NCBI GenBank assembly: GCA_025937835.1
Contig: JAICQO010000006.1
Location: 62,001-126,000 of the forward strand
DNA from: Polyangiaceae bacterium
Lineage (GTDB): Bacteria > Myxococcota_A > Polyangia > Polyangiales > Polyangiaceae
Reading direction: 5' to 3'
Length of the DNA: 64,000 bases
Below the pieces are notes generated by a model. It was given only the letters and a program-made list of their open reading frames with translations, ran no database searches and was not told where the DNA came from. Positions 1 to 64,000 of the stretch are shown piece after piece; position 1 is the first letter of the stretch; each line of letters begins with the position of its first letter. The position numbers and the translations under genes were made by a program.

Positions 1-272
1 CGTTGGGCCTGACCCTCGAGCAACTCGCCGAGCGTTCAGAGCTCACTCCGAATTACATCGGCAGTGTCGAGAACGGGCGCCGGGATCCGTCACTCAGCAC
101 GGTGCTCGCTCTCGCCAAGGGCCTCGGAGTGGGCGCTGGCGAATTGCTCGGAGGCAGGAGCGATCTCGGGCCGCAAGCGTCGGAGGCCGCGAGCATGCTC
201 GAGTCGCTCTCGCCCGAGCTCCAGGATGCCGTGCTCGAGCTCCTGCGTGTACTGACGCGCAAGCGCCGTTGA
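1..272 (+). CDS. XRE-family HTH regulator (5'-truncated by window edge)
   Basis: The reading frame is open from the window edge, so the true start lies upstream. The visible 89 residues begin inside a helix-turn-helix: LTLEQLAERSELTPNYIGSV matches the XRE/Cro recognition-helix pattern, followed by ENGRRDPSLSTVLALAKGLG, the usual second half of the domain. The C-terminal tail (LSPELQDAVLELLRVLTRKR) is typical of small regulators in which the HTH is nearly the whole protein. Its target cannot be inferred. It runs in the same direction as the next envelope gene, about 90 bases away. Confidence 0.8.
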   Translation, partial: LGLTLEQLAERSELTPNYIGSVENGRRDPSLSTVLALAKGLGVGAGELLGGRSDLGPQASEAASMLESLSPELQDAVLELLRVLTRKRR

Positions 273-364
273 GCCGCCCGGTCCCGCGGGCGCGCTGCGC
301 GTTTCTACGCGGATGCTCGAGGGTGACTTGACCCTCGGCGGCGGCTCGCCGATGACTCGGGGCG

Positions 365-997
365 ATGCAGAAGTTCGTGGCAGGGCTTTCGTTGCTCGGG
401 GGCGTGCTCGCGCCGTCGATCGCATCTGCGGCAGAGGACAGCTGGGACGGCGGTTACGCGGTGAACGCGGAGCGGCGCTCGGGGTTCGTGGCCTCGGCGG
501 GCATCGGCTTCGGCGTCGCGGGTAGCGAGGGTTACCCGAACGACGTCTCGAAGATCGACGACCCCGATTACCGCACCACGGCGGATCCGGCGTTCGGCAG
601 CATGAACTCGTTCTGGATCGGCGGCGCGCTGCGCGACTGGTTCACCTTCGGGCTCGGGTTGAACGGCTTCGGCGCCAAGGACGGCGAGCTCACGACGCGC
701 GGCAGCGCGTTCATCCTGCACGTCGAGGCGTTCCCGCTCTATAACCTCGGCGGCAAGCTGCGCGACCTGGCGTTTTACACGGACTTCGGCGCGGGCGGCC
801 TGCTCATCGAGGGCGGCCCCGAGAAGGCCGACGGCGGCTTCATCTCGTACCTGGGCGCGGGCTCGAGCTTCGAGCTCTGGCGCCTCGGCCACTTCGCGCT
901 CGGGCCGACGCTGGGCGGCGTCTACACGTACTCGCAATCCGCGCACGCTTTCGGGGCGTTTCTCGGGTTTCGCGGTAGCTTCTACGGCGGACCGTAG
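365..997 (+). CDS. Exported envelope protein of unknown function
   Basis: A 210-aa protein with a clear Sec signal peptide (MQKFVAGLSLLGGVLAPSIA, cleavage likely after ASA). The mature part is rich in Gly and aromatic residues with alternating hydrophobic stretches (ASAGIGFGVAG, FTFGLGLNGFGAK, AFYTDFGAGGLL). This is the pattern of a small outer-membrane beta-barrel or OM-associated protein. There is no Cys lipobox and no catalytic motif. It sits between two XRE regulators on the same strand. The barrel fold is inference from composition; export is well supported. Confidence 0.65.
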   Translation: MQKFVAGLSLLGGVLAPSIASAAEDSWDGGYAVNAERRSGFVASAGIGFGVAGSEGYPNDVSKIDDPDYRTTADPAFGSMNSFWIGGALRDWFTFGLGLNGFGAKDGELTTRGSAFILHVEAFPLYNLGGKLRDLAFYTDFGAGGLLIEGGPEKADGGFISYLGAGSSFELWRLGHFALGPTLGGVYTYSQSAHAFGAFLGFRGSFYGGP

Positions 998-1011
998 CGC
1001 TACCGGGCCCC

Positions 1012-1308
1012 ATGCCAGCACCCGCGAACCGACGCGCGCGAGAGGTGATGCAGCAGCTCGCGGGCAACGTGCAGCGCTTGCGCCAGAAGAGGCGGCTGAC
1101 GCAGCAAGCGCTCGCCGAGCTCGCAGGCCTCGATCTGTCCTACACGCAGCGCGTCGAGCGCGGTCAGGTGAACGTGACGCTCGGCACGCTCGTGACGTTC
1201 GCCGATGCGCTCGGCGTGGCACCCGCCGCGCTGCTCAAGCTCGGCAGGGCGCCCGTGATCCGACGCGGGCGGCCGCCGGGGAACCTCAAGGCCGCCAAAC
1301 GGCGCTGA
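1012..1308 (+). CDS. Small XRE-family HTH regulator with AT-hook-like tail
   Basis: A 98-aa protein. Residues about 15-75 form an XRE HTH (NVQRLRQKRRLTQQALAELA, then LDLSYTQRVERGQVNVTLGT). The C-terminus contains RRGRPPGN flanked by basic residues, which resembles the GRP core of an AT-hook and would add minor-groove contacts. It starts 14 bases after the preceding envelope gene. It ends inside the convergent prmC gene, with a 23-base overlap at the 3' ends. The DNA-binding role is well supported; the AT-hook reading is inference. Confidence 0.8.
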   Translation: MPAPANRRAREVMQQLAGNVQRLRQKRRLTQQALAELAGLDLSYTQRVERGQVNVTLGTLVTFADALGVAPAALLKLGRAPVIRRGRPPGNLKAAKRR

Positions 1309-2185
1309 CGACGCGCTCGTGACCGCCGTAGTCGCGCCGGCGTTCTACGTCGGCGTAGCCGTGCTCCTCGAGCAGCGCGTGCGTTCGGGGTGCCTGATCG
1401 TAGGCGACCTCGAGCGCGAGCACGCCGCCCGGGACGAGCCTCCCGCGCGCGTCCTCCACGATGCGGCGCACGAGAGTGAGCCCGTCGGAGCCACCGTCGA
1501 GCGCGAGGCGTGGCTCGAAATCCCGGACGTCCGCGTCGAGCGTGGGAATCTCACCCGCGGGGATGTAGGGCGGGTTGGCCGTGACGAGCTCGAAGCGCTC
1601 TCCGGGGCCCGTGGCGGCGAACAGATCTCCGCTGGCGAAGCGCGTGTTCCAGGCGGCGCCGAGGCGGCGCGCATTTTCGGCGGCGAGCGCGAGCGCGGCC
1701 TCCGAAAGATCCGTGGCAGTGACGCGCCAGGTGCGGCGCTCGAGCGCGAAGGTCACGGCCACGCAGCCCGAGCCGGTGCACAGGTCGAGGGCACGGCCGT
1801 ACAGCGCACGCGGCCGGGTGCGGGTGAGCGCCACCTCGACCAGGGTTTCGGTGTCGGGGCGCGGCACGAGCACGCGCGCATCGACCACGAAGCGCCGGCC
1901 GTAAAACTCGCGTTCGCCGCGGATGTACGCGATCGGCTCGCCGCGACGGCGGCGGATGATCAGCGCGCGGAAGGCCGCGAGCTCCTCGGCACCGAGCGGG
2001 CGCGCTGCGTCGAGCACGAGCCGGATCCGATCGACGCCGAGCACGTGGCCGAGCAAGAGCTCCGCGTCGAGCCGCGAGCTCGAGTTGCCGCGCTTCGCGA
2101 AATCCTCCGCGGCCCAGCGCAACACGCTGCCGATCGACCACGAGTCGGGAGCGCTCACTGAGGCCGGAGGTTTCTGATCTGACAC
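1286..2185 (-). CDS. prmC: Peptide chain release factor N5-glutamine methyltransferase PrmC
   Basis: PrmC/HemK methylates the Gln of the GGQ motif of release factors using S-adenosylmethionine. The SAM-binding motif ALDLCTGSGCVAV and the diagnostic NPPY motif (VTANPPYIPAGEIPTLDADV) are both present. The N-terminal helical domain (AEDFAKRGNSSSRLDAELLL) and the REFYGRRF linker are also typical. From the GTG at 2185 the protein is 299 aa; a second in-frame GTG at 2158 would give 290 aa, closer to the usual ~280. The 2185 start overlaps the end of the upstream lipoprotein gene, suggesting coupling. A longer open frame extends upstream but reads as non-homologous sequence. Confidence 0.92.
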   Translation of the reverse strand: MSDQKPPASVSAPDSWSIGSVLRWAAEDFAKRGNSSSRLDAELLLGHVLGVDRIRLVLDAARPLGAEELAAFRALIIRRRRGEPIAYIRGEREFYGRRFVVDARVLVPRPDTETLVEVALTRTRPRALYGRALDLCTGSGCVAVTFALERRTWRVTATDLSEAALALAAENARRLGAAWNTRFASGDLFAATGPGERFELVTANPPYIPAGEIPTLDADVRDFEPRLALDGGSDGLTLVRRIVEDARGRLVPGGVLALEVAYDQAPRTHALLEEHGYADVERRRDYGGHERVVSAVWRP

Positions 2186-2562
2186 GGGATCGGGGCGGGG
2201 CACGGGGCGGGGCGCGCGCCGGGGCTCGCGTCGGCTCGGTACCAGCGCGGCGGCGTGTAGTAAAGGCGGGCCGGGTTCCCGCGCACCCAAGTCATCGCGA
2301 ACGGGGCGTAGGCGCAGTCCTCGGGCGGTACGATCCACTCTCCCGCCGTCCAGCGGTAGCGCCGACCGGACCATTCGTAATGGCCGTCCAGCCAGACGCA
2401 CTCGGGGCGCCCGGCCAGCTCCGCCTCTCGCTCTTCGACCTGCGCGGGTGGTGGCGGGTACTCGACCTCGACGAAATCGTCCGCGACCGGCCGGGGCGGC
2501 TCGCGTCGTGCGCCGCAGGCGAGCGCAGCGAGGGCAAGGGCGATTACGAGCCGAGCATCCAT
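2155..2562 (-). CDS. YXWGXW-type repeat lipoprotein
   Basis: A 135-aa exported protein. It begins with a short hydrophobic signal ending in a lipobox-like LAALAC (Cys16). The mature part carries aromatic-rich repeats: WLDGHYEWSGRRYRWTAGEW followed by further Trp/Tyr pairs (PFAMTWVRGNPARLYYTPPRW). This resembles the YXWGXW repeats of small bacterial lipoproteins of unknown function. Its start overlaps the stop region of the prepilin peptidase gene by 19 bases, and its end overlaps the start of prmC. The three genes therefore form a compact operon. Function unknown. Confidence 0.75.
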   Translation of the reverse strand: MDARLVIALALAALACGARREPPRPVADDFVEVEYPPPPAQVEEREAELAGRPECVWLDGHYEWSGRRYRWTAGEWIVPPEDCAYAPFAMTWVRGNPARLYYTPPRWYRADASPGARPAPCPAPIPCQIRNLRPQ

Positions 2563-3509
2563 GAAGACAACCACTCGACGATAGCTGGGCCGAGCAAGAG
2601 ATACTCCAGGATCGAGAGCGCGAGGAACGGGCCGAACGAGACGCGGATCTTTCCGAAGCCGGATTTGGGAGCCGCGAACAGCGGATCCAGCGCCGCCTCG
2701 CGCTCGAGCTCCGCCCGCTCTTCGGGAGTCGCGACGGCGAGCTCGGCCTCGTACTCGGCGCGCTCGCGCTTCACGGCTTCGGGCTCGTCCATGCCGCGGC
2801 CGACCAGCATCACCACCAAGAGGATCACGGTGCCCTGCGCGGCTCCCGCGAGCAGCGCGAACACCGTACCCTGCCAGCCGAACCACGCCCCCGCCAAAGC
2901 AACGAGCTTGGCGTCGCCGAGACCCATGCCAGGATACCCCCGCAGCTTCGAGTGCAAGAACACGAACGGCAACCAGATCAACACGAAGCCGGCAGCCGCA
3001 CCGAGCAGCGCGTTCGAATAGCCGACCCCGCGCAGCCCGGCCGACGCCAGACCGAGCGCCGCGCCGCCGAGCGTCAGCGAATCCGGCAGGATCATGAACT
3101 CGAGATCGATCAACGCCATCGCGACCAGCGCGAGGCCGAGCGCCAGCGCGAGCACGAAATGCACCAGCGCGAGCCCGAACGACGTGCCGGCCGGAAGCTG
3201 CCACACGACGAGCTCGATCACGGCCCAGGCGAGCAGCCCGCCGATCAGCTCCACCGCGGGATAGCGCGGCGAGATCGGCGTCCCGCAGCAGCGCGCGCGC
3301 CCGCGGAGCAACAGCCAGCTCAGCACCGGGACGTTGTCGTAAGGCGCGATCGGCTTGCCGCAGCCCGGGCAACGCGAGCCCGGGAAGGCCAGGTTCTGGT
3401 CGCGCGGCAAGCGGTGGATCACCACGTTCAGGAAGCTGCCCCACGCGAGCCCGAACGGGATCCCGAACACGTACAGGAACCAGCGGGGCAGGTCTTCGAG
3501 GGCAAACAC
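2544..3509 (-). CDS. pilD: Type IV prepilin peptidase / N-methyltransferase (PilD/GspO family)
   Basis: An inner-membrane aspartyl protease that cleaves and N-methylates type IV prepilins or type II pseudopilins. The GTG start at 3509 gives 321 aa. The cytoplasmic N-terminal domain has CPGCGKPI (Cys47/Cys50). The second Cys pair is contracted to RARCCGTPIS rather than the usual CxxC. Catalytic Asp135 (ALIDLEFMILPD) and Asp199 (GMGLGDAKL, the GxGxxD motif) are present with several membrane segments. An unusual charged insert (about residues 235-285) precedes the last helix. It is the first gene of a minus-strand operon and is divergent from the Clp gene across 37 bases. Confidence 0.92.
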   Translation of the reverse strand: MFALEDLPRWFLYVFGIPFGLAWGSFLNVVIHRLPRDQNLAFPGSRCPGCGKPIAPYDNVPVLSWLLLRGRARCCGTPISPRYPAVELIGGLLAWAVIELVVWQLPAGTSFGLALVHFVLALALGLALVAMALIDLEFMILPDSLTLGGAALGLASAGLRGVGYSNALLGAAAGFVLIWLPFVFLHSKLRGYPGMGLGDAKLVALAGAWFGWQGTVFALLAGAAQGTVILLVVMLVGRGMDEPEAVKRERAEYEAELAVATPEERAELEREAALDPLFAAPKSGFGKIRVSFGPFLALSILEYLLLGPAIVEWLSSWMLGS

Positions 3510-3546
3510 GGGCGTGGCTGGCCATCTTAGTGCTAAATCCCTGCTC

Positions 3547-5751
3547 GTGAGCCAAACGGACCATTCCACGCTCACTCTCGAGCGCTTTGCGCCGGAAGCG
3601 CGCGCGCTGATCGTCGCGGCGCAGACGCTCTCGGACGAGAGACAACACGCCGAGGTGCTGCCGTTGCACGTGCTCTCGGCGGGGCTCGCCTCCGAGCCGC
3701 GCCTGGTCGAAACCCTGCGGCGCGCCGGCGCGGACACGGCCGAGCTGTCGCGCGCGGCCGAACGGCTGCTGGCTCGCCTGCCGCGCGCCAAGGAGCCGGC
3801 GTACCTCGCCGATCCCACCCTGGCGCTGCTCGAGCGGGCGGAGCGCGAAGCCGAGCGGGACCAGCGCCACGAGATCGTGGTTTCCGATCTCGTGAACGCG
3901 CTGTCCCACGAGGTACGCGGCGCGGTGGGCGAGCTGTTCCGCGTCTACCGCATCGAGCCTGGCGGGTTGCGCGCGCACCTCGCGCCGTCAGCGCCCGCCG
4001 CGGTGAAGCCGCAGTCCGTGGCGTTTCACGCGCTCGCCGAGGGCCCCCCCGTCGTCGAGCGAACCGCCGAGCTCACGCGCTTGCTCACGCTGCTCGAACG
4101 GCACACCAAGCAGCACCCGCTGCTGGTCGGTGAGCCCGGGGTGGGCCGCTACGCGCTGATCCGCGCCTTTGCCGCGCGCGTCGCGCGGGGCGAAGTACCG
4201 AAGGGGCTCCAGGGCCTCCGCCTGGTCGAGCTCGACCTGGGCGCGATCGCCGCAGGAACACGGCTGCGCGGTGAGGTCGAAGAGCGGCTCCGGCGCGCGA
4301 TTGCCACGCTCGGTGAGCCCGGCGAGCAGCGCCTGCTCGTGGTGCGGGAGCTCGATCAGCTGGTGTTCGACGGTGTGGTCGCCAACGCCGCCGGTGATTT
4401 GCTGCGCGGCGCCCTGGAGCGCGGCGAGCTGCGCCTGCTCGCGACCACGAGCCCCGAGGGCCTGAAGAAGCTCGCCGAGCGCGAGCCGTTTCTGCTGCGT
4501 TCGTTCAGCGTCCTGCCCCTGGACGAGCCGAACGCCGAAGAAGCGGCGCGGATCCTGAGCGGAGTCTCGGCGCGGCTCACGCAGCACCACGGCATCGACG
4601 TGAGCGAGGCAGCCGTGCGCGCGTCCGTGGATTTCGCCCGTCGCTACGTCCAAGATCGATTCCTGCCCGAGAGCGCGATCGATCTCCTGGACGAGGCGCT
4701 CGCGCAGAAGCGTGTCAGCGGCGAAACCGCCGAGCTCGTCGAAGCGGACGTGGCGCGCGCCGTCGCGGTCTCGACCGGGATCCCCGTGCAGCGCTTGCTC
4801 GAGGGCGAGGCCGAGCGGCTCTTGCACTTCGAAGAGCGCCTGCGCGAACGCGTGATCGGCCAGGAGCCGGCCGTGGTCGCGATCGCGCGCGCTGTGCGCC
4901 GCGGTCGCGTGGGTTTGCGCGATCCGCGCCGCCCGATCGGCTCGTTCTTGTTCCTCGGGCCGAGCGGCGTCGGCAAGACCGAGCTCGCCAAGGTGCTCGC
5001 CGAGCTGCTGTTCGACGACGAACGCGCGCTCACGCGCCTGGACATGAGCGAGTTCATGGAGCGGCACATGGCGCAGCGGCTGATCGGCGCGCCGCCGGGC
5101 TACGCCGACAGCGAACAAGGCGGGTTTCTGACTGAAGCGGTGCGTCGCCGGCCGTATTCGGCGCTGCTCTTCGACGAGGTCGAGAAGGCACACCACGACG
5201 TCTTCAACCTGCTGCTCCAGGTGCTCGACGAGGGCCGCCTCACCGACGGACGCGGCCGCCTGGCGGACTTTTCGAACACGGTCGTGATCATGACCAGCAA
5301 CATCGGCTCGAACCGCGTGCTCGAGGCCGCCCCCGGCGAGCTCGAAACCGAGACCGGCCGCGACGCCCTGCGCGATGCGTTGCTCGGCGAGCTCGGTCGC
5401 TTCTTCCGCCCCGAGCTACTGAACCGCATCGACGAGATCGTCGTGTTCCAGCCGCTCTCGCGCCAGAGCCTGACTCGCATCGTCGATCTCAGGCTCAGCG
5501 AGGTCGAGCGGCTGCTCGGCTCGCGACGGCTGAAGCTCGAAGTGACGCCCGCGGCCAAAACGCGGCTCGTGGAGCTCGACTACGATCCCGCCCTCGGCGC
5601 CCGGCCGCTCCGACGCACCGTGCTCCGCCACGTGCAAGATCCGGTGGCGGAAGCCCTGCTCCGAGGACACGTCGCGGACGGCTCCACGCTCTCGGTAGAC
5701 GTGGATCCGGGCGACGACACCGGCTTCCTGCTGTCGACGCGCGCGCCGTAG
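3547..5751 (+). CDS. Clp-type AAA+ unfoldase/chaperone with degenerate first ATPase domain
   Basis: A 734-aa protein with Clp_N-like helices (residues 1-150), two AAA+ modules and the C-terminal D2-small domain. There is no long ClpB middle domain, so the layout is ClpA/ClpC-like. The second module is intact: Walker A GPSGVGKTEL (about 471), Walker B LLFDEVEKAH (about 541) and arginine-finger region RPELLNRIDE. The first module is degenerate: Walker A reads GEPGVGRY where GxxGxGKT is expected, and the Walker B region reads LLVVRELDQL instead of hhhhDE. ATP hydrolysis probably occurs only in the second ring. The GTG start follows only 37 bases of divergent spacer. Substrates are unknown, and no ClpP-binding loop was recognised. 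Confidence 0.85.
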   Translation: MSQTDHSTLTLERFAPEARALIVAAQTLSDERQHAEVLPLHVLSAGLASEPRLVETLRRAGADTAELSRAAERLLARLPRAKEPAYLADPTLALLERAEREAERDQRHEIVVSDLVNALSHEVRGAVGELFRVYRIEPGGLRAHLAPSAPAAVKPQSVAFHALAEGPPVVERTAELTRLLTLLERHTKQHPLLVGEPGVGRYALIRAFAARVARGEVPKGLQGLRLVELDLGAIAAGTRLRGEVEERLRRAIATLGEPGEQRLLVVRELDQLVFDGVVANAAGDLLRGALERGELRLLATTSPEGLKKLAEREPFLLRSFSVLPLDEPNAEEAARILSGVSARLTQHHGIDVSEAAVRASVDFARRYVQDRFLPESAIDLLDEALAQKRVSGETAELVEADVARAVAVSTGIPVQRLLEGEAERLLHFEERLRERVIGQEPAVVAIARAVRRGRVGLRDPRRPIGSFLFLGPSGVGKTELAKVLAELLFDDERALTRLDMSEFMERHMAQRLIGAPPGYADSEQGGFLTEAVRRRPYSALLFDEVEKAHHDVFNLLLQVLDEGRLTDGRGRLADFSNTVVIMTSNIGSNRVLEAAPGELETETGRDALRDALLGELGRFFRPELLNRIDEIVVFQPLSRQSLTRIVDLRLSEVERLLGSRRLKLEVTPAAKTRLVELDYDPALGARPLRRTVLRHVQDPVAEALLRGHVADGSTLSVDVDPGDDTGFLLSTRAP

Positions 5752-5760
5752 AATCTGGCG

Positions 5761-5890
5761 GCGCCGCTCTTCGAGACCAACAAGAGCTTCTTGCTTCCGC
5801 TCGCGCTCAGCGGCGTGCGCGCCGTCAAGCGCCTGTACGACGAGAACCCGACAGCAAGCTCTTGATCGTTCGAACACGGACGACCCACCA
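5761..5890 (+). pseudogene. Decayed fragment of an OmpA/peptidoglycan-associating protein
   Basis: Translating from 5761 gives PLFETNKSFLLPLALSGVRA and then KRLYDENP before a stop. After a frame change the next codons read DSKLLIVRTRTT. Together these match the OmpA-domain opening of the large gene at 13552-16545 (FFNTNKTFLLPPALPEMRA, then ELLVVGHADT). No start, signal or C-terminal half remains. It appears to be a frameshifted, truncated relic of a relative of that operon's first gene, lying directly behind the Clp gene. The homology is seen by eye in the sequence; an alignment would settle it. Confidence 0.6.
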
Positions 5891-5894
5891 ACGG

Positions 5895-6170
5895 CTACTG
5901 GCCCAGCCGCCGGCGTTCGAACGCTTGAAAGCAGCCCCGCGCCCGACCCGTGAGCTGCACGCACTGGACGAGCTTGCGATCGAACGGCGTGGTCAAGCAT
6001 TCGCGCACGAGCTCCTGGTACTTCTCGCCGGCACCCACGAGCGCGAGATCCTGGATCCGGCTCGCGCCGAGCGCCGCCATCGCGAACGTCTGGCACTCTT
6101 CCGGGCCCGGTGCCTTGCGCTGACAGCCGAGCAGCGTGAAAAGACAGGTGGCCAAAAGCACGCGCCGCAT
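5895..6170 (-). CDS. Small Cys-containing lipoprotein
   Basis: A 91-aa protein with a lipoprotein signal peptide (MRRVLLATCLFTLLGC, lipobox LLGC, Cys16). The mature domain has four further Cys (ECQTF, RECL, QCVQL, GCFQAF), spaced as if they form two disulfides in the periplasm. It lies between the OmpA relic and the divergent aldo/keto reductase, about 40 bases from that gene's start. No family was recognised. Confidence 0.7.
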   Translation of the reverse strand: MRRVLLATCLFTLLGCQRKAPGPEECQTFAMAALGASRIQDLALVGAGEKYQELVRECLTTPFDRKLVQCVQLTGRARGCFQAFERRRLGQ

Positions 6171-6210
6171 CTGCGCAGGCTAGCCCGAATTGTGGCGTAG
6201 AGTTAGCGCC

Positions 6211-7185
6211 ATGGAATTCACGTACCTCGGCCGCACGGGCCTCAAGGTCAGCCGCTTTTGCCTGGGCACGATGAACTTCGGCCCCGAAACCAGCGAGCAG
6301 GATGCGTACGCGATCATGGATGCCGCGCTCGACCACGGCATCAACTTCTTCGACACGGCCAACGTCTACGGCTGGCAGATCGGCGAGGGCATCACCGAGA
6401 ACATCATCGGGCGCTGGCTCGCCCAGGGCGGCGGCCGCCGTGAGAAGGTGGTGCTCGCGACCAAGGTCTACGGCGAGATGGGCAAGTGGCCGAACCAGTC
6501 GCGGCTCTCGGCGCTGCACATCCGCGAGGCCTGCGAAGCCAGCCTGCGCCGGCTGAAGACCGATCACATCGACCTCTACCAGATGCACCACGTGGACCGC
6601 GCCACGCCCTGGGAAGAGCTCTTCATCGCGATGGAAACACTGATCCGCCAGGGCAAGGTGGTGTACATCGGCTCTTCGAACTTCGCGGGTTGGCACATCG
6701 CGCAAGCATCCGAGATCGCGAAGCAGCGCGGCATGCTCGGGCTCGTGTCCGAGCAGAGCAAGTACAACCTGCTCACGCGCAAGGTCGAGCTCGAGGTGCT
6801 GCCCGCGTGCGAGCGCTACGGCATCGGCGTGATCCCGTGGAGCCCCCTCGCCTCGGGCGTGCTCGCGCTCGGCGGCCGCACGGGCGGCGCGGGTGACAGC
6901 CGGCGCAACCGCGACCTGACCAAGCCGCTGCGCGAGGGCCACGCCGCGCAGCTCGAGCGCTACGGCGCCCTGTGCCAAAAGCTCGACGAAGAACCCGCCG
7001 ACGTCGCCATGGCCTGGCTGCTCAGTCGCCCCGCGGTCACGGCGCCGATCATCGGCCCCCGCACGATCGATCAGCTCACGAGCGGCCTCCGCGCCCTGGA
7101 GCTCGAGCTCAGCGACGAAACCAAGGCCGAGCTCGACGCGATCTTTCCGGGCTATAAAACCGCGCCGGAAGACTACGCCTGGTAG
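6211..7185 (+). CDS. Aldo/keto reductase
   Basis: A 324-aa NADPH-dependent oxidoreductase of the AKR superfamily (TIM barrel). The catalytic tetrad is visible: Asp48 and Tyr53 (FFDTANVYGW), Lys85 (VVLATKVYG) and His126 (LYQMHHVDR). Later motifs are typical of YajO/Kvbeta-like members: YIGSSNFAGWHIAQA, the QSKYNLL barrel strand, IPWSPLASGVLA, and the cofactor-binding VTAPIIGPRT. The ATG at 6211 was preferred over an upstream frame extension because MEFTYLGRTGLKVSRFCLGT is the conserved N-terminus. The substrate cannot be deduced. Confidence 0.93.
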   Translation: MEFTYLGRTGLKVSRFCLGTMNFGPETSEQDAYAIMDAALDHGINFFDTANVYGWQIGEGITENIIGRWLAQGGGRREKVVLATKVYGEMGKWPNQSRLSALHIREACEASLRRLKTDHIDLYQMHHVDRATPWEELFIAMETLIRQGKVVYIGSSNFAGWHIAQASEIAKQRGMLGLVSEQSKYNLLTRKVELEVLPACERYGIGVIPWSPLASGVLALGGRTGGAGDSRRNRDLTKPLREGHAAQLERYGALCQKLDEEPADVAMAWLLSRPAVTAPIIGPRTIDQLTSGLRALELELSDETKAELDAIFPGYKTAPEDYAW

Positions 7186-7204
7186 GTTCGAGGCCGGAGC
7201 TTCG

Positions 7205-7945
7205 ATGCGGCACGGGAATCGCTGGGCAATGTACGTCGGCTGGCTCGCGCTCGCCGCGTGTTCGAGGGCGGGCGATCCTCGAACCGGGACTTTGGGCTCG
7301 GCGACGGCCGTGGTCGCGAGGCCTGCGCCCGAACCTCCGTCGCCAGTGAGCGTCGCGTCGCCGCAGGCCGAACCGCCAGCGCCTGCCGCATCGGCTTCGT
7401 CGTCGGCCCCAGGCTGCGCCACACCGCGCGTGGTTCTGACGCGAGGCACACGACGCGACGAAGGCATCGCCGTCCTCGCCGAGCTGATCCGGGTATTCCC
7501 AGAACTCTCAGCATCGAGCTTCGAGGAACGCCTCCAGCCCGAACCCTGCGAGAGCACGCTCGAGGCGCGCTGCGCCGACGCGGCAGCTTGCACGCGGCTC
7601 GCGACTCTCTTCGAGCAAGTCGATCGGACCCAGCGACCGCGCTCCGTGTGTGAAGCCACGCTCGAGGGCGGCGCGAGCCAGCTCCAGGCGCCGAAGTCGC
7701 GACCCGGCGCGATGGCCGCCTGCGCGCGGATCCGTGCCTGTGAGCTCCTCGTGAGCGGGGCGCCGCTCATCGAGTGCGACGTGCTGCCGGAGCCCGGCGC
7801 GGAGTGCGCCCGGCACGCGACGTGCATCGAGGTCGCGCGCTGCGCCGAGCGCGCCCGCGCCGGACGGCCGTCCACGCCTCAGCCGCGTCTACCGCGCGCC
7901 CGCCCGCTCAACGACCCCTGCGCGGGACGCGGGCTCGGCTACTGA
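7205..7945 (+). CDS. Cys-rich lipoprotein of unknown function
   Basis: A 246-aa protein. Its N-terminus (MYVGWLALAACSRAGD) is a lipoprotein signal with lipobox AAC. A Pro/Ala-rich linker (residues about 40-75) follows. The Cys-rich domain has repeated Cys pairs (PEPCESTLEARCADAAAC and similar) that suggest several disulfides. It starts 19 bases after the aldo/keto reductase. It converges on the unknown operon end, with 3 bases between stops. No family recognised. Confidence 0.65.
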   Translation: MRHGNRWAMYVGWLALAACSRAGDPRTGTLGSATAVVARPAPEPPSPVSVASPQAEPPAPAASASSSAPGCATPRVVLTRGTRRDEGIAVLAELIRVFPELSASSFEERLQPEPCESTLEARCADAAACTRLATLFEQVDRTQRPRSVCEATLEGGASQLQAPKSRPGAMAACARIRACELLVSGAPLIECDVLPEPGAECARHATCIEVARCAERARAGRPSTPQPRLPRARPLNDPCAGRGLGY

Positions 7946-7948
7946 GCC

Positions 7949-9799
7949 TCACCAGTACCACTTCGGCTCGACCCGTTCGATGTCGCCGATCGGCTGCGGG
8001 ATCTCGTTCGGCGGCTCCGGGACGTCCCAGGACTCCCCGGGACCGACCTGCATGTTCACCATCGGAATACTGCGATCGGGGAGCTCGAAGTCCCCGCTCG
8101 GGCGGTCGCGGATCCGGAGCAGCGTCTGCCCCTGGGTGGTCACGAACAAGCCCATGTCCCGGGCCGGGTCGTCGCGCGTCATCAGCACCTTTTGCACGCG
8201 ACCGTCCAGGTAGTTGAACAACGCCACGAACTTCGGGAGCGCGCGCGGCAACACGTACAGGTGACCGGACAGCGGACCTTCGCTGCGCGGCACCGGGAAA
8301 GAGACGGCGCCGTTCTTGTTCTCCCGCCGCACGAGCAGGCCGCTCGGCAGCCGGAGCAGCTTGCCCCACTCCCACTCCTCGAAGATGGCGTGGCGCTCGG
8401 TACGATAGCCGAGCTCCGGCAGCACCTCCCCGAGCATCTTCGTGTAGCTCGCATAGCCGAGATCGTCGCGTTCGAACGTCGAGAACTCGCGCTCATAGTA
8501 CGAGATCACGCTGATGTTCTCGGTGTTCGGCCGGGCGAGGACGAGCATCGTCTGGTGGCTGATCCTGCCGGTTCCGCGCACCCTCCCGAAGTTCGCTTCG
8601 GCCCCGGGCGGTGCGCCGAACACCTCGCAGCCCAGGGTCTGCGCCGCGAGCCCGATATAGGTGGCGTGTCCGGCGCCGACGCCGTTGATGTCCGAACGGT
8701 TGAAGAATTTCGATTGCACGAACTGGCCGAAGGCGCGCTTCGTGTAGTCGAGCGTGGTGTGGACGTGACCGCCGCGCATCGGCGCCTTGTAGAAGACGTC
8801 CCGCGCGGTCCCGTCGTTGGCCTGCTTGTTGGCCGCGCGGCACTCGTTGATCACGTTCACCATGTGACTGCAGCCCGCGATGAAGAAGCGCCCGTCGGAG
8901 CGGAGCGCATCCTTGAGCTTCGGAAACTGTTTCGCGATCGCCCCCTCGGGGTGCCAGTCCTTGGGCCGTCCGTCGAAGTCCTTCGGATCGCGCGTCACGA
9001 GGTCCACGCCTTCGTCGCTGGTGTTCCGCACGACCGGCCCCGCGTGCCAGCCGTGTCCGAAGTAAGCGGCCTCGAGCACCGTGCCGGGTTCTTCGACGCC
9101 GAGCTGCTGCAGCACCCCGTAAAACTCCAGGATGCCGTTCTTCTGCCCCTCTCCTTGCGGCGTCAGCTCCGCCACCTTGACCCAGGACGTGACGGCCGGC
9201 TTCTGGCTCTTCACGAACACTTCGGTCACGTTCCGCCGCGTGCTGATCAGGTGAGCGTGTGAGCCGGGGTTCAGCTCGCCGCGCTCGAACAAGCGGTCGC
9301 GCCGCCCCTGAGAGAAGAGGTCGAAGGTGGCGTCGGTCTGCACGCAGGCGAGCGCCACGAAATGCACGGCCGGAAGCAGCTTGACCGTCAGCACGGATTG
9401 CTTGGGCCGGTCGGCGTCGACCTCTTCCTTCGCCTCCACGTAGTTTGCGATCGAGACCGTGGCCGCGGTCTGCCCGGCCCCGCCCGCGCCGCCCCAGCCA
9501 GCGGCGGCTCGGACCACGTCGTCTTTCGTGGAAAAGGTCAAGTGCTGGACGACCGTCGCCTTGTCCTTGGCGCGCACGACGAGCAACCACTCCCCGGTGT
9601 CCGGCTCGTTCTTCGGATCGCCCGAAATGTTGACGTAGTGCCCGCCGCTCTCGAAGTGCGTCTGCAGCAGATCCGCGTGAGGAAACCGCGAGTCTCCGAG
9701 CAGATCGCGCCGCCCGATCACTACCTGGGCGTCAGTCGAGGGCGTGAGCGCGCCGTCTGCGCCCACGTTCATCACCAGGATGCGTACCGGCGTCGCCAC
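7949..9799 (-). CDS. Unknown protein with clan-CD-protease-like His-Gly / Ala-Gly-Cys signature
   Basis: A 616-aa protein with no signal peptide, last gene of a six-gene operon. Hydrophobic strand, His-Gly (AAYFGHGWHAGP, His249) is followed 61 residues later by hydrophobic strand, Ala-Gly-Cys (GRFFIAGCSHM, Cys310). That is the general layout of the catalytic dyad of caspase/gingipain-type clan CD peptidases. The rest shows no repeats or membrane helices. The GTG at 9799 lies 4 bases after the upstream stop and was preferred over an overlapping upstream start. The peptidase idea is inference from two short motifs. The protein could equally be a non-enzymatic cargo or a different hydrolase. Confidence 0.6.
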   Translation of the reverse strand: MATPVRILVMNVGADGALTPSTDAQVVIGRRDLLGDSRFPHADLLQTHFESGGHYVNISGDPKNEPDTGEWLLVVRAKDKATVVQHLTFSTKDDVVRAAAGWGGAGGAGQTAATVSIANYVEAKEEVDADRPKQSVLTVKLLPAVHFVALACVQTDATFDLFSQGRRDRLFERGELNPGSHAHLISTRRNVTEVFVKSQKPAVTSWVKVAELTPQGEGQKNGILEFYGVLQQLGVEEPGTVLEAAYFGHGWHAGPVVRNTSDEGVDLVTRDPKDFDGRPKDWHPEGAIAKQFPKLKDALRSDGRFFIAGCSHMVNVINECRAANKQANDGTARDVFYKAPMRGGHVHTTLDYTKRAFGQFVQSKFFNRSDINGVGAGHATYIGLAAQTLGCEVFGAPPGAEANFGRVRGTGRISHQTMLVLARPNTENISVISYYEREFSTFERDDLGYASYTKMLGEVLPELGYRTERHAIFEEWEWGKLLRLPSGLLVRRENKNGAVSFPVPRSEGPLSGHLYVLPRALPKFVALFNYLDGRVQKVLMTRDDPARDMGLFVTTQGQTLLRIRDRPSGDFELPDRSIPMVNMQVGPGESWDVPEPPNEIPQPIGDIERVEPKWYW

Positions 9800-9803
9800 C
9801 CCG

Positions 9804-10769
9804 CTACTCCTCTTCCCCGAACGCATCGACGGCGTCGAGGTTGCCGAAGCTCGAGTCGACCGGCTTCACGACGTTCGAGCGCAGCACGCCCTTCGAGACG
9901 AAGCTCGGCTTCCGCCCGTCGGGCGCCTGCGGGCTCGCGAACACGTCCTCGAGCGTGTTCTTCCAGACGCTCGGCTTGTCGAGCTGGGTAATGTCCTGCT
10001 GCTCCCAGAGCACGAACGTCTTGCCGTGCGAGACCGCGTTCAGGTCGACGGGCGCGGCCCCGAGGATCCCCCGGAACAGGAAGCGTCGACGGTCGCCGTC
10101 GAGGTCGCCCTGCAGCCACTCGAGCTTGCGCTCGATGCCGCCTTGCTTGGCGACGAGCAACAGGTCCGTCGGCACCGACTCGTCGAGCGCGCTCGGCCAC
10201 TCGACCACCAGCCCGACGCGGATCGGACCGAGCGGGACATCGAGCACGTCGCTGACCTCGAGCTCGGATTCGGCTGCGCCGGCCACCTCGAACACGGTGG
10301 TCAGCTCGAAGTGCCGCGGTTCGGGCTCGCCCTCGACCTCGGGTGGCGTCGGCAAGCGCAACCGGCACGCGGCTGACTCCGCGCTCGGGATCTCGAGAAA
10401 GTTTTCCGGCTCGAACTCCAGCTTGAGCTGCCGGAACGGCTTGCCTTCCTCCGGCTTCGGCTCTTCGTGTTCGAGCTCGGCGTCTGCGCCGATCGTAAAG
10501 CGGGGAACCAGCGTCTTCTCGTCGAACGCGAGGCTGCCCGACAGCTTGGCGACCAGCGCAAACTCGGGCGCTCCGTCTTGTCTCCGAAGCTCGCGCAGGT
10601 AGCGACCGTGGAACTCGATGGTCGCCGGCTTGCCCGCGCCCCGGCTGGCGTTGCTCTGTGGAGCGCCGCGCGTCTCTAGCACGAGCCTTGCGACGGACAC
10701 CCGCATCGGCGTGCCGCCGCTAGCCGGCGATGCGGCAGAACTCGAAAACCTGACGCGGACCTGTAGCAT
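9804..10769 (-). CDS. Unknown beta-rich acidic protein
   Basis: A 321-aa protein with no signal peptide or membrane helix. It alternates short hydrophobic and charged strands, contains several Glu/Pro-rich loops (ELEHEEPKPEEGKP, PPEVEGEPEP), and ends in an acidic tail (DAFGEEE). The ATG at 10769 was chosen; an in-frame GTG three codons upstream is an alternative. It sits between a 63-aa protein and the HG/AGC protein, and the latter starts 4 bases downstream, which implies coupled expression. No family recognised. It could be a chaperone, adaptor or structural partner of that protein (inference from position only). Confidence 0.6.
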   Translation of the reverse strand: MLQVRVRFSSSAASPASGGTPMRVSVARLVLETRGAPQSNASRGAGKPATIEFHGRYLRELRRQDGAPEFALVAKLSGSLAFDEKTLVPRFTIGADAELEHEEPKPEEGKPFRQLKLEFEPENFLEIPSAESAACRLRLPTPPEVEGEPEPRHFELTTVFEVAGAAESELEVSDVLDVPLGPIRVGLVVEWPSALDESVPTDLLLVAKQGGIERKLEWLQGDLDGDRRRFLFRGILGAAPVDLNAVSHGKTFVLWEQQDITQLDKPSVWKNTLEDVFASPQAPDGRKPSFVSKGVLRSNVVKPVDSSFGNLDAVDAFGEEE

Positions 10770-10851
10770 GCTACCCACTCACCCAACCACGCGCGAAGCT
10801 AACCTGACACGCTACGAAACGCCACCCGTTCCCGCGCCGAGCGTCGCCGAA

Positions 10852-11043
10852 TCAGGCGACGCCGGGTTTCGGAAGCGCCGCTTCTTCTTCTTTGAGCCGG
10901 ATCGCAATCGCGAGGTGCGTGAAGCACTCTTGTGCCGTTCCGGACACCCCCGTGTCCCTCCAGCCCGGCGGGTTTGGCTCGGCGATGGGCACGACGACCT
11001 GCTCACCCGTCGTGTGAACGATGACGCGATGGGTTGTTGCCAT
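10852..11043 (-). CDS. 63-aa protein of unknown function
   Basis: A short, soluble-looking ORF (MATTHRVIVHTTGEQVVVPI at the N-terminus, then a Lys/Glu-rich helix near RLKEEEAALPK). It has a good Shine-Dalgarno (AGGGAG, 7 bases before the ATG). It lies 18 bases after the membrane-protein gene and on the same strand as its neighbours, which supports it as a real gene. Size and position would fit an immunity protein or adaptor, but nothing in the sequence proves this. Confidence 0.6.
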   Translation of the reverse strand: MATTHRVIVHTTGEQVVVPIAEPNPPGWRDTGVSGTAQECFTHLAIAIRLKEEEAALPKPGVA

Positions 11044-11061
11044 GATCCGCTCCCTAGCACG

Positions 11062-11916
11062 CTAGAACCAGACGGTCAGCAGCGCGGGCAACGCGGGATA
11101 GAGCGCCCACGCGCACGAAAGAAGCGCGAGGAATCCGAAAAACCGCGCCCGGCGCGCGTTCGCGCTCGCGCTCCGCATGGTGAGCGCCGAAAGCGTTGCC
11201 AAAAGGACCAGCGCGAACGCGAGCACGTAGGCGCCCGTTGCCGGCCGCACGTCCCTCATCACGTGCACGTAGCGAGGCGCTAGGCAGGCGTGATCGCCGT
11301 CGCGAAAGAGGAGCTGGGCCTCGCCCGTGTCGAACGCCCACCAGCCGCGGCGCTCGTCCCGTCGCAGCTTCCAGTGCTCGGGCGGCGGATAGTCGGGATA
11401 CGCCGCACACCCGTCACCGGCGCGAACGCCACACCGGGAGTCCAGGCAGTCGAAATGCAGGGTCAGGCCGGGCGCCACCGTCTCTGAAGGCGGCGCCGAC
11501 GCAGGCCGCGTCACCGGGATCGTGACGTGCACCGGCAGCGACGCGGCATAACGTTCCGGCGGAGGTCGCGACCGGAGCGCGACCGGCGACGCGCAAACGA
11601 TCGCGAGCGTCACTCCGTAGATCCCGCACACGAGCGGAGACGGCAAGCGCCACTCCCCGAGCCAGCGGTGGAGCACGAGCCCGAGGGCCGCTAGCGCCGC
11701 CACCCCGGCGCACACGGAGCGGAGCACCGCCGTCAGCATCGGCACGCCCGCCTCTGCGAACGAGTTCGTGGAGGACGTGAGACCCGCCGGCGAAGCCACG
11801 AAAACCCAGCTCCCCGGGATGCCCGGCACGAAGGCGGCGGGCCCGTTCCACAACCAGGCGATCACGGTCAGAATCACCATGAACACCGGGATGAGCACGA
11901 AATAGAGCGTCTTCAC
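11062..11916 (-). CDS. Multi-pass inner-membrane protein in the PLD operon
   Basis: A 284-aa protein. Hydrophobic segments occur near residues 4-24, about 65-85, 93-112 and 225-245, with another near the C-terminus. A roughly 110-residue polar domain lies between them (with DCLDSRCGVRAGDGC and WWAFDTGEAQLLF), probably periplasmic. The GTG at 11916 overlaps the TGA of the PLD gene in a GTGA arrangement, so the two are translationally coupled. A membrane protein with a periplasmic domain directly behind a PLD-type lipase gene is what one would expect of an immunity protein (inference). No family recognised. Confidence 0.65.
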   Translation of the reverse strand: MKTLYFVLIPVFMVILTVIAWLWNGPAAFVPGIPGSWVFVASPAGLTSSTNSFAEAGVPMLTAVLRSVCAGVAALAALGLVLHRWLGEWRLPSPLVCGIYGVTLAIVCASPVALRSRPPPERYAASLPVHVTIPVTRPASAPPSETVAPGLTLHFDCLDSRCGVRAGDGCAAYPDYPPPEHWKLRRDERRGWWAFDTGEAQLLFRDGDHACLAPRYVHVMRDVRPATGAYVLAFALVLLATLSALTMRSASANARRARFFGFLALLSCAWALYPALPALLTVWF

Positions 11917-13538
11917 GGCCCGTCGGGATCGAGGAGGATATTCCAGTCGGAGTCGAAGTCGCCCGCCAGCGTCGTCCCCAATAGCGGCTCGATGATGCGC
12001 CGGTCCTGCATGGTGGGCCCCGCGGTCTTGTCTCCGTCGACGTCGTACGGCTCGATGGGCGCGTCCGCCGCGGGTTTTGCCCAGAAGCGCGTGGCCGACG
12101 CGACCGGATCCAACAGGTCGCGCACGGTCGGAGGTTGACCGACCACGGGCTTCAGGTGCTTCTGCCACAAGCTAATCCGGAGGCTGTGCGCGAGAAACAG
12201 ACGCTTGCCGGGAGCGTCCCCGGGCGTCGCCGCGCCTTCCCCCGCCGTGGACAGCGGAGGATTCTCGTCGGAGACGGCGATCGCCACTTCGCTGTCGTGG
12301 CTGTAGCCCCGGCGGTTACAGTTGGCCGAGCCGATTAGCGCGACCTCGTCGTCGAAGATCCAGGTCTTGGAGTGGATGAAGCGCGAGCCCGCCCTGGCTG
12401 CGTAGTGACAGACGATCACTTTGTCGGGAGCGGCCTTCTTGATCGGGTTGATGAAGGCGCGGCGCCTCCGCCAGGCCTGATGCATCTCTCCCTGGATGTG
12501 ATCCGTACGGGCGAGCAAGATCACGAGCTTCTTGAAGCCGCTCTCGGCCACCTTGTTGGCTAGGTGATGAGCGATGCTCACACCATTCAGCGCCCGCATC
12601 TTGGTCGACTGCACCAGGTACTGGTCCTCGATGTAGATGAAGCGCTCGGTGTTTTCGATGGCTTTCACCAGGAAATCCAGGATCTTCGTGGCTCCGTTGG
12701 GCGCGAACGCGTACCTCTCGGGAGCTCGGATCGTGCCAAGCTCCAGGGTGCCGCCGATCCTTGCCGTGCCCGCCGGGACGCGGAGGCCGCCGAAGAACGA
12801 CCCTTCGCCGTAGGTTCGGAGCACTTTCGTGTAGTGTTCGCCCACGCTGCGCTGCTTCGGCGGCACGATGAAGGTCGCCGCATTCGCGAACTGCTTCCAC
12901 GGGTGGTCCGACCAGCGCTCTAGAAACACCGCGGCGAGCGCTTCGGCTCCCGGACCTTCGACCATGCAGTGCACGTCGTGCCAGCCCGCTGTGCTGCGGA
13001 GCGGGTGGATGTCGAGCCCGCCGCAGAACGCGGTTACCCGGTCGCCGTGTTTCACGGCCAGGATCTTCTGGTGATGGGAGCCGAAGTTGAGGTGCCGGTT
13101 GTCGTGGATGGCCGCGCCGTTCTTCAGGTTTTCGATGAACTGAACCATCGGCGCGTTGTTGGGAGGCGGTCCCGAGGCAAAGCCGTTCGGGCGCTGCCCC
13201 GGCTTGCTGTTCATCCAGAACAGCGCCCGGATCATCACGCCCCGCTGGTCGGCAATCTTCAGCAGATCGCCCATGGTCGCCTGCCCCATGAGGGTCGACG
13301 GCGCGAAATCCCAGCCCGCGAGGTAGATGAAGTCCTTCGGACCGTTGGGGAGCAACAGGACCTTCCCCATTTCGGTGAAGGCCTCGCCGCCGTCGATAAA
13401 CGGCGTGACCTTGCTGTTGTCTTTCCGGTCGATGAGCTTTGCCCAACGCGCGGCGCTCACGCCAGCCGGGTCCACGGGCACGGCCACGGCGTTGGCTCTC
13501 GAGAGCGAGACGGTCTGATTGTCCTCGTCGTCCGGCAT
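11913..13538 (-). CDS. Phospholipase D-like protein with two HxK motifs
   Basis: A 541-aa protein of the PLD superfamily, which hydrolyses phosphodiesters such as phospholipid head groups. HKD motif 1 is HHQKILAVK (His156, Lys158) followed by GGLD, but the usual Asp is replaced by Lys163. HKD motif 2 is HSKTWIFDD (His389, Lys391, Asp396) followed by GSANCNRRG. Neighbouring conserved pieces include the IYIEDQYLV strand and the SEVAI strand. No signal peptide is visible, as in PLD effectors exported by contractile systems and in cytosolic PLDs. It starts 13 bases after the OmpA-type gene and overlaps the membrane-protein gene by 4 bases. Confidence 0.85.
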   Translation of the reverse strand: MPDDEDNQTVSLSRANAVAVPVDPAGVSAARWAKLIDRKDNSKVTPFIDGGEAFTEMGKVLLLPNGPKDFIYLAGWDFAPSTLMGQATMGDLLKIADQRGVMIRALFWMNSKPGQRPNGFASGPPPNNAPMVQFIENLKNGAAIHDNRHLNFGSHHQKILAVKHGDRVTAFCGGLDIHPLRSTAGWHDVHCMVEGPGAEALAAVFLERWSDHPWKQFANAATFIVPPKQRSVGEHYTKVLRTYGEGSFFGGLRVPAGTARIGGTLELGTIRAPERYAFAPNGATKILDFLVKAIENTERFIYIEDQYLVQSTKMRALNGVSIAHHLANKVAESGFKKLVILLARTDHIQGEMHQAWRRRRAFINPIKKAAPDKVIVCHYAARAGSRFIHSKTWIFDDEVALIGSANCNRRGYSHDSEVAIAVSDENPPLSTAGEGAATPGDAPGKRLFLAHSLRISLWQKHLKPVVGQPPTVRDLLDPVASATRFWAKPAADAPIEPYDVDGDKTAGPTMQDRRIIEPLLGTTLAGDFDSDWNILLDPDGP

Positions 13539-13551
13539 CGCTGTCGATCCC

Positions 13552-16545
13552 TCAGCTCAGGTGTTGGCGGGCGAGCTCGCCTTGCGTCTCTGCGTCGAGC
13601 TGTCCAGTCACGTCCAGGCTGTCGATCGAGCTCTGCGCGCCCGATAGCGCCAGCCGGAAGTCGTCGTCATCATTTCCTGTCGCCGCGGTGTGGTGCAGAA
13701 GGCCGAGGTTGCTGAGCCGCTCCTGCGCTCCCTTGGGCGTCCCCGCGTCGTCGAGGCGGCCGAACACCAGGTTCACGGTGGACCCCTCCTGCACCGTCAA
13801 GATGCCGCCCTCCGCACCCTCCGGCACGCGCTCGACCAGGAAACCGTCTTCGTCGGCCACCCCGGTCACCTCGGTGTCTCCGAGCTTCAGCGCGTAGCTT
13901 GCGCCGGGCATCGGCTTGCGCCGCGCGTCGAGGAGCTGCAGCTTGAGGACGGGCTCGCGGGGGTTGGTCTGGCTGCTGAGCTTGTTGCGCACGTATTTCC
14001 CCGGCAGGTACAGCTCGCTCGCGGCGGGGTCTTCCCTCTCCGCGGCGATGTCCGGCTCTTCTCCGGGCTCGAAGAACAGCGCCTCGACCCTGCGGTTGGC
14101 CTGACTCCGGAAGTTGTCCTCTCCGAGGCCGTCGATCGGATGGTGCTCTCCGTAGCCGAGCGTCCGGTTTTCGTCGTCGAGGAACACGAGCTGCTCTCGC
14201 AATGCTTCGAGCCCCGGCTCGTCTCCGAGCTCTTCGCGCAGCGCGAACTCGTACACGTCGAAGAACGCGCCCCAGGTCAGCGGCCCGACGTCACCGTCGA
14301 CCGCCAGGTCCGGAGCCGACGCGCCGAGCGCTGCCTTGTTCAGGTTGTATTGCTCCTGAAAGCGCTTCACCGCGCTGGTACCCGACGCCTCGTTGTCGTT
14401 GATTGGCCCCGGATCGCAGTCGAACCCGCCGTCGCCGACGGCACGGTCCGAGAATGCCTTCGTCAGCCACGACAAGATCTGCTTGTAGTCGCTGACCGTG
14501 TGCCGGGCGTCGCACAAACTCTGAAACGACTCCCGGTCGCCGACCACACAAGCAAGCACGCATTGGGCGCGCTCCTCGCTGAGCGCCTGATTGAAGCCTT
14601 CGCTCGCGGTGGTATCGGTGTGCCCGGCGATCAACAGTTTCTGACCGGGCTCCAGCTGCTCTTCGTTGAAGCGGAGCAAGGTGGCGACCAAGCTGGTGGA
14701 GGCGAGCGCCTTGTGCTCCTTCGCGTCCGGACGCTCCCCCTCCGGCAGTACTACGCAGCTGTTGGTGCGAAAGCGCGCGTCGTCGAACTCGAGGAAGGTC
14801 AGGTTCAGCCCGTCCAGGTCGCCCGCGGCGAGGTCCACGGTCTCGATCGCGGCCTCGCGCCAGGCCGGGTACTCCTTGCTGCCGGCTTTGGAGTTCTTGC
14901 CCGGGGGTTTGGGGACGATGCCGAACTCGGGGTCGAAGAAGAACAGCTCCACACGTCGATCGATCGGATCGGACTCGCCGTCGGCCGGTGCTTCTTCGAC
15001 TGCTTGCTGCGTCTCTTCGAGCGGAAAGTGTTCCCCGCAGCCGTGCGCCGTCGCATTGATCTCGACGTCGAACTCGGAGAGCGAGGCGCCGTCGAGGGCC
15101 ATGTACGCTGCGATCAGCGCGCGCCGCGTGTCCTTGCCGCATTTTCCGTCGATTGGCGTGACGCCGCGTGTGCGCTGGAACCAGCTCACCGGATCTTCCG
15201 TCGCCGGCTTGGTGCGGAAGTCGGGCATGGCCGTAATCATCAGGCTGTCTTCGACCTTCCCCCAGCGCTTCTTGTCTTCGATACCATCGCCGTAGAACTT
15301 GAACCAACCCTCCACGTCGTCCTTCAAGAAGGCGATCGTGGCCTCCGCGCGTTCGAGCGAGAGCTGGTCATTGTAGGCGCTGCTGCCGGCCGTATCCGCG
15401 TGCCCCACGACCAGGAGCTCACACGGGGCCCGGTTCAGATAAATCCGCCGCAACGCGCGCATCTCGGGCAGCGCGGGCGGCAACAGGAACGTCTTGTTGG
15501 TGTTGAAGAACGAGTGCAGGCGCGCCAGCACGCACTGTGGGACCGCCCCGAGGAGGCGTCGCTCCGGCTCGGAGCGATCCGGCGCCAGCACCACGAGCGG
15601 TGTGCGGAACTCGTCGACCTGTTTGTCCGCGCCTTCGAACGACTCGACCGTGAACGAGAGCTCGTAGTTGCCGGGAAACACGCGCTCGTGAACCAACTGT
15701 CCGTTTTCGTCGGTCGTCCCCGAAAACTCTTCCGGCCCGGTGATGGTGTAGTCACGGTTCGCGTGCCGCACGCGCCCGGTCTTGTCGAGCAGCTCCACGA
15801 ACAGCCTCCCGAGAGGCGGCTCGAGGACGATCCGGTTCGGCACCACGGCCTTGACGCCCACCGGCCCGACCGGCGCGCCGCGAAACTCCAGCGTCGTCGT
15901 ATTCGCCTCTTTCGGCGGCGCCCCGGGACGGCGCTTGGTCCAGCGCGGCTCGAGCACGTTTTCGAGCGCTTCGACCTCGACGACCGAGATCCGGGCGGTC
16001 GAATCCTTGACCCCTTCGAGGAGCGCCACACCGGCGGCATTGGTCGTGACGTCGCGCAACCCGCCGTCCACGCGGTACTCCGCGGGCACTCCGGCGACGG
16101 CCTGGCCGATCTCGTCGACGATGCGCACGTCGTAGAAAGTCGTCGAGGTTTCACGCCGTGGTGGAGGCAGCGGCGGCAGCTCCACCTCGCGCTCGAGCGG
16201 TAACTCGGTGAATGGGTCCGCGAGCACTCGCTCGACCGAGATTTTCCCGGACTCGAACAGCTGGGCCAGGATCCGACCCAACGTCTGACGCTGTCGCTCT
16301 GCGAGGGCCCGATCCGCGAACGCCGTGAACAAGGCGTCCACCGGATGGTCCAGCACGCCTTGCAGCGAAAGCGCGACCCGCAGCACGTCGGGGTCCCCCC
16401 ACTCGACGCCCGTCTGCAACGCAAACGCCGCTTCCCGCCGCAACGCGGCTTGCTCGGCGTCCGGTATCGGAGCCCCGAATCGATGCGCGCGCAGCAGCAA
16501 AACCCCCGAGACGCCTCGGAGGACGAACTCGACCTCACCAACCAC
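13552..16545 (-). CDS. Large protein with two OmpA-like domains, peptidoglycan-binding segments and Ig-like segments
   Basis: A 997-aa protein. Residues 1-130 are a helical region of unknown type. Residues 135-330 hold two Ig/CarboxypepD-reg-like beta segments (VRIVDEIGQAVAGVPAEYRV; TTDENGQLVHERVFPGNYEL). OmpA-like domain 1 spans about 345-545 (FFNTNKTFLL, VVGHADTAGS, closing RRVELFFF). OmpA-like domain 2 spans about 583-830 (LLIAGHTDTTAS, closing NRRVEALFF). Peptidoglycan-binding-type helices are inserted near 461-482 and 724-765 (AVKRFQEQYNLN, AVDGDVGPLTW). A last Ig-like plus PG-binding segment covers 865-995. There is no signal peptide, which is odd for OmpA proteins. The GTG start is the only plausible one in frame; the Shine-Dalgarno is weak. 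Confidence 0.8.
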   Translation of the reverse strand: MVGEVEFVLRGVSGVLLLRAHRFGAPIPDAEQAALRREAAFALQTGVEWGDPDVLRVALSLQGVLDHPVDALFTAFADRALAERQRQTLGRILAQLFESGKISVERVLADPFTELPLEREVELPPLPPPRRETSTTFYDVRIVDEIGQAVAGVPAEYRVDGGLRDVTTNAAGVALLEGVKDSTARISVVEVEALENVLEPRWTKRRPGAPPKEANTTTLEFRGAPVGPVGVKAVVPNRIVLEPPLGRLFVELLDKTGRVRHANRDYTITGPEEFSGTTDENGQLVHERVFPGNYELSFTVESFEGADKQVDEFRTPLVVLAPDRSEPERRLLGAVPQCVLARLHSFFNTNKTFLLPPALPEMRALRRIYLNRAPCELLVVGHADTAGSSAYNDQLSLERAEATIAFLKDDVEGWFKFYGDGIEDKKRWGKVEDSLMITAMPDFRTKPATEDPVSWFQRTRGVTPIDGKCGKDTRRALIAAYMALDGASLSEFDVEINATAHGCGEHFPLEETQQAVEEAPADGESDPIDRRVELFFFDPEFGIVPKPPGKNSKAGSKEYPAWREAAIETVDLAAGDLDGLNLTFLEFDDARFRTNSCVVLPEGERPDAKEHKALASTSLVATLLRFNEEQLEPGQKLLIAGHTDTTASEGFNQALSEERAQCVLACVVGDRESFQSLCDARHTVSDYKQILSWLTKAFSDRAVGDGGFDCDPGPINDNEASGTSAVKRFQEQYNLNKAALGASAPDLAVDGDVGPLTWGAFFDVYEFALREELGDEPGLEALREQLVFLDDENRTLGYGEHHPIDGLGEDNFRSQANRRVEALFFEPGEEPDIAAEREDPAASELYLPGKYVRNKLSSQTNPREPVLKLQLLDARRKPMPGASYALKLGDTEVTGVADEDGFLVERVPEGAEGGILTVQEGSTVNLVFGRLDDAGTPKGAQERLSNLGLLHHTAATGNDDDDFRLALSGAQSSIDSLDVTGQLDAETQGELARQHLS

Positions 16546-16641
16546 TTGGGCGACGATAACCCACCGCCGCCTCCCATTCCAGCCCGACTACGCGGACGAC
16601 GTTTTTAGGCCCCCCGCGCCCCTCGCGGCGCGTGGCGTCCT

Positions 16642-17400
16642 TCAGCGCAGCGCGATGCCGTCGGGGGCGGCGTCCGGAGCGCGCAGGTGCTTGAGCTCGG
16701 CTGCGCGGAGCGAGAAGTTGTTCCGGGCGACGAGCTGGAGCGGCGGCAGCGTCAGACCGTTGAGCACGCCCAGGCGCCCGCACACGATCGGGTTGCCCTC
16801 GAGCACGACCTCGCGGCTGACGCGCACGCCATTCAAGGCGCGCAGGCTGATCAGCTTGGGGTTGTTCTGGATCTGCAAGCTGTCCACGCGCGTGAGGCCT
16901 TCGAGGCCGTGGAGCGACAGGAACGCGCTGTCACGCACGACGAGCTGGTCGAGCTCGGTGAGCTGCGAGAGGCCGCTCGGGCCCGAGAGGCGCGGGTTGC
17001 TCACGAAGCTCAAGTTCTGGACGGTCTCGAGCGATTCGAGCGCCGAGAGGTCGTCGAGGTGCGGGTTGGCTTCGAGCGCGAGGCCGCGGGTGCTGCGAAG
17101 CCGCTCGAGCCCGCTCAACGACTCGACGCTCGAGGCGCGGATCGTGAGCGCGCCATCGACGGCCTCGAGCGCGGCGAGCGGCGAGAGCGCCGTGACTCCG
17201 CTCACGGCGAGGTCACCCTGGATGCGGCGGCAACCCGCGAGGCCCGCGAGCTCTCGATCGCTCTGCACCGAGCCGCCGGGGCAGACGGCCCGCGCCTGCG
17301 TTCCGGGCGCATCGACGCGCGGCGCGTTGCTCGCGCAGCCGGCAACGAGGGCCAGCGCGACAACGCCGGAAGACAGAACCGAAGTGGTGGAGAGCGTCAT
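16642..17400 (-). CDS. Leucine-rich, receptor-L-domain-like lipoprotein
   Basis: A 252-aa lipoprotein (signal MTLSTTSVLSSGVVALALVAGC, lipobox VAGC). The mature part is a run of about 22-24-residue repeats of the type LSGLERLRSTRGLALEANP and LSALESLETVQNLSFVSNP, each with an Asn-Pro turn. This is the right-handed solenoid pattern of receptor-L/LRR-like domains, which usually bind proteins or glycans at the surface. AAGGA lies 10 bases before the ATG at 17400. It is 96 bases upstream of the OmpA/PLD operon on the same strand and could be its first gene, though the spacing is looser. Confidence 0.75.
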   Translation of the reverse strand: MTLSTTSVLSSGVVALALVAGCASNAPRVDAPGTQARAVCPGGSVQSDRELAGLAGCRRIQGDLAVSGVTALSPLAALEAVDGALTIRASSVESLSGLERLRSTRGLALEANPHLDDLSALESLETVQNLSFVSNPRLSGPSGLSQLTELDQLVVRDSAFLSLHGLEGLTRVDSLQIQNNPKLISLRALNGVRVSREVVLEGNPIVCGRLGVLNGLTLPPLQLVARNNFSLRAAELKHLRAPDAAPDGIALR

Positions 17401-17640
17401 GGCTGAGTTCCTTCCAGGGCAGATATTTCTGCTCGACCTGTAGGAGTTGTCTACATGGAATCCAGTCGGAACCGCAACAAAGAACCACCGCCGCACACAT
17501 GAGCGTTCAGAGCCCTCCGGATCTGCGCTTCTCGAATGATATCCGTGAGATCTGCCGGACTATCGACACTACGACCGACCAGCCGTTCTTTTCAAGCAGC
17601 GTCAATAAATCCATCGTTACAGGAAGATTTGCCACAAAAC
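17401..17640. other. AT-richer intergenic block
   Basis: About 240 bases between the ABC operon's terminator and the leucine-rich lipoprotein start. They are visibly less GC-rich than the rest of the window (for example ttcttttcaagcagcgtcaa, ataaatccatcg). No convincing coding frame was found. It should hold the promoter of the lipoprotein gene, but no clear -35/-10 pair was recognised. Confidence 0.4.
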
Positions 17641-17672
17641 GACTGCGGCGCGCGATCGAAACCGCGCGCCGC
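17638..17672 (-). terminator. Rho-independent terminator of the Gld-like ABC operon
   Basis: A perfect 10-bp inverted repeat (gcggcgcgcg at 17645-17654 and cgcgcgccgc at 17663-17672, 8-base loop). On the minus strand it is followed by GTCGTTTTG. It lies 26 bases after the stop of the last gene of the operon. Confidence 0.75.
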
Positions 17673-17698
17673 AATCGAGCGCCTCGAGCGCTGGCCGA

Positions 17699-18772
17699 TC
17701 AGTGTGGGTCTTCGCCCATGCCGGGTAACCCGTGGGGGTTAGCGGGCGCGGGCGTAGGCGCAGCGGCCGCGGACTTGTCGGCTTCCTGGAACTTCTTCGG
17801 TTCGGCGAAGCCCCAGTCGGCAGCCCACGAGCTCACGCTGAAGAACTCGTCCTTGCCGGTGGCCTTGATCCAGCGGCTCGTGCCCTCGGCGGTGGAGCCG
17901 AAGTCGATCTGCTTCTTGCCGCCGTCCTTCATGGTGAGGATCAGCGTCGCGTTCGGCTTGTCGAGACCGAGATCCGCCGCGGTCTTGCCCGCCTCCGCGT
18001 AGTCGTCCGCGTTCAGCGAGCGGTACGCGCGTACCAGATCCTTGACCTTGTTCTCGTCGAACTTCTGGATCGGAGCCGGTGCGGCGTTGGGCTTCGCGTG
18101 CTTGCCGGTCCACTTCTCGCCGTCTTTCGCGAACTCGTACGAGCCGTGTTCGTTGGTGATGGCGACGTGGGTCACGTCACCTTCTTCGAACTTGAACAAC
18201 GCCATGTCGCGCCAGCCCTTCGGCTCGCGCGAATAGAGGTAGCTCGAGTAACCCTTGACCGAGTACACGCCGTCCTTGCCGGCGATGCGCGTCATCTGGC
18301 CGCGACCGCCGCTCTCGCCGAAGTAGACGTCGAGCACCGTGCCGCCTTCCTTGGCGAACACCGCGTGCAGGGCCTTCTTGTCGGAAACGCCGTACTTGTC
18401 GTAGGCGTTCTTGCCGGGGTCGATGAGCTCGCTGGTCTTCAGCGTGGGCAGGTTGTCGAGCAGGGACTTGACGTTGGCCTGGTTGGCCGGCGCCTTGACT
18501 GGCTTGTCGAGCTGCCACTCTTCGCCGACCTTGACCAGCACCACTTCCTGAGCCGGCTCGCCTTCTTTCTCGGCGGGCTTGGTCAGGGTGATGCGGTTGA
18601 TGGCCTTGGTGTCGGCTTCCTTGATCTCGAGCTTGGGGAGCTCCGCGGCCTGGCCCGTCGGCGTGTAGTGCTCGGCCTCTTCCTTTTGCTTCTTGTCCGC
18701 GACGTAGAGCGCGCCGCCGAGCACGGCCAGGACGCCGATTGCGACATACAGCTTGGTATCGATCGTTGCCAT
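17699..18772 (-). CDS. DUF4340-type membrane-anchored protein of the Gld-like ABC operon
   Basis: A 357-aa protein with one N-terminal membrane anchor (LYVAIGVLAVLGGALYVADK) and an extracytoplasmic domain of repeated beta units (VVLVKVGEEWQLDKP, YGVSDKKALHAVFAKEGGTV, GVYSVKGYSSYLY). This matches the DUF4340 family that accompanies GldG-like genes. An Ala/Pro tail ends the protein. It is the last gene of a four-gene operon, 20 bases after the GldG-like gene and ahead of a strong terminator. The role is inferred from context: an accessory part of an ABC complex whose substrate is unknown. The ATG at 18772 begins the conserved MATIDTKLY. Confidence 0.85.
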   Translation of the reverse strand: MATIDTKLYVAIGVLAVLGGALYVADKKQKEEAEHYTPTGQAAELPKLEIKEADTKAINRITLTKPAEKEGEPAQEVVLVKVGEEWQLDKPVKAPANQANVKSLLDNLPTLKTSELIDPGKNAYDKYGVSDKKALHAVFAKEGGTVLDVYFGESGGRGQMTRIAGKDGVYSVKGYSSYLYSREPKGWRDMALFKFEEGDVTHVAITNEHGSYEFAKDGEKWTGKHAKPNAAPAPIQKFDENKVKDLVRAYRSLNADDYAEAGKTAADLGLDKPNATLILTMKDGGKKQIDFGSTAEGTSRWIKATGKDEFFSVSSWAADWGFAEPKKFQEADKSAAAAPTPAPANPHGLPGMGEDPH

Positions 18773-18792
18773 GTCGTTGCCTCTGGGTCGGC

Positions 18793-20655
18793 TCAGGTGA
18801 CGTTCAGGTTGTCGCGCTGCGATTCGCGCTTGCGCCAGCGGAGGAGCCCGAACAAGCCGAGCAGCACCGGCACGCCCAGCGTGAGCGTCCACTGCACGTT
18901 ACGCTGAACCACCTTGCGAGCGGCCCGGTATTCTTCGTCCTTGCGCTTGATCTCGGCCTCGTCGTCCTCGGCCCGGAAGGTGGGCTTGGCGACGCTGCCG
19001 TAGGTGAGGCTCGGGACGCCGATCAGCTTGGCGCTGGCCGCGAGCAGATCCGCATCGCCCGCCAGCCAATCGAGGGTGTTCTTGAACGAGAGGATCGTCC
19101 CGGTCAGGTGCTTGGTGTAGGCGCCGCCGATCTGCTGCAGATCCTGATCGCCCCCCACCCCGCCGAACATCTGGAACTGACCGCCGAGCTCGGGGCCGTT
19201 ACCAGCGTAGGCAAAGGGGTTGGTCAGGAACAGGCTCGACGAGATCACGAGCACGCGAGACGGCTCGGGCGCGGTTTCGGCCGTGAGCTTCACCTCTTCC
19301 GACGGAGAGCCCGCGAAGGCGCTCTTGAGCTTGCCCTCGGCGACGGCCGCGATGATCCGCTGCTTCTGCGGCGGCTTCGGCTTCCAGTCCCCGCGCGGCT
19401 TCATGTCCACGGTCTCGCTCTTGTCGACCGTCGTGGCCGGCGTGCTGCGGGCCACGGCCGAGATCTTCACGTCCGCGGGCTGCTTGCCCTTGACGAGCTC
19501 GAGGCTCGAGGGGAACGGGAACATCAGCTCGTCCATGCGGAAGAAGCCCGCGAAGCTGGTGTCGAGCGTGCGCTCGTCGCCTTCGAGCCGCGCGTCGTTG
19601 ATGACGTGAGCGATGCCGGGATGGCGCACCCAGGTCACGACGCCGGACTGCGGGCTCATCATGCCGATGCGGAAGCTGTTTCCGAAGTCGAGCACGGCGT
19701 CCTTGTTCATCTGGATGCCGTAGCCGGTGAGCAGCTTCTCGAGCCCGTGCGTGCTGAGCGTCGCCTTCATGCTGGCGTCGTTCGGCTTCAGCGTGACCGC
19801 CGAGGCGTACACCACGAGCGACTTCTTGCCCTTCATCAAGAACTCGTCGATCCGGCGCAGCTCCTTCTCGGTGTAGTCCTTCTGCGGCTGCGTAATGATC
19901 AGGCCGACGAACTCCTTGTCGATCTCGGTCGCGCCTTCCTTCAGATCGAGCTCCTCGAGCTTGTAGAAGGGGAACGCCTGCTCGAGGATCGACTGCAGGC
20001 TCGGCGAGCCGCCGCGGCCTTGCTGCTTCGGCACCAGGTTGGTGTCGCTGAGCTTGAGCTCGTCCTTGCCCGTGATCACGCCGATGCGGTGCTTGACGTT
20101 GTCGGCCTTGTCGCGAATCTCGCGGATCTTGTTGGTGATCCAGAACTCGAGCCCGTCGGGCTGTCCGGGCGAGAGCTGCGGGATCGCCGCCTTCTCGCTG
20201 CCGTACTTGAACACGAGCCCGAGGTAGCCCTGGGCGATCGAGGCCTGGTCCTCGCCGGTGGCGCTGGCTTCGCCGAATGGCTGAGCGGTCACGCCGGCTT
20301 CCGTCGCCTGCGTGCGGAGCTCGTCCGTGTTCGGCTCGATCACCGTGAACTTGAACTTGCCCTTGCCCGCCCGCTCGTACTCCTTGAGCAGATCCGTCAG
20401 GTCGCGCACGAAGGCGTCGAGCTGCGGCAGGCCGGTCTTCACGTAGGCGTCGACCTGGATCGGGCTGTTCAGCGTGGACAGCAGGCGGCCGCTGCCTTGG
20501 CTGAGCGTGTAGCGCTCGGTCTTGGTCACGTCCCAGCGCGAGTACATCTTGGACGCGAGCAGGTTCACGACCACGACGATGGCCGCGATCACGACCAGGT
20601 AGATGCCGGCTTGCGCCGCGACTTTACGTTTGTGTTCCGAGGTAGCCATGGTCAT
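18793..20655 (-). CDS. gldG: GldG-like ABC transporter accessory protein
   Basis: A 620-aa protein with membrane helices at both ends (AGIYLVVIAAIVVVVNLLAS near residue 18; TLTLGVPVLLGLFGLLRWRK near the C-terminus) and a large periplasmic domain between. It carries the ABC_transp_aux features: the KTERYTLSQGSGRLLSTL segment, GYLGLVFKYGSEKAAIPQL and IRDKADNVKHRIGVITGKDE. In Bacteroidetes, GldA/F/G form an ABC complex needed for gliding; in myxobacteria the function of such operons is not defined by sequence. Its ATG overlaps the stop of the permease gene (ATGA), giving translational coupling. The gene symbol is by similarity only. Confidence 0.85.
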   Translation of the reverse strand: MTMATSEHKRKVAAQAGIYLVVIAAIVVVVNLLASKMYSRWDVTKTERYTLSQGSGRLLSTLNSPIQVDAYVKTGLPQLDAFVRDLTDLLKEYERAGKGKFKFTVIEPNTDELRTQATEAGVTAQPFGEASATGEDQASIAQGYLGLVFKYGSEKAAIPQLSPGQPDGLEFWITNKIREIRDKADNVKHRIGVITGKDELKLSDTNLVPKQQGRGGSPSLQSILEQAFPFYKLEELDLKEGATEIDKEFVGLIITQPQKDYTEKELRRIDEFLMKGKKSLVVYASAVTLKPNDASMKATLSTHGLEKLLTGYGIQMNKDAVLDFGNSFRIGMMSPQSGVVTWVRHPGIAHVINDARLEGDERTLDTSFAGFFRMDELMFPFPSSLELVKGKQPADVKISAVARSTPATTVDKSETVDMKPRGDWKPKPPQKQRIIAAVAEGKLKSAFAGSPSEEVKLTAETAPEPSRVLVISSSLFLTNPFAYAGNGPELGGQFQMFGGVGGDQDLQQIGGAYTKHLTGTILSFKNTLDWLAGDADLLAASAKLIGVPSLTYGSVAKPTFRAEDDEAEIKRKDEEYRAARKVVQRNVQWTLTLGVPVLLGLFGLLRWRKRESQRDNLNVT

Positions 20656-21407
20656 GCCCACTTGCGGCGTTCGAGCGCGCGGAACGCGACGAACAGCGCC
20701 AAAACCGTCACCGACAGGAAGAAGATCACGTCCCGCGAGTCGATGAGCCCTCGCCAGAACCCGCCGAGGCGCGTCTGGAAGCTCACGTACTGCAGAACCG
20801 CCGCGAGGAAGCTGGCGAAGCCGCCGCCGCTCGCGCTCAGAGACTGCGCTGCGTTGTCGAAGAACCACAGCGCGGCCAGCACGAAGAAGGTGATGAAGAA
20901 CGCCACGGCCTGGCTCTCGGCGAACGAGCTGACGAGCAACCCGATCGAGACCGCCGCGGCGCTGAACAGGATGAGTCCGATGTAACCGCTGAGAACGGGG
21001 CCCGTGTCGAGCGGGCCAAGGTTCCACGGCACCTTGAACATGCCGATCGGATAAACCAGGGTCGCGACGACCAGCACCATCACCAGCCCGAGCGCGCCGA
21101 GGTACTTACCGAGCACCACGTCGCTGTCCTTGACCGGCAAGGTGATCAGCATCTCGAGCGTGCCCGACCGCCGCTCTTCGGCGATCAGGCGCATCGTGAC
21201 CACGGGCACCACCAGGAAGCTCAGGCCCATCGGGGCGTACTCGAACAGCCGCTCGATCGACGAGCGATCGGCCTGCCAGAAGCCGCCGTTCAGCATGAAG
21301 TACATCAGCCCGAGCGCGAAGAAGCTCAGGCAAATCACCACGTAGGCGAGCGGGGAGTCGAAGTAGGAACGGAATTCGCGTTTGGCGATGGTCAACATGG
21401 CGGACAT
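20652..21407 (-). CDS. gldF: ABC-2 type permease (GldF-like)
   Basis: A 251-aa inner-membrane permease with six hydrophobic segments. It opens with the ABC-2 signature: TIAKREFRSYFDSPLAYVV, then RLIAEERRSGTLEMLITLPV, the coupling segment conserved in ABC-2/GldF permeases. It starts 3 bases after the ATPase stop and overlaps the GldG-like start by 4 bases. It forms the membrane channel of the four-gene transporter. Substrate unknown. Confidence 0.9.
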   Translation of the reverse strand: MSAMLTIAKREFRSYFDSPLAYVVICLSFFALGLMYFMLNGGFWQADRSSIERLFEYAPMGLSFLVVPVVTMRLIAEERRSGTLEMLITLPVKDSDVVLGKYLGALGLVMVLVVATLVYPIGMFKVPWNLGPLDTGPVLSGYIGLILFSAAAVSIGLLVSSFAESQAVAFFITFFVLAALWFFDNAAQSLSASGGGFASFLAAVLQYVSFQTRLGGFWRGLIDSRDVIFFLSVTVLALFVAFRALERRKWA

Positions 21408-21410
21408 CGA

Positions 21411-22541
21411 TCAGGCCTTTCGCTCCGGAGCGCCCTTGCTGGCGTCTTCATCGTCTTCGTCGTCCTCGTCATCCTCGTCGTCTTCGCTATCGTCTTCGTC
21501 GTCTTCGCTTTCGTCCTCGTCGTCGGGTTCCGCCTCGTCCTTCCAGTCGGCGCCGCGGTCGAGCTTCTCGTCGCCGCGCGTGAGGTCGCGGAACACCGCG
21601 TCCAGGCTCTGCGCGTCCCGGCGGAGCTCGAGCAGCGTCCAGCCCTGGGCCACGACCGCGCGGAAGATCTCCGCGCGCAAGTCCGAGTCCTGAGCGCCGA
21701 CCAGCTCGACCTTGAAGGCCTTCTCGTCGCTCGCGAGCGTCTTCACGGAACGGACGCCGGGCAGGCGGCGGAACGCTTCTTCCACGGCGCTGGCAGTCGG
21801 CGGCTTGTTGCCGGCCTCGGCGCGCTTCTCGTCGATGGTCACGACGTAGCGGACGCGGCCGGTCTTACCGCGGATGTCGTCGAGGGCGCCGTCGGCGACG
21901 ACTCGCCCCTTGCTGACGATGATCGCGCGGCCGCAGGCTTCTTCCACCTCGGCGAGGTTGTGGGTGGACAGCAAAATCGTGCGGTCCTTGCCCATTTCCT
22001 TGATGTACTTGAGGAGCTCGGCCTTCTCGTTCGGATCGAGATCGCTCGTGGGCTCGTCCAGGATCAAGATCGGCGGATCGTGGATCAGCGCCTGGCCGAG
22101 GCCGACGCGCTGCCGGTAACCGTGGGACAGCGTCCCGATGTCCTTACCGAGCGACTGCGCCAGGCCGCAGACCTCGACCACCTTCTTCAGGCGCCCCTTG
22201 AACTTGGACTCGTCCAAGCCGCGGATTTGGGCCACGAACTTCAGGTAGTCGTAGACCGTCATGTCCGTGTAGAGCGGGGCGCGCTGGGGCAGGTAGCCGA
22301 GCGCGTTCCGAACCTGCAGCGGATCGTCGAACACGTCGTAGCCATTGACCTTGGCCAACCCCGCCGTCGGCGAGATGAAGCAGGTCAGGATGCGCATCGT
22401 CGTGGACTTGCCGGCACCGTTCGGGCCGAGGAACCCCACGACCTCGCCGCGTCGTACTTCGAAACTCACTTTGTCGAGCGCCCGAGCAGCTCCGAACCGC
22501 TTACTGAGGCCGCTCGCCTGGATCATGACGTCGGTAGACAT
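21411..22541 (-). CDS. gldA: ABC transporter ATPase (GldA-like) with acidic C-terminal tail
   Basis: A 376-aa ATPase. Walker A is GPNGAGKSTT, the signature is the less common LSHGYRQRVGLGQAL, Walker B is ILILDEPTSDLDP, and the H-loop is LLSTHNLAE. The LSHGY signature is typical of GldA/NosF-like subunits. A C-terminal regulatory domain (about 225-340) ends in roughly 40 residues made almost only of Asp and Glu. GGAGG lies 4 bases before the ATG at 22541, which decided this start over one four codons upstream. It is the first gene of the operon. Confidence 0.92.
   Translation of the reverse strand: MSTDVMIQASGLSKRFGAARALDKVSFEVRRGEVVGFLGPNGAGKSTTMRILTCFISPTAGLAKVNGYDVFDDPLQVRNALGYLPQRAPLYTDMTVYDYLKFVAQIRGLDESKFKGRLKKVVEVCGLAQSLGKDIGTLSHGYRQRVGLGQALIHDPPILILDEPTSDLDPNEKAELLKYIKEMGKDRTILLSTHNLAEVEEACGRAIIVSKGRVVADGALDDIRGKTGRVRYVVTIDEKRAEAGNKPPTASAVEEAFRRLPGVRSVKTLASDEKAFKVELVGAQDSDLRAEIFRAVVAQGWTLLELRRDAQSLDAVFRDLTRGDEKLDRGADWKDEAEPDDEDESEDDEDDSEDDEDDEDDEDDEDASKGAPERKA
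21445..21526. repeat. Low-complexity Asp/Glu-coding triplet repeat
   Basis: About 80 bases of imperfect tcg/tct/tcc triplets on the plus strand (tcgtcttcgtcgtcctcg and variants), inside the 3' end of the GldA-like gene. They encode the poly-acidic tail and are likely prone to length variation by slippage. Confidence 0.7.
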
Positions 22542-22895
22542 CCGACCTCCCATTCTGAAAATCGCCCCCGGGGGGGCAAAACTGAGACTTCTTCCACCGT
22601 CTGCCCGACTTTTCTGATGTGCACCCGCCGCGCATCGCGCGAGCGAGTGACTATCCGGGGCGCTGAGCGGCGGCATCCTAGCGGCGGCGCGATCGGTGTC
22701 AACGGTTGCACTCCAAACGCCCCAATCTCGGGGGCACGCGCACAAACCCGCCAAAATGGCAGGTATTCCCGGTTGGCGTAGGAAGCCGAACCGCGATCGG
22801 CGCGGATCGCATCGCGAACAGGGAGCGATCGTTACCCGCGTCGCACTAGAAAATTCCCCTGTAGAAACAAATGTTTGCTGCGCTATGCTTTGCCG
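22542..22895. other. Divergent intergenic region without a recognised gene
   Basis: About 350 bases between the ABC operon and the TerB-like gene. They should contain both promoters. A tatgct element at 22884, 6 bases before the chosen GTG of the TerB-like gene, could be a -10 box. A short G/C run (gcccccgggggggc, near 22564) can fold but has too short a loop to be a convincing terminator. No ORF with coding character was seen. Confidence 0.4.
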
Positions 22896-23402
22896 GTGTT
22901 TGGTTGGTTTCAGAAGCGGACCGCTCGGGAGCCGTCGGCCGCAGACGCACTAGTAGAGGAAGTGCGCGACGTGCTGCCCGGAGCCGACGTCGAAACGATC
23001 GAGATCGTGGTCGCGGTTGCCGGGCTGCTCGCGGCCATCGCGTACGCTGACCGGCGCTTCTCGCCCGAAGAGGACCTGCGCGTCCGTGAGGAGCTCGCCC
23101 GGCTGCACGGCATGACACCTGCCGGCGTGGAGGCGATCTGCACCGTGCTCGGCGAGCACGCGCGCGAGCTCTCGACGGTCGGGGTGCCGACGTTCTGCCG
23201 CAGCCTCGTCGAGCTCGGCGATCGCGAGCTGCGCTTCGAGGTGCTCGTCATGTTGGTGGAGCTTGCCGCGGCCGACGGCCTGATCGACACCGCCGAGTCG
23301 AACCTGTTGCGGCTCGCCACGCGCTCGCTCGGCCTCTCGCAAGACGACTACAACGCGGCGCAGACTGCGCACCGCGCCAAGCTGGGCGTGCTCTCGCGCT
23401 AG
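22896..23402 (+). CDS. TerB-like tellurite-resistance-family protein
   Basis: A 168-aa helical protein. It has two copies of the TerB-like acidic turn: LLAAIAYADRRFSPEEDLRV and LVELAAADGLIDTAESNLLR, where Asp and Glu residues would bind a divalent metal. This family occurs alone in many genomes and also as the N-terminal domain of DjlA; its biochemical role is not settled. The GTG at 22896 (VFGWFQKRTAREP) is preferred over a TTG 21 bases upstream; no strong Shine-Dalgarno is visible for either. It converges on fliP with a 4-base overlap. Confidence 0.8.
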   Translation: MFGWFQKRTAREPSAADALVEEVRDVLPGADVETIEIVVAVAGLLAAIAYADRRFSPEEDLRVREELARLHGMTPAGVEAICTVLGEHARELSTVGVPTFCRSLVELGDRELRFEVLVMLVELAAADGLIDTAESNLLRLATRSLGLSQDDYNAAQTAHRAKLGVLSR

Positions 23403-24145
23403 CCGAGCGCGTATCCGGTCACGAGCGCTTGCGATAGCAAACCCCAGCCGTCGATCGCCACGAACAAGAGCAGCTTGAACGGCAGGCTGACCTGCGTCGG
23501 GTTCAGCATCTGCATCCCCAGCGCGAGCAGCACGTTCGCGACGACCAGATCGATCACCAAAAAGGGCAGGTACAGCGCGAAGCCGAGCGCGAACGCCTCG
23601 GCCAGCTCGGTGATCACGAACGCGGGTACGAGCACCAACAGGTCGTCGCGGCCCACGCCGTCGCGATCCGCGGCGGGCCGCGCCGCGCGCGCCGCATCGA
23701 AGAAGCGAACCCGCTCGCGAGCGCTGGCATTCGCCTTCAAGAAGCCGCGCACGGGCTCGCGCGCGGCCGCCCAGAGCTCTACGACCCAGGCGGTCGTCGG
23801 CCGGTCCTCGGCGGTGGCGAGGATCGGCTCGGCGCGGGCCATCACCCGCGAGCCGAGCGGCGCCATCGCCAGCAGCGTGAGCGCCCCGGCGAGCGCCATC
23901 ACGATCAGGTTCGAGGGCACGTTCTGCGCGCCGATCGCGCCGCGCACGATCTGAAGCACGGTCGAGATCTTCACGAACGCGGTCAGGGTCATGAACGCGA
24001 ACGGCAAGACCGCGACGACGCCGAGCAACAGCACGAGCCCGAGCGGGCTGCCGAGCAGCGCCTCGTCGCGCGCCGGTGCGGCCGACGCCGAGCCCGAGAA
24101 CGCGAGCGCCGCGCACGCCGCTGCCAGCGCGCTAAGGCTTTTCAC
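23399..24145 (-). CDS. fliP: FliP/SctR-family export-gate protein
   Basis: A 248-aa inner-membrane component of the flagellar/type III export gate. A signal-like N-terminus precedes the first conserved helix (LVLLLGVVAVLPFAFMTLTA). The family signature follows: FVKISTVLQIVRGAIGAQNV, PSNLIVMALA. C-terminal features are VPAFVITELAEAFALGFALY, LPFLVIDLVVANVLLALGM and LPFKLLLFVAIDGWGLL. The length matches FliP/SctR. The GTG start overlaps the end of the FliO-like gene by 14 bases. No other flagellar or T3SS gene lies in the window, so its machine must be encoded elsewhere or be lost. Confidence 0.9.
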   Translation of the reverse strand: MKSLSALAAACAALAFSGSASAAPARDEALLGSPLGLVLLLGVVAVLPFAFMTLTAFVKISTVLQIVRGAIGAQNVPSNLIVMALAGALTLLAMAPLGSRVMARAEPILATAEDRPTTAWVVELWAAAREPVRGFLKANASARERVRFFDAARAARPAADRDGVGRDDLLVLVPAFVITELAEAFALGFALYLPFLVIDLVVANVLLALGMQMLNPTQVSLPFKLLLFVAIDGWGLLSQALVTGYALG

Positions 24146-24500
24146 TGTCGTTCCCCGCCCCGGCTGCGGGGGCGGCCCCGCGCAAACGTTCGAGCACCTG
24201 CCGGAAGCCCGCGGCCTCGCCGCTCGGAGCCGGCTCGAGCGCGCCGAGCGATTTTGGATCGAGCTCGCCGAGCTTGGCCAAACCGGCCTCGCTCGCGCCG
24301 ATCACGTAGATCGAGTCCGCCACACGCACGAGGTAGATGGCGCGCCGCGGATCGAGCACCAACCGCCCTGCGATCGACAGCGCCCCACTCGGTCTGCCGA
24401 CACCGACACGCCGTGCCGCGTACAAGATCAACACCGCGAGGCCGAGCACGAGGCTCAGCGTCACGACCGTCTCCACCACGTAGCGCCCGAGCGGCGTCAT
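24132..24500 (-). CDS. fliO: FliO-like flagellar/export-apparatus assembly protein
   Basis: A 122-aa protein with one N-terminal membrane helix (VVETVVTLSLVLGLAVLILY). The cytoplasmic domain carries the FliO pattern: LSIAGRLVLDPRRAIYLVRV, ADSIYVIGASEAGLAKL (compare LxPxRslxLVxVGdxxxLlGvs). FliO helps assemble the FliP ring, and the gene order fliO-fliP is classical. It overlaps fliP by 14 bases. Confidence 0.8.
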   Translation of the reverse strand: MTPLGRYVVETVVTLSLVLGLAVLILYAARRVGVGRPSGALSIAGRLVLDPRRAIYLVRVADSIYVIGASEAGLAKLGELDPKSLGALEPAPSGEAAGFRQVLERLRGAAPAAGAGNDSEKP

Positions 24501-24583
24501 GCCGCGCCGAGGCTAGCACCCAAAATCCACGCGGGGAATGTCGCGAGTTGACGCCTCGGAGACCTGTGCCTAATGCGGTCGCC

Positions 24584-25606
24584 ATGATTCACGCTTCGTC
24601 GCATCCGATTTCCGTGGTGTCGTTCGGCGGGCTCGCCGCGCTGCTCGTCGCGGCTTGTGGCGGCACGCAGCCGCCGCCCGAGCCGGTCCACGCGGCGCAA
24701 GAGCCCGAGGGGACTGCGCTCAGCGCTCCGGTCGCAGCGCCGCCTCCGGAGCCGACGGCGACCGCGACCACGCCCCCTCCCCCGCCCCCTCCGGCGCCGG
24801 TCGTGAGCTTTTCCGAAGGCATTTCCACGCCCGAGAGCGTGCTCTACGACGCGGCCAACGACCGCTATCTGGTCTCGAACATCAACGGCAAGCCGCTCGA
24901 CGCCGACAACAACGGCTACATCACCGCGCTCAGCCCCGAGGGCAAGGTCCTGAGCCCCAAGTTCATCGCCGGCGGCGAGAAGGGCGTGAAGCTCGACGCA
25001 CCGAAGGGCTCCGGCATCTGGCAGGGCACGCTCTACGTCACCGACATTACCCGGGTCCGCAAGTTCGATCTCAAGACCGGCGCGCCGAAAGGCGAGATCG
25101 CGTTCCCCGGCAGCACGTTCCTGAACGACATCAGCGTCGCCCCCGACGGTCGGATTTGCGTGACGGATTCCGGGTGGAAGGCCGGAGCGAGCGGCTTCGA
25201 AGGCACGGGCACCGACGCCGTGTACGTCATCAACAAGGGCAAGGTCACGACTCTCGCCAAGTCGACCGAGCTCAATCAGCCGAACGGCTGCCTGTTCACG
25301 GACAAGGGGCTGCTCGTCAACACGGGCGGCGGCAACGAAATCTACCGCCTCGACGATCAGGGCAAGCGCCAGGACGTCACCACGCTCCCCGATGGCATGC
25401 TCGATGGAATGCAGCTAGCCGGCGACCAGCTCCTGGTCTCGAGCTGGAAGTCGTCGTCGATCTACCGGGGCACGCTCGGGGGCCATTTCCAGGCCGTGGT
25501 CTGGGACGTCAACGCACCGGCCGACATCGGCTTCGACAGCAAGCGCTCGCGCATTCTGGTGCCGCGCTTCCTCGACAACCTCGTCCAGGTTTACGAGGTC
25601 AAGTAG
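24584..25606 (+). CDS. SMP-30/gluconolactonase-like beta-propeller lipoprotein
   Basis: A 340-aa lipoprotein (GGLAALLVAACGG, lipobox VAAC). A Pro-rich linker (PPPEPTATATTPPPPPPPAP) leads into a propeller domain with repeating blades: ISTPESVLYDAANDRYLVSN, FLNDISVAPDGRICVTDSG, LNQPNGCLFTDKGLLVN, DGMQLAGDQLLVSSW. The Asp-Gly and Asn-containing turns match the SMP-30 family, whose members bind Ca2+ and often hydrolyse lactones. Activity here is not established. The ATG at 24584 was chosen because it begins the signal peptide. Its stop is 11 bases from the convergent acyl-CoA synthetase stop. Confidence 0.8.
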   Translation: MIHASSHPISVVSFGGLAALLVAACGGTQPPPEPVHAAQEPEGTALSAPVAAPPPEPTATATTPPPPPPPAPVVSFSEGISTPESVLYDAANDRYLVSNINGKPLDADNNGYITALSPEGKVLSPKFIAGGEKGVKLDAPKGSGIWQGTLYVTDITRVRKFDLKTGAPKGEIAFPGSTFLNDISVAPDGRICVTDSGWKAGASGFEGTGTDAVYVINKGKVTTLAKSTELNQPNGCLFTDKGLLVNTGGGNEIYRLDDQGKRQDVTTLPDGMLDGMQLAGDQLLVSSWKSSSIYRGTLGGHFQAVVWDVNAPADIGFDSKRSRILVPRFLDNLVQVYEVK

Positions 25607-25617
25607 CCCGAGCAGAG

Positions 25618-27321
25618 CTACAAGCGCAGCGAGCCGTTCGCGATCCGGGCCCAGGTCTCGGGGCTCAGCGGCTCGCAGCGCCCGTTCGTCACCCAGAACA
25701 GCGGATCGGCGACGCGCGACGGATCGGCGCCCTCTTCGGCATAGCGGCGCTTTCGGATCTTGAACGACTCGCCGAGCTCGAGCGCCGAGATCAGCCGGAC
25801 GAAGCGCGGGCGCGCGAAGCCGGGTAGCGCCGCGATCGCCGACTCGAAGCTCGACAGCTCGAGGCTGCCGCGCACCCACGCCGCGAGCCCGACCTTGCCC
25901 TCGATCCCCGGCACGCGCACGCCGACGATCGACACGCCCGGCGCGCCGTGCCGTTCGCACAGCTCTTCGACGTCGTGCGTGGACACGAGCTCGCCGTTGA
26001 AACGATAAGCGTCGCCGAGCCGATCGACGAACCAGTAGTAACCGTCGCGATCCCGCCGGAACAGGTCGCCCGAGCGCACGTACGCATCCCCCTTCCGGAA
26101 CAGATCGCGCAAGATCCGCGACTCACCGACGGCCGCCTTGCTGGAGGGCCCCGGCACCTTCATCACGAGCTCCCCCGGCTCGGACGGTGGCGGCGCCTCG
26201 GCGAAGCCATCGGCGCCGCGAGCCACCGCGTCGGCGGCGTCGAGTCGGATCAGCCGGTAACCGCGCAGGCGCTCCAGGGGAACGTGCCCCACGCTACCGA
26301 GCTTGCCGGTCAGATTGACGATCGCTCCGGGAAACTCGGTGGCCGCGTAGAATTCCGCAATCTCGGGGATGGCGAACCGTTCTTTCAAACGCTCCCAGGT
26401 CACGCGACCCATGCCGTTGCCGACCAGGAGCCGGAGCGAGTGACGGCGATCCAGATCGTGCGGCGGCTGCGCGAGCAGCGCGCGGCCGAGCTCTCCGATG
26501 TAAAGCGCGATCGTGGCATCGTGCTTTCGAACGTCGTCGAAGAACCCACGCGCGCTGAAACGTTCGCGCAAGATCAGCGGGACGTCACCCACGAGGCAGA
26601 CGCCCAGGCCGAGCAGTAACCCGCTGGCATGGTGCAGCGGTAAGCAGCAATAGAGCCGATCCGCCCCGTTGATCCGGTGCACCAGCCGGGCGAAAATCGT
26701 CGCCACGAACAGCGCCCGTTCCTCGGAGATGAAGCTGGGTCGGGCTGGCCCCGTCGTGCCCGAGCTGAAGATGCAGGCGAAATCGCGCCCAGCGGCGCGC
26801 GGCGCCGCGCACGGGGTGGGCACGCCGGACGAGCCCAGAGCTCGGGTCATCCTTTCGCTCTCGTAGTCGGTCACGCCGGAACCGGCGCCGAGCCGCGCCG
26901 CCCCCTCGTGGCTCGCCAGCAACAGCTTCGACGGGACGAGCTCGAGCAAGCGGCCGAGGTAGGACGCGGACAAGGCGTCGCTGGTGAGCACCGCCGTGGC
27001 GCCGACGCTCGAGCAGGCCAGCAACCACGCCACGTATTCCGGGTTCGGGCTGCCCACGATCGTCACCCTGTCACCCTCCTGGGTATCGCGGGCGCGCAGC
27101 CAGGCAGCACGTGCGTCGATGCGCCCTACCAGCTCGCGCCGCGAGAGCGTGCGTTCCCCGGTAACGAGGGCCGGCGCGTCGGGTCGCGCGCGCGCGCTGC
27201 GGCGCAAAATCGACAGGAGCGAGTCGCCGCGGGAGCGCGCGAGGGTCAGGTCCGGGATCACCCGGCCCATCAGGGCGGGCGCTCGGACTAACTCCGAGGC
27301 GAGCTGCCGGATTCGTTCCAC
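25618..27321 (-). CDS. AMP-dependent acyl-CoA synthetase, FATP/very-long-chain type
   Basis: A 567-aa ANL-superfamily enzyme that should activate a fatty acid with ATP and load CoA. The P-loop motif is IFSSGTTGPARPS, lacking the usual terminal Lys (TSGTTGxPK). The A5 motif is EFYAATEFPGAIVNL, the A7 motif YVRSGDLFRRDRDGYYWFVD, and the C-terminal Lys region LGESFKIRKRRY, as in FATP-type enzymes. MGRVTWERLKERFAIPEIAE is also a FATP-like segment. The GTG at 27321 begins the first helix. The native substrate is unknown. It is not in an obvious operon. Confidence 0.85.
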   Translation of the reverse strand: MERIRQLASELVRAPALMGRVIPDLTLARSRGDSLLSILRRSARARPDAPALVTGERTLSRRELVGRIDARAAWLRARDTQEGDRVTIVGSPNPEYVAWLLACSSVGATAVLTSDALSASYLGRLLELVPSKLLLASHEGAARLGAGSGVTDYESERMTRALGSSGVPTPCAAPRAAGRDFACIFSSGTTGPARPSFISEERALFVATIFARLVHRINGADRLYCCLPLHHASGLLLGLGVCLVGDVPLILRERFSARGFFDDVRKHDATIALYIGELGRALLAQPPHDLDRRHSLRLLVGNGMGRVTWERLKERFAIPEIAEFYAATEFPGAIVNLTGKLGSVGHVPLERLRGYRLIRLDAADAVARGADGFAEAPPPSEPGELVMKVPGPSSKAAVGESRILRDLFRKGDAYVRSGDLFRRDRDGYYWFVDRLGDAYRFNGELVSTHDVEELCERHGAPGVSIVGVRVPGIEGKVGLAAWVRGSLELSSFESAIAALPGFARPRFVRLISALELGESFKIRKRRYAEEGADPSRVADPLFWVTNGRCEPLSPETWARIANGSLRL

Positions 27322-27591
27322 AGAGTCACGAATGCCCCGGGGGGCACCTACGGTGGTGCGGCCTGCGCCGGTCTCCCAGGCCCTGTGGAGAGCGCGCGTT
27401 GCCCAGCTATTTTGAGGGGATGAGCCCGTAGTCCTCGAGCTCCATCCGAGTATCGAGCCGGCCTCATCGGGGAAGCCTTACCACACGGACCTACAGCCCT
27501 GGGTATTACAGCGCAGTTAATTTGTACCACTTCGAATCCGCAGTCCCGACGCTACTGGTCCTTGAGGACGCGCCGAGACTTTGCAACACTC

Positions 27592-27596
27592 AAGGA
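27592..27596 (+). promoter_or_regulatory. Shine-Dalgarno supporting a TTG start
   Basis: AAGGA lies 7 bases before the TTG at 27604. It decides that start over a TTG 42 bases upstream that lacks any ribosome binding site. Confidence 0.6.
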
Positions 27597-27603
27597 ATCT
27601 TCT

Positions 27604-29097
27604 TTGAACACGGCGATTGAAGGGGCGCTCACTGTACCCGGGACTGTCGGTCCTGGGCACATCCTAGGGCGCTACGAGCTCCTGATACCAGTCGCGGCCG
27701 GCGGCATGGCGATGGTGTGGGCAGCTCGCCTGAAAGGCACGCGCGGGTTTCAGAAGATCGTCGCGGTGAAGACGATGCTGCCGCGGCTGAGCGAGGACAA
27801 TCAGTTCGAACAGATGTTCCTCGACGAAGCCTCGCTGGCTTCGCAGATCCGTCACCCGCACATCGTCGAGATCCTCGACCTCGGCGAGCAGGACGGCGTG
27901 CTGTTCCTGGTGATGGAGTGGATCGACGGCGTGCCGCTCAACCAGATCATGAAGGCCGGCAAGTCGCTGGGCGGCGTGCCGCTGCCGATCGCCGTGCGCA
28001 TCGTGATGCAGGCTTGCGCCGGCCTCCACGCCGCGCACGAGCTCAAGGACGGCAAGGGCCAGCTCGTCGGGCTCGTCCACCGCGACGTCTCCCCGCAAAA
28101 CCTGCTCGTCACCTACGACGGCGTGACGAAGGTGGTGGATTTCGGCGTCGCCAAGGCCACGGCCGTGGGCGGTGGCGCGACGGGCGCCGGGCAGATCAAG
28201 GGCAAGGTCGGTTACATGGCGCCCGAGCAGATCGAGGGCGAAAGCATCGACCGGCGCGTGGACATCTTCGCGATGGGCATCGTGCTGTACGCGTTGACCA
28301 CCGGAAAGCATCCGTTCCGGCGCGAGTCCGATGCGGCCACGATGTACAACATCTGCTCCCCGCAGGCGGCGCTCGCCCCGCGCAAGTTCATCCCGGACTA
28401 TCCAGAGGCGCTCGAGAACGTCTTGATGAAGGCGCTCGCGAAGAACCCCGCGGAGCGCTACTCGACGGCCAACGACATGCTGAAGGAGCTCGACCACGCC
28501 CTGCCGGCGAGCGAGCGCGCCAACACCGACCAGGACGTGGCCGAGTTCGTGCGCAAGCTGGTGGGCGAGCGTCTGGAAGAGCGCCGCAATACGCTGGCCG
28601 ACGCCCTCGTGCGCGCGGACCAGAGCGCAATCCAGCGCATCCCGGACGTGCCGATGAACCCGAGCTCGATCTCGGTGACGGCAGCCGAGCCGAGCGCTCT
28701 CACGCGGCCGGCGAGCCCTCAGTTCTACCGGCGTCGCCGCATGTACTACGCGTTCGGCGGGCTGGTGTTGGTGGCCGCAGCCGGCGCAGGGCTCGCGCTC
28801 CTCAGCCCGACCCCGCCGCCCGAGCCGGTGCCGCTCGCTCAGCCGGCGCCTCCGCCGCCTGCGCCCACGCCCGAGGCACCGCCGGAGCCGGCCGCGCAAA
28901 ACGACACCGCGCCCACGCCCCCTCCCACGGCGACGACGGAAGCGCCCACGGTCGTACGCGACCCGACGCCGCCTCCGCCCCAGCCGCGACCGCAGCGCCC
29001 CCCGCGTCAGAATCAGGCGCAGACGCAGACGCCACCCCAGACCCAACCCGCTCCGGTACCGAAGAAGAAGCCTTGGGAGCAGGACCCAGGGTTCTGA
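27604..29097 (+). CDS. Membrane-anchored Ser/Thr protein kinase
   Basis: A 497-aa Hanks-type kinase. The Gly-rich loop is VAAGGMAMVW, the catalytic Lys sits in VAVKTML, the catalytic loop is VHRDVSPQN (about 160), DFG is VVDFGVAK (about 180) and APE is YMAPEQIEGE. The HRDVSPQN variant is very common in myxobacterial kinases. One transmembrane helix (about 380-401, FGGLVLVAAAGAGLALL) is followed by a roughly 95-residue Pro/Thr/Gln-rich extracytoplasmic tail without a recognised sensor domain. It converges on a TPR/PEGA protein, and a hairpin fills the gap. Confidence 0.92.
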   Translation: MNTAIEGALTVPGTVGPGHILGRYELLIPVAAGGMAMVWAARLKGTRGFQKIVAVKTMLPRLSEDNQFEQMFLDEASLASQIRHPHIVEILDLGEQDGVLFLVMEWIDGVPLNQIMKAGKSLGGVPLPIAVRIVMQACAGLHAAHELKDGKGQLVGLVHRDVSPQNLLVTYDGVTKVVDFGVAKATAVGGGATGAGQIKGKVGYMAPEQIEGESIDRRVDIFAMGIVLYALTTGKHPFRRESDAATMYNICSPQAALAPRKFIPDYPEALENVLMKALAKNPAERYSTANDMLKELDHALPASERANTDQDVAEFVRKLVGERLEERRNTLADALVRADQSAIQRIPDVPMNPSSISVTAAEPSALTRPASPQFYRRRRMYYAFGGLVLVAAAGAGLALLSPTPPPEPVPLAQPAPPPPAPTPEAPPEPAAQNDTAPTPPPTATTEAPTVVRDPTPPPPQPRPQRPPRQNQAQTQTPPQTQPAPVPKKKPWEQDPGF

Positions 29098-29101
29098 GGC
29101 C

Positions 29102-29124
29102 GCGCTCCGCTGCTGGCGGAGCGC
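29102..29124. terminator. Hairpin between convergent genes, possible bidirectional terminator
   Basis: A perfect 9-bp stem (gcgctccgc / gcggagcgc, 5-base loop) occupies nearly the whole 27-base gap between two convergent stops. No T-run follows on either strand, so intrinsic termination would be weak. Confidence 0.5.
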
Positions 29125-30150
29125 TCAGAACTGGAGGACGAACGTACCGCCCGCGGTCTTCGGGCTGACGGTCGGGTAGAACTGCGCTCGGGCCTTGCTC
29201 TTCTTTGCGCTGCCGCGCTCGGGCAGGCGCGGATCGAGCGCATACAAGACGACGGCCGTCCCCACGAGCGCCACACCCGACCCGAGCGTGATCAAGGTGG
29301 CGTAGTGGTACGTCCGCATCTTTTCGTCGGTGTCCTTGATCGTCGGATCGTCGCCGGGGCAGACGTGGTTGTCGCACTTCTTCTCCAGGTCGCCGATCGC
29401 GTCCTGGCGGAGCGCGTAGAAGACACCGGATGCGATCAAGCTCGCCGCGCCGATGCCGCCGATGACGTAGGGCACGACGCGCGGGATGGGTCGCGTCTGG
29501 ACGTCCCCGCCGATGGGCAGCGCGTCCGGCGGCAGCGCCTCGAGGTCGAGCACCGCGACCTCTCGCGAGTTTTCCGCGACCGTCACGGTCTTTTCCAGGG
29601 GCTTGTAGCCGGGGGCGCGGGCCACGACCGAGTGCGGCCCAGGGTCGAGCGGGAGCTCGATGCCCACCGAGCTGTCGCCGAGCTTCACGCCGTCGAGCTC
29701 GATCACCGCGGCCTCGGCGCCGGAGCCGCGCTGGATCACGATCCGCGGGATGCTCTCGCGCAGCCGGTTCACGTTGCTCTCGACCTCTCTCTTGAAATCG
29801 GGGTTCACCGCGTCGGCTTCCGCGAGCGCGAGCTCGTAGCCGCCGAGCGCCGCGACGAGCCGCCCGAGGCGCTCCTCGCAGAGCGCGATGTGATACCGCA
29901 CCTGGGGAGTCATCCTCACTTGTCCCACCTCTCGGAACGCCTGCACGGCTGCCGAGTAGTTCCCGGCCTGCTCGAGCTCGAGCCCGCGCTGGAACAGGGC
30001 GCGCGCTTTCACGAGGGAAGCGGACTCGTCCTCCTCCTGGGCTTGAGCTTGAGCGACGGACGGGCTGACGACGCCGGAGCACGCAAGGAGGGCGGCGATC
30101 CACAGCGCACCGACGGCTCGGTCGCGCAGGGGCCGCGAGGACATGAGCAT
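29125..30150 (-). CDS. TPR/PEGA-domain membrane protein
   Basis: A 341-aa exported protein. The signal peptide (VGALWIAALLACSGVVSPSV, cleavage near AQAQA) is followed by TPR-like helices (ARALFQRGLELEQAGNYSAA, QVRYHIALCEERLGRLVAAL). A PEGA-type beta domain comes next (IELDGVKLGDSSVGIELPLD, HSVVARAPGYKPLEKTVTV), then two membrane helices (YVIGGIGAASLIASGVFYAL, LGSGVALVGTAVVLYAL) around a Cys/Asp-rich loop. It has the same layout as the protein at 46124-47092. It is divergent from astB, 28 bases apart. Confidence 0.8.
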   Translation of the reverse strand: MLMSSRPLRDRAVGALWIAALLACSGVVSPSVAQAQAQEEDESASLVKARALFQRGLELEQAGNYSAAVQAFREVGQVRMTPQVRYHIALCEERLGRLVAALGGYELALAEADAVNPDFKREVESNVNRLRESIPRIVIQRGSGAEAAVIELDGVKLGDSSVGIELPLDPGPHSVVARAPGYKPLEKTVTVAENSREVAVLDLEALPPDALPIGGDVQTRPIPRVVPYVIGGIGAASLIASGVFYALRQDAIGDLEKKCDNHVCPGDDPTIKDTDEKMRTYHYATLITLGSGVALVGTAVVLYALDPRLPERGSAKKSKARAQFYPTVSPKTAGGTFVLQF

Positions 30151-30178
30151 GGGCGTGATACTATCACCACCTCTCGCG

Positions 30179-31537
30179 ATGCCACCACCATCACATCGCG
30201 GCCCGGGGCGCGACGCCGATCGCGAGTACGCCTTCGACGGGCTCGTCGGGCCCACCCATCACCACGCGGGGCTCAGCTTCGGCAACCTCGCGAGCGTGGC
30301 CCACACCGGCGAGCCGGCGAATCCCCGCGCTTCGGCCCTGGAAGGCCTTTCGAAGCTGGATACGATTCGAAGGCTCGGCCTCGCGCGGGCCGTCTTACCC
30401 CCGCACGAGCGGCCGTATTTGCCGGCGCTGCGCCGGCTCGGGTTCTCCGGCAGGGACTCCGAGGTGCTCGAGCGGGCCTACGCCGCGAGCCCGGCGTTGC
30501 TCGCTTCTGTAAGTAGCGCGTCGTCGATGTGGGCGGCCAACGCCGCCACCGTGAGCCCGAGCTCCGACTCGACCGATGGCCGCGTGCACCTCGTCCCCGC
30601 GAACCTGGTCTCGATGTTCCACAGGAGCCTCGAGGCGGAGACCACGACGCGCGTGCTGCGGCGCGTCTTTGCCGACCGCGAACGTTTCGAGGTGCACGAC
30701 GCGCTGCCGCAGCACCCCGATTACGGGGACGAGGGCGCTGCGAACCACACGCGGCTCGCCACCTCGAAGGGTAGCGTGCACTTGTTCGGGTGGGGCCGCG
30801 CCCCCGAGGCCATCTCGCGGCCGGCGCGCTACCCAGCGCGGCAAACCCTGGCTGCGAGCCAGGCCGTGGCCCGCCTGAACCAATTGCGCGAATCGGACGT
30901 CGTGCTCTGGCAGCAGCACGCGCACGGCATCGACCTCGGCGCATTTCACAGCGACGTGTTGGCCGTCGCGCACGCCGAGCTGCTACTCGTGCACGAGCTC
31001 GCGTTCGTCGACCTGACCGGGCTCACGGCGCGGCTCCGCGCTCGCCTGGGTGACGAGCTGCGAATCGTGGTCGCGGCCGACGAGGAGCTGCCGGCGAGCG
31101 ACGCGGTCGCGGCCTATCCGTTCAACTCCGAGCTCTTGGAGCTGGCAGACGGCTCGCGCGTGATCGTGGCACCGAGCGAGAGCCGCGAGAACCCGCCCGC
31201 CGCGGGCTTCCTCGAGAGGCTCGTGGAGAGCGAGGGCGTCGTGTCGCGGGTCGTGTACGTGAACGTCAACGGGTCGATGAAGAACGGCGGCGGGCCGGCG
31301 TGTTTGCGGCTGCGTGTCGTGCTGACGGACGCGGAGCGCGCGGCGCTCGGGGCGCGTGTGTTCGTGGACGACGCACTGCAAGGCGAGCTCGAAGCCTGGG
31401 TCCAGAAGCACTACCGTGATCGACTCGTGCCGGAGGATCTCCGCGATCCGGCGTTCTTGAACGAGACGCGGCAAGCGCTCGACGAGCTGACCGCGTTCCT
31501 GCAGCTCGGCAGCGTGTACGACTTTCAAAAAACCTAG
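30179..31537 (+). CDS. astB: N-succinylarginine dihydrolase AstB
   Basis: A 452-aa enzyme, close to the 447 aa of E. coli AstB. It converts N2-succinylarginine to N2-succinylornithine, CO2 and ammonia in the arginine succinyltransferase pathway. Family landmarks are EYAFDGLVGPTHHHAGLSFG, SSASSMWAANAATVSPS, TTTRVLRRVF, DEGAANHTRL, LFGWGR, PARQTLAASQAVAR, and the catalytic-Cys motif NGGGPACLRLRV. The other ast genes are not nearby, so it may be regulated separately. It ends with a 4-base overlap with the next convergent gene. Confidence 0.95.
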   Translation: MPPPSHRGPGRDADREYAFDGLVGPTHHHAGLSFGNLASVAHTGEPANPRASALEGLSKLDTIRRLGLARAVLPPHERPYLPALRRLGFSGRDSEVLERAYAASPALLASVSSASSMWAANAATVSPSSDSTDGRVHLVPANLVSMFHRSLEAETTTRVLRRVFADRERFEVHDALPQHPDYGDEGAANHTRLATSKGSVHLFGWGRAPEAISRPARYPARQTLAASQAVARLNQLRESDVVLWQQHAHGIDLGAFHSDVLAVAHAELLLVHELAFVDLTGLTARLRARLGDELRIVVAADEELPASDAVAAYPFNSELLELADGSRVIVAPSESRENPPAAGFLERLVESEGVVSRVVYVNVNGSMKNGGGPACLRLRVVLTDAERAALGARVFVDDALQGELEAWVQKHYRDRLVPEDLRDPAFLNETRQALDELTAFLQLGSVYDFQKT

Positions 31538-32238
31538 AAATCCGCGCAGCGCGGCACGCCCGTGTCGCCGGGCGTGCGCGCCGAAGCCCAGTTCGCGACC
31601 GTGTACACCGCGCCCGGCGTATCGGAGCCGTCGTTCCGCTCCCATTCAGCGAGTAGCGAGCCGCTCGCCTGTCGGGGATCGATGCTGCCGAACGCGCCGA
31701 GGCGCAGCGTCTCGCCGTCGAGGCCCGTGCTGGTGATCACGAAGCTGCCGTTGAAGGCCGAAAACCCGAGCTCCTCTGCGCGAAAGCTCGCGCTCTCGGT
31801 GGAGAGCGCCGTGTAGGTGACCGGGAAATCGTCGTCGAGCGCGCCGTCTTCGCTGCGTAGGCGCAGCAAGAGCTCGGCCTCGATGCGGTCGTCGCAGCGG
31901 GTGGTGTTCGGCAACGCTTCCACGCCGTCGCAGTGCACGTCGACCTCCTCGATCCGCGCGGCGTCGTGGACCGCGAGGCACCAGCTGAGCCGCGTCCGCG
32001 AGCCCGACGGCGAAAACCTCACGTCGTCCGAGCGCTCGTTCCAGACCAGATCCGCCGTGTAGAGCTCGTCCGGCAACGCCGCATCGAGCGAGAAGCCGAG
32101 CAAGGGCGAGACGGCGTTCCACGACTCGAGGGAGCGGCGCGTCTCGGTGTGGCGCGGCGGTTCGCCTTCGCCTTCGCTCTCGCTGCTGCAGCCGAGCGCG
32201 AGCGCGCCGAGCAGCGCTGCCCACTTCGCGCCTGCCAT
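31534..32238 (-). CDS. Lipoprotein of unknown function
   Basis: A 234-aa lipoprotein (MAGAKWAALLGALALGC, lipobox LALGC). The mature region is acidic and beta-rich. It contains paired Cys (WCLAVHD, DVHCDG, TTRCDD) and a terminal block GDTGVPRCADF. It lies 14 bases after the haem-type lipoprotein gene on the same strand, so the two are probably cotranscribed. No family recognised. Confidence 0.7.
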   Translation of the reverse strand: MAGAKWAALLGALALGCSSESEGEGEPPRHTETRRSLESWNAVSPLLGFSLDAALPDELYTADLVWNERSDDVRFSPSGSRTRLSWCLAVHDAARIEEVDVHCDGVEALPNTTRCDDRIEAELLLRLRSEDGALDDDFPVTYTALSTESASFRAEELGFSAFNGSFVITSTGLDGETLRLGAFGSIDPRQASGSLLAEWERNDGSDTPGAVYTVANWASARTPGDTGVPRCADF

Positions 32239-32252
32239 CCGCGATCTCTTCC

Positions 32253-32945
32253 TCAGTCGCGCGTGCCGATGAAGAAGTAATTGCCGTGACAGAACGCGCA
32301 GGGGCCGAGCGTTGAGGCGCCCGCAAAGTAGGGCACCGACTCGGAGCTGAGGCCGCACTGGGCCACGGGACCGTCGCAGTAATAGACCCAGCTCGTGGTG
32401 ATGTTCTCGGGCGCAACCTTGGCGATGAACGCGAGGCCCGAAAGCGCATCTCCCTCGCCGTAGAGCTCCTTGACCGCCATGCTTCCGGCGGCGAACGGTG
32501 ACTTGTCGCCGTCGGCGCCGGCCGCGATGCTCGCCTCGAGCGTCGAGTTGATGGCCACGCGCACGCGGCCGTGCGTCGGCAACCCCTCGGAGTCACGCGG
32601 CGCGTCCGCGTCGAACTTCCAGCCCTCGTACCCCTTGGACTGGAGGAAGGCCGCGATGCCCGCCTTGCTGAGGTCCGTCGGGCCGTCACCGGGCGCCCCT
32701 GAAGCTGCGCCGCCCCCCGCGCCCCCTTGCGCTGCGCCGCCGGTGGCTGCGCCGCCCGTCGCTGTGACACTGCCGCCGGTCGCAGCGGGAACGCCGCCCG
32801 TCGACGACGGCGCGCCACCGGTGGAAGCGGGCGCACCGCCCGTCGCCGAAGAGGCACCACCGGTGCCGGAGCTCGAGTCGTCGCCCGAGCTACAGGACAC
32901 GCTGAAGCCGAGCGCCAGTGCAAGGATGGAGAGGGTGGATCGCAT
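32253..32945 (-). CDS. Lipoprotein with C-terminal CxxCH haem motif, possibly cytochrome P460-like
   Basis: A 230-aa lipoprotein (ALALGFSVSCSSGDD, Cys18). Residues 27-90 are a Thr/Gly/Ala low-complexity linker with repeated ATGGA-type units. The folded domain ends with a single c-type haem site (GPCAFCHGN, Cys216-His220). A VKELYGEG segment and a WVYYCDGP strand sit ahead of it, an order reminiscent of cytochrome P460/c'-beta proteins. The P460 reading is tentative. Export and haem attachment are well supported. It is the first gene of a two-gene unit. Confidence 0.7.
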   Translation of the reverse strand: MRSTLSILALALGFSVSCSSGDDSSSGTGGASSATGGAPASTGGAPSSTGGVPAATGGSVTATGGAATGGAAQGGAGGGAASGAPGDGPTDLSKAGIAAFLQSKGYEGWKFDADAPRDSEGLPTHGRVRVAINSTLEASIAAGADGDKSPFAAGSMAVKELYGEGDALSGLAFIAKVAPENITTSWVYYCDGPVAQCGLSSESVPYFAGASTLGPCAFCHGNYFFIGTRD

Positions 32946-32967
32946 GGGAAGCTCCTGAGACGAGAGC

Positions 32968-34203
32968 CTAACCCGAAACGGCGCGTTCGCCCGTCGCGAC
33001 GACTCGATACGAGCGGACGGAGTGTTCCATGGCGGCGACGACCGAGCCGAGCAGGCTCGCCTGGTCGCCGAGCGTGCTGGTCACGATGCGCACGTCTTTA
33101 CCGCGCAGCGTGTGCTTGGCGGCGGATTCACGCGCCGGCTCGAGGATGTAGTCGGATGCGGCCATGACACCGCCCGCGAGCACGATCATTTCCGGATCGA
33201 GCAGGTTCACCAGCGTGGAGATGCCCATGCCGAGGTAGTTGCCGACGTCGCGGAAGATCCGCTGCGCTTCGGCGTCACCGCGGCGCGCGGCGTCGGCCAC
33301 GGCTTCGGCGTCGAGCGGGCCCTGGTGCTCGTGGAGCAGCGTCGGCGCACCGCTTGCGCGCGCGCGTTCGCCGGCGCGGGCGATCGCCCAGCCCGACGCG
33401 GCCGCCTCGAGACAGCCGCGCAGGCCGCAGCTGCATTCGGGGCCGTCGAGCACGAGCGGGCAGTGCCCGATCTCGCCGCTAAAGCCTTTTTGTCCGTAGA
33501 ACACGCGGCCGTCGATCACGATGCCTGCGCCGGTGCCGGTGCCCACGTAGAGCCAGACGTACGAGCGCACGCCCTTGGCTGCGCCGGCGCGGCCCTCCGC
33601 GAGCGCGCCGCTGTTCGTGACGTTCAGCACCACCACCGGAAGATCGAGCGAGCGCTGCACGAGCGCACGCAGCGGGGCGTGCTGCCACTCGAGGTTCGGT
33701 GCGAGCTCGACGATGCCCGTCGATTGCGCGACCAGGCCGGGAACGGTCACGCCCACGGCCTCGAGCCGGTCGCGCGGCAGGCGGGCCTCGGCCAGCACCT
33801 CGTCCACCAGGTCCATGGCGTGGGTCACCGACAGCTCGGGGTCGCCAACGACCGTGGGCACGTCGCGCACCGCGCGCAGCTCGCCGCGCGCGTCCGCCAC
33901 GCCGACCGAGGTCGTGCTGACACCGAAGCGCACGCCGAGGTACGCCGCCGAGGCGTCGTTGAACTCGAGCAGGCGCGCGCGCCGCCCGCCGACGCCGACG
34001 GTGTGGTCGTAGCCGACCTCGTGAACGATGCCCGTGGCGATCAGGTCTTCGACGATCGCCGACACCGTCGGCTTGGTCAGGGTCGAGCGCCGCGCCAGAT
34101 CGGTGCGCGAGACACGACCACCCCTGCGGATGATGTCGAGGACGATCGAGCGATTGACCTCCCGCATCGCCCGACTATCGACCTTTCGCTGGATCTCCTT
34201 CAT
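32968..34203 (-). CDS. ROK-family transcriptional regulator
   Basis: A 411-aa NagC/Mlc-type regulator. The N-terminal winged HTH (VLDIIRRGGRVSRTDLARRS, TLTKPTVSAIVEDLI) is followed by a ROK sugar-kinase-like domain. This has the nucleotide-binding LYVGTGTGAGIVIDG, the GEIGH motif and the zinc motif CSCGLRGCLE. The kinase catalytic segment, normally N-D-x-N, reads LNVTNSGALAEG and lacks the Asp. That fits a sensor or repressor rather than an active kinase. The ligand is probably a sugar, unidentified. Confidence 0.92.
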   Translation of the reverse strand: MKEIQRKVDSRAMREVNRSIVLDIIRRGGRVSRTDLARRSTLTKPTVSAIVEDLIATGIVHEVGYDHTVGVGGRRARLLEFNDASAAYLGVRFGVSTTSVGVADARGELRAVRDVPTVVGDPELSVTHAMDLVDEVLAEARLPRDRLEAVGVTVPGLVAQSTGIVELAPNLEWQHAPLRALVQRSLDLPVVVLNVTNSGALAEGRAGAAKGVRSYVWLYVGTGTGAGIVIDGRVFYGQKGFSGEIGHCPLVLDGPECSCGLRGCLEAAASGWAIARAGERARASGAPTLLHEHQGPLDAEAVADAARRGDAEAQRIFRDVGNYLGMGISTLVNLLDPEMIVLAGGVMAASDYILEPARESAAKHTLRGKDVRIVTSTLGDQASLLGSVVAAMEHSVRSYRVVATGERAVSG

Positions 34204-34395
34204 TTCGCCTGTCCTCGCATCGCGGCGCGAGCTCTAGCCGGGCTCCGAGTCTACCACGGGGCTCCGGGTTACCGGGGCCGGCCGAGCCGGAAAGCGGCTC
34301 GGGGCGCTTGTCTTACCGCGTTTTCGCCGCGTCCTCTAGCATGTGCAACCGGTCCCAGCCCGGGACAGGTGCAAATTCGAGGGGGCTCGGGGGGT

Positions 34396-36198
34396 TCAGC
34401 CCGAGTTCCCGAGCTCGGTGTCGGAAAAGCTCGTGAACTTGCGATGCAGGGCGGCGTAGGCGCCGCCTCGACGGAGCAGCTCGGCGTGCGCGCCGCGCTC
34501 GACGATCCGACCTCGATCGAGCACCACCACCTGATCGGCGTGGCGGATGGTGCTGAGCCGGTGCGCGACGAGGAAGCTCGTGCGACCCCGGAGCAGCCGC
34601 GCGAGCGCCGCCTGGATCCGCGCCTCGGTGATGCTGTCGAGCGAGCTCGTGGCCTCGTCCAGGATCAGGAGCCTTGGGTTCGCGAGCAGCGCGCGCGCGA
34701 AACAGATCAGCTGCCGTTGCCCGAGCGACAGCCCTGCTCCGCGCTCGCCGATTCGGGTCTCGAACCCGTCGGGCAGCTGCTCGATCAGATCGAGCACGTC
34801 GAGCTCTCGCGCGGCCGCTCGGATCTCGGCGTTGCTGGCCTCTGGGCGCCCGACGCGGATGTTCTCGAGCACGCTGCCCGAAAAAAGGAAGTTGTCCTGG
34901 GTGACGCAGGCAAGCTGCCGGTGCAAAGAAGCCGACGTCGCCCGCGACAGGTCGTGGCCGTCGATGCGGATCGTGCCCTCGCTCGGCAGGTAGAGCTTCG
35001 CGATCAGGTTCACGAGCGTGCTCTTTCCGCTGCCGGTCGCGCCGACCAGCGCCACGCTGCTCCCGGCGGGCACGACCAGGTCGATCTCGTGGAGCGCGCG
35101 CCGGCCGGGGGCGTACTCGAAGGCCACCCGGCTGAGCTCGACGCGGCCTTCGAGCGGCGGCAGGTCCACGGCGTCGGGGGCGTCTTTCCAGTCGGGCTCG
35201 GCGTCGAGCAGCCGGAACACGCGCTCGGCGCCGGCCATGGCCGTGAGCGCTTGATTGTACTGGTTCGCGATCGGGACGATCGCGGCGAAGAACGCGTTCG
35301 ACAAGAACAAAAACTGAATCAGCGCTTCGAGCTTCACCTCGTGCGAGAGCGCCTGGTAGCCGCCGACCACCAGCAAGATCGACAGGAACAGCTGCCCGTT
35401 GAACTCCAGCAGCGGCTGGAACACCGCCGACTTCTGGGCGGCGTCCATGTTCACCTTGGAGTGATCGTAGATCAGCTGACCGAACAGCCCCCCGTTCACG
35501 TCCTGGCGCACGAAACCCTGGATCTCGCGGATGCCCGTGACCGACTCGGCGAGCGTGGCCGTGACGCGGCTGAAGCTCTCTTGTTGCGCCCGGTAGGCCT
35601 GGCTCAGTTTTCGCCGGAAGTAGCGCAGCATCGCCCACAAGAGCGGCGCCATCAGCAGCACCACCAGGCACAGCTTCCAGTCGTAGTAGAGCATCAACGC
35701 CGCGCAGACCAGCATGTTTCCGGCTTGCACGGTGGAGATGAAGGCCACGTCCTGAACGCCGACGCGAACCACGTCTACGTCGGCGGTGATGCGGCCGATC
35801 AGGCGCCCGACCTGCGTGCGGCGAAAGAAGCTGACCGGCATGCCGAGCAGCTTCCGGTAAACGTCGAGGCGCAGATCGTGGACGACGCGCTCGCCGAGCT
35901 CGAGCGCGAGACGCATCCGGTGCACGTAACAGAACTCGGTGAAGCCGGCGAACGCGAGGAACGCGAGCACCGACAGCAGCGTGCGCTCGGCGTCGCCCGC
36001 GGCGATCGGACCGCTGATCACGTGGGCCGCCGCCCAGGTGACGATCGGGATCTGAATCGAGCGCAGCAGTACGAGCAGCATCAGCGCGTTGCGCAGCCGG
36101 CGGTGGCGATCGCTGTGCCGGAACAGGCGCAGGATGATCCCCAGATCGAGCGGCCGCTGCTGCTCGGGTCGCTCGGAGCGGACGCCGTCCCGGCTCAC
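34396..36198 (-). CDS. ABC exporter half-transporter (consensus-ATPase partner)
   Basis: A 600-aa type IV ABC exporter subunit: six-helix membrane domain (residues about 30-320), then a nucleotide-binding domain. Walker A is ALVGATGSGKSTL, the Q-loop VTQDNFLFSGSV, Walker B LLILDEATSSLD and the H-loop FLVAHRLST. These are intact, but the signature is GLSLGQRQ, with Leu for the first Gly of LSGGQ. The GTG start overlaps the upstream gene's TGA (GTGA), so the two subunits are coupled and probably form a heterodimer. Substrate unknown; lipid or drug-type export is typical. Confidence 0.92.
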   Translation of the reverse strand: MSRDGVRSERPEQQRPLDLGIILRLFRHSDRHRRLRNALMLLVLLRSIQIPIVTWAAAHVISGPIAAGDAERTLLSVLAFLAFAGFTEFCYVHRMRLALELGERVVHDLRLDVYRKLLGMPVSFFRRTQVGRLIGRITADVDVVRVGVQDVAFISTVQAGNMLVCAALMLYYDWKLCLVVLLMAPLLWAMLRYFRRKLSQAYRAQQESFSRVTATLAESVTGIREIQGFVRQDVNGGLFGQLIYDHSKVNMDAAQKSAVFQPLLEFNGQLFLSILLVVGGYQALSHEVKLEALIQFLFLSNAFFAAIVPIANQYNQALTAMAGAERVFRLLDAEPDWKDAPDAVDLPPLEGRVELSRVAFEYAPGRRALHEIDLVVPAGSSVALVGATGSGKSTLVNLIAKLYLPSEGTIRIDGHDLSRATSASLHRQLACVTQDNFLFSGSVLENIRVGRPEASNAEIRAAARELDVLDLIEQLPDGFETRIGERGAGLSLGQRQLICFARALLANPRLLILDEATSSLDSITEARIQAALARLLRGRTSFLVAHRLSTIRHADQVVVLDRGRIVERGAHAELLRRGGAYAALHRKFTSFSDTELGNSG

Positions 36199-38060
36199 GT
36201 GGCGGCGCCCCCTGCGCCGACGTACTCGAGGCGCGCGCTGTCGGCGGCCTGCAGCGTCGCCGCCTCGAAATAGGCGCCCTTTTTCAGCATCAGCTCGGCG
36301 TGGCTGCCGCGCTCGACGATCCGCCCGCGGTCGAGCACCAAGATCAGATCGGCGCTCCGCAGCGACGACAGCCGACTGCCGACCAGGAACGTGGTGCGGC
36401 CGCGCGTCGCGCGCTCGATGGCGCGCAGCACCTCGTGCTCGGTCTCCGCGTCTTGCGCTGCGGTCGGCTCGTCGAGCAACAGCAGCGGCGGCTCGAGCAA
36501 CAGCGCGCGGGCGAGAGCCAGCCTCTGGCGCTGCCCGCCCGAGAGGTTCACGGCGCCCTCTTCGAGCACCGTGTCGTACCCCTGCTCGAGGCCGACGATG
36601 AACTCGTGCGCGCCGGCGACGCGCGCCGCACGCTCGACGGCCTCGCGGGTCGCCTCGGGGTGACCGAACGCGATGTTCGCGGCGATCGTGCTCTTGAACA
36701 GCAGGCTCTCCTGGAACACCACGCCGATCTGCCGCCGCAGCTCGTCGAGCTCGAGCGCGCGCACGTCGTGGCCGTCGAGCGAGACAGACCCGGCTTTCAC
36801 GTCGTAAAAGCGCGGGATCAAGGCCATCAGCGTGGTCTTGCCGGAGCCGGTCGGGCCGAAGATGCCGACGCGCTGCCCGGGCGCTACCTCGAAGTCGAGG
36901 TCGTGGAGCACGTCGTCGCCGCCGTAACCGAAGCTCACGTGCTCGAAGCGCACGGCGCCCCGCGCGCGTCCGAGCGTTTCGGGCCGTTCGGGGCTCTGAA
37001 CCTCGATCGGCGCGTCCAACACCTCGAACACGCGGCGCGCCGAAGCCAGGCTCTGCTGCAGCGTATTGGCGATGCCGGCCGTGCTCTGCACCTGGCCGGA
37101 GAACTGCTGGAGCAAGCCCGCAAACACGATCAAATCGCCGAGGCTCAGGGCGTGCGACGCGACCAGGTAGCCGCCGTAGGCGAGCAGCAGCGCGGTATCG
37201 AGCTGGGTCACGAGGCTGAGCGCGGGGGTGAAGCGGCTGACGCTCTTGAAGATCGAGCGCTGCTGCTCGAGCAGGCGTGAGTTCTTGTGCGCGAAACGCT
37301 CGAGCTCGAACTGCTCCCGGCCGAACACCTTGGTGACCTGGATGCCGTGCATGCCCTCCGACATGGCGAGCACCAGGTCGTCGGTGAGCTCGCGGCTCTT
37401 CTGGTACTCGGGCCGCGTGCGCCGTGAGAAGCGCGTCGTCATCAGCCAGATCAGCGGCATCAGCGACAGACACGCAAGGCTCAGCCCCACGTGCGCGCGC
37501 AGCATGTAAACCAGGTACACGCTGAGCGACAGGCACATGATCGCGCCTTGCAGGAGCACGCCATCGACGAAGGCGCGCACGTTCTGTACGTCGCCCGTCA
37601 CGCGATTGATGATCGAGCCGCTGGCGTTCTCGTCGTAGAAGCGGAAGCTCAAGCGCTGCAGCTTGTCGAACACGCGCGTGCGGAGCTCCGGCACGAGCCG
37701 GAGGTGCATCAGCTTGCCGACCTCGATCGAGTAGCGATACACGAGCACGGCTCGCAGCGCGGCCATCCCGAGCACCAGACCACCGACGCCGGCCAGCACG
37801 CCGAGCACGCTCCATCCGGGCGGCGGCGCGAGCCCGAACGGCCAGCGCGGAGCGGGCGCGCCCGGGTCGAGCGCGTGCCGCGTGACGTCGATTGCGAGCC
37901 CCGACAGGCCGAGCCCCGACAGACCGAGCGCCAGCAACAGCACCTGAAAGCCGAACACCGCCGCGCACTCGCGCCGGTACTGAAAGCTCAATCCGAACAA
38001 GCGCTCGAGCAGCCGTGAGCCGTCGTGCTGGTGTTCGGCGGGTCGCAGGGTACCGGGCAT
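36195..38060 (-). CDS. ABC exporter half-transporter (degenerate-site partner)
   Basis: A 621-aa partner subunit. Walker A is GIFGPTGSGKTTL, the Q-loop VVFQESLLFKST, the signature a perfect NLSGGQRQR and Walker B LLLLDEPTAAQD. The H-loop reads FLVGSRLSSL, so the switch His is replaced by Ser. Combined with the partner's altered signature, one composite ATP site should be catalytically poor, as in asymmetric heterodimeric exporters (LmrCD, TM287/288, TmrAB type). The ATG at 38060 was chosen; the open frame extends about 200 bases further without family resemblance. Confidence 0.9.
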   Translation of the reverse strand: MPGTLRPAEHQHDGSRLLERLFGLSFQYRRECAAVFGFQVLLLALGLSGLGLSGLAIDVTRHALDPGAPAPRWPFGLAPPPGWSVLGVLAGVGGLVLGMAALRAVLVYRYSIEVGKLMHLRLVPELRTRVFDKLQRLSFRFYDENASGSIINRVTGDVQNVRAFVDGVLLQGAIMCLSLSVYLVYMLRAHVGLSLACLSLMPLIWLMTTRFSRRTRPEYQKSRELTDDLVLAMSEGMHGIQVTKVFGREQFELERFAHKNSRLLEQQRSIFKSVSRFTPALSLVTQLDTALLLAYGGYLVASHALSLGDLIVFAGLLQQFSGQVQSTAGIANTLQQSLASARRVFEVLDAPIEVQSPERPETLGRARGAVRFEHVSFGYGGDDVLHDLDFEVAPGQRVGIFGPTGSGKTTLMALIPRFYDVKAGSVSLDGHDVRALELDELRRQIGVVFQESLLFKSTIAANIAFGHPEATREAVERAARVAGAHEFIVGLEQGYDTVLEEGAVNLSGGQRQRLALARALLLEPPLLLLDEPTAAQDAETEHEVLRAIERATRGRTTFLVGSRLSSLRSADLILVLDRGRIVERGSHAELMLKKGAYFEAATLQAADSARLEYVGAGGAAT

Positions 38061-38293
38061 TTCGAATTCGAACCCGCCCGGCCCGCGAAACCACGGACTT
38101 TTTTCGCCGAAGCGGAAGCGGCGGCCAGCTTGGCACATCCCGGCCTGGCGTTCACGACGCCATTTTCCGGGCTGGCGGACGACACTCGGGTGCCCGAGAA
38201 TCCTGCCGAGACGGCCCCCGAGCGTCACCCCTATAGGTGATAACGCTTCCGGTCCTGCCAAGACCGCGGACTCGACGCTAGGATGCGCCGGTC

Positions 38294-39286
38294 ATGCGCG
38301 TCTTGTTCGTCGGTGGCACCGGGATCATCAGCTCGGCCTGTGCGCGGACCGCGCTCGAGCAGGGCATCGACCTCTACCTGCTCCACCGCGGCAAGACCAC
38401 GCGCCGCGAGGCTCCGCCCGGCGCGCAGCTGATCCAGGCCGACATCGGCGATCGCCGGAGCGTGGAGCGCGCGCTCGGAGATCTGACCTTCGACGCGGTG
38501 GCGAACTTCGTGGCGTTCACCCCCGACCAGGTCGAGCGCGACGTCGCGCTGTTCCAAAACCGCGCCCTGCAATACCTGTTCGTGAGCTCGGCCTCGGCCT
38601 ACCACACGCCCCCGCGCCGGCTGCCGATCACCGAGTCCACGCCGCTCTACAACCCGTACTGGCAGTATTCGCGCAACAAGATCGCCTGCGAGGAGCTCTT
38701 GCTCCGCGCCTATCGCGAGCACGAGTTTCCGATCACCATCGTGCGCCCCTCGCACACCTACGATCCGACGTTGCTGCCGATGCACGGCGGCTGGACGGTG
38801 GTCGAGCGCATGCGCCGCGGAAAGCCCGTGATCGTCCACGGCGACGGCACCTCGCTCTGGACCCTGACGCACCACGAGGATTTCGCGCGCGGCTTCGTCG
38901 GCCTGCTCGGCAACGACGGCGCGCTCGGCGAGGCCGTACACATCACCTCCGACGAACACCTCACCTGGAACCAGATCTACGAAGCCGTGGGGCACGCCGC
39001 CGGCGTGGAGCCGAAGCTCTTGCACCTGCCGTCGGAGGTGATCGCCGCTTACGATCCCGACTTCGGCGCCAGCTTGCTCGGGGACAAGGCGCACAGCATG
39101 GTCTTCGACAACACCAAAATCCGCCGGCTCGTCCCGGGGTTTCGCGCGCAGATCCCGTTCTCGGAGGGCGTTCGCCAGATCATCGCTTGGTACGACGCCG
39201 CCTCCGAGCGCCGCGTGTTCGATCCCAACGTGGACCGGCTGTTCGACGAGCTCGTGGAAGCGCGCCGCCGAGCGATGCCGGAGTAG
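38294..39286 (+). CDS. NAD-dependent epimerase/dehydratase (extended SDR)
   Basis: A 330-aa SDR-fold protein. The Rossmann Gly motif is VLFVGGTGIISSA, the active-site Ser region FVSSASAYHTPP, and Tyr/Lys sit in YSRNKIACEEL (YxxxK). THHEDFARGFVGLL and WNQIYEAVGHAAG are typical of the NDP-sugar/isoflavone-reductase-like branch. It is divergent from the ABC exporter operon across about 230 bases. Substrate unknown. It converges on the TonB receptor gene with 5 bases between. Confidence 0.9.
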   Translation: MRVLFVGGTGIISSACARTALEQGIDLYLLHRGKTTRREAPPGAQLIQADIGDRRSVERALGDLTFDAVANFVAFTPDQVERDVALFQNRALQYLFVSSASAYHTPPRRLPITESTPLYNPYWQYSRNKIACEELLLRAYREHEFPITIVRPSHTYDPTLLPMHGGWTVVERMRRGKPVIVHGDGTSLWTLTHHEDFARGFVGLLGNDGALGEAVHITSDEHLTWNQIYEAVGHAAGVEPKLLHLPSEVIAAYDPDFGASLLGDKAHSMVFDNTKIRRLVPGFRAQIPFSEGVRQIIAWYDAASERRVFDPNVDRLFDELVEARRRAMPE

Positions 39287-39291
39287 ACGGC

Positions 39292-41589
39292 TCAGAACCC
39301 CGCTTCGATGCCCAGGCTCGGCAAGACCACGGGGCCCGCCGAGCGCTCGACGCACACCTCGCCGCAGTCGAGGCGGACGATCTCGCGCGTGGCGGTCGCG
39401 TTCAAGGCTTCGGCGACCACGCTCAGGTACGAGCTCTGTCCGAGCTGAAAGCGCTTCTCGGCGCGGACGTCGGCGCGGAAATAGGAGCGGCCGCGACGGC
39501 GATCGGTGAAGTGCGGCGAGCCCTCGAGGTTCAGCTCGGGCACGCCCGAGTAGTACACGCCGCGCACGCCGCCGCGGAACCCCCTGCCGAAGTCGTAGCT
39601 CAGCGCGGCCTGGAGCACGTGGGGGCGATCGAAGCCGGACACCGTCTTCTTGCCGCCGAGCGATTGCTCGGAGCGCGACAGCGTGTACGAGACGAAGCCG
39701 CCCAGGCGGCGCGTGAGCGGCCGGCGCAGCTCGAGCTCGAGGCCGGCTGCCGACACCGTGGAACGCCGGTCGAGCACGGTGCGATCGATCGTGAAATCGC
39801 GCGCGCCGCCGATCGGGTCGAGCGCCTTGAAATAGGCGGCGCGGAATACACCGAGCGAAGCCTGGATCTCTTCGGGCAGCTTGGTGCGCACGGTGGCGCT
39901 CCAGAGCAGCGCGTGCTGCAAGCCGCCCGCCAGATCCGCCACCTGCGCGCCCGGCACCTGGGCTGCGAAGTTCGGTCGCTGGTGCAAGAGGCCGATCGAT
40001 TGTTCGACCCTCCATTTCTTGGTGAGCTCGAAGGACGCGGCGAGTCGAGGGTCGACGCCGTAGGCGGTGATGCCCTGCGAACGGTAGACGTCGAAGCGCA
40101 CCCCCGGGGAGACCAAGATCCGGCGCGTCGCGGCGATCTCAGCGCCGACGTATGCGCCCGTCACGGCCTCGGTCCGCTCCGGGAACAGCGCGGAGTAGTC
40201 CGGGTAGCTGAGGAGCAGCGGGTTGGTCTCGAGCCCGTAGCGGTCGATGCGCGCGTCGGCGCCCGCGCGCAGCAACACCGCGTCGGACACGCGGCTCGAG
40301 AGCTCGACGCGCAACCGCAAGGCGCGATCGAGGACGACGCTCGAATCCTCCACCGCACCGCCGGCCCGGTCGTAGCTGCCGGTCAGCCCGATGCGCAGGT
40401 TGCTCTGACGCGGGAGCTCGTGATCCCAGCGCAGGTCCAGCCGGTGAAACTCCACCTCCCCGCCGCTGGTTTCGGCGTCGGTCGGGGGTTTGAAAAAGTC
40501 GTAGGCGCCGAAGCTCAGCACGCTTGCGGTGTCGCGCGGCCCGAGCGCGTAGCTGACCTCACCCTGGTAGTCCCAATAGTCGAGCTTGGCGTCGCTCAGC
40601 GCCGACAACACCAGGCCCGCGTACGAGTAGCGGCCCCCGACGCGCGCGCCGGTCTTCGAGCACGCCGAGCGCCCGTTGCACTCGGGGTCGAGCGGCGACT
40701 CGATCAGCGCGCCCGCGTCGATCGCGCGCAGCGTGGCCTGCCCGGTGCGGCGTCCGCGGAACGGGCGGCGCTTCACCGCCACGACCGGCCCGGCGAAGCG
40801 CCCGTATTGGACGGGAGCCGCGCCGGGGTAAAACTCGACCTCGTCGATCAGCTCCGGGTGCAGCACCGACGGCCCGAAGAACGCGTGATAGAGCACCGGG
40901 ATGTCGACGCCGTCGACGAAGAACCCGACGTTCGCCGGCGGCGCGCCGCGGATGAAGAAGGCCGGCAGCCCGGAGACGATCGGCACGACGCCCGGCTGAG
41001 CCTCGATCGCCCGCAGCGGATCACCGAAGCTCCCGGGTAGCTCGCGCGCTTCCTCGCGCGTCACCGTCACCGAGCCCGGGGCGGGTCGCTCACCCTCGAT
41101 CAAGATCCCGACCGCGGCCGGCGGCGGCGAAGGCGTCCCTGCCCGAGCGGGTCTTCCGGGCCGCGAGCTGGGCTCGGCCGGCGGCGGGGGCGGCGCGGCG
41201 GCCTCGGGCGGCGTGAAGCGGATCGTGTAGCGGATGCGCGCGGCGACGTTCTTGCCGCGCCGAGAAGCGGGCCGGAAGCGCCAGCTCTGGACCGCGACCA
41301 GCGCAGCGGCCGAAAATTTCGAGTCTCCGTCGATCGCACGGGCCGAACGCACCGCGCCCTGGTCGTCGAGGGTAAGCTCGAGTGTCACACTCGCGCTACC
41401 GCTCTCTCCCTCGGGATACTCGATGGGGGTTGCGATCGGGCTCGGAGCAATCAGAACGTCTTCTTCAACGCGATCGTCAGCAGCGGGCGCCGGCTCTTGG
41501 GCGCCGACCCTGGCCGTTGCCAGGCAGCTGACCATCCCCACGCTACAGAGCACACGCCGCGACAGCACCTGAACGTCGATCCTTACCAT
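39292..41589 (-). CDS. TonB-dependent receptor with N-terminal TonB-C-like domain
   Basis: A 765-aa outer-membrane protein. A signal peptide (VLCSVGMVSCLATARVGAQE) is followed by a TonB C-terminal-like domain (about 55-130: SASVTLELTLDDQGAVRSAR, AVQSWRFRPASRRGKNVAAR). A Pro-rich linker leads to the plug (FGDPLRAIEAQPGVVPIVSG, FFIRGAPPANVGFFVDGVDI) and a beta-barrel ending in LPSLGIEAGF, with a terminal Phe. This TonB-C/plug/barrel fusion is found in several myxobacterial receptors. The ligand is unknown. Its ATG overlaps base-for-base with the start of the divergent lipoprotein gene. Confidence 0.88.
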   Translation of the reverse strand: MVRIDVQVLSRRVLCSVGMVSCLATARVGAQEPAPAADDRVEEDVLIAPSPIATPIEYPEGESGSASVTLELTLDDQGAVRSARAIDGDSKFSAAALVAVQSWRFRPASRRGKNVAARIRYTIRFTPPEAAAPPPPPAEPSSRPGRPARAGTPSPPPAAVGILIEGERPAPGSVTVTREEARELPGSFGDPLRAIEAQPGVVPIVSGLPAFFIRGAPPANVGFFVDGVDIPVLYHAFFGPSVLHPELIDEVEFYPGAAPVQYGRFAGPVVAVKRRPFRGRRTGQATLRAIDAGALIESPLDPECNGRSACSKTGARVGGRYSYAGLVLSALSDAKLDYWDYQGEVSYALGPRDTASVLSFGAYDFFKPPTDAETSGGEVEFHRLDLRWDHELPRQSNLRIGLTGSYDRAGGAVEDSSVVLDRALRLRVELSSRVSDAVLLRAGADARIDRYGLETNPLLLSYPDYSALFPERTEAVTGAYVGAEIAATRRILVSPGVRFDVYRSQGITAYGVDPRLAASFELTKKWRVEQSIGLLHQRPNFAAQVPGAQVADLAGGLQHALLWSATVRTKLPEEIQASLGVFRAAYFKALDPIGGARDFTIDRTVLDRRSTVSAAGLELELRRPLTRRLGGFVSYTLSRSEQSLGGKKTVSGFDRPHVLQAALSYDFGRGFRGGVRGVYYSGVPELNLEGSPHFTDRRRGRSYFRADVRAEKRFQLGQSSYLSVVAEALNATATREIVRLDCGEVCVERSAGPVVLPSLGIEAGF

Positions 41590-43282
41590 GAACCACGCGC
41601 GCGGTTCGGCGATCATCGTCCCTGCCCTTCTCGGCCTCTCCTGTCTCGCGGCAGGCTGTGACCTCGTGCAGGGCTTTCAGGACGCGGGGGACGCGCTATT
41701 TCCCGAGGAGCGGACGCACCTCAACGCGCCGGGGCTCAGGCTCGTCAGCGGAAACTACCGCGACCTGCGGTTCGCCAGCGGCGACGACCTGTACCTGCTC
41801 GCGCGCAACCCGGACGCGGAGGATCGCAACCTGTACGCGATGCAGTACAGCAAGCCGCGGCCGTGCGCGATCCCGCGGGTCGAGTGGTTCGCGACGGCAC
41901 ACCTTTCGGGCCTTTCGCCCGCGGCGGTGGCCTACCTCGAGGAGCCTGGGGCGTTCAAAGGCACGATCCGCTTCGCCGACACCGACTGCACGCTCTACCC
42001 ACAGACAGTCGAGGAGGGGCAGGTCATCGACGGTACTCCCGAGGGTTTCGTGATTTTCCACGGCACGACGCTGGCGATCGCGCGACCGAGCGCCAATGCC
42101 GGGCAAAACGCGGAGCGAGTGCTGCGCGACGACGTCGAGGGTGTCGGCGCGCGCGTGTTCGCCGGGCACCACCTCGGCTACTCCTCGGGCCGCTTGATCG
42201 TGTTCAGCCCGGAGTGGCGCGAGCTCGGGACCTTCGGCAACGGTGTGTTGCGCGGCGGCCGCGTCGGGGCGAGCCTCTATTTCGAGGACAGCAGCGGCGT
42301 TCACCGGCTCGCGCCCGACGGCACCACGGTCAAGGACACGGTCTTGGGCGACGGCGCCTGCGAGCTCGCGGCCCTGGAGGATCAGTGGGTGGCCTACTAC
42401 TCCCCGTGCGCCGAGCGGCGGCTGGTGCTCTATCACGCTCCGACCGAGGAGAAAGCGCGGCTCGACCTGGCGGCGCATCCGGCCGAAGTTCGAGTCCGCC
42501 CAGCGCTCGGCAGCCCGGGGACGAATCCGGCGACGCAGCCGTTCTGGATCTTCTATCTCCGGGACACGGACGTCGCGACCGGGCTCGGCACGCTGGTGAT
42601 GCGCGCACCCGACGGCACCGAGCATGAGCTCGGAGAGCAAGCGACGCTCGACCGGCTCGAGTGGATCGAGACCCCCGACGAGAAGTACGGCTACGCGATC
42701 GTCGACGCCAGCGGCGACACCGGCAGCTACCGCTACTTCACGGCCGCGGGCGAGACCTTGGACCTCGCGACCGGCGCCGTCCGCTACGGTCCGCGCCTGG
42801 TCGTCGATTTCGACGGCTCGGTCGGTCGCCTCGCCGCCGTCGCGAAAGACCAGCTGAGCGTGATCGCCGAGCGCGTCCCGGTCTGGGGCTCCGAGTACCG
42901 GGATCGGAAGGACCGCTGGGCCGCGGTCTTCCACGATTTCGACGGCAAGAGCGGCAAGCTTTCGATCCTCGACGGCGGGATCGACGCGGCCGCACAGGCC
43001 TACACCGCCCGGGGTGTACCCGACTTCCCGCTGAAGACGATCGCGCCGAGCGTCGGCTACTACCGCACGGCCTTCCTCGACTTCGTCTTGCCGGGTGTGA
43101 TCTACATCGCCAACCACGACCCCGAGCTCGACGTCGGCCTGCTGGAGTATCGAAACCTGGAGCTCGGCTTCACCGCGCAGATCTCCGAGGGCGTCGCTGA
43201 TTTCGTGGTGACGGCCGACGACGTGCTCTACACGGTGCCGCACGGCAACGCCGCGGGCATCTGGTTGCTACAGGCGAAGTAG
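41588..43282 (+). CDS. Large propeller-like lipoprotein of unknown function
   Basis: A 564-aa lipoprotein (MNHARGSAIIVPALLGLSCL then AAGC lipobox). The mature part has recurring short beta units with Asp/Gly turns (LRFASGDDLYLLARNPD, GRLIVFSPEWRELG, GVHRLAPDGTTV, ATDGTE-type strands), suggesting a beta-propeller. It is divergent from the TonB-dependent receptor, and the two start codons interlock at CATG. A surface partner of that receptor is an attractive inference from context. No family recognised. Confidence 0.75.
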   Translation: MNHARGSAIIVPALLGLSCLAAGCDLVQGFQDAGDALFPEERTHLNAPGLRLVSGNYRDLRFASGDDLYLLARNPDAEDRNLYAMQYSKPRPCAIPRVEWFATAHLSGLSPAAVAYLEEPGAFKGTIRFADTDCTLYPQTVEEGQVIDGTPEGFVIFHGTTLAIARPSANAGQNAERVLRDDVEGVGARVFAGHHLGYSSGRLIVFSPEWRELGTFGNGVLRGGRVGASLYFEDSSGVHRLAPDGTTVKDTVLGDGACELAALEDQWVAYYSPCAERRLVLYHAPTEEKARLDLAAHPAEVRVRPALGSPGTNPATQPFWIFYLRDTDVATGLGTLVMRAPDGTEHELGEQATLDRLEWIETPDEKYGYAIVDASGDTGSYRYFTAAGETLDLATGAVRYGPRLVVDFDGSVGRLAAVAKDQLSVIAERVPVWGSEYRDRKDRWAAVFHDFDGKSGKLSILDGGIDAAAQAYTARGVPDFPLKTIAPSVGYYRTAFLDFVLPGVIYIANHDPELDVGLLEYRNLELGFTAQISEGVADFVVTADDVLYTVPHGNAAGIWLLQAK

Positions 43283-43302
43283 CCGAGACCCGCGACGCTG
43301 CC

Positions 43303-44376
43303 TCACGCCGAGCGCCGCGCCTTTTCGCTCGGGCGCCCGCGCAGGTCGAGCGCCAGCGACTCCAGCATGCGCTCCGTGGTGCCGAAGTCGACGCAGGCGT
43401 CGGTGATGCTCTGGCCGTAGACGAGCTGCTCCTTGTCGCCGAGCTCTTGCCGGCCTCCGACCAGGTTGCTCTCGATCATCACGCCCAACACGTGCGGGGA
43501 CTCCGCGCGGAGCTGCGCGCCGACCTCGGCCAGCACCGCCGGCTGATTCTCGTGATTCTTGCCGCTGTTGTCGTGGCTGCAGTCGATGAGCACGCGCCGG
43601 TTCACGCCCGCCTTGCCGAGCGCGCTCGCGGCCGCCTCGACGTCGGGCTGCGAATAATTGGTGCCGATCCGGCCGCCGCGCAGCACGAGGTGCGTGTGCG
43701 GGTTGCCGGCCGTGCGAACCACGCCGACCCGGCCGTCGCCGTCGATACCGAGGAAGCTGTGCGGATTCGAGGCCGCGATCATGGCGTTGATCGCGACCGC
43801 CAGGCCGCCGTCCGTGCCGTTCTTGAAGCCGACCGGCATCGATAGCCCGCTCGCCATCTCGCGGTGCGTCTGGCTCTCGGTCGTGCGCGCGCCGATCGCA
43901 CACCAGGTCATCAGATCCGCCAGGTACTGCGGCATGATCGGATCGAGCATTTCGGTGGCGCTCGGCATACCGAGCTCCGCCAGATCACGCAGCAGGCGCC
44001 GCGCGACGCGCACCCCCGCGGGAATGTCGAACGTGCCGTCGAGGTGCGGATCGTTGATCAGGCCCTTCCAGCCGACCGTCGTGCGCGGCTTTTCGAAGTA
44101 AACGCGCATCACCAGCAAGAGCTCGTCCGCGAAGCGATCGCGCAACCGGATCAGCCGGCTCGCGTAGTCGAGCGCGGCCTGGGTGTCGTGGATCGAGCAC
44201 GGCCCGACGATCACCAGCTGGCGGCTGTCGCGCCCGTGCAGCACGGCCTCCACCTCCTCACGCGCCCGAAACACGCGATCCGCCGCGCGGTCGCCTAGCG
44301 GAATTTCTCGTAGGACTTCGTTCGGACTCTGGAGCACGGTGGTATCGACGATTCGGAGGTTCTTGGTTTCGCGCAT
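43303..44376 (-). CDS. aroG: 3-deoxy-D-arabino-heptulosonate-7-phosphate synthase (class I, AroG type)
   Basis: A 357-aa enzyme that condenses PEP and erythrose-4-phosphate in the first step of the shikimate pathway. Landmarks are IVGPCSIHD, MRVYFEKPRTTVGWKGLIND, GARTTESQTHREMASGLSMP, VGFKNGTDG, the Cys/His metal region IDCSHDNSGKNHENQ, and the late GVMIESNLVGGRQ. Length and motifs match AroG/F/H. The gene is preceded by an aromatic leader peptide and a terminator, indicating transcription attenuation by aromatic aminoacyl-tRNA supply. Confidence 0.95.
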   Translation of the reverse strand: MRETKNLRIVDTTVLQSPNEVLREIPLGDRAADRVFRAREEVEAVLHGRDSRQLVIVGPCSIHDTQAALDYASRLIRLRDRFADELLLVMRVYFEKPRTTVGWKGLINDPHLDGTFDIPAGVRVARRLLRDLAELGMPSATEMLDPIMPQYLADLMTWCAIGARTTESQTHREMASGLSMPVGFKNGTDGGLAVAINAMIAASNPHSFLGIDGDGRVGVVRTAGNPHTHLVLRGGRIGTNYSQPDVEAAASALGKAGVNRRVLIDCSHDNSGKNHENQPAVLAEVGAQLRAESPHVLGVMIESNLVGGRQELGDKEQLVYGQSITDACVDFGTTERMLESLALDLRGRPSEKARRSA

Positions 44377-44394
44377 GGCAGACCCTGAAATGCG

Positions 44395-44428
44395 AAAAGC
44401 CCCCGGCGCCTTGCGGCGGCCAGGGGCT
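44395..44428 (-). terminator. Attenuator terminator in the aroG leader
   Basis: On the minus strand AGCCCCTGGC, one bulged C, and GCC pair with GGCGCCGGGGGCT around a GCAA tetraloop (44398-44428), followed by TTTT. It lies 19 bases before the aroG ATG and 28 bases after the leader-peptide stop. It is a strong G/C hairpin placed to stop transcription before aroG. Confidence 0.85.
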
Positions 44429-44456
44429 CTTGATTCGGTTCGACCTATTCTTCTGG

Positions 44457-44528
44457 TCAGTACACCGGCCCTGGACGCCGCTCGCGCGGGCGCCAGTAGC
44501 TAAACCAGAAGAAGTACCGGCCGAACAT
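44457..44528 (-). CDS. Aromatic-rich leader peptide of the aroG attenuator
   Basis: A 23-aa ORF beginning MFGRYFFWFSYW and ending GPVY. Nine of 23 residues are Phe, Tyr or Trp, seven of them packed into residues 5-12. It is in the right orientation 80 bases upstream of aroG and followed by competing hairpins and a terminator. There is no clear Shine-Dalgarno. The predicted promoter would place the transcript start only a few bases before the ATG, so translation may be leaderless. Confidence 0.8.
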   Translation of the reverse strand: MFGRYFFWFSYWRPRERRPGPVY

Positions 44529-44538
44529 TGGGAGCTTG

Positions 44539-44567
44539 TTTGTACACGACGTTCTCGGCCCGCGCAA
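44539..44567 (-). promoter_or_regulatory. Candidate sigma-70-type promoter of the aroG leader
   Basis: TTGCGC (44567-44562), a 17-base spacer, and TACAAA (44544-44539) on the minus strand, with the leader ATG 10 bases beyond the -10 box. It overlaps the region upstream of the divergent kinase gene. It is a match by eye only. Confidence 0.45.
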
Positions 44568-44628
44568 GCTCCAGGGACGACAGCGCCCGGTGAGTCGAGC
44601 TACAGTCTCGGCTCGGTTGGCGAGACGC

Positions 44629-46119
<1,491 letters not shown>

Positions 46120-46123
46120 GCGC

Positions 46124-47092
46124 ATGCCGTCGTCGCCCCTTTCACTCGCGTTCGCCGCCCTGGTCGTGGTGTTGCTCCGCTCGCCCGCGTCGCTCGCCCA
46201 GCCGCCCGCGTCGAACGCGAACGCCGAGCAGCGCTTTCGCCGTGGCCAGTCGCTGATCCAAGAAGGTCGTGTCGCCGAAGCCTGTCGCGAGTTCGAAGAG
46301 AGCCAGCGCCTCGAGCCCGCGCTCGGCACCCTGCTCAACATGGCCAACTGCCACGAGCGCATCGATCGCCCGTTGCTCGCGATGCGCGAGTTTCAGGAGG
46401 CCGCGAGCGCGGCGCATGCGGCCGGCATCGCCGACGTCGAGAGCTTCGCGCGCGAGCGCGCTTCGACCCTGGCCCGAGAGATCCCGAGCCTGGAGGTTCG
46501 GGTGGATCGCACGACCGCGCCGGTAGGGCTCTCGGTGCGCCTCGACTCCGCGCTGATCGCGCCCCCGGAGTGGGGCATCCCGCGCCCGCTCGAGCCCGGC
46601 CGTTACCGCATCGAGGCGTCCGCGCCCGGCCGCGTCTCGTTTCAAAAGGAGCTCACCTTGGCTCGCGGCTCGGGCCGCCTGATCGTGCAAATCCCGAACC
46701 TGCTCGAGGCCGCGCCCGCCAGCGAATCCGATACGAGCTTCGAGTCGGGCTCTACGATGCGCTTCGGCCCGCGACGCACCGCTGCCGTCGTCGCTGGCGG
46801 CGTGGGCCTCGCCGGCATCGCCACCGGCACGATCTTCGGTCTGCGCTCGATGTCGAAGCACGACGACTCCGAGCAATACTGCGACAGCGGTCGCTGTACG
46901 GATCCGCGCGGCGTCGAGCTCAGCGATCAGGCGCGCTCCGCCGGCAACGTCTCCACGATCGCATTCGCCGTGGGCGCCGCCGGCCTCGCAAGTGGCGCCA
47001 TCCTCTGGTTTACCGGCGAAACCCACGAGAGCGCCACCGCCCCCCGCCTCGGCGTCGGCCCCTCAGGCCTGAACGTCACAGGCCGCTTCTGA
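46124..47092 (+). CDS. TPR/PEGA-like exported membrane protein, partner of the upstream kinase
   Basis: A 322-aa protein with a signal peptide (FAALVVVLLRSPASLA, then QPPAS). TPR-like helices follow (EQRFRRGQSLIQEGRVAEAC, LGTLLNMANCHERIDRPLLA), then a beta domain like PEGA (VRLDSALIAPPEWGIPRPLE, YRIEASAPGRVSFQKELTL). Two membrane helices (VVAGGVGLAGIATGTIFGL, IAFAVGAAGLASGAILWF) flank a loop with a Cys pair. The layout is the same as the protein at 29125-30150. It starts 4 bases after the kinase stop. A role in signal reception or as a phosphorylation target is inference. Confidence 0.8.
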   Translation: MPSSPLSLAFAALVVVLLRSPASLAQPPASNANAEQRFRRGQSLIQEGRVAEACREFEESQRLEPALGTLLNMANCHERIDRPLLAMREFQEAASAAHAAGIADVESFARERASTLAREIPSLEVRVDRTTAPVGLSVRLDSALIAPPEWGIPRPLEPGRYRIEASAPGRVSFQKELTLARGSGRLIVQIPNLLEAAPASESDTSFESGSTMRFGPRRTAAVVAGGVGLAGIATGTIFGLRSMSKHDDSEQYCDSGRCTDPRGVELSDQARSAGNVSTIAFAVGAAGLASGAILWFTGETHESATAPRLGVGPSGLNVTGRF

Positions 47093-47100
47093 AAAAACTC

Positions 47101-47798
47101 TTCTCGGCGTTGCGCGCTCAGGCGGGTGCAACAGGAAGACAGGAAGACAGGAAGTTTTTTGTTTGTGGGTGCGGCAGGGAATTCGTCGCATCGCGACGCT
47201 ACACGGGCGCACCTTGCTGCGCAGTGCGCCCCCCAAATCCTTGGCGACCCTTGGCGCTCCCTTGCGCCTTGGCGACAAAATCTCACAAAGTTTTTCCTGT
47301 GTTCTCGGCGTTGCGCTCGGGCGGGTGCAACAGGAAGACAGGAAGTTTTTTGTTTGTGGGTGCGGCAGAGAAATCGTCGCATCGCGACGCTACACGGACG
47401 CACCTTGCTGCGCACTGCGACCCACAAAATCCTTGGCGACCCTTGGCGCTCCCCCGCGCCTTGGCGACAAAATCTCCCAAAGTTTTTCCTGTGTTCTCGG
47501 CGTTGCGCTCGGGCGGGTGCAACAGGAAGACAGGAAGACAGGAAGTTTTTTGTTTGTGGGTGCGGCAGGGAAATCGTCGCATCGCGACGCTACACGGGCG
47601 CACCTTGCTGCGCAGTGCGCCCCCCAAAATCCTTGGCGACTCTTGGCGCTCCCTTGCGCCTTGGCGACAAAATCTCACAAAGCCTTCTCTCAGTGCACTC
47701 CGACGTAAAGCGCGCCCCCCCCCAAATCCTTGGCGACTCTTGGCGCTCCCTTGCGCCTTGGCGACAAAATCTCACAAAGTTTTTTCTGTGTTCGGGAG
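47101..47798. repeat. Tandem ~200-bp intergenic repeats, about 3.5 copies
   Basis: Units begin at 47101, 47302 and 47494 with ttctcggcgttgcgc, giving periods of 201 and 192 bases. A partial unit covers about 47683-47793. Each full unit has a caggaagacaggaag stretch of variable copy, ttttttgtttgtgggtgcgg, a hairpin cgtcgcatcgcgacg, a second stem gggcgcac...gtgcgccc, and a block of ccttggcg/cttggcgctc iterations ending acaaaatctcacaaag. The iterated cttggcg block resembles dispersed intergenic repeats of many bacteria (from memory). Apparent ORFs across it are repeat artefacts. No gene was found here. Confidence 0.9.
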
Positions 47799-48203
47799 CT
47801 AGGCCGTGAGAGGGGCAGAGTAAGAGGCAGAGGCGATGTGGGATTCGTGCAGGGTGACTTTCATACTGACGAGCTTCTCCGAGCCAGGTCCGAGCTCGCC
47901 CTGGGCGATGCGGGCGGCGACGCGATCGAACACGACTTTGGCCATGAACTCGGTGGTGGTGTTTTTGCCGGTGAACGCCGGATCCTCGTCGAGGTTCTTG
48001 AAGTCGAGCTCGTGGAGCACGCCGGAGACGGCCGAGCTGGCGCGGCCGATGTCGACCACCACGCCCTCGACGCCGAGCTCGGGGCGGTTGAGCTCGACAT
48101 CCACCACGTAGGTGGCGCCATGCAGGCGCTGCGCAGGGCCGAACAGCTCCCCGCGGAAGCTGTGAGCGATCATCATGTGGCCACGAACCGTAACGCTGTA
48201 CAT
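47799..48203 (-). CDS. 6-pyruvoyl-tetrahydropterin synthase/QueD-like protein, divergent active site
   Basis: A 134-aa protein of the PTPS/QueD (T-fold) family. MIAHSFRGELFGP supplies the first His. RLHGATYVVDVEL aligns with the CxxxHGHNY motif but lacks both the catalytic Cys and the second His (HGA for HGH). NTTTEFMAKVVFDRV and LHESHIASASY match the NPTAEN and late Glu segments. With one zinc ligand missing, the standard reaction is doubtful. This variant subfamily recurs beside a zinc-type dehydrogenase like the one at 49979 (from memory). Confidence 0.8.
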   Translation of the reverse strand: MYSVTVRGHMMIAHSFRGELFGPAQRLHGATYVVDVELNRPELGVEGVVVDIGRASSAVSGVLHELDFKNLDEDPAFTGKNTTTEFMAKVVFDRVAARIAQGELGPGSEKLVSMKVTLHESHIASASYSAPLTA

Positions 48204-48240
48204 CCGCGCTGCCTAACATGGCCGTCGAGCGCTTTGAACC

Positions 48241-49053
48241 TCAGCGGTGCGAGGGAGCCGCGGCCTCGGACTCCGCGTCGGGGTTGCTCGACTTGGGCAG
48301 CGGCAGCAGCATGTTCACTTGCTCGCGGTAGGTGCGGTAGGCGTCGCCGTGCTCGTTCACCAGATCGCGCTCTTCGAGCTGGATGCCGAGCAGAATGTAA
48401 AACGTCGTCGCCAGCGCAAACACGAGGTGGCCCAGGGTCATCAGCGGGGTGGCCCAGAACGCGATCAAGAACCCGAGGTAAATCGGGTGCCGCACCGCCT
48501 TATACAGGCCCGGCGTGCGGAAGCGCTGCCGCGGGAGCGCCTGCCCGGTGAACGCCGAGAGCGCTTGCCGGAGTCCGAACAGCTCGAAGTGATCGATCAT
48601 GAACGTGGCGACGACCAGCAGCGCCCAGCCGAACAGCGACACGCCGAGCAGGATGAAGGCGAGCGGAGTGCCCGAGACGTCCCAGATTGGCGTCGTGCCG
48701 ATTGGCCGCCACTGCCAGTACAGGAGCGCGAGGCAAGCGCTCGCCGCGAGCACGTACACGCTGCGCTCGATCGCAGCGGGCACGAACCGCGCCCAGAACG
48801 CCTTGAATCCGCGCCGCGCCATCAGGCTGTGTTGAGCCGCAAACAGGCCGAGCAGCGCGCCGTTCACGAGCAGGCCTTCGAGCAGGCCCGATTGGGCTCT
48901 TCCGGCATCGACGCTGCGCCAGAAACTGCCCTGAAGACCCAGAACTTCCCAGAAGTTCCCGACGAACCCGATGGCGTAGAGGATGGTCGACAGGAATGCC
49001 AGGTACGCGACCGTACCGAACGCCAGGTAACCCGAGCGAACGCTTGAACGCAT
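48241..49053 (-). CDS. mddA: Methanethiol S-methyltransferase MddA-like membrane enzyme
   Basis: A 270-aa integral membrane methyltransferase. MddA uses SAM to convert methanethiol to dimethyl sulfide. Five or six helices are visible, with AAQHSLMARRGFKAFWARFV, YWQWRPIGTTPIWDV, FMIDHFELFGLRQAL, RTPGLYKAVRHPIYLGFLIA and LEERDLVNEHGDAYRTYREQ. RHPIYLGF...EERDL is the ICMT-like SAM-binding core. GGAGGG 5 bases before the ATG supports the start. It could instead be a related NnrU/ICMT-type enzyme, but the DHFELFGLRQ block favours MddA. Confidence 0.82.
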   Translation of the reverse strand: MRSSVRSGYLAFGTVAYLAFLSTILYAIGFVGNFWEVLGLQGSFWRSVDAGRAQSGLLEGLLVNGALLGLFAAQHSLMARRGFKAFWARFVPAAIERSVYVLAASACLALLYWQWRPIGTTPIWDVSGTPLAFILLGVSLFGWALLVVATFMIDHFELFGLRQALSAFTGQALPRQRFRTPGLYKAVRHPIYLGFLIAFWATPLMTLGHLVFALATTFYILLGIQLEERDLVNEHGDAYRTYREQVNMLLPLPKSSNPDAESEAAAPSHR

Positions 49054-49175
49054 GATTTCCCTCCGTGACTCGGGTGCTACGAGGCACCCCCGAGCGCGTT
49101 TCGGCGGACATTGTGTGTCCTAGCGTGCGCTGCGCGGCGTTCGGCGTCGGGCTAGCGTCCGAGCCCGGAGTCTCG

Positions 49176-49958
49176 GTGACGAACCCCAGCGCGCGCGGCA
49201 TCCCTTATTTGAAACGGGTGGAGCTCCGTCCGGAACGAGTCGAGGACTGGAGCGTATACCCCTTTCATCTGCCGGTGTTGCGGCAGCTTTCCCTCGAGTT
49301 CTCGGCGCCGCTCACCTTCTTGGTCGGCGAGAACGGCTCTGGCAAGACGACGTTGCTCGAGGCCATCGCGGGTTTGTGCGGGCTGCCGATCGGCGGCGGC
49401 GGGCGCACCGAGCTCGCGAGCGACGCCCTGGCCAGGAGCGCGCACTCACGTCTGCTCGGCGCGCTCCGGCCGAGCTTCGTGAAGCGGCCGCACGACGGGT
49501 ATTTCGTGCGCGCCGAGAACCTGGTGCGGCTCGCGGATCTGCTCGAGGAGCGGGCGCGCGACCCGGATTTCCGCGGCAACCCCTACGCTTCTTACGGCGG
49601 TCGCTCGCTGCACGCGCGCTCGCACGGCGAGGCCTTTCTGTCGATCTTCGAGCACCGCCTGCATTCGGGTGGCGTGCTCGTGATGGACGAGCCCGAGGCC
49701 GCGCTCTCCCCGCAGCGACAGCTGACTCTGCTCGCGCAGATCCACGAGTATCTCCGCGCGGGTGCGACGCAGGTGTTCATCGCCACTCACTCGCCGATCC
49801 TGATGACGTTTCCCGGGGCCGCCCTGCTCGAGGTGAGCCCGGCCGGCATCGCGCCCGTCCGGCTCGAGGACACTAGCCATTATCACGTCACGCGCGGAGT
49901 CCTGGAGCACCCCGAGCGCTACTGGAAGCACCTGCTCGCGGCAGCCGCCGAGTCCTAG
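49176..49958 (+). CDS. AAA/ABC-type ATPase (SMC-like head, single domain)
   Basis: A 260-aa ATPase of the stand-alone AAA_23/AAA_21 kind. Walker A is FLVGENGSGKTTLLEAIAG, the signature-like region SHGEAFLSIFEHRL, Walker B GGVLVMDEPEAALSP and the switch His IATHSPILMTFP. YLKRVELRPERVEDWSVYPF is the conserved N-terminus, so the GTG at 49176 was chosen. It has no membrane partner. It is divergent from mddA and converges on the dehydrogenase gene with 20 bases between. Function unknown. Confidence 0.85.
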   Translation: MTNPSARGIPYLKRVELRPERVEDWSVYPFHLPVLRQLSLEFSAPLTFLVGENGSGKTTLLEAIAGLCGLPIGGGGRTELASDALARSAHSRLLGALRPSFVKRPHDGYFVRAENLVRLADLLEERARDPDFRGNPYASYGGRSLHARSHGEAFLSIFEHRLHSGGVLVMDEPEAALSPQRQLTLLAQIHEYLRAGATQVFIATHSPILMTFPGAALLEVSPAGIAPVRLEDTSHYHVTRGVLEHPERYWKHLLAAAAES

Positions 49959-49978
49959 TTTTCTCCGACGAGCTTTCA

Positions 49979-50980
49979 TCACGTGTAGCGCACGCGGCTA
50001 CACAACACATCGGAGCGAGCGTCGGCAATGCGCGGCATCTGTTCTGGCAGCGACTCGAAGTCGATTTCGTCGCTGAACAGCACGTCGAACGCCGGATCTT
50101 TCAGGAGCTCGAGCGCGAAGTCGAGCCTTTGCGCGTAGTCGAAGCGACGGCGCGCCTCAGGGCTGATCGTGCCGACCTGCGTGGAGGTCAGCGTGAGCCG
50201 CCGCACGTGAAACGCCTCGCCGAGCGGCAGCGCCACGTCCTGATCGCCGAACCACGACAGCTCGACGATCTTCGCACCCTGGTCGGCGAGCGCGAGGGCC
50301 GTGCGCAAGCCTTGGGCGCTGGCGCTGGCGTGGAACACCAGGTCGCGCTCGGGGCTCGCCTCCTCCGGGCGGCGAAACTGCACTCCGAGCGCGGCGGCGA
50401 TTTCCGCGCGTTCGGGGCGCAGGTCGACGAGCTCGACGTCGGCGCCCGGCAAACGCCCGACGAGCCGCGCCACGAGGCAGCCGAGCACGCCCGCGCCCAC
50501 CACCGAAATCCGATCGCCGAGCAGCGGGCGTGCGTCCCACACGGCGTTGATCGCCGTCTCGAGGTTGGCCGCGAGCACGGCGCGCTCCGGGGGAACGCCG
50601 TCCGGGATGAGGCGCACGGCTTCGCGAGCGACGACGTAGGTCGACTGGTGCGGAAACAGGCAGAACACGGCGCGCCCCTCGAGCTCCGGCGGTCCGAGCT
50701 CCACGCGACCCACGTTGGCGTAGCCGTACTTGACGGGGAACGGGAACTCTCCGCTCTGAAACGGACAGCGCATGCGCTGGAACTCGCTCTCGGGCACCTT
50801 GCCCGAGAACACGAGCGACTCGGTGCCGCGGCTGACGGCGCTGAACAGCGCGCGAACCAGGACCTGACCGGGCCCCGGCTCGAGCACCGGCTCCGGACGG
50901 ATCGCGCCGCGCCCTTCCGCCACCACCCAGAAGGCGCGCGCGGCGGTCGGTAGAGTGCGGGGCTCGCTCGGCTGCGTCAA
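49979..50980 (-). CDS. Zinc-type alcohol dehydrogenase-like oxidoreductase
   Basis: A 333-aa MDR-superfamily protein. It lacks the classical GHE zinc motif. It has VRALFSAVSRGTESLVFSGK near the N-terminus, FPVKYGYANVGRVELG, LAANLETAINAVWDA, a Rossmann Gly motif ISVVGAGVLGCLVARL and VELVDLRPERAEIAAALGV. It starts at a TTG overlapping the upstream gene's TGA (TTGA), so it is translationally coupled to the 1173-aa protein. The same dehydrogenase subfamily is often found near PTPS-like genes such as the one at 47799 (from memory). Substrate unknown. Confidence 0.85.
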   Translation of the reverse strand: MTQPSEPRTLPTAARAFWVVAEGRGAIRPEPVLEPGPGQVLVRALFSAVSRGTESLVFSGKVPESEFQRMRCPFQSGEFPFPVKYGYANVGRVELGPPELEGRAVFCLFPHQSTYVVAREAVRLIPDGVPPERAVLAANLETAINAVWDARPLLGDRISVVGAGVLGCLVARLVGRLPGADVELVDLRPERAEIAAALGVQFRRPEEASPERDLVFHASASAQGLRTALALADQGAKIVELSWFGDQDVALPLGEAFHVRRLTLTSTQVGTISPEARRRFDYAQRLDFALELLKDPAFDVLFSDEIDFESLPEQMPRIADARSDVLCSRVRYT

Positions 50981-53900
50981 TTCGCGAGACCCTGGGCGCG
51001 TCCGGGCTCGCGCGCACCGAGCGCCGGCATCACGTGTGCGGTCTCCGAGCGGTGCACGGGATCGGCTCCGATCGTGCCCTGGAGGGCCGCTCGGTAGTCC
51101 GGCGCGCTCACCCGCTCGAGCTCGGCCTTCGCCCGTGACAGCCGCTCCTCGATCCCGAGGCGCACGGCCTCGTCGCGGTGACTCGGCTGCGCGAGGAACT
51201 CTCCGAGCGAGCGCACGTGCCGGCGCCAGAGCTCGACGTCGCGCTGCTGTTTCACGGCCAAGCGCTCCTCGTACCACTCGCTCGCGAGCAGCGCCTCGCG
51301 CGTGAACAGCGCGCGCAGCTCGGGGTGGTGCGCGTCTTTTCCTTCGAACTCGCCGTAGGCCATGATGTGGAGCAAAGCACGGAGCGGCGGACACGCGTCC
51401 TCGATGCTCTTGTCCTCGAAGTAGGCGAGCGCCACACGGCGCTGCGCATCGACGATGTTGTCCACGCCGTCGACGAAAACCTGCGTCGACTGGATCTCGG
51501 GTTTCAGGATCTCTTCGGTGAACACGTCCGCGGGGTTGTCGAAGACTCGACCGAAGAACGTGTGCACGAACTTCGAGGTGATGCGGTAGCCGAGCCGGCT
51601 CGCGGGAACCAGCCGGCCCTCGTGCACGAAGTCGGATAGCGGCTCGAGCTGGCCCTCGGCGATCAGCCGCTTGGGCTCGCGCTCGTGCGGGAACATGCGG
51701 CACCAGACCTCGGGCACGAGCAGGCTGATGTCGTGATCGACCTGGAATTTCGGCCCGATCCAGCCGGCCGCCGAGCTGAAACCGCCGTAGCCGGTGAGCA
51801 GCATCGAGACCAGCGCGTTGTTGAGATCGGCCGTCGCGCACAAGGCGTTGAACGGCCCCTTGGTGAGCGCGCCCTCGGTCCCCGCGCCGGTCGTGCTCGG
51901 CGACTTACCGGTGACCGAGCAGATGTAATCCATGAACAGCTCGGGCAGCTCCTGGTAGTGGATCGGGCCGAACACGCACAGCGGCTGGATCGGTCCGTCG
52001 GGCGGGTTGTTGCGCCGGCCGGACAACACGCTGATCACCGGGAAGATCACCGGCTCGCTCGCGGGGATGCGTCGATACAGGCGCGCGCCCATCTCGGCGA
52101 TGTAGCGATCGCGCGGCCGCGCCATGTCGGGTCGAACCTGGAGGTAGCGCGGGTTCTTGGTCGGCTTGCCGCCGACGACGCGCGGCTTGGCCGAACAGAT
52201 CGAGAAGCCGCTCTCGCGGGCCGCGTTCTTCTCGACGTGTTTGCGCATCGGCTCGGTGAACGCGTCGTGCAGCGCCACCTCTTCGGCGATGTCTCGCATG
52301 CCGGCTGGCTCGATCGGCTGGAAATTCGAGGTGAACAGGCCAGGGCGCGCCATGTCGTCCTCGGTCTGCTTGTCGAAGCCGGGGTGGATGGCTTCATCGG
52401 GCCGCTGAAACAGCCGGAATTCGCAGTTCTCCGCCAGCTTCAGGCTCGGATGGCCATCGTACTCCGAGGGCAGGCCGAACAGCTTGTCCGCCGAGACCAC
52501 GACCGAGGCGGTGATGTCGTCCTCCATCTGCACCTTGTCGGCCGCGATGAAGTCCTGCCGCAGCTTGTAGGTGCGCCACGCTCCGCTCTCGAGCAAGCCG
52601 ACGCGCAGGTAGCTGCCGACCAGCTTGCGCCCGCCGTACTTGAGCTCGTGACCGGACGCGCCGTTGATGATGTCGACCGTGAAGTGCTTGCGCCAGTCCT
52701 TGCCCCAGTCCGCCCGGTAGAAGCGCTTGATCACGAACACCAGCGCGCGCACGTAGTTGGGCACGGTCTCGAGCCAGGCGTTGTGCTCGGGCGTGAAGTC
52801 GATCGGGTTCGGCGTGAGGAGCTTGATCACCGAGCCGAGCGAGCGATCGGGCGAGAGCACCGGGCGCGAGCTCTGGACGTTGGCGCGCCGCTCGGGGCGG
52901 AGCGCGTCGCGGTAGTCACGATCGAAGATCGTCTGCACGAGCTCCAGATCGTCTTCCAGGCTCTTCACGTAGATCGGGCCGTAGATCACGGCATCGACCA
53001 GGCTCTTGCTGATCTCGGACTTTCCGCCGCCGGAGACGGTGCAGGGCTTGTGGCAGAAGGTGCCCTCCGCCGCGGTCCCGATCAGGCGCCAGCTGGGCGC
53101 CGCCGGGTGCTTTTCCATCCGCACTTTGTAGCCGCTCGGGTGGACGTAGACGCGACCGGGCAAGAGCTTCAGGTGCTGCTCCTCGCCGCGGCTCGTCCAC
53201 GACACGTCCTGCTTCTCGAGGTCGATCGACATGTCCTCGGGCAGGTAGTGGATTTCGGGGTAGAGCTTGTCGACGGCATAGCCGCTCGGGCGGAGCTCGA
53301 CGCGCTCACCGAGCAGCTCGAGCGCCTCCTCGAAGCGGTGTCGCGAAGCACCGAGGCGATCGGGCGCGAAATCGAAGCCGAGGCTCTGGGTCGCAAAGGC
53401 CAGCGCGCCGCCTGCGTGCTCTTCTTCTGCGAGGCCGTACAGGTTCGCGCTGTAGCTGATCTGGGTCTTGACCTCTTTCTTGCAGTACCCGAAATAGTTG
53501 TCGGCCAGGATCGTGACCATCACGCCGTCCATGCTGCGCGCGGTGATCTTGAACGGACTGCCGTTGTTGTAGAGCTCTTCTGGGTCCGCCCAGCACATGC
53601 CGTACTTCTTCTCGTCCGGCGTGGCGTCGGAGACGTGCGGCAGACCGACGTCCTTCTTCCGCAGCCGCACCAGGTGCGGCGCGAGGATCACGCAACCGGT
53701 GTGGCCGGTCCAGTGATCGGTGTCGAGCGCGGCGTCGTTTTCAGGCAGGTACGGATCGCCCGCGTTGCCGAAGATGCTCTCGACGAAGTCGAGGTTCGAG
53801 ACCAGACCGCCCGGGGCGAAGAACCGCACCTCCAGCCGCTTTTCCGCGGAAACTTTGGGCACCGAGGGGCACACCAACGGTCGCAACAAGAGCGAGACGA

Positions 53901-54498
53901 TCGTCTCGATCGGCTCGTCCCACTCTGCGGAGTAGGGCAGGCGCTTGAGGTGCGACGGCGGATGCAGCGCCTGATGCAACATGTGCGCGTAGGCGACGAG
54001 CGGCACGCCCACCTTGTCACCCGGAACGGGCAGGCCGATGTCGGCGACGTGGAACACACCCTGAGTCGTACGCCGGTCGTTCAGGGGGTTGTGCAGCACG
54101 CCGTTGTCGAGGCGATAGCTGCTGATCACCTCGTTGTGCCACTCGTCCTGCGCGTCCGGCAGCGATAGCTCGCGCGCGATCCCGTAGCGGTCGAGCAAGA
54201 ACGTCGCTCCCGGCAGGCGCGGCGTGAACGGCAGAGACAGGCCCACGAACAGCGAGTCGAGGAAGGCTTGGATCCGGCGATCCGCCGGGCACAGGTGCTC
54301 GGACAAGAGCCGCGACTGCTCGCGATACCGAGCAAACAGATCGCGGCCGAGATCGAGCAGCTCCTCGTCGCCCTTGTCGACGGGCACGTGGAAACCCATC
54401 GCCGACAGCTTGAGCGCGATCGCGCGGCCCATGCTGCGGCGATCGAGCAACGTGACCTGGCCATCCGCCCTCAGACCGACGTGCCGTTCTAGATCCAT
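50977..54498 (-). CDS. 1173-aa protein of unknown function with GGGKSE motif
   Basis: A large soluble protein without signal or membrane helices. The clearest motif is KPCTVSGGGKSEISKSL (about residues 482-498), a phosphate-binding-type loop but not a standard Walker A. Other conserved-looking blocks are EWHNEVISSYRLDNGV, DNYFGYCKKEVKTQISYSAN, NPIDFTPEHNAWLETVPNYV, and SVTGKSPSTTGAGTEGALTK near 880. GGAGGAG lies 6 bases before the ATG. It is coupled to the dehydrogenase by a 4-base TTGA overlap, so both act in one process, perhaps metabolic. A distant tie to PEP-carboxykinase-like or other phosphoryl-transfer enzymes is possible but not shown. Confidence 0.7.
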   Translation of the reverse strand: MDLERHVGLRADGQVTLLDRRSMGRAIALKLSAMGFHVPVDKGDEELLDLGRDLFARYREQSRLLSEHLCPADRRIQAFLDSLFVGLSLPFTPRLPGATFLLDRYGIARELSLPDAQDEWHNEVISSYRLDNGVLHNPLNDRRTTQGVFHVADIGLPVPGDKVGVPLVAYAHMLHQALHPPSHLKRLPYSAEWDEPIETIVSLLLRPLVCPSVPKVSAEKRLEVRFFAPGGLVSNLDFVESIFGNAGDPYLPENDAALDTDHWTGHTGCVILAPHLVRLRKKDVGLPHVSDATPDEKKYGMCWADPEELYNNGSPFKITARSMDGVMVTILADNYFGYCKKEVKTQISYSANLYGLAEEEHAGGALAFATQSLGFDFAPDRLGASRHRFEEALELLGERVELRPSGYAVDKLYPEIHYLPEDMSIDLEKQDVSWTSRGEEQHLKLLPGRVYVHPSGYKVRMEKHPAAPSWRLIGTAAEGTFCHKPCTVSGGGKSEISKSLVDAVIYGPIYVKSLEDDLELVQTIFDRDYRDALRPERRANVQSSRPVLSPDRSLGSVIKLLTPNPIDFTPEHNAWLETVPNYVRALVFVIKRFYRADWGKDWRKHFTVDIINGASGHELKYGGRKLVGSYLRVGLLESGAWRTYKLRQDFIAADKVQMEDDITASVVVSADKLFGLPSEYDGHPSLKLAENCEFRLFQRPDEAIHPGFDKQTEDDMARPGLFTSNFQPIEPAGMRDIAEEVALHDAFTEPMRKHVEKNAARESGFSICSAKPRVVGGKPTKNPRYLQVRPDMARPRDRYIAEMGARLYRRIPASEPVIFPVISVLSGRRNNPPDGPIQPLCVFGPIHYQELPELFMDYICSVTGKSPSTTGAGTEGALTKGPFNALCATADLNNALVSMLLTGYGGFSSAAGWIGPKFQVDHDISLLVPEVWCRMFPHEREPKRLIAEGQLEPLSDFVHEGRLVPASRLGYRITSKFVHTFFGRVFDNPADVFTEEILKPEIQSTQVFVDGVDNIVDAQRRVALAYFEDKSIEDACPPLRALLHIMAYGEFEGKDAHHPELRALFTREALLASEWYEERLAVKQQRDVELWRRHVRSLGEFLAQPSHRDEAVRLGIEERLSRAKAELERVSAPDYRAALQGTIGADPVHRSETAHVMPALGAREPGRAQGLAN

Positions 54499-54602
54499 CG
54501 CGACTCCTCCGGAGCCCGGAGCTCTAACAGCGGCGTCACGCGGCTAAAAGCAAGAACCGAAGGGTGCGCGCGCGACGCTGAGGAGGCCGAAAAATTCTCG
54601 GA

Positions 54603-55319
54603 TTAGCGTGTGCCTACACCGGCTTTTCGCCTCTCCAATGTAGGTGAGATGAAAACGTCGAAGCCGACGGACAGGAGCACGCCGGCGCTCGAGCCACCGA
54701 TCGGTGTCGTTCCGCGAAACACGAGCGGCGGAATGCCCTCGGCGCGCGGGTACACGACCTCCCACGGCTGGTCGTGGCGCTTCAGATCGAACATCGCGAC
54801 CACCTCGAACCCGATGCACAGCGCGAACGGCGCCTCCGAAGAGCGATCGGAGAGACCGAAGCGCAGCATCGCGAACGGCGTTGCCCACTCGTAGCCGTTG
54901 CCGTTGTCGTACCGGAGGTCGTCTTCTGCGTGCGTGCGCGAGCCGCCGCCGACGCTGCCCTCGAAGTCCACCCAGTTCGCGAACGGAATGCGGATACCGG
55001 CGAAGCCGCCGAAGGCTTTCCAGCGTCCGAACTCGATCTCGTCCGAGCGTTCGGCGAAGGCGCCCGCGATGACGTAACTCGCGCGAACCCGCGCGATGCC
55101 GCCGGTGACGCCGTGGCCGCGGAGCGCACGTTCGCTGTGGTACGCGGTCATGCCGACGTAGCCCTCGAGGCTCAGGCCTACCCCGGCCGAAGAACCGATC
55201 CGCGGCACGAACCGCGGCTCTTCGGCGGTTTCGTTCGGCGGCTCGGCTTGCGCCGAGGCCGGCCGCACCGCGAAGACACAGCCAAGAATGGCCAAGCTCG
55301 AGACCCCGGCGCGCAACAT
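54603..55319 (-). CDS. Outer-membrane beta-barrel protein
   Basis: A 238-aa protein with a signal peptide (GVSSLAILGCVFAVRPASAQ). It has alternating Gly/aromatic strands (VGLSLEGYVGMTAYHSERAL, ARVRASYVIAGAF, FGGFAGIRIPFANWVDFEGS) and ends in LLSVGFDVFISPTLERRKAG. This is the look of a small outer-membrane barrel. The ATG at 55319 begins the signal peptide. It is divergent from the DedA-like gene. Function unknown. Confidence 0.65.
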   Translation of the reverse strand: MLRAGVSSLAILGCVFAVRPASAQAEPPNETAEEPRFVPRIGSSAGVGLSLEGYVGMTAYHSERALRGHGVTGGIARVRASYVIAGAFAERSDEIEFGRWKAFGGFAGIRIPFANWVDFEGSVGGGSRTHAEDDLRYDNGNGYEWATPFAMLRFGLSDRSSEAPFALCIGFEVVAMFDLKRHDQPWEVVYPRAEGIPPLVFRGTTPIGGSSAGVLLSVGFDVFISPTLERRKAGVGTR

Positions 55320-55418
55320 CTTCTCGATAGAGGAGGGAGCTCGGCGCGACTTCGGCTCACCGCTCGTCGAAAATACGCACTTGCCGCGGCCCCGGGCCGG
55401 ACAAGGATTGCGCAGAGG

Positions 55419-56024
55419 ATGTCGTCGTCCGCCGAGAGCCCGCTCGATCCCGACGCACATCCGCCGTCCGACAAGTCGACGCTGACCGGGCTCTTGCTGC
55501 GCTGGATGCTGGCGCTCGCGACCCTGGTGGTGTTGGCGTTCTTGCTCGGTCGCTGGTTCCGGCCCGAGCTCGAAGGGATGGGGCGCTCGTTCGTCGAGCG
55601 CTACGGGCTCTGGGGCATGGCGTTCGGCACCGTGATCGCCGACGGCCTGCACTTCCCGGTTCCGCCGCAGTTCTACATGCTGATGTCGATCGCTTCGGGC
55701 GGCCCGCAGCTCGGCGCCTTTGCCGCGGTCACGGCCGCCTCGCTGCTCGGCGGCTGCATCGCCTATGCGCTGTCCGGCGTGCTGGGCGGCGTGCCGTGGT
55801 TCGCAAAAAAGCTCGCGCGTTCGAGCAGCGTCGTGACGGAGCTCTACGCGCGGCACGGCTACCGCGTGGTGCTGCTCGCGAGCCTCACGCCGATCGCCTT
55901 TTCGGTGCTCTGCTACGCGTCGGGCCTGTGCCGCTTGCCGAAGAGCGCGTTCGCGCTGATCGCGTTGCTGCGCATCCCCAAGCTCGCCGTGTACTACTAC
56001 CTGGTGCGGCTGGGCTGGGGCTGA
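55419..56024 (+). CDS. DedA/VTT-domain membrane protein
   Basis: A 201-aa inner-membrane protein with five hydrophobic segments. The SNARE-associated (VTT/DedA) pattern is visible: a re-entrant Pro-rich segment LHFPVPPQFYMLMS, GAFAAVTAASLLGGCIAYAL, the Gly/Arg turn RHGYRVVLLASLTPIAFSV, and YASGLCRLPKSAFAL near the end. Related DedA/TVP38 proteins act in lipid-carrier flipping or envelope homeostasis. AGAGG lies directly before the ATG, spaced more tightly than usual. Confidence 0.8.
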   Translation: MSSSAESPLDPDAHPPSDKSTLTGLLLRWMLALATLVVLAFLLGRWFRPELEGMGRSFVERYGLWGMAFGTVIADGLHFPVPPQFYMLMSIASGGPQLGAFAAVTAASLLGGCIAYALSGVLGGVPWFAKKLARSSSVVTELYARHGYRVVLLASLTPIAFSVLCYASGLCRLPKSAFALIALLRIPKLAVYYYLVRLGWG

Positions 56025-56039
56025 GCGGCCCCCGTGTTT

Positions 56040-57059
56040 TCAGCGCGCCTTGCAGCGGTAGAGGCCGCCGCGGGCCTCGGGCGCGAGCGGCGTGTTCGGG
56101 TAGCGAGACAAGAGCTCGTTGAACGAGCGGCTCGCCTTCGCGCAGTCCCCGGCGCGCTCCGCCGAGAGCCCGCCCGAAAGCAGCTGATTTTCCTGCTCGA
56201 GGGTGCCGCTCGGCCGGGTGTCCTTCGCGCGGCGCTCGACGCGGCCCGCCGTGCGCCGGGGAGCCTTCGGTTCGACGACCTCGCGCTTGGGAGCAGGAAT
56301 CGCCTCGCTGACGGGCGCCGGGGTGGCGCGCGTCTCGCAGCCGAAGCTCTGCCCCGGGTCGAGCCCGACCGTGCCCTGGGCGTGGCGCACCGTTACGTGA
56401 CCCTCGGTGACGCTCACGCACGTGCCGTGGAGCGCGCCCGGCGGATTGGTGCGCACGCGGAATACGGTACCGTGCACGATCACCTCGGCATCGCGCGTCG
56501 TCACCGCAAAGCGCTCGCCCGGCCCGAGCGGCGGCACGCGACACTCGACCTCGCCGTCCAGCACGCGCAGCGTGTTCTGGCGGCTCTCGACGTCGAGCGC
56601 TCCGAGGTCCACGTCGGTGCGCCGCGACAGCTCGATGCGCACGCCGCGCGCGGTCGTGACGCGCACCGCGGACGTGTCACCGGAAGCAAGCACGCCGCGC
56701 GCCGGCAGCCGCGACGGGCCGTCGAGCGTGCGCGGCGTCGCTCCATCGTCCCGCCAGGTGAGCGAGGAGCTTCCGAGCGGCTCGATGCGCAGCGCGCCCC
56801 CGCCGAGCGGCGCCGCTTCGGGCGCGCGCAACGCGAGCACCAAGATCACCGGCAGCGCGCTCACGCCCAGAAGCCCCGAAACCTTCAGCGCCAGGCGCCG
56901 GCGGCGCGCCCGCTGCAACACGCCGGGCAAGGCGCGCACCTCGCCGCGCAGCCTCGGCAACAGCCGCTCGCGGGCATCACCGAGCTCCGCGGCCGTCGAC
57001 AGGGGCACTGGGCCGTCTCGCAACGGAGAGAGCGCGCGCTCGAGCTCCGAGTCCGACAT
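56040..57059 (-). CDS. FecR-like protein with C-terminal TPR-like segment
   Basis: A 339-aa single-pass membrane protein (helix near 58-78, VSGLLGVSALPVILVLALRA). The periplasmic domain has FecR features: VRIELSRRTDVDLGALDV, LRVLDGEVECRVPPLGPGER, VTTRDAEVIVHGTVFRVRT. A Pro-rich linker and a TPR-like end follow (ERAGDCAKASRSFNELLSRY). Its ATG overlaps the sigma factor's TGA by one base (TGATG), so it is coupled to that gene. It likely works as the cognate anti-sigma or sensor (inference from gene order). Confidence 0.85.
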   Translation of the reverse strand: MSDSELERALSPLRDGPVPLSTAAELGDARERLLPRLRGEVRALPGVLQRARRRRLALKVSGLLGVSALPVILVLALRAPEAAPLGGGALRIEPLGSSSLTWRDDGATPRTLDGPSRLPARGVLASGDTSAVRVTTARGVRIELSRRTDVDLGALDVESRQNTLRVLDGEVECRVPPLGPGERFAVTTRDAEVIVHGTVFRVRTNPPGALHGTCVSVTEGHVTVRHAQGTVGLDPGQSFGCETRATPAPVSEAIPAPKREVVEPKAPRRTAGRVERRAKDTRPSGTLEQENQLLSGGLSAERAGDCAKASRSFNELLSRYPNTPLAPEARGGLYRCKAR

Positions 57060-57655
57060 CAGCGCTTCTCCGCGGCGATACGCCGCAATAGGTCTTTGCG
57101 ACCGCGCACCAGCCGCGACTGAGCGGCGGCCACGCTGACGCCCGTCAGCTCCGCGACCTCGGCCAGATCGTGTCCGAGCACGTCGTGCAAGAGCACCGTC
57201 TCGGAATACTTCGATTTCATCTTCGCGACGACTCTCTGAACGCGAAGCAGGTCGGAGCGCGCCTCGACGCGCCGGTCGAGGCCCGGCTCATGAACGTCGA
57301 TCTCGTCCGGCAGGGCCTGGAACAGCCGGCCCTCACGCCCGCGCCGCCGCAGTGCATCGAGTCCCACCCGCAGCGCCACGACGCTGGCCCACGCAGGCAG
57401 GTCATAGGTGATGGTCAGTGAACGCTCGGTGAGCACGCGCAGAATGCGCTCGAACACCGACTGCACCAGATCGTCGTGCTCGGCGCCGAGCGTGCGCAAC
57501 AGCCGCCGCAGCGTGCGATCGACGGGCTGGGCGATCCGCTCGTACAGCGCCTCCGCGGCCCAGTCCTCGCCACGGGCGAGCGCCGCCACCACCTCGACGT
57601 CGGGCGCCTCCCCGCGGGGTGGCAAGCTGCTCGCCTTGCGTCCGGGGGATTTCAT
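57059..57655 (-). CDS. ECF-type RNA polymerase sigma factor
   Basis: A 198-aa sigma-70 family protein. Region 2 is visible as EALYERIAQPVDRTLRRLLR, LGAEHDDLVQSVFERILRVL. Region 4 is ETVLLHDVLGHDLAEVAELT, GVSVAAAQSRLVRGRKDLLR, a normal HTH. There is no region 1 or 3. It is coupled to the FecR-like gene by a TGATG overlap. Sigma/FecR pairs commonly respond to envelope or transport signals. The ATG at 57655 was chosen; the longer frame upstream has no sigma similarity. Confidence 0.88.
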   Translation of the reverse strand: MKSPGRKASSLPPRGEAPDVEVVAALARGEDWAAEALYERIAQPVDRTLRRLLRTLGAEHDDLVQSVFERILRVLTERSLTITYDLPAWASVVALRVGLDALRRRGREGRLFQALPDEIDVHEPGLDRRVEARSDLLRVQRVVAKMKSKYSETVLLHDVLGHDLAEVAELTGVSVAAAQSRLVRGRKDLLRRIAAEKR

Positions 57656-57823
57656 CTGGCTGAAATTGTGCGGCACCCGAGCCAATCCTCGTGTCTGACC
57701 GAGATCGACGAACCTGGCACGTCGGATCAGGCAAGGGATACGGGCGGCGCGCAAACGCGAATCGTTCCGGGAGCTTCCGTGCATTGATGGGGGCGCGGAA
57801 ATGAGGGATAGATCCGGCGCCTC

Positions 57824-58540
57824 GTGAGCCGCTCCCCCCTGGTCGCCGTGTTTTTGTCGCTCGCGGCCGCCGGCTGCGCCGAGGATCTCACGATCAGCGC
57901 TGCCGACCACGGGCGCGATCTCTACAACTCCAAGGCGCTCTCGAGCTCGAGTCTCAACAACTACACCTGCGCCAACTGCCACACGCTCGAGCGCAGCGAC
58001 GGCGGCTTGCGCTACACCGGCGGACCTCTGGCGGGCTCGACGCTTCGCTCGTCTCTGTGGGGCGGGCAAGAGAACGATCTCCTGCGCTCGATCAACGCCT
58101 GCCGCTCGTACTTCATGGTCGCGCCAGAGCCGCTGAAGGCCGACGACCCCGACGCCGAGGCGCTGTATGCGTTCCTGAAGAGCCTCGAACCAGGCGAGCC
58201 CGAGCCGATCCCGTTCACGGTCGTGCGCATGATCGAGCCGATCGCGCGCGGCGACGCGACCGCCGGCGCGCTCGGTTACACGAGCACCTGCGGCTACTGC
58301 CACGGCACCATGCACGAGGGGCTCGGCCGTTTGAGCGAACGCGTGCCGATCTTGCCGGAAGACACGATCGAAGAGCACATCAACTACACACCGCGCGATC
58401 TACGGTTGGTGTTCATCGAAAAGGTGCGCCACGGCCTGTTCTACGGCTATGGCGGCGACATGCCGCCGTTTTCGACCGAGGTCCTGAGCGACGCGGAGCT
58501 CGCGGACATCCTCGAAGCGTTGGGCATATACGGCGAGTAG
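57824..58540 (+). CDS. Diheme cytochrome c lipoprotein
   Basis: A 238-aa lipoprotein (LVAVFLSLAAAGCAED, lipobox AAGC) with two c-type haem sites: YTCANCHTLE (about residue 50) and STCGYCHGTM (about 157). Each lies in a cytochrome c-like domain, with likely Met ligands further on (SYFMVAP, DMPPFS). It would carry electrons at the periplasmic or outer face. The GTG at 57824 gives a proper lipoprotein signal. It is the first of three same-strand exported proteins. Confidence 0.85.
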   Translation: MSRSPLVAVFLSLAAAGCAEDLTISAADHGRDLYNSKALSSSSLNNYTCANCHTLERSDGGLRYTGGPLAGSTLRSSLWGGQENDLLRSINACRSYFMVAPEPLKADDPDAEALYAFLKSLEPGEPEPIPFTVVRMIEPIARGDATAGALGYTSTCGYCHGTMHEGLGRLSERVPILPEDTIEEHINYTPRDLRLVFIEKVRHGLFYGYGGDMPPFSTEVLSDAELADILEALGIYGE

Positions 58541-58580
58541 GCGCCTCGGTTTGCAGGCGACCGCTTTTGATCGTACCTGG

Positions 58581-60548
58581 ATGGTGATGCGAACGGTGTT
58601 GGTGGAGCGTCGATTGGGGTGGGGCTCGCTCGCGGTGTTGGCGCTCGGGTTGGCAGCGCTCGCGAGCGCCTGCGACACGGAAGACGACGGCTACGTGTTC
58701 GAAGAGAGCAACGACGCTGGGGCTGCGAATGGCGGGGCCGCGGGCGAAAAGGCAGGGCCGGCGAGCGGCGGCCGCGGCGGCACGCCGAGCGCGCAGGGCG
58801 GCGCCGGTGGCGACCGAGCTTCCGAAGCCGGAGGGCCTGGCGCCGAAGGCGGCGGCGGTGCACTCACCCCCGAGGGTGGTACCGCAGGCAGCGCGCCGGA
58901 GCCGGTCCAGGCGGGTGAAGGCGGAACCAGCGCCATGCCGGGGAGCGGCGGGGCGAGCGGCGCCGCGCCGGAGCCGACCGCTGGCAGTGGTGGCGCGGGT
59001 GACACGACGCCGCCCGCGGTCACGGGCACGACGCCCACCGACGGCGCATCGAACGTCCCCGGCGGAACGGCGATCCGCGTCCAGTTCTCGGAGACGCTGG
59101 ACGAGGCGACGGTCAACGCGGACTCGTTCGTGGTCAGCGCGAACGGGGTCGAGGTCCCGGGCACGCTCGAGCTCAGCGACGACCTCGTCGCGTTCACGCC
59201 GAGCGCTCGCCTGCCCCTGCTCGCCCGCGTGGAGATCACGCTGGGCGCAGAGATCTCGGACCTCGCCGGCAACGCTCTGTCCGGTGCACCCTACGAGTGG
59301 TCGTTTTCGCTGGCAGACGGCATCTGGCACCCGGCGGGGACGCCGCTTTCGACGGGCATTGGCGTGCAGACCGCCATCGACGACACGGACGCGGTGGTCG
59401 CCTGGGTCGACTCGAATCAGTCGCTGATCTGGGCGGCCTCGTCCGACGACTCGGAGAACCGCTTCGGAAGCCCGGTATCGGTCACGACCTCCGCGTCACC
59501 CGGCGACTTCCAGCTCGGCTCGATTGGCGGCGGCGCGGCGATCGCCGTGTGGATCGAGTACCCGCGCGTCCGCTCGAGCCGCTTTACCCCGGGTGATGGC
59601 TGGTCGAGTCCTGTCTACATCGATCAGAGCGGGACGGGCAACGCTTCGAGTTTGAGGCTCGCGACGGACGAACACGGCTACGCCGTTGCCGCGTGGGCAA
59701 CCAACACGGACGACCTGACCTCGCGCTCGGTGTGGGGTAACCGCTTCGCGGCGGACGCCTGGGGTACCGCCGCGACCATCGATTCGTCCACGACGCACAG
59801 CTACTCGGGCATCGCGCTGTCGATCTCCGACGACGGTCTCGCGGGCGTGCTCTGCACGCGCACCGAAGAACAGCTCGAAACCGTGTGGGTGAGCTCGCGC
59901 AGCGGCAACAGCTGGACGACGCCGACGCCGCTCGAATCCGTCGAGCGGCACAACCCGAACGCGAGCAACGAGCTCACGACCGTGTCGCAACGCAGCATTC
60001 ACGTCGAGAACAGCGGGCGGATGCTGGCGGTGTGGACGCTCTACACCAGCGGCCTCGGCGCCGACGCCCCCTACGAGACGCGCTTCGTGCGCTCCGCGGC
60101 GAATGGCAGCTGGGGCGCGTTCGAGAGCTTTGGCGATCGACGCGGCGGGCTGCGGCTGGCGGGAAATGGCAGCGGTCAGGTGCTGGCCACGTTTTCGAGC
60201 GGGGCCTCGGCGGCCCTGGTTCCCATGCGATACACGCCGAGCAACGGCTGGTCGGCGCTCACTCCGTTCGAGAGCACGAGCGAAGCGAGAGGCGGCGCCT
60301 ACATCAGCCTCGGGATGGATGCAGCCGGCAACGGCCTGCTGGCGTGGGACCCGCTGGATTATCCGCGCGCGGCACGCTACGTGGCCGGCAGCGCGGGTGC
60401 GCAATGGTCGTCACCGCCTACCGCCCTCGCAGAGAGCCCTACCTTCGCACTGTCGCTCGCCGTGAGCCGCCGCCGGGGCTCCGGCGTTGCCGCTTGGATA
60501 GCCGCCAACAATCAGATTTCCGCCCGCGTCTTCGACTTCGCCGAGTAG
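58581..60548 (+). CDS. Lipoprotein with Gly-rich linker, SbsA Ig-like domain and propeller-like region
   Basis: A 655-aa lipoprotein (LALGLAALASACDTEDD). Residues about 55-155 are a Gly/Ala/Thr linker. A Big_5/SbsA-type Ig domain follows (TPPAVTGTTPTDGASNVPGG, ETLDEATVNADSFVVSANGV, EISDLAGNALSGAPYEWSFS). About 400 residues of repeating beta units then occur (TDAVVAWVDSNQSLIW, HGYAVAAWATNTDD, GNGLLAWDPLDYP), likely a propeller. Start: ATG at 58581, with another ATG two codons later. A surface-exposed binding role is inferred. Confidence 0.8.
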   Translation: MVMRTVLVERRLGWGSLAVLALGLAALASACDTEDDGYVFEESNDAGAANGGAAGEKAGPASGGRGGTPSAQGGAGGDRASEAGGPGAEGGGGALTPEGGTAGSAPEPVQAGEGGTSAMPGSGGASGAAPEPTAGSGGAGDTTPPAVTGTTPTDGASNVPGGTAIRVQFSETLDEATVNADSFVVSANGVEVPGTLELSDDLVAFTPSARLPLLARVEITLGAEISDLAGNALSGAPYEWSFSLADGIWHPAGTPLSTGIGVQTAIDDTDAVVAWVDSNQSLIWAASSDDSENRFGSPVSVTTSASPGDFQLGSIGGGAAIAVWIEYPRVRSSRFTPGDGWSSPVYIDQSGTGNASSLRLATDEHGYAVAAWATNTDDLTSRSVWGNRFAADAWGTAATIDSSTTHSYSGIALSISDDGLAGVLCTRTEEQLETVWVSSRSGNSWTTPTPLESVERHNPNASNELTTVSQRSIHVENSGRMLAVWTLYTSGLGADAPYETRFVRSAANGSWGAFESFGDRRGGLRLAGNGSGQVLATFSSGASAALVPMRYTPSNGWSALTPFESTSEARGGAYISLGMDAAGNGLLAWDPLDYPRAARYVAGSAGAQWSSPPTALAESPTFALSLAVSRRRGSGVAAWIAANNQISARVFDFAE

Positions 60549-60585
60549 CGAAGGCGGGCTGGCCGGGATAGATTCCGCGGGCGTC

Positions 60586-61761
60586 GTGAATCGCTCCGCG
60601 CTGCTCTTGCTGTCACTCGGACTTTGCGCGTGCTCCGGCGGGGAGCGGACCATCGCAGACTACGATGGCGAGCCGGCCTATCCGAGCCAGCGCGGTTCGT
60701 ACCGAGTGGATGGCCGTCTGCTGGGCTTCGTCGCGAACCGCATGTCCGACACGATCAGCGTGGTGGACCTCGACTCGATGACGCTGCTCGGCAGCGAGCC
60801 GATCGGCCGTGACCCGGTCGACGTCGACGGCCCGCGCCACGTGCTGCTCGATGCCGGTCGCCGCATCGGCTACGTGGCGCTCTCGTATCCGCTCGCGGTG
60901 CAGAGCGTCCACGTCGCGGTCGAGACCGGCGTCGTCGTCAAATCCGGCTATGTTCAGGCCTTTTCGCTCGACGATCTGCGCCCGCTCGGAGAACAGCGCG
61001 TCGAGGCGTCTCCGTCCGAGCTCGCGCTCTCCAGCGACGGCGCCCTGCTCGCCGTTTCCCACTACGACACGCTGCGCTCCATCTCCAATAAAGAGCTCGA
61101 TAAGCGCCGCGCCAGCCTGGCCTTGATCGATCCCGCCGGGAGCGTCACCAGCAGCGGCGCCACGCTCAGACTGGTGCCGCTCTGCGTCGTCCCGGCGGCG
61201 ATCGTGCTCTCCGCGGACAAGACGCGAGCCTTCGTCGCTTGCACCGGTGAGGACTCGATCGCCGTCGTCGACACCGTCGCTGGCGCCGTGCTCGGCTCCG
61301 TCAAGGCCGGCGAGCTCAACGTCAACAAACCCTACGCCATGGTCGCCGACCCGACGGGGACACGGCTGGCCGTTTCGAACCAGGTGGCGGGCACCGTCGT
61401 GTTGTTCTCCGCCACCGACGCGCCAGCGCTGCTCTCCACCACTCGCGTGAACCTGGGCGTGCCGTACTTCGTCGGCTGGCTGTCGAACGACGTGCTGGCA
61501 GCGCCGATCCAGGAGCCGAGCAGCGTGGCGTTGATCGACGCCGCCACGGGCACGCTCACGAAAGAGGTCGCGTACGCCGACAGCGACTGCCTGAACCCCA
61601 GTGAAATTCAACGCACCGCGGGCGGCCGCGTGTTCATGGTCTGTGAAGGCAACCACTTCGCGCCCGGCGCGATCGTCGAGCTCGACCCCGAGAGCCTGGC
61701 GGTGACCGCGCGCGTCGAGGTCGAGCTGTGGCCGGACCGGCTGGCGATCCTCGAGCCCTAG
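60586..61761 (+). CDS. YVTN-type beta-propeller lipoprotein
   Basis: A 391-aa lipoprotein (ALLLLSLGLCACSGGE, lipobox LCAC). Propeller blades carry the YVTN-like pattern: VANRMSDTISVVDLDSMTLL, LALSSDGALLAVSHYDTL, AFVACTGEDSIAVVDTVAGA, GTRLAVSNQVAGTVVLFSAT. The GTG start lies 37 bases after the Ig/propeller gene, so the two are probably cotranscribed. A strong hairpin follows the stop. Binding partner unknown. Confidence 0.85.
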   Translation: MNRSALLLLSLGLCACSGGERTIADYDGEPAYPSQRGSYRVDGRLLGFVANRMSDTISVVDLDSMTLLGSEPIGRDPVDVDGPRHVLLDAGRRIGYVALSYPLAVQSVHVAVETGVVVKSGYVQAFSLDDLRPLGEQRVEASPSELALSSDGALLAVSHYDTLRSISNKELDKRRASLALIDPAGSVTSSGATLRLVPLCVVPAAIVLSADKTRAFVACTGEDSIAVVDTVAGAVLGSVKAGELNVNKPYAMVADPTGTRLAVSNQVAGTVVLFSATDAPALLSTTRVNLGVPYFVGWLSNDVLAAPIQEPSSVALIDAATGTLTKEVAYADSDCLNPSEIQRTAGGRVFMVCEGNHFAPGAIVELDPESLAVTARVEVELWPDRLAILEP

Positions 61762-61770
61762 CCACAAGCA

Positions 61771-61798
61771 CGAACGCCCGCGTTGAAGCGGGCGTTCG
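61771..61798. terminator. Bidirectional hairpin terminator
   Basis: A perfect 11-bp stem (cgaacgcccgc / gcgggcgttcg, 6-base loop) lies between the stops of two convergent genes, 10 bases after the propeller gene. Only weak T content follows on the minus strand (TGCTTGTGG). Confidence 0.7.
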
Positions 61799-61818
61799 GC
61801 GCAATCAAGAGCTGGAGC

Positions 61819-63465
61819 TCACTGCGGCGCGGGAGCGCCGTCCATGATCCACTTCTCGAGGTCGGCTATCTCTTGCGCGGTCAGGGTCACGCTCGAAGCG
61901 CCCTGGGGCATCAACAGGTTGTTGCACTGAATTCCGCCGGTCGGGGTGCAGCCGGCTTGCGCGGCCTTGTTCGTGACCTTGAGGTACAGCCAGCTCTTCA
62001 TCGGGTCCCCAGGCTCGATCAGCTTGAACTGACCGCCGTTGGTGGACGGCTTCTTCAGCGCCGCCACGATGTCCGACGACTTCACGCATTCGCTGCCGCC
62101 GAGGGTGAGGTTCGCGTTGGCGCCGTCCTTACCGTGACAGCCGGTGCACTTGTTGGTCGCGCTCTCGAAGATCGGCCGGATCTTCTCGACGAAGAAGCCC
62201 GTCTGCACCGGAGCCGGCGTGCACTCCGTCCCCGGCTTCCCCAGGCTCGGGTCGACCAGCAACGCCAGGTCGTCCATGTGCCGGCATTGCTTGAGCACAG
62301 CTTCCCGGATGTCCGGATCGTTCGGCGTCTGGCCCTTGGCGGCACGGTACTTGTCCCAGACCTTGTCGATCCAGCCGTGCATCTTCCAGAACATGTAGTT
62401 GTCGATGTTCGTGAACTGATTGCCGAGGCCGTGCTCGCTGTTCTGCGGGCGCACCCACTTGAAGTGCAGCGCGCCGTGCAGGCCGCTCGTGGTCTGGATC
62501 CACTGCCCGAAAGCGCCCTCGCTCTCGAAGCCCTTCTCGCTCATGTGCATGCCCGGGTTGTCGGCCTTGGCGCCGTTCGCGATCGTGTTGGCGTCGAACG
62601 CACGCCAGTCGGCCTGCCACGCCGCCGGGATCTGCGCCTTGTCGGTCGGGAACGTGTCCCAGCCCTCGAACTGCTCCGTGTGCTTGGGGAACAGCTGCTT
62701 CAGCGACTCGATCATGTGGCGGTGCATGGCCAGGAACTCGAGGCCGTCACCCGGCCCCTTGCCTTCCTGGTTCTGCGGCACGAGCTCGGTGTGCTTGCAC
62801 GGGTCGAGGCCGCCCGCGCGCGTGCGATCGACCATGCCGCCGTTGCAGCGGCGGATGTTGTGCCACTGGAAGTGCGCTTCCTGCCAGACCTGGCTGTTCA
62901 TCCAGTCGATGACCTCGGGCTGCACGAGCGTGTCGACCTGGCCGGACTTGGTGTACTCCGAGTAGCCGTCCTTCATCGTCGCGTCGACCGCGAGCGGGGC
63001 GTAGCCCTCGACGCAGTGATCGCGGACGTGGGACGCGCCGCCCGTGGCAGCGCCGCCGCTGCCGCCCGAGGTGCCGCCACCGCCGATTGCCGGCGCACCA
63101 CCCGCAGGGGTGACAGCGCCGCCGCTACCGCCGAGCGGGGGCACGGGCGGCGAACCGCCGAACGTGGCCGTGCCGCCGGTGGGACCCGCAACGGTGCCAC
63201 CCGTGGGGGTGACGACCGGCGCGCCGCCGGAGCCGCCTCCGCCGCTGGGCTTCACTCCGCCGGTGCTCGAGCTGGGCGAGCCGCCCATGCCGCCCGCCGG
63301 GCCCGCGCCGCCCACGGGTTGCATCGGACCAGGCGTATCCGAGGGGGACTCGCCGCTGCATCCGAGCAGGAGGATCCAGGTCGAGGTGGCGACCACTAGG
63401 CGGCGCCGCTGCGAGCCGAGGCCGCGGAGGAGAGTGGGTGAGCTTGCGCGATCGGCGGACAACAT
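61819..63465 (-). CDS. Lipoprotein fusing a tyrosinase-like copper domain to a cytochrome c domain
   Basis: A 548-aa lipoprotein (STWILLLGCSGES, Cys36). Residues 50-145 are a Gly/Thr/Pro linker. The middle domain has tyrosinase-like elements: AHFQWHN (198, 202), FLAMHRHMIESL (248, 250; compare FLPWHRxxL), LHGALH (330, 334; the CuB HxxxH) and FWKMHGWIDKVWDKY (363; compare FWLHHAxIDRLW). The C-terminal domain has a c-type haem site NKCTGCHGKDG (440-444). The gene starts with AGGAGG about 11 bases before the ATG. A coupled copper/haem redox role at the cell surface is inference. Confidence 0.72.
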   Translation of the reverse strand: MLSADRASSPTLLRGLGSQRRRLVVATSTWILLLGCSGESPSDTPGPMQPVGGAGPAGGMGGSPSSSTGGVKPSGGGGSGGAPVVTPTGGTVAGPTGGTATFGGSPPVPPLGGSGGAVTPAGGAPAIGGGGTSGGSGGAATGGASHVRDHCVEGYAPLAVDATMKDGYSEYTKSGQVDTLVQPEVIDWMNSQVWQEAHFQWHNIRRCNGGMVDRTRAGGLDPCKHTELVPQNQEGKGPGDGLEFLAMHRHMIESLKQLFPKHTEQFEGWDTFPTDKAQIPAAWQADWRAFDANTIANGAKADNPGMHMSEKGFESEGAFGQWIQTTSGLHGALHFKWVRPQNSEHGLGNQFTNIDNYMFWKMHGWIDKVWDKYRAAKGQTPNDPDIREAVLKQCRHMDDLALLVDPSLGKPGTECTPAPVQTGFFVEKIRPIFESATNKCTGCHGKDGANANLTLGGSECVKSSDIVAALKKPSTNGGQFKLIEPGDPMKSWLYLKVTNKAAQAGCTPTGGIQCNNLLMPQGASSVTLTAQEIADLEKWIMDGAPAPQ

Positions 63466-63646
63466 CAGGGAAAAGCCTCCTGGGGACTAGGTGTACCGTA
63501 CCCAGTGGGGCCCACCGCCACTCACAAAAAGGTAGTTTGCTTACGGTTCTCGAACCCTCAAATAAAAGCGGCCGCCCGGACCGAACTCTGCAAATTCACG
63601 GGGTTTGACGCTAATGGCCAAACCCCGTCGCCCTATGGCTCTCGAA

Positions 63647-64000
63647 TCAGCGCACCACGGCGCTGAACTCGGTGAGCTCCAGCCCGTTGGCCGCGCTGCC
63701 GGTCCAGATCTCGAAGCCCGCGAAGACGTCCGTAAGCAGCCAGTTCGACTTGAGGCCGTGGTTGTTCGCGATTGAATCGTCGATGAACTTCTTCAGGTCG
63801 AACGTAAGGCTCGTGACTGCGGAAGTTGCGACGTACGAGATAACGGGTGCGTTCCGGTTGGTCCCGCTGCCGCTGCGAGGGCCGACATACACGTCCCAGG
63901 TCCCGGTGACCCCGGCCACCGTGACGCCGTTGCGCGTCGGAGTTCCACCGATGGGCGTGTTCCCGCCCGGCTTGTAGAGCCAGACCATGAGGAAGCCGGA
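63647..64000 (-). CDS. Glycoside hydrolase family 12 endoglucanase, C-terminal part (window edge)
   Basis: The frame is open to the window end, so the N-terminus is missing. About 117 residues are visible. MVWLYKPGGNTPIGG matches the GH12 strand carrying the catalytic nucleophile region. WDVYVGPRSGSGTNRNAPV, ISYVATSAVTSLTFDLKKFI, and SNWLLTDVFAGFEIWTG-type strands follow to the C-terminus. GH12 enzymes cleave beta-1,4-glucans or xyloglucan and are secreted. The catalytic acid near DVFAGFEIW (Glu) is visible; the nucleophile lies near or beyond the edge. Confidence 0.85.
   Translation of the reverse strand, partial: SGFLMVWLYKPGGNTPIGGTPTRNGVTVAGVTGTWDVYVGPRSGSGTNRNAPVISYVATSAVTSLTFDLKKFIDDSIANNHGLKSNWLLTDVFAGFEIWTGSAANGLELTEFSAVVR

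Follow-up and report, generated by a model that had tools for sequence, protein, structure and literature searches.

What would a bacterium do with a type-3 copper enzyme that carries a haem on the same chain? Known type-3 copper enzymes draw electrons from the phenolic substrate itself. With a haem covalently attached, the chemistry would run differently, and the formation of quinones could be avoided. The question is raised by a gene near the end of a stretch of 64,000 nucleotides (the window) from a Polyangiaceae bacterium, for which a preliminary description had proposed a tyrosinase-like copper domain fused to cytochrome c in a lipoprotein. The open reading frame was found exactly as described, with CuA- and CuB-like elements ahead of CxxCH on a single chain, and its features are collected in Table 1 together with those of its surroundings. 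The lipoprotein claim is supported by an LLGC36 lipobox, the Cys36 of which is invariant in 18 fused Polyangiaceae relatives. The Gly-rich linker was recovered at about residues 37–145; the Cellvibrionaceae relatives have a poly-Ser linker in its place. The proposed joining of copper and haem domains was borne out as a covalent fusion, and the product is almost certainly a surface-anchored enzyme with both copper and haem. The sole Pfam match of the fusion reading frame was a sub-threshold cytochrome c. A reading frame of 538 aa with a TTG start runs antisense to the gene (window 61783–63399, plus strand); it resembles a GC-rich shadow frame rather than a gene.

Table 1. Features of the fusion gene and its surroundings; positions are those of the window in plus-strand numbering, residues those of the fusion protein
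Feature	Position	Strand	Remarks
Whole fusion gene	61819..63465	-	Lipoprotein, 548 aa, ATG start; PvdP-like type-3 copper domain and c-type cytochrome
Signal peptide, residues 1-35, with lipobox LLG-Cys36	63358..63465	-	Sequence
Linker, residues 37-145, low-complexity Gly/Ser/Thr/Pro	63031..63357	-	Sequence; ~110 residues
Type-3 copper domain, residues 146-416	62218..63030	-	Profile against PvdP; model and structural neighbours
CuA HxxxH, His198 and His202 (AHFQWH)	62860..62874	-	Invariant; paired with PvdP HQLWH
CuA third ligand, His248 (in MHRHM)	62722..62724	-	Invariant; paired with PvdP MHR
CuB HxxxH, His330 and His334 (LHGALH); HisB1+1 is Gly331	62464..62478	-	Paired with PvdP MHDWLH
CuB third ligand, His363 (FWKMHGWID)	62377..62379	-	Invariant; paired with PvdP HGWID
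FoxE-like c-type cytochrome domain, residues 419-548	61822..62211	-	Alignment and separate fold prediction
Haem c attachment motif C440-T-G-C-H444	62134..62148	-	Invariant
Met519, predicted distal haem ligand (Met-Pro)	61909..61911	-	M519-P520 invariant
YncE/lactonase-like beta-propeller lipoprotein, convergent neighbour	60586..61761	+	Also beside the type-3 copper genes of L059 (fused), L046 and L048 (both unfused)
Di-haem c-type cytochrome lipoprotein	57824..58540	+	Paired with the propeller here and at 20 further Polyangiaceae loci
GH12 lipoprotein, C-terminal part, upstream neighbour	63647..64000	-	Runs past the window end; full gene L066 11650-13482
11-bp perfect inverted repeat	61771..61798		Between the convergent propeller and fusion genes
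10-bp perfect inverted repeat	63598..63628		Between the GH12 and fusion genes

The first issue is whether the copper site is complete. The preliminary description had listed FLAMHRHMIESL, which spans residues 244–255, and FWKMHGWIDKVW, which contains H363, and had overlooked AHFQWH (H198, H202), the first half of the CuA site, which completes CuA. It had also staked the copper assignment on at least five conserved His residues, and six of six proved invariant, with or without the fusion: when 7 fused and 9 unfused homologues were aligned, the His columns that showed no variation were exactly six (198, 202, 248, 330, 334, and 363), and they are still invariant in a set of 14 homologues that includes a PvdP-like outlier. 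A profile of the homologue alignment matched structures of PvdP, the pyoverdine maturation tyrosinase of Pseudomonas, with an E-value of 2e-18, and HQLWH, MHR, MHDWLH, and HGWID of PvdP paired with the six His residues. The same profile reached insect phenoloxidase, haemocyanin, and plant polyphenol oxidase with weaker E-values (1e-3 for PPO2). The window protein by itself found PvdP in a PDB search (E=3e-4) and, weakly but significantly, in NCBIfam (E=2e-6), where its 26.3 bits did not reach the 625-bit cut-off of the PvdP equivalog NF051454. No segment of the window protein aligned with the N-terminal region of PvdP (before residue ~189), the N-terminal part of the window protein being low-complexity linker. 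A chance motif match is ruled out by the six invariant His residues and the pairing of the profile with PvdP. A canonical Pfam tyrosinase identity is also ruled out, as none of 14 family members matched a Pfam tyrosinase or haemocyanin model at E≤0.1; the relative is PvdP-like.

Structure prediction, which had been suggested as a check on whether the His residues converge, pointed in the same direction. An AlphaFold2 run on residues 145–548 with 16 homologues gave a model with a pLDDT of 84.5 and a pTM of 0.66, in which the placement of the domains is uncertain. Foldseek returned no significant match for the whole model, and relatives emerged only with VIA-align. The predicted fold superposes on PvdP (Z 13.1–13.7 over ~208–214 residues), and the matched stretch, model range 30–267, includes all six His residues. 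The next neighbours were haemocyanin, prophenoloxidases, and tyrosinases (Z 7–12), and ranks 1–17 were all type-3 copper proteins; the model shows the tyrosinase/haemocyanin helical-bundle fold. For the C-terminal part of the two-domain model, hydrazine synthase and FoxE were found. Nearly all other fused proteins have a Cys pair at aligned positions 235 and 325. The window protein is without either member, and this correlated loss probably represents the loss of one disulfide.

The second issue is the nature of the haem domain. Scored alone, it fell just under the Pfam Cytochrom_C/CBB3 gathering threshold (20.9 versus 21.3 bits). Folded alone, it gave a pLDDT of 83.2 and a pTM of 0.80, with FoxE as the best structural neighbour (Z 8.7), followed by hydrazine synthase (Z 7.3); the remaining matches were weak (Z 2.0–2.3) and all haem c domains, including a Teredinibacter cytochrome domain. 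CxxCH is invariant in 18 of 18 fused Polyangiaceae proteins, and an alignment of 17 fused cytochrome domains alone kept this motif, Met519-Pro520, and a Cys pair (506, 514) without exception. The hemes of FoxE carry a distal Met (PMC10654088), and by analogy Met519 is the probable distal haem ligand.

How widely is the fusion distributed? A scan of 84,980 species genomes yielded 16 fused loci, hosted by Sorangium cellulosum strains, three related Polyangiaceae/deltaproteobacterial MAGs, Marinagarivorans sp., and Saccharophagus sp. K07; in that scan the fused loci were confined to Sorangium, related Polyangiaceae, and two Cellvibrionaceae. A search of 144 Cellvibrionaceae genomes added a third carrier from that family, G509. 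The survey of other Myxococcota that the preliminary description had called for found fused genes in 9 of 108 Polyangiaceae genomes, two per carrier, with unfused versions in other genomes, and a phylum-wide search found only one further relative, unfused, in another family. The second fused paralogue in the window's own genome shares 45% identity with the first. Since the 21 fused proteins form a single clade (support 100/100), the fusion probably arose in a single event, with duplication and transfer from one phylum to another coming later.

The fused paralogues also differ at the position next to the first CuB His (HisB1+1). Each of the nine Polyangiaceae carriers (L041–L045, L052–L062, L013, and the window) keeps exactly one Gly-type and one Phe-type paralogue, and the Phe-type paralogues are monophyletic (support 100/99). 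Fused proteins have Gly or Phe at this position, with Ile in one; it is Asn or Ala in unfused relatives and Asp in PvdP. Asn is common here in tyrosinases. A residue other than Asn could mean that the fused proteins act as diphenolases only. The HisB1+1 residue has been found to modulate, and not to decide, mono- versus diphenolase activity (PMC8049008).

The genes that accompany the fusion gene bear on its substrate. An exported intradiol ring-cleavage dioxygenase gene adjoins it in 5 of the 12 carrier genomes, which represent few lineages and not 12 independent events of co-occurrence. In Marinagarivorans, Saccharophagus, and G509 (L082, L083, and L117), a PF00775 dioxygenase gene with an Arg-Arg signal peptide lies directly upstream of the fusion gene. 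In G072 and G076, congeners of the window genome, the immediate downstream neighbour of the Phe-type fusion is the dioxygenase gene, which is also the immediate upstream neighbour of the Gly-type fusion. The order there is apparently fusion–dioxygenase–fusion, split over two contigs that break inside the dioxygenase gene: one G072 contig ends with the beginning of this gene, and a G076 contig opens with its final residues. This adjacency in two phyla is independent support for a linkage between the two enzymes. Furthermore, close homologues of the G072/G076 dioxygenase (61–100% identity) are present in exactly the 9 fusion-bearing genomes of the 108 Polyangiaceae and in none of the other 99. 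The next matches are far weaker; because the nine carriers are related, this co-occurrence does not count as nine independent events. Within the window's genus, three of eight genomes have both the fusion and the dioxygenase and five have neither. The partner dioxygenases match PF00775, keep the Fe ligands Tyr, Tyr, His, and His, and carry Tat-lipoprotein-like signals. The window's genome has two tandem dioxygenase genes, on a contig other than that of the fusion gene. In the second of these (L110:2835–3899, contig C123), PGWM...HVE replaces PGWY...HIH with the loss of Tyr and His ligands, and this copy is possibly inactive or regulatory.

Other neighbours were considered as well. The propeller and di-haem cytochrome genes adjoin a type-3 copper gene in four loci: near the fusion gene in the window and L059 and, in an operon-like arrangement, with the unfused genes of L046 and L048. 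At 20 other Polyangiaceae loci (L143–L162) the pair is present without a type-3 copper gene in the stretches examined. It is therefore a general module, and the idea of a dedicated partner is weakened. The di-haem cytochrome was found in 33 of 108 Polyangiaceae genomes, mostly without a copper gene nearby. Multi-haem cytochrome genes lie next to unfused relatives at L049 and L063, and the presence of separate cytochrome c genes beside some unfused relatives (L049, L063, L046, and L048) suggests a redox partnership.

Genes linked to the plant cell wall are found nearby at several loci: GH12 (window), GH88 (L054), rhamnogalacturonan lyase (L058), and CBM9 (L117). These neighbours vary by locus and hairpins flank the window gene, so the cell-wall context is suggestive only; the repeat between the GH12 and fusion genes suggests that they are separate transcripts. 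No conserved synteny of the fusion gene was seen within Sorangium, and Rfam and sigma-70 scans of the window-gene region gave no matches. In one Sorangium genome, a fungal-type glucuronoyl esterase homologue is encoded just upstream of two tandem dioxygenases (L119:5111–6127 and 6460–8925). In the Cellvibrionaceae locus L117, an exported protein with an FGE-sulfatase (formylglycine-generating enzyme-like) domain is encoded directly downstream of the fusion gene (6825–8246), and on the minus strand of the window (56040–57736) an ECF-type sigma factor and a FecR-domain protein are adjacent.

We propose, with about an even chance of being right, that the fusion protein works as a surface phenol/catechol oxygenase upstream of ring cleavage, with electron exchange between its copper site and the cytochrome. 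The copper site would activate O2 and oxygenate or oxidise phenols, perhaps of plant origin, at the cell surface. The haem would exchange electrons with the copper site, most likely as a supply of reductant, and the net product would stay at catechol rather than proceeding to quinone. The Tat-exported intradiol dioxygenase would then open the catechol ring. In a conventional tyrosinase, the reducing equivalents come from catechol and quinone is released. Electron supply by the haem, which would make the copper domain a net phenol hydroxylase, would account both for a dioxygenase partner that needs catechol and for a covalently attached haem. The parts of this proposal differ in strength. That the fusion enzyme acts on phenolics or catechols jointly with the dioxygenase is probable, while the direction of electron flow from haem to copper falls somewhat short of an even bet. 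More tentative still is the full scheme, in which a cytochrome-fed type-3 copper oxygenase halts at catechol for the surface dioxygenase, and the Gly/Phe-type pair of the Polyangiaceae serves extracellular ring opening of plant phenolics.

The main rival to the haem-to-copper reading is the reverse wiring, a catechol or phenol dehydrogenase in which copper oxidises diphenols and electrons leave via the fused haem to the cytochrome network, O2 playing little or no part. Gly or Phe at HisB1+1, as in some catechol oxidases, fits such an enzyme, and so do the di-haem cytochrome and propeller close by and the likeness of the haem domain to FoxE, an electron-extracting cytochrome. However, the reverse wiring would give quinones, which an intradiol dioxygenase cannot use, and the dioxygenase linkage would be harder to explain; in addition, the reaction of type-3 copper sites with O2 is normally fast. 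We consider the reverse wiring unlikely.

A lower probability still attaches to an ordinary O2-dependent tyrosinase or catechol oxidase whose cytochrome serves only as a lid, a structural tail, or a docking module. C-terminal domains have such a role in many latent tyrosinases, and the C-terminal position of the cytochrome, the flexible linker, and the existence of unfused relatives are consistent with it, but neither CxxCH nor Met-Pro varies among the aligned fused proteins of two phyla, and the separate cytochrome c genes beside some unfused relatives also argue against it. A role in cellulose degradation, relaying electrons or providing H2O2 to lytic polysaccharide monooxygenases, is very improbable: the Sorangium and Saccharophagus hosts are cellulolytic and all three Cellvibrionaceae carriers encode AA10 enzymes and have poly-Ser linkers, but 8 of 9 Polyangiaceae carriers have no AA10 and the window genome has only a marginal one, and this partnership was dropped as a general role because a function for which most carriers lack AA10 is not a shared one. 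Hardly any weight can be given to siderophore or peptide-pigment maturation, the job of PvdP, for although PvdP is the closest solved relative, the family score is far from its cut-off (26 versus 625 bits), the structural match is confined to PvdP residues 189–506, and no NRPS-like neighbour was noticed in the loci examined.

The constant co-occurrence with an exported ring-cleaving dioxygenase offers cellulose-degrading bacteria as a setting in which an extracellular pathway for aromatics can be put to the test, with relevance for lignin and tannin turnover and for the production of catechol without over-oxidation.

Four known systems come closest to the fusion protein and its partner. First, PvdP (PDB 6eys, 6eyv, 6rrp, 6rrq, and 6rrr) has the same type-3 copper fold, and its HxxWH, MHR, HxxxH, and HGWID motifs align with all six His residues of the window protein. 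However, identity is only ~20%, the match begins at PvdP residue 189, and PvdP has no haem, whereas the window side adds a lipoprotein anchor, a C-terminal cytochrome c, and dioxygenase partners. Second, arthropod haemocyanin and prophenoloxidase (3ixv and 3hhs) are the second-closest folds (Z 11.3–11.7) but are without a cytochrome and have other N- and C-terminal domains. Third, the Fe(II)-oxidising cytochrome FoxE (5mab) is the closest fold of the C-terminal domain, and both have CxxCH with a later Met ligand, a predicted one in the window protein; FoxE differs in having two haems and no copper domain. Fourth, Streptomyces SirexAA-E has, according to accounts that cite the original work, a secreted intradiol dioxygenase with a lignin-binding module (Bianchetti 2013, cited in PMC9167512 and PMC8312274). 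As described there, it resembles the partner enzymes in being an exported PF00775 enzyme of a cellulose degrader; these citing accounts mention no type-3 copper or cytochrome partner for it, and the dioxygenases here bear Tat-lipoprotein-like signals. No tyrosinase–cytochrome c fusion was described in the open-access literature searched, outside which most subscription journals lie, and wetland tyrosinase papers leave cytochrome fusions unmentioned. Type-3 copper domains and cytochromes c are each known singly; what appears new, judged by that literature, is their combination and its tie to ring cleavage.
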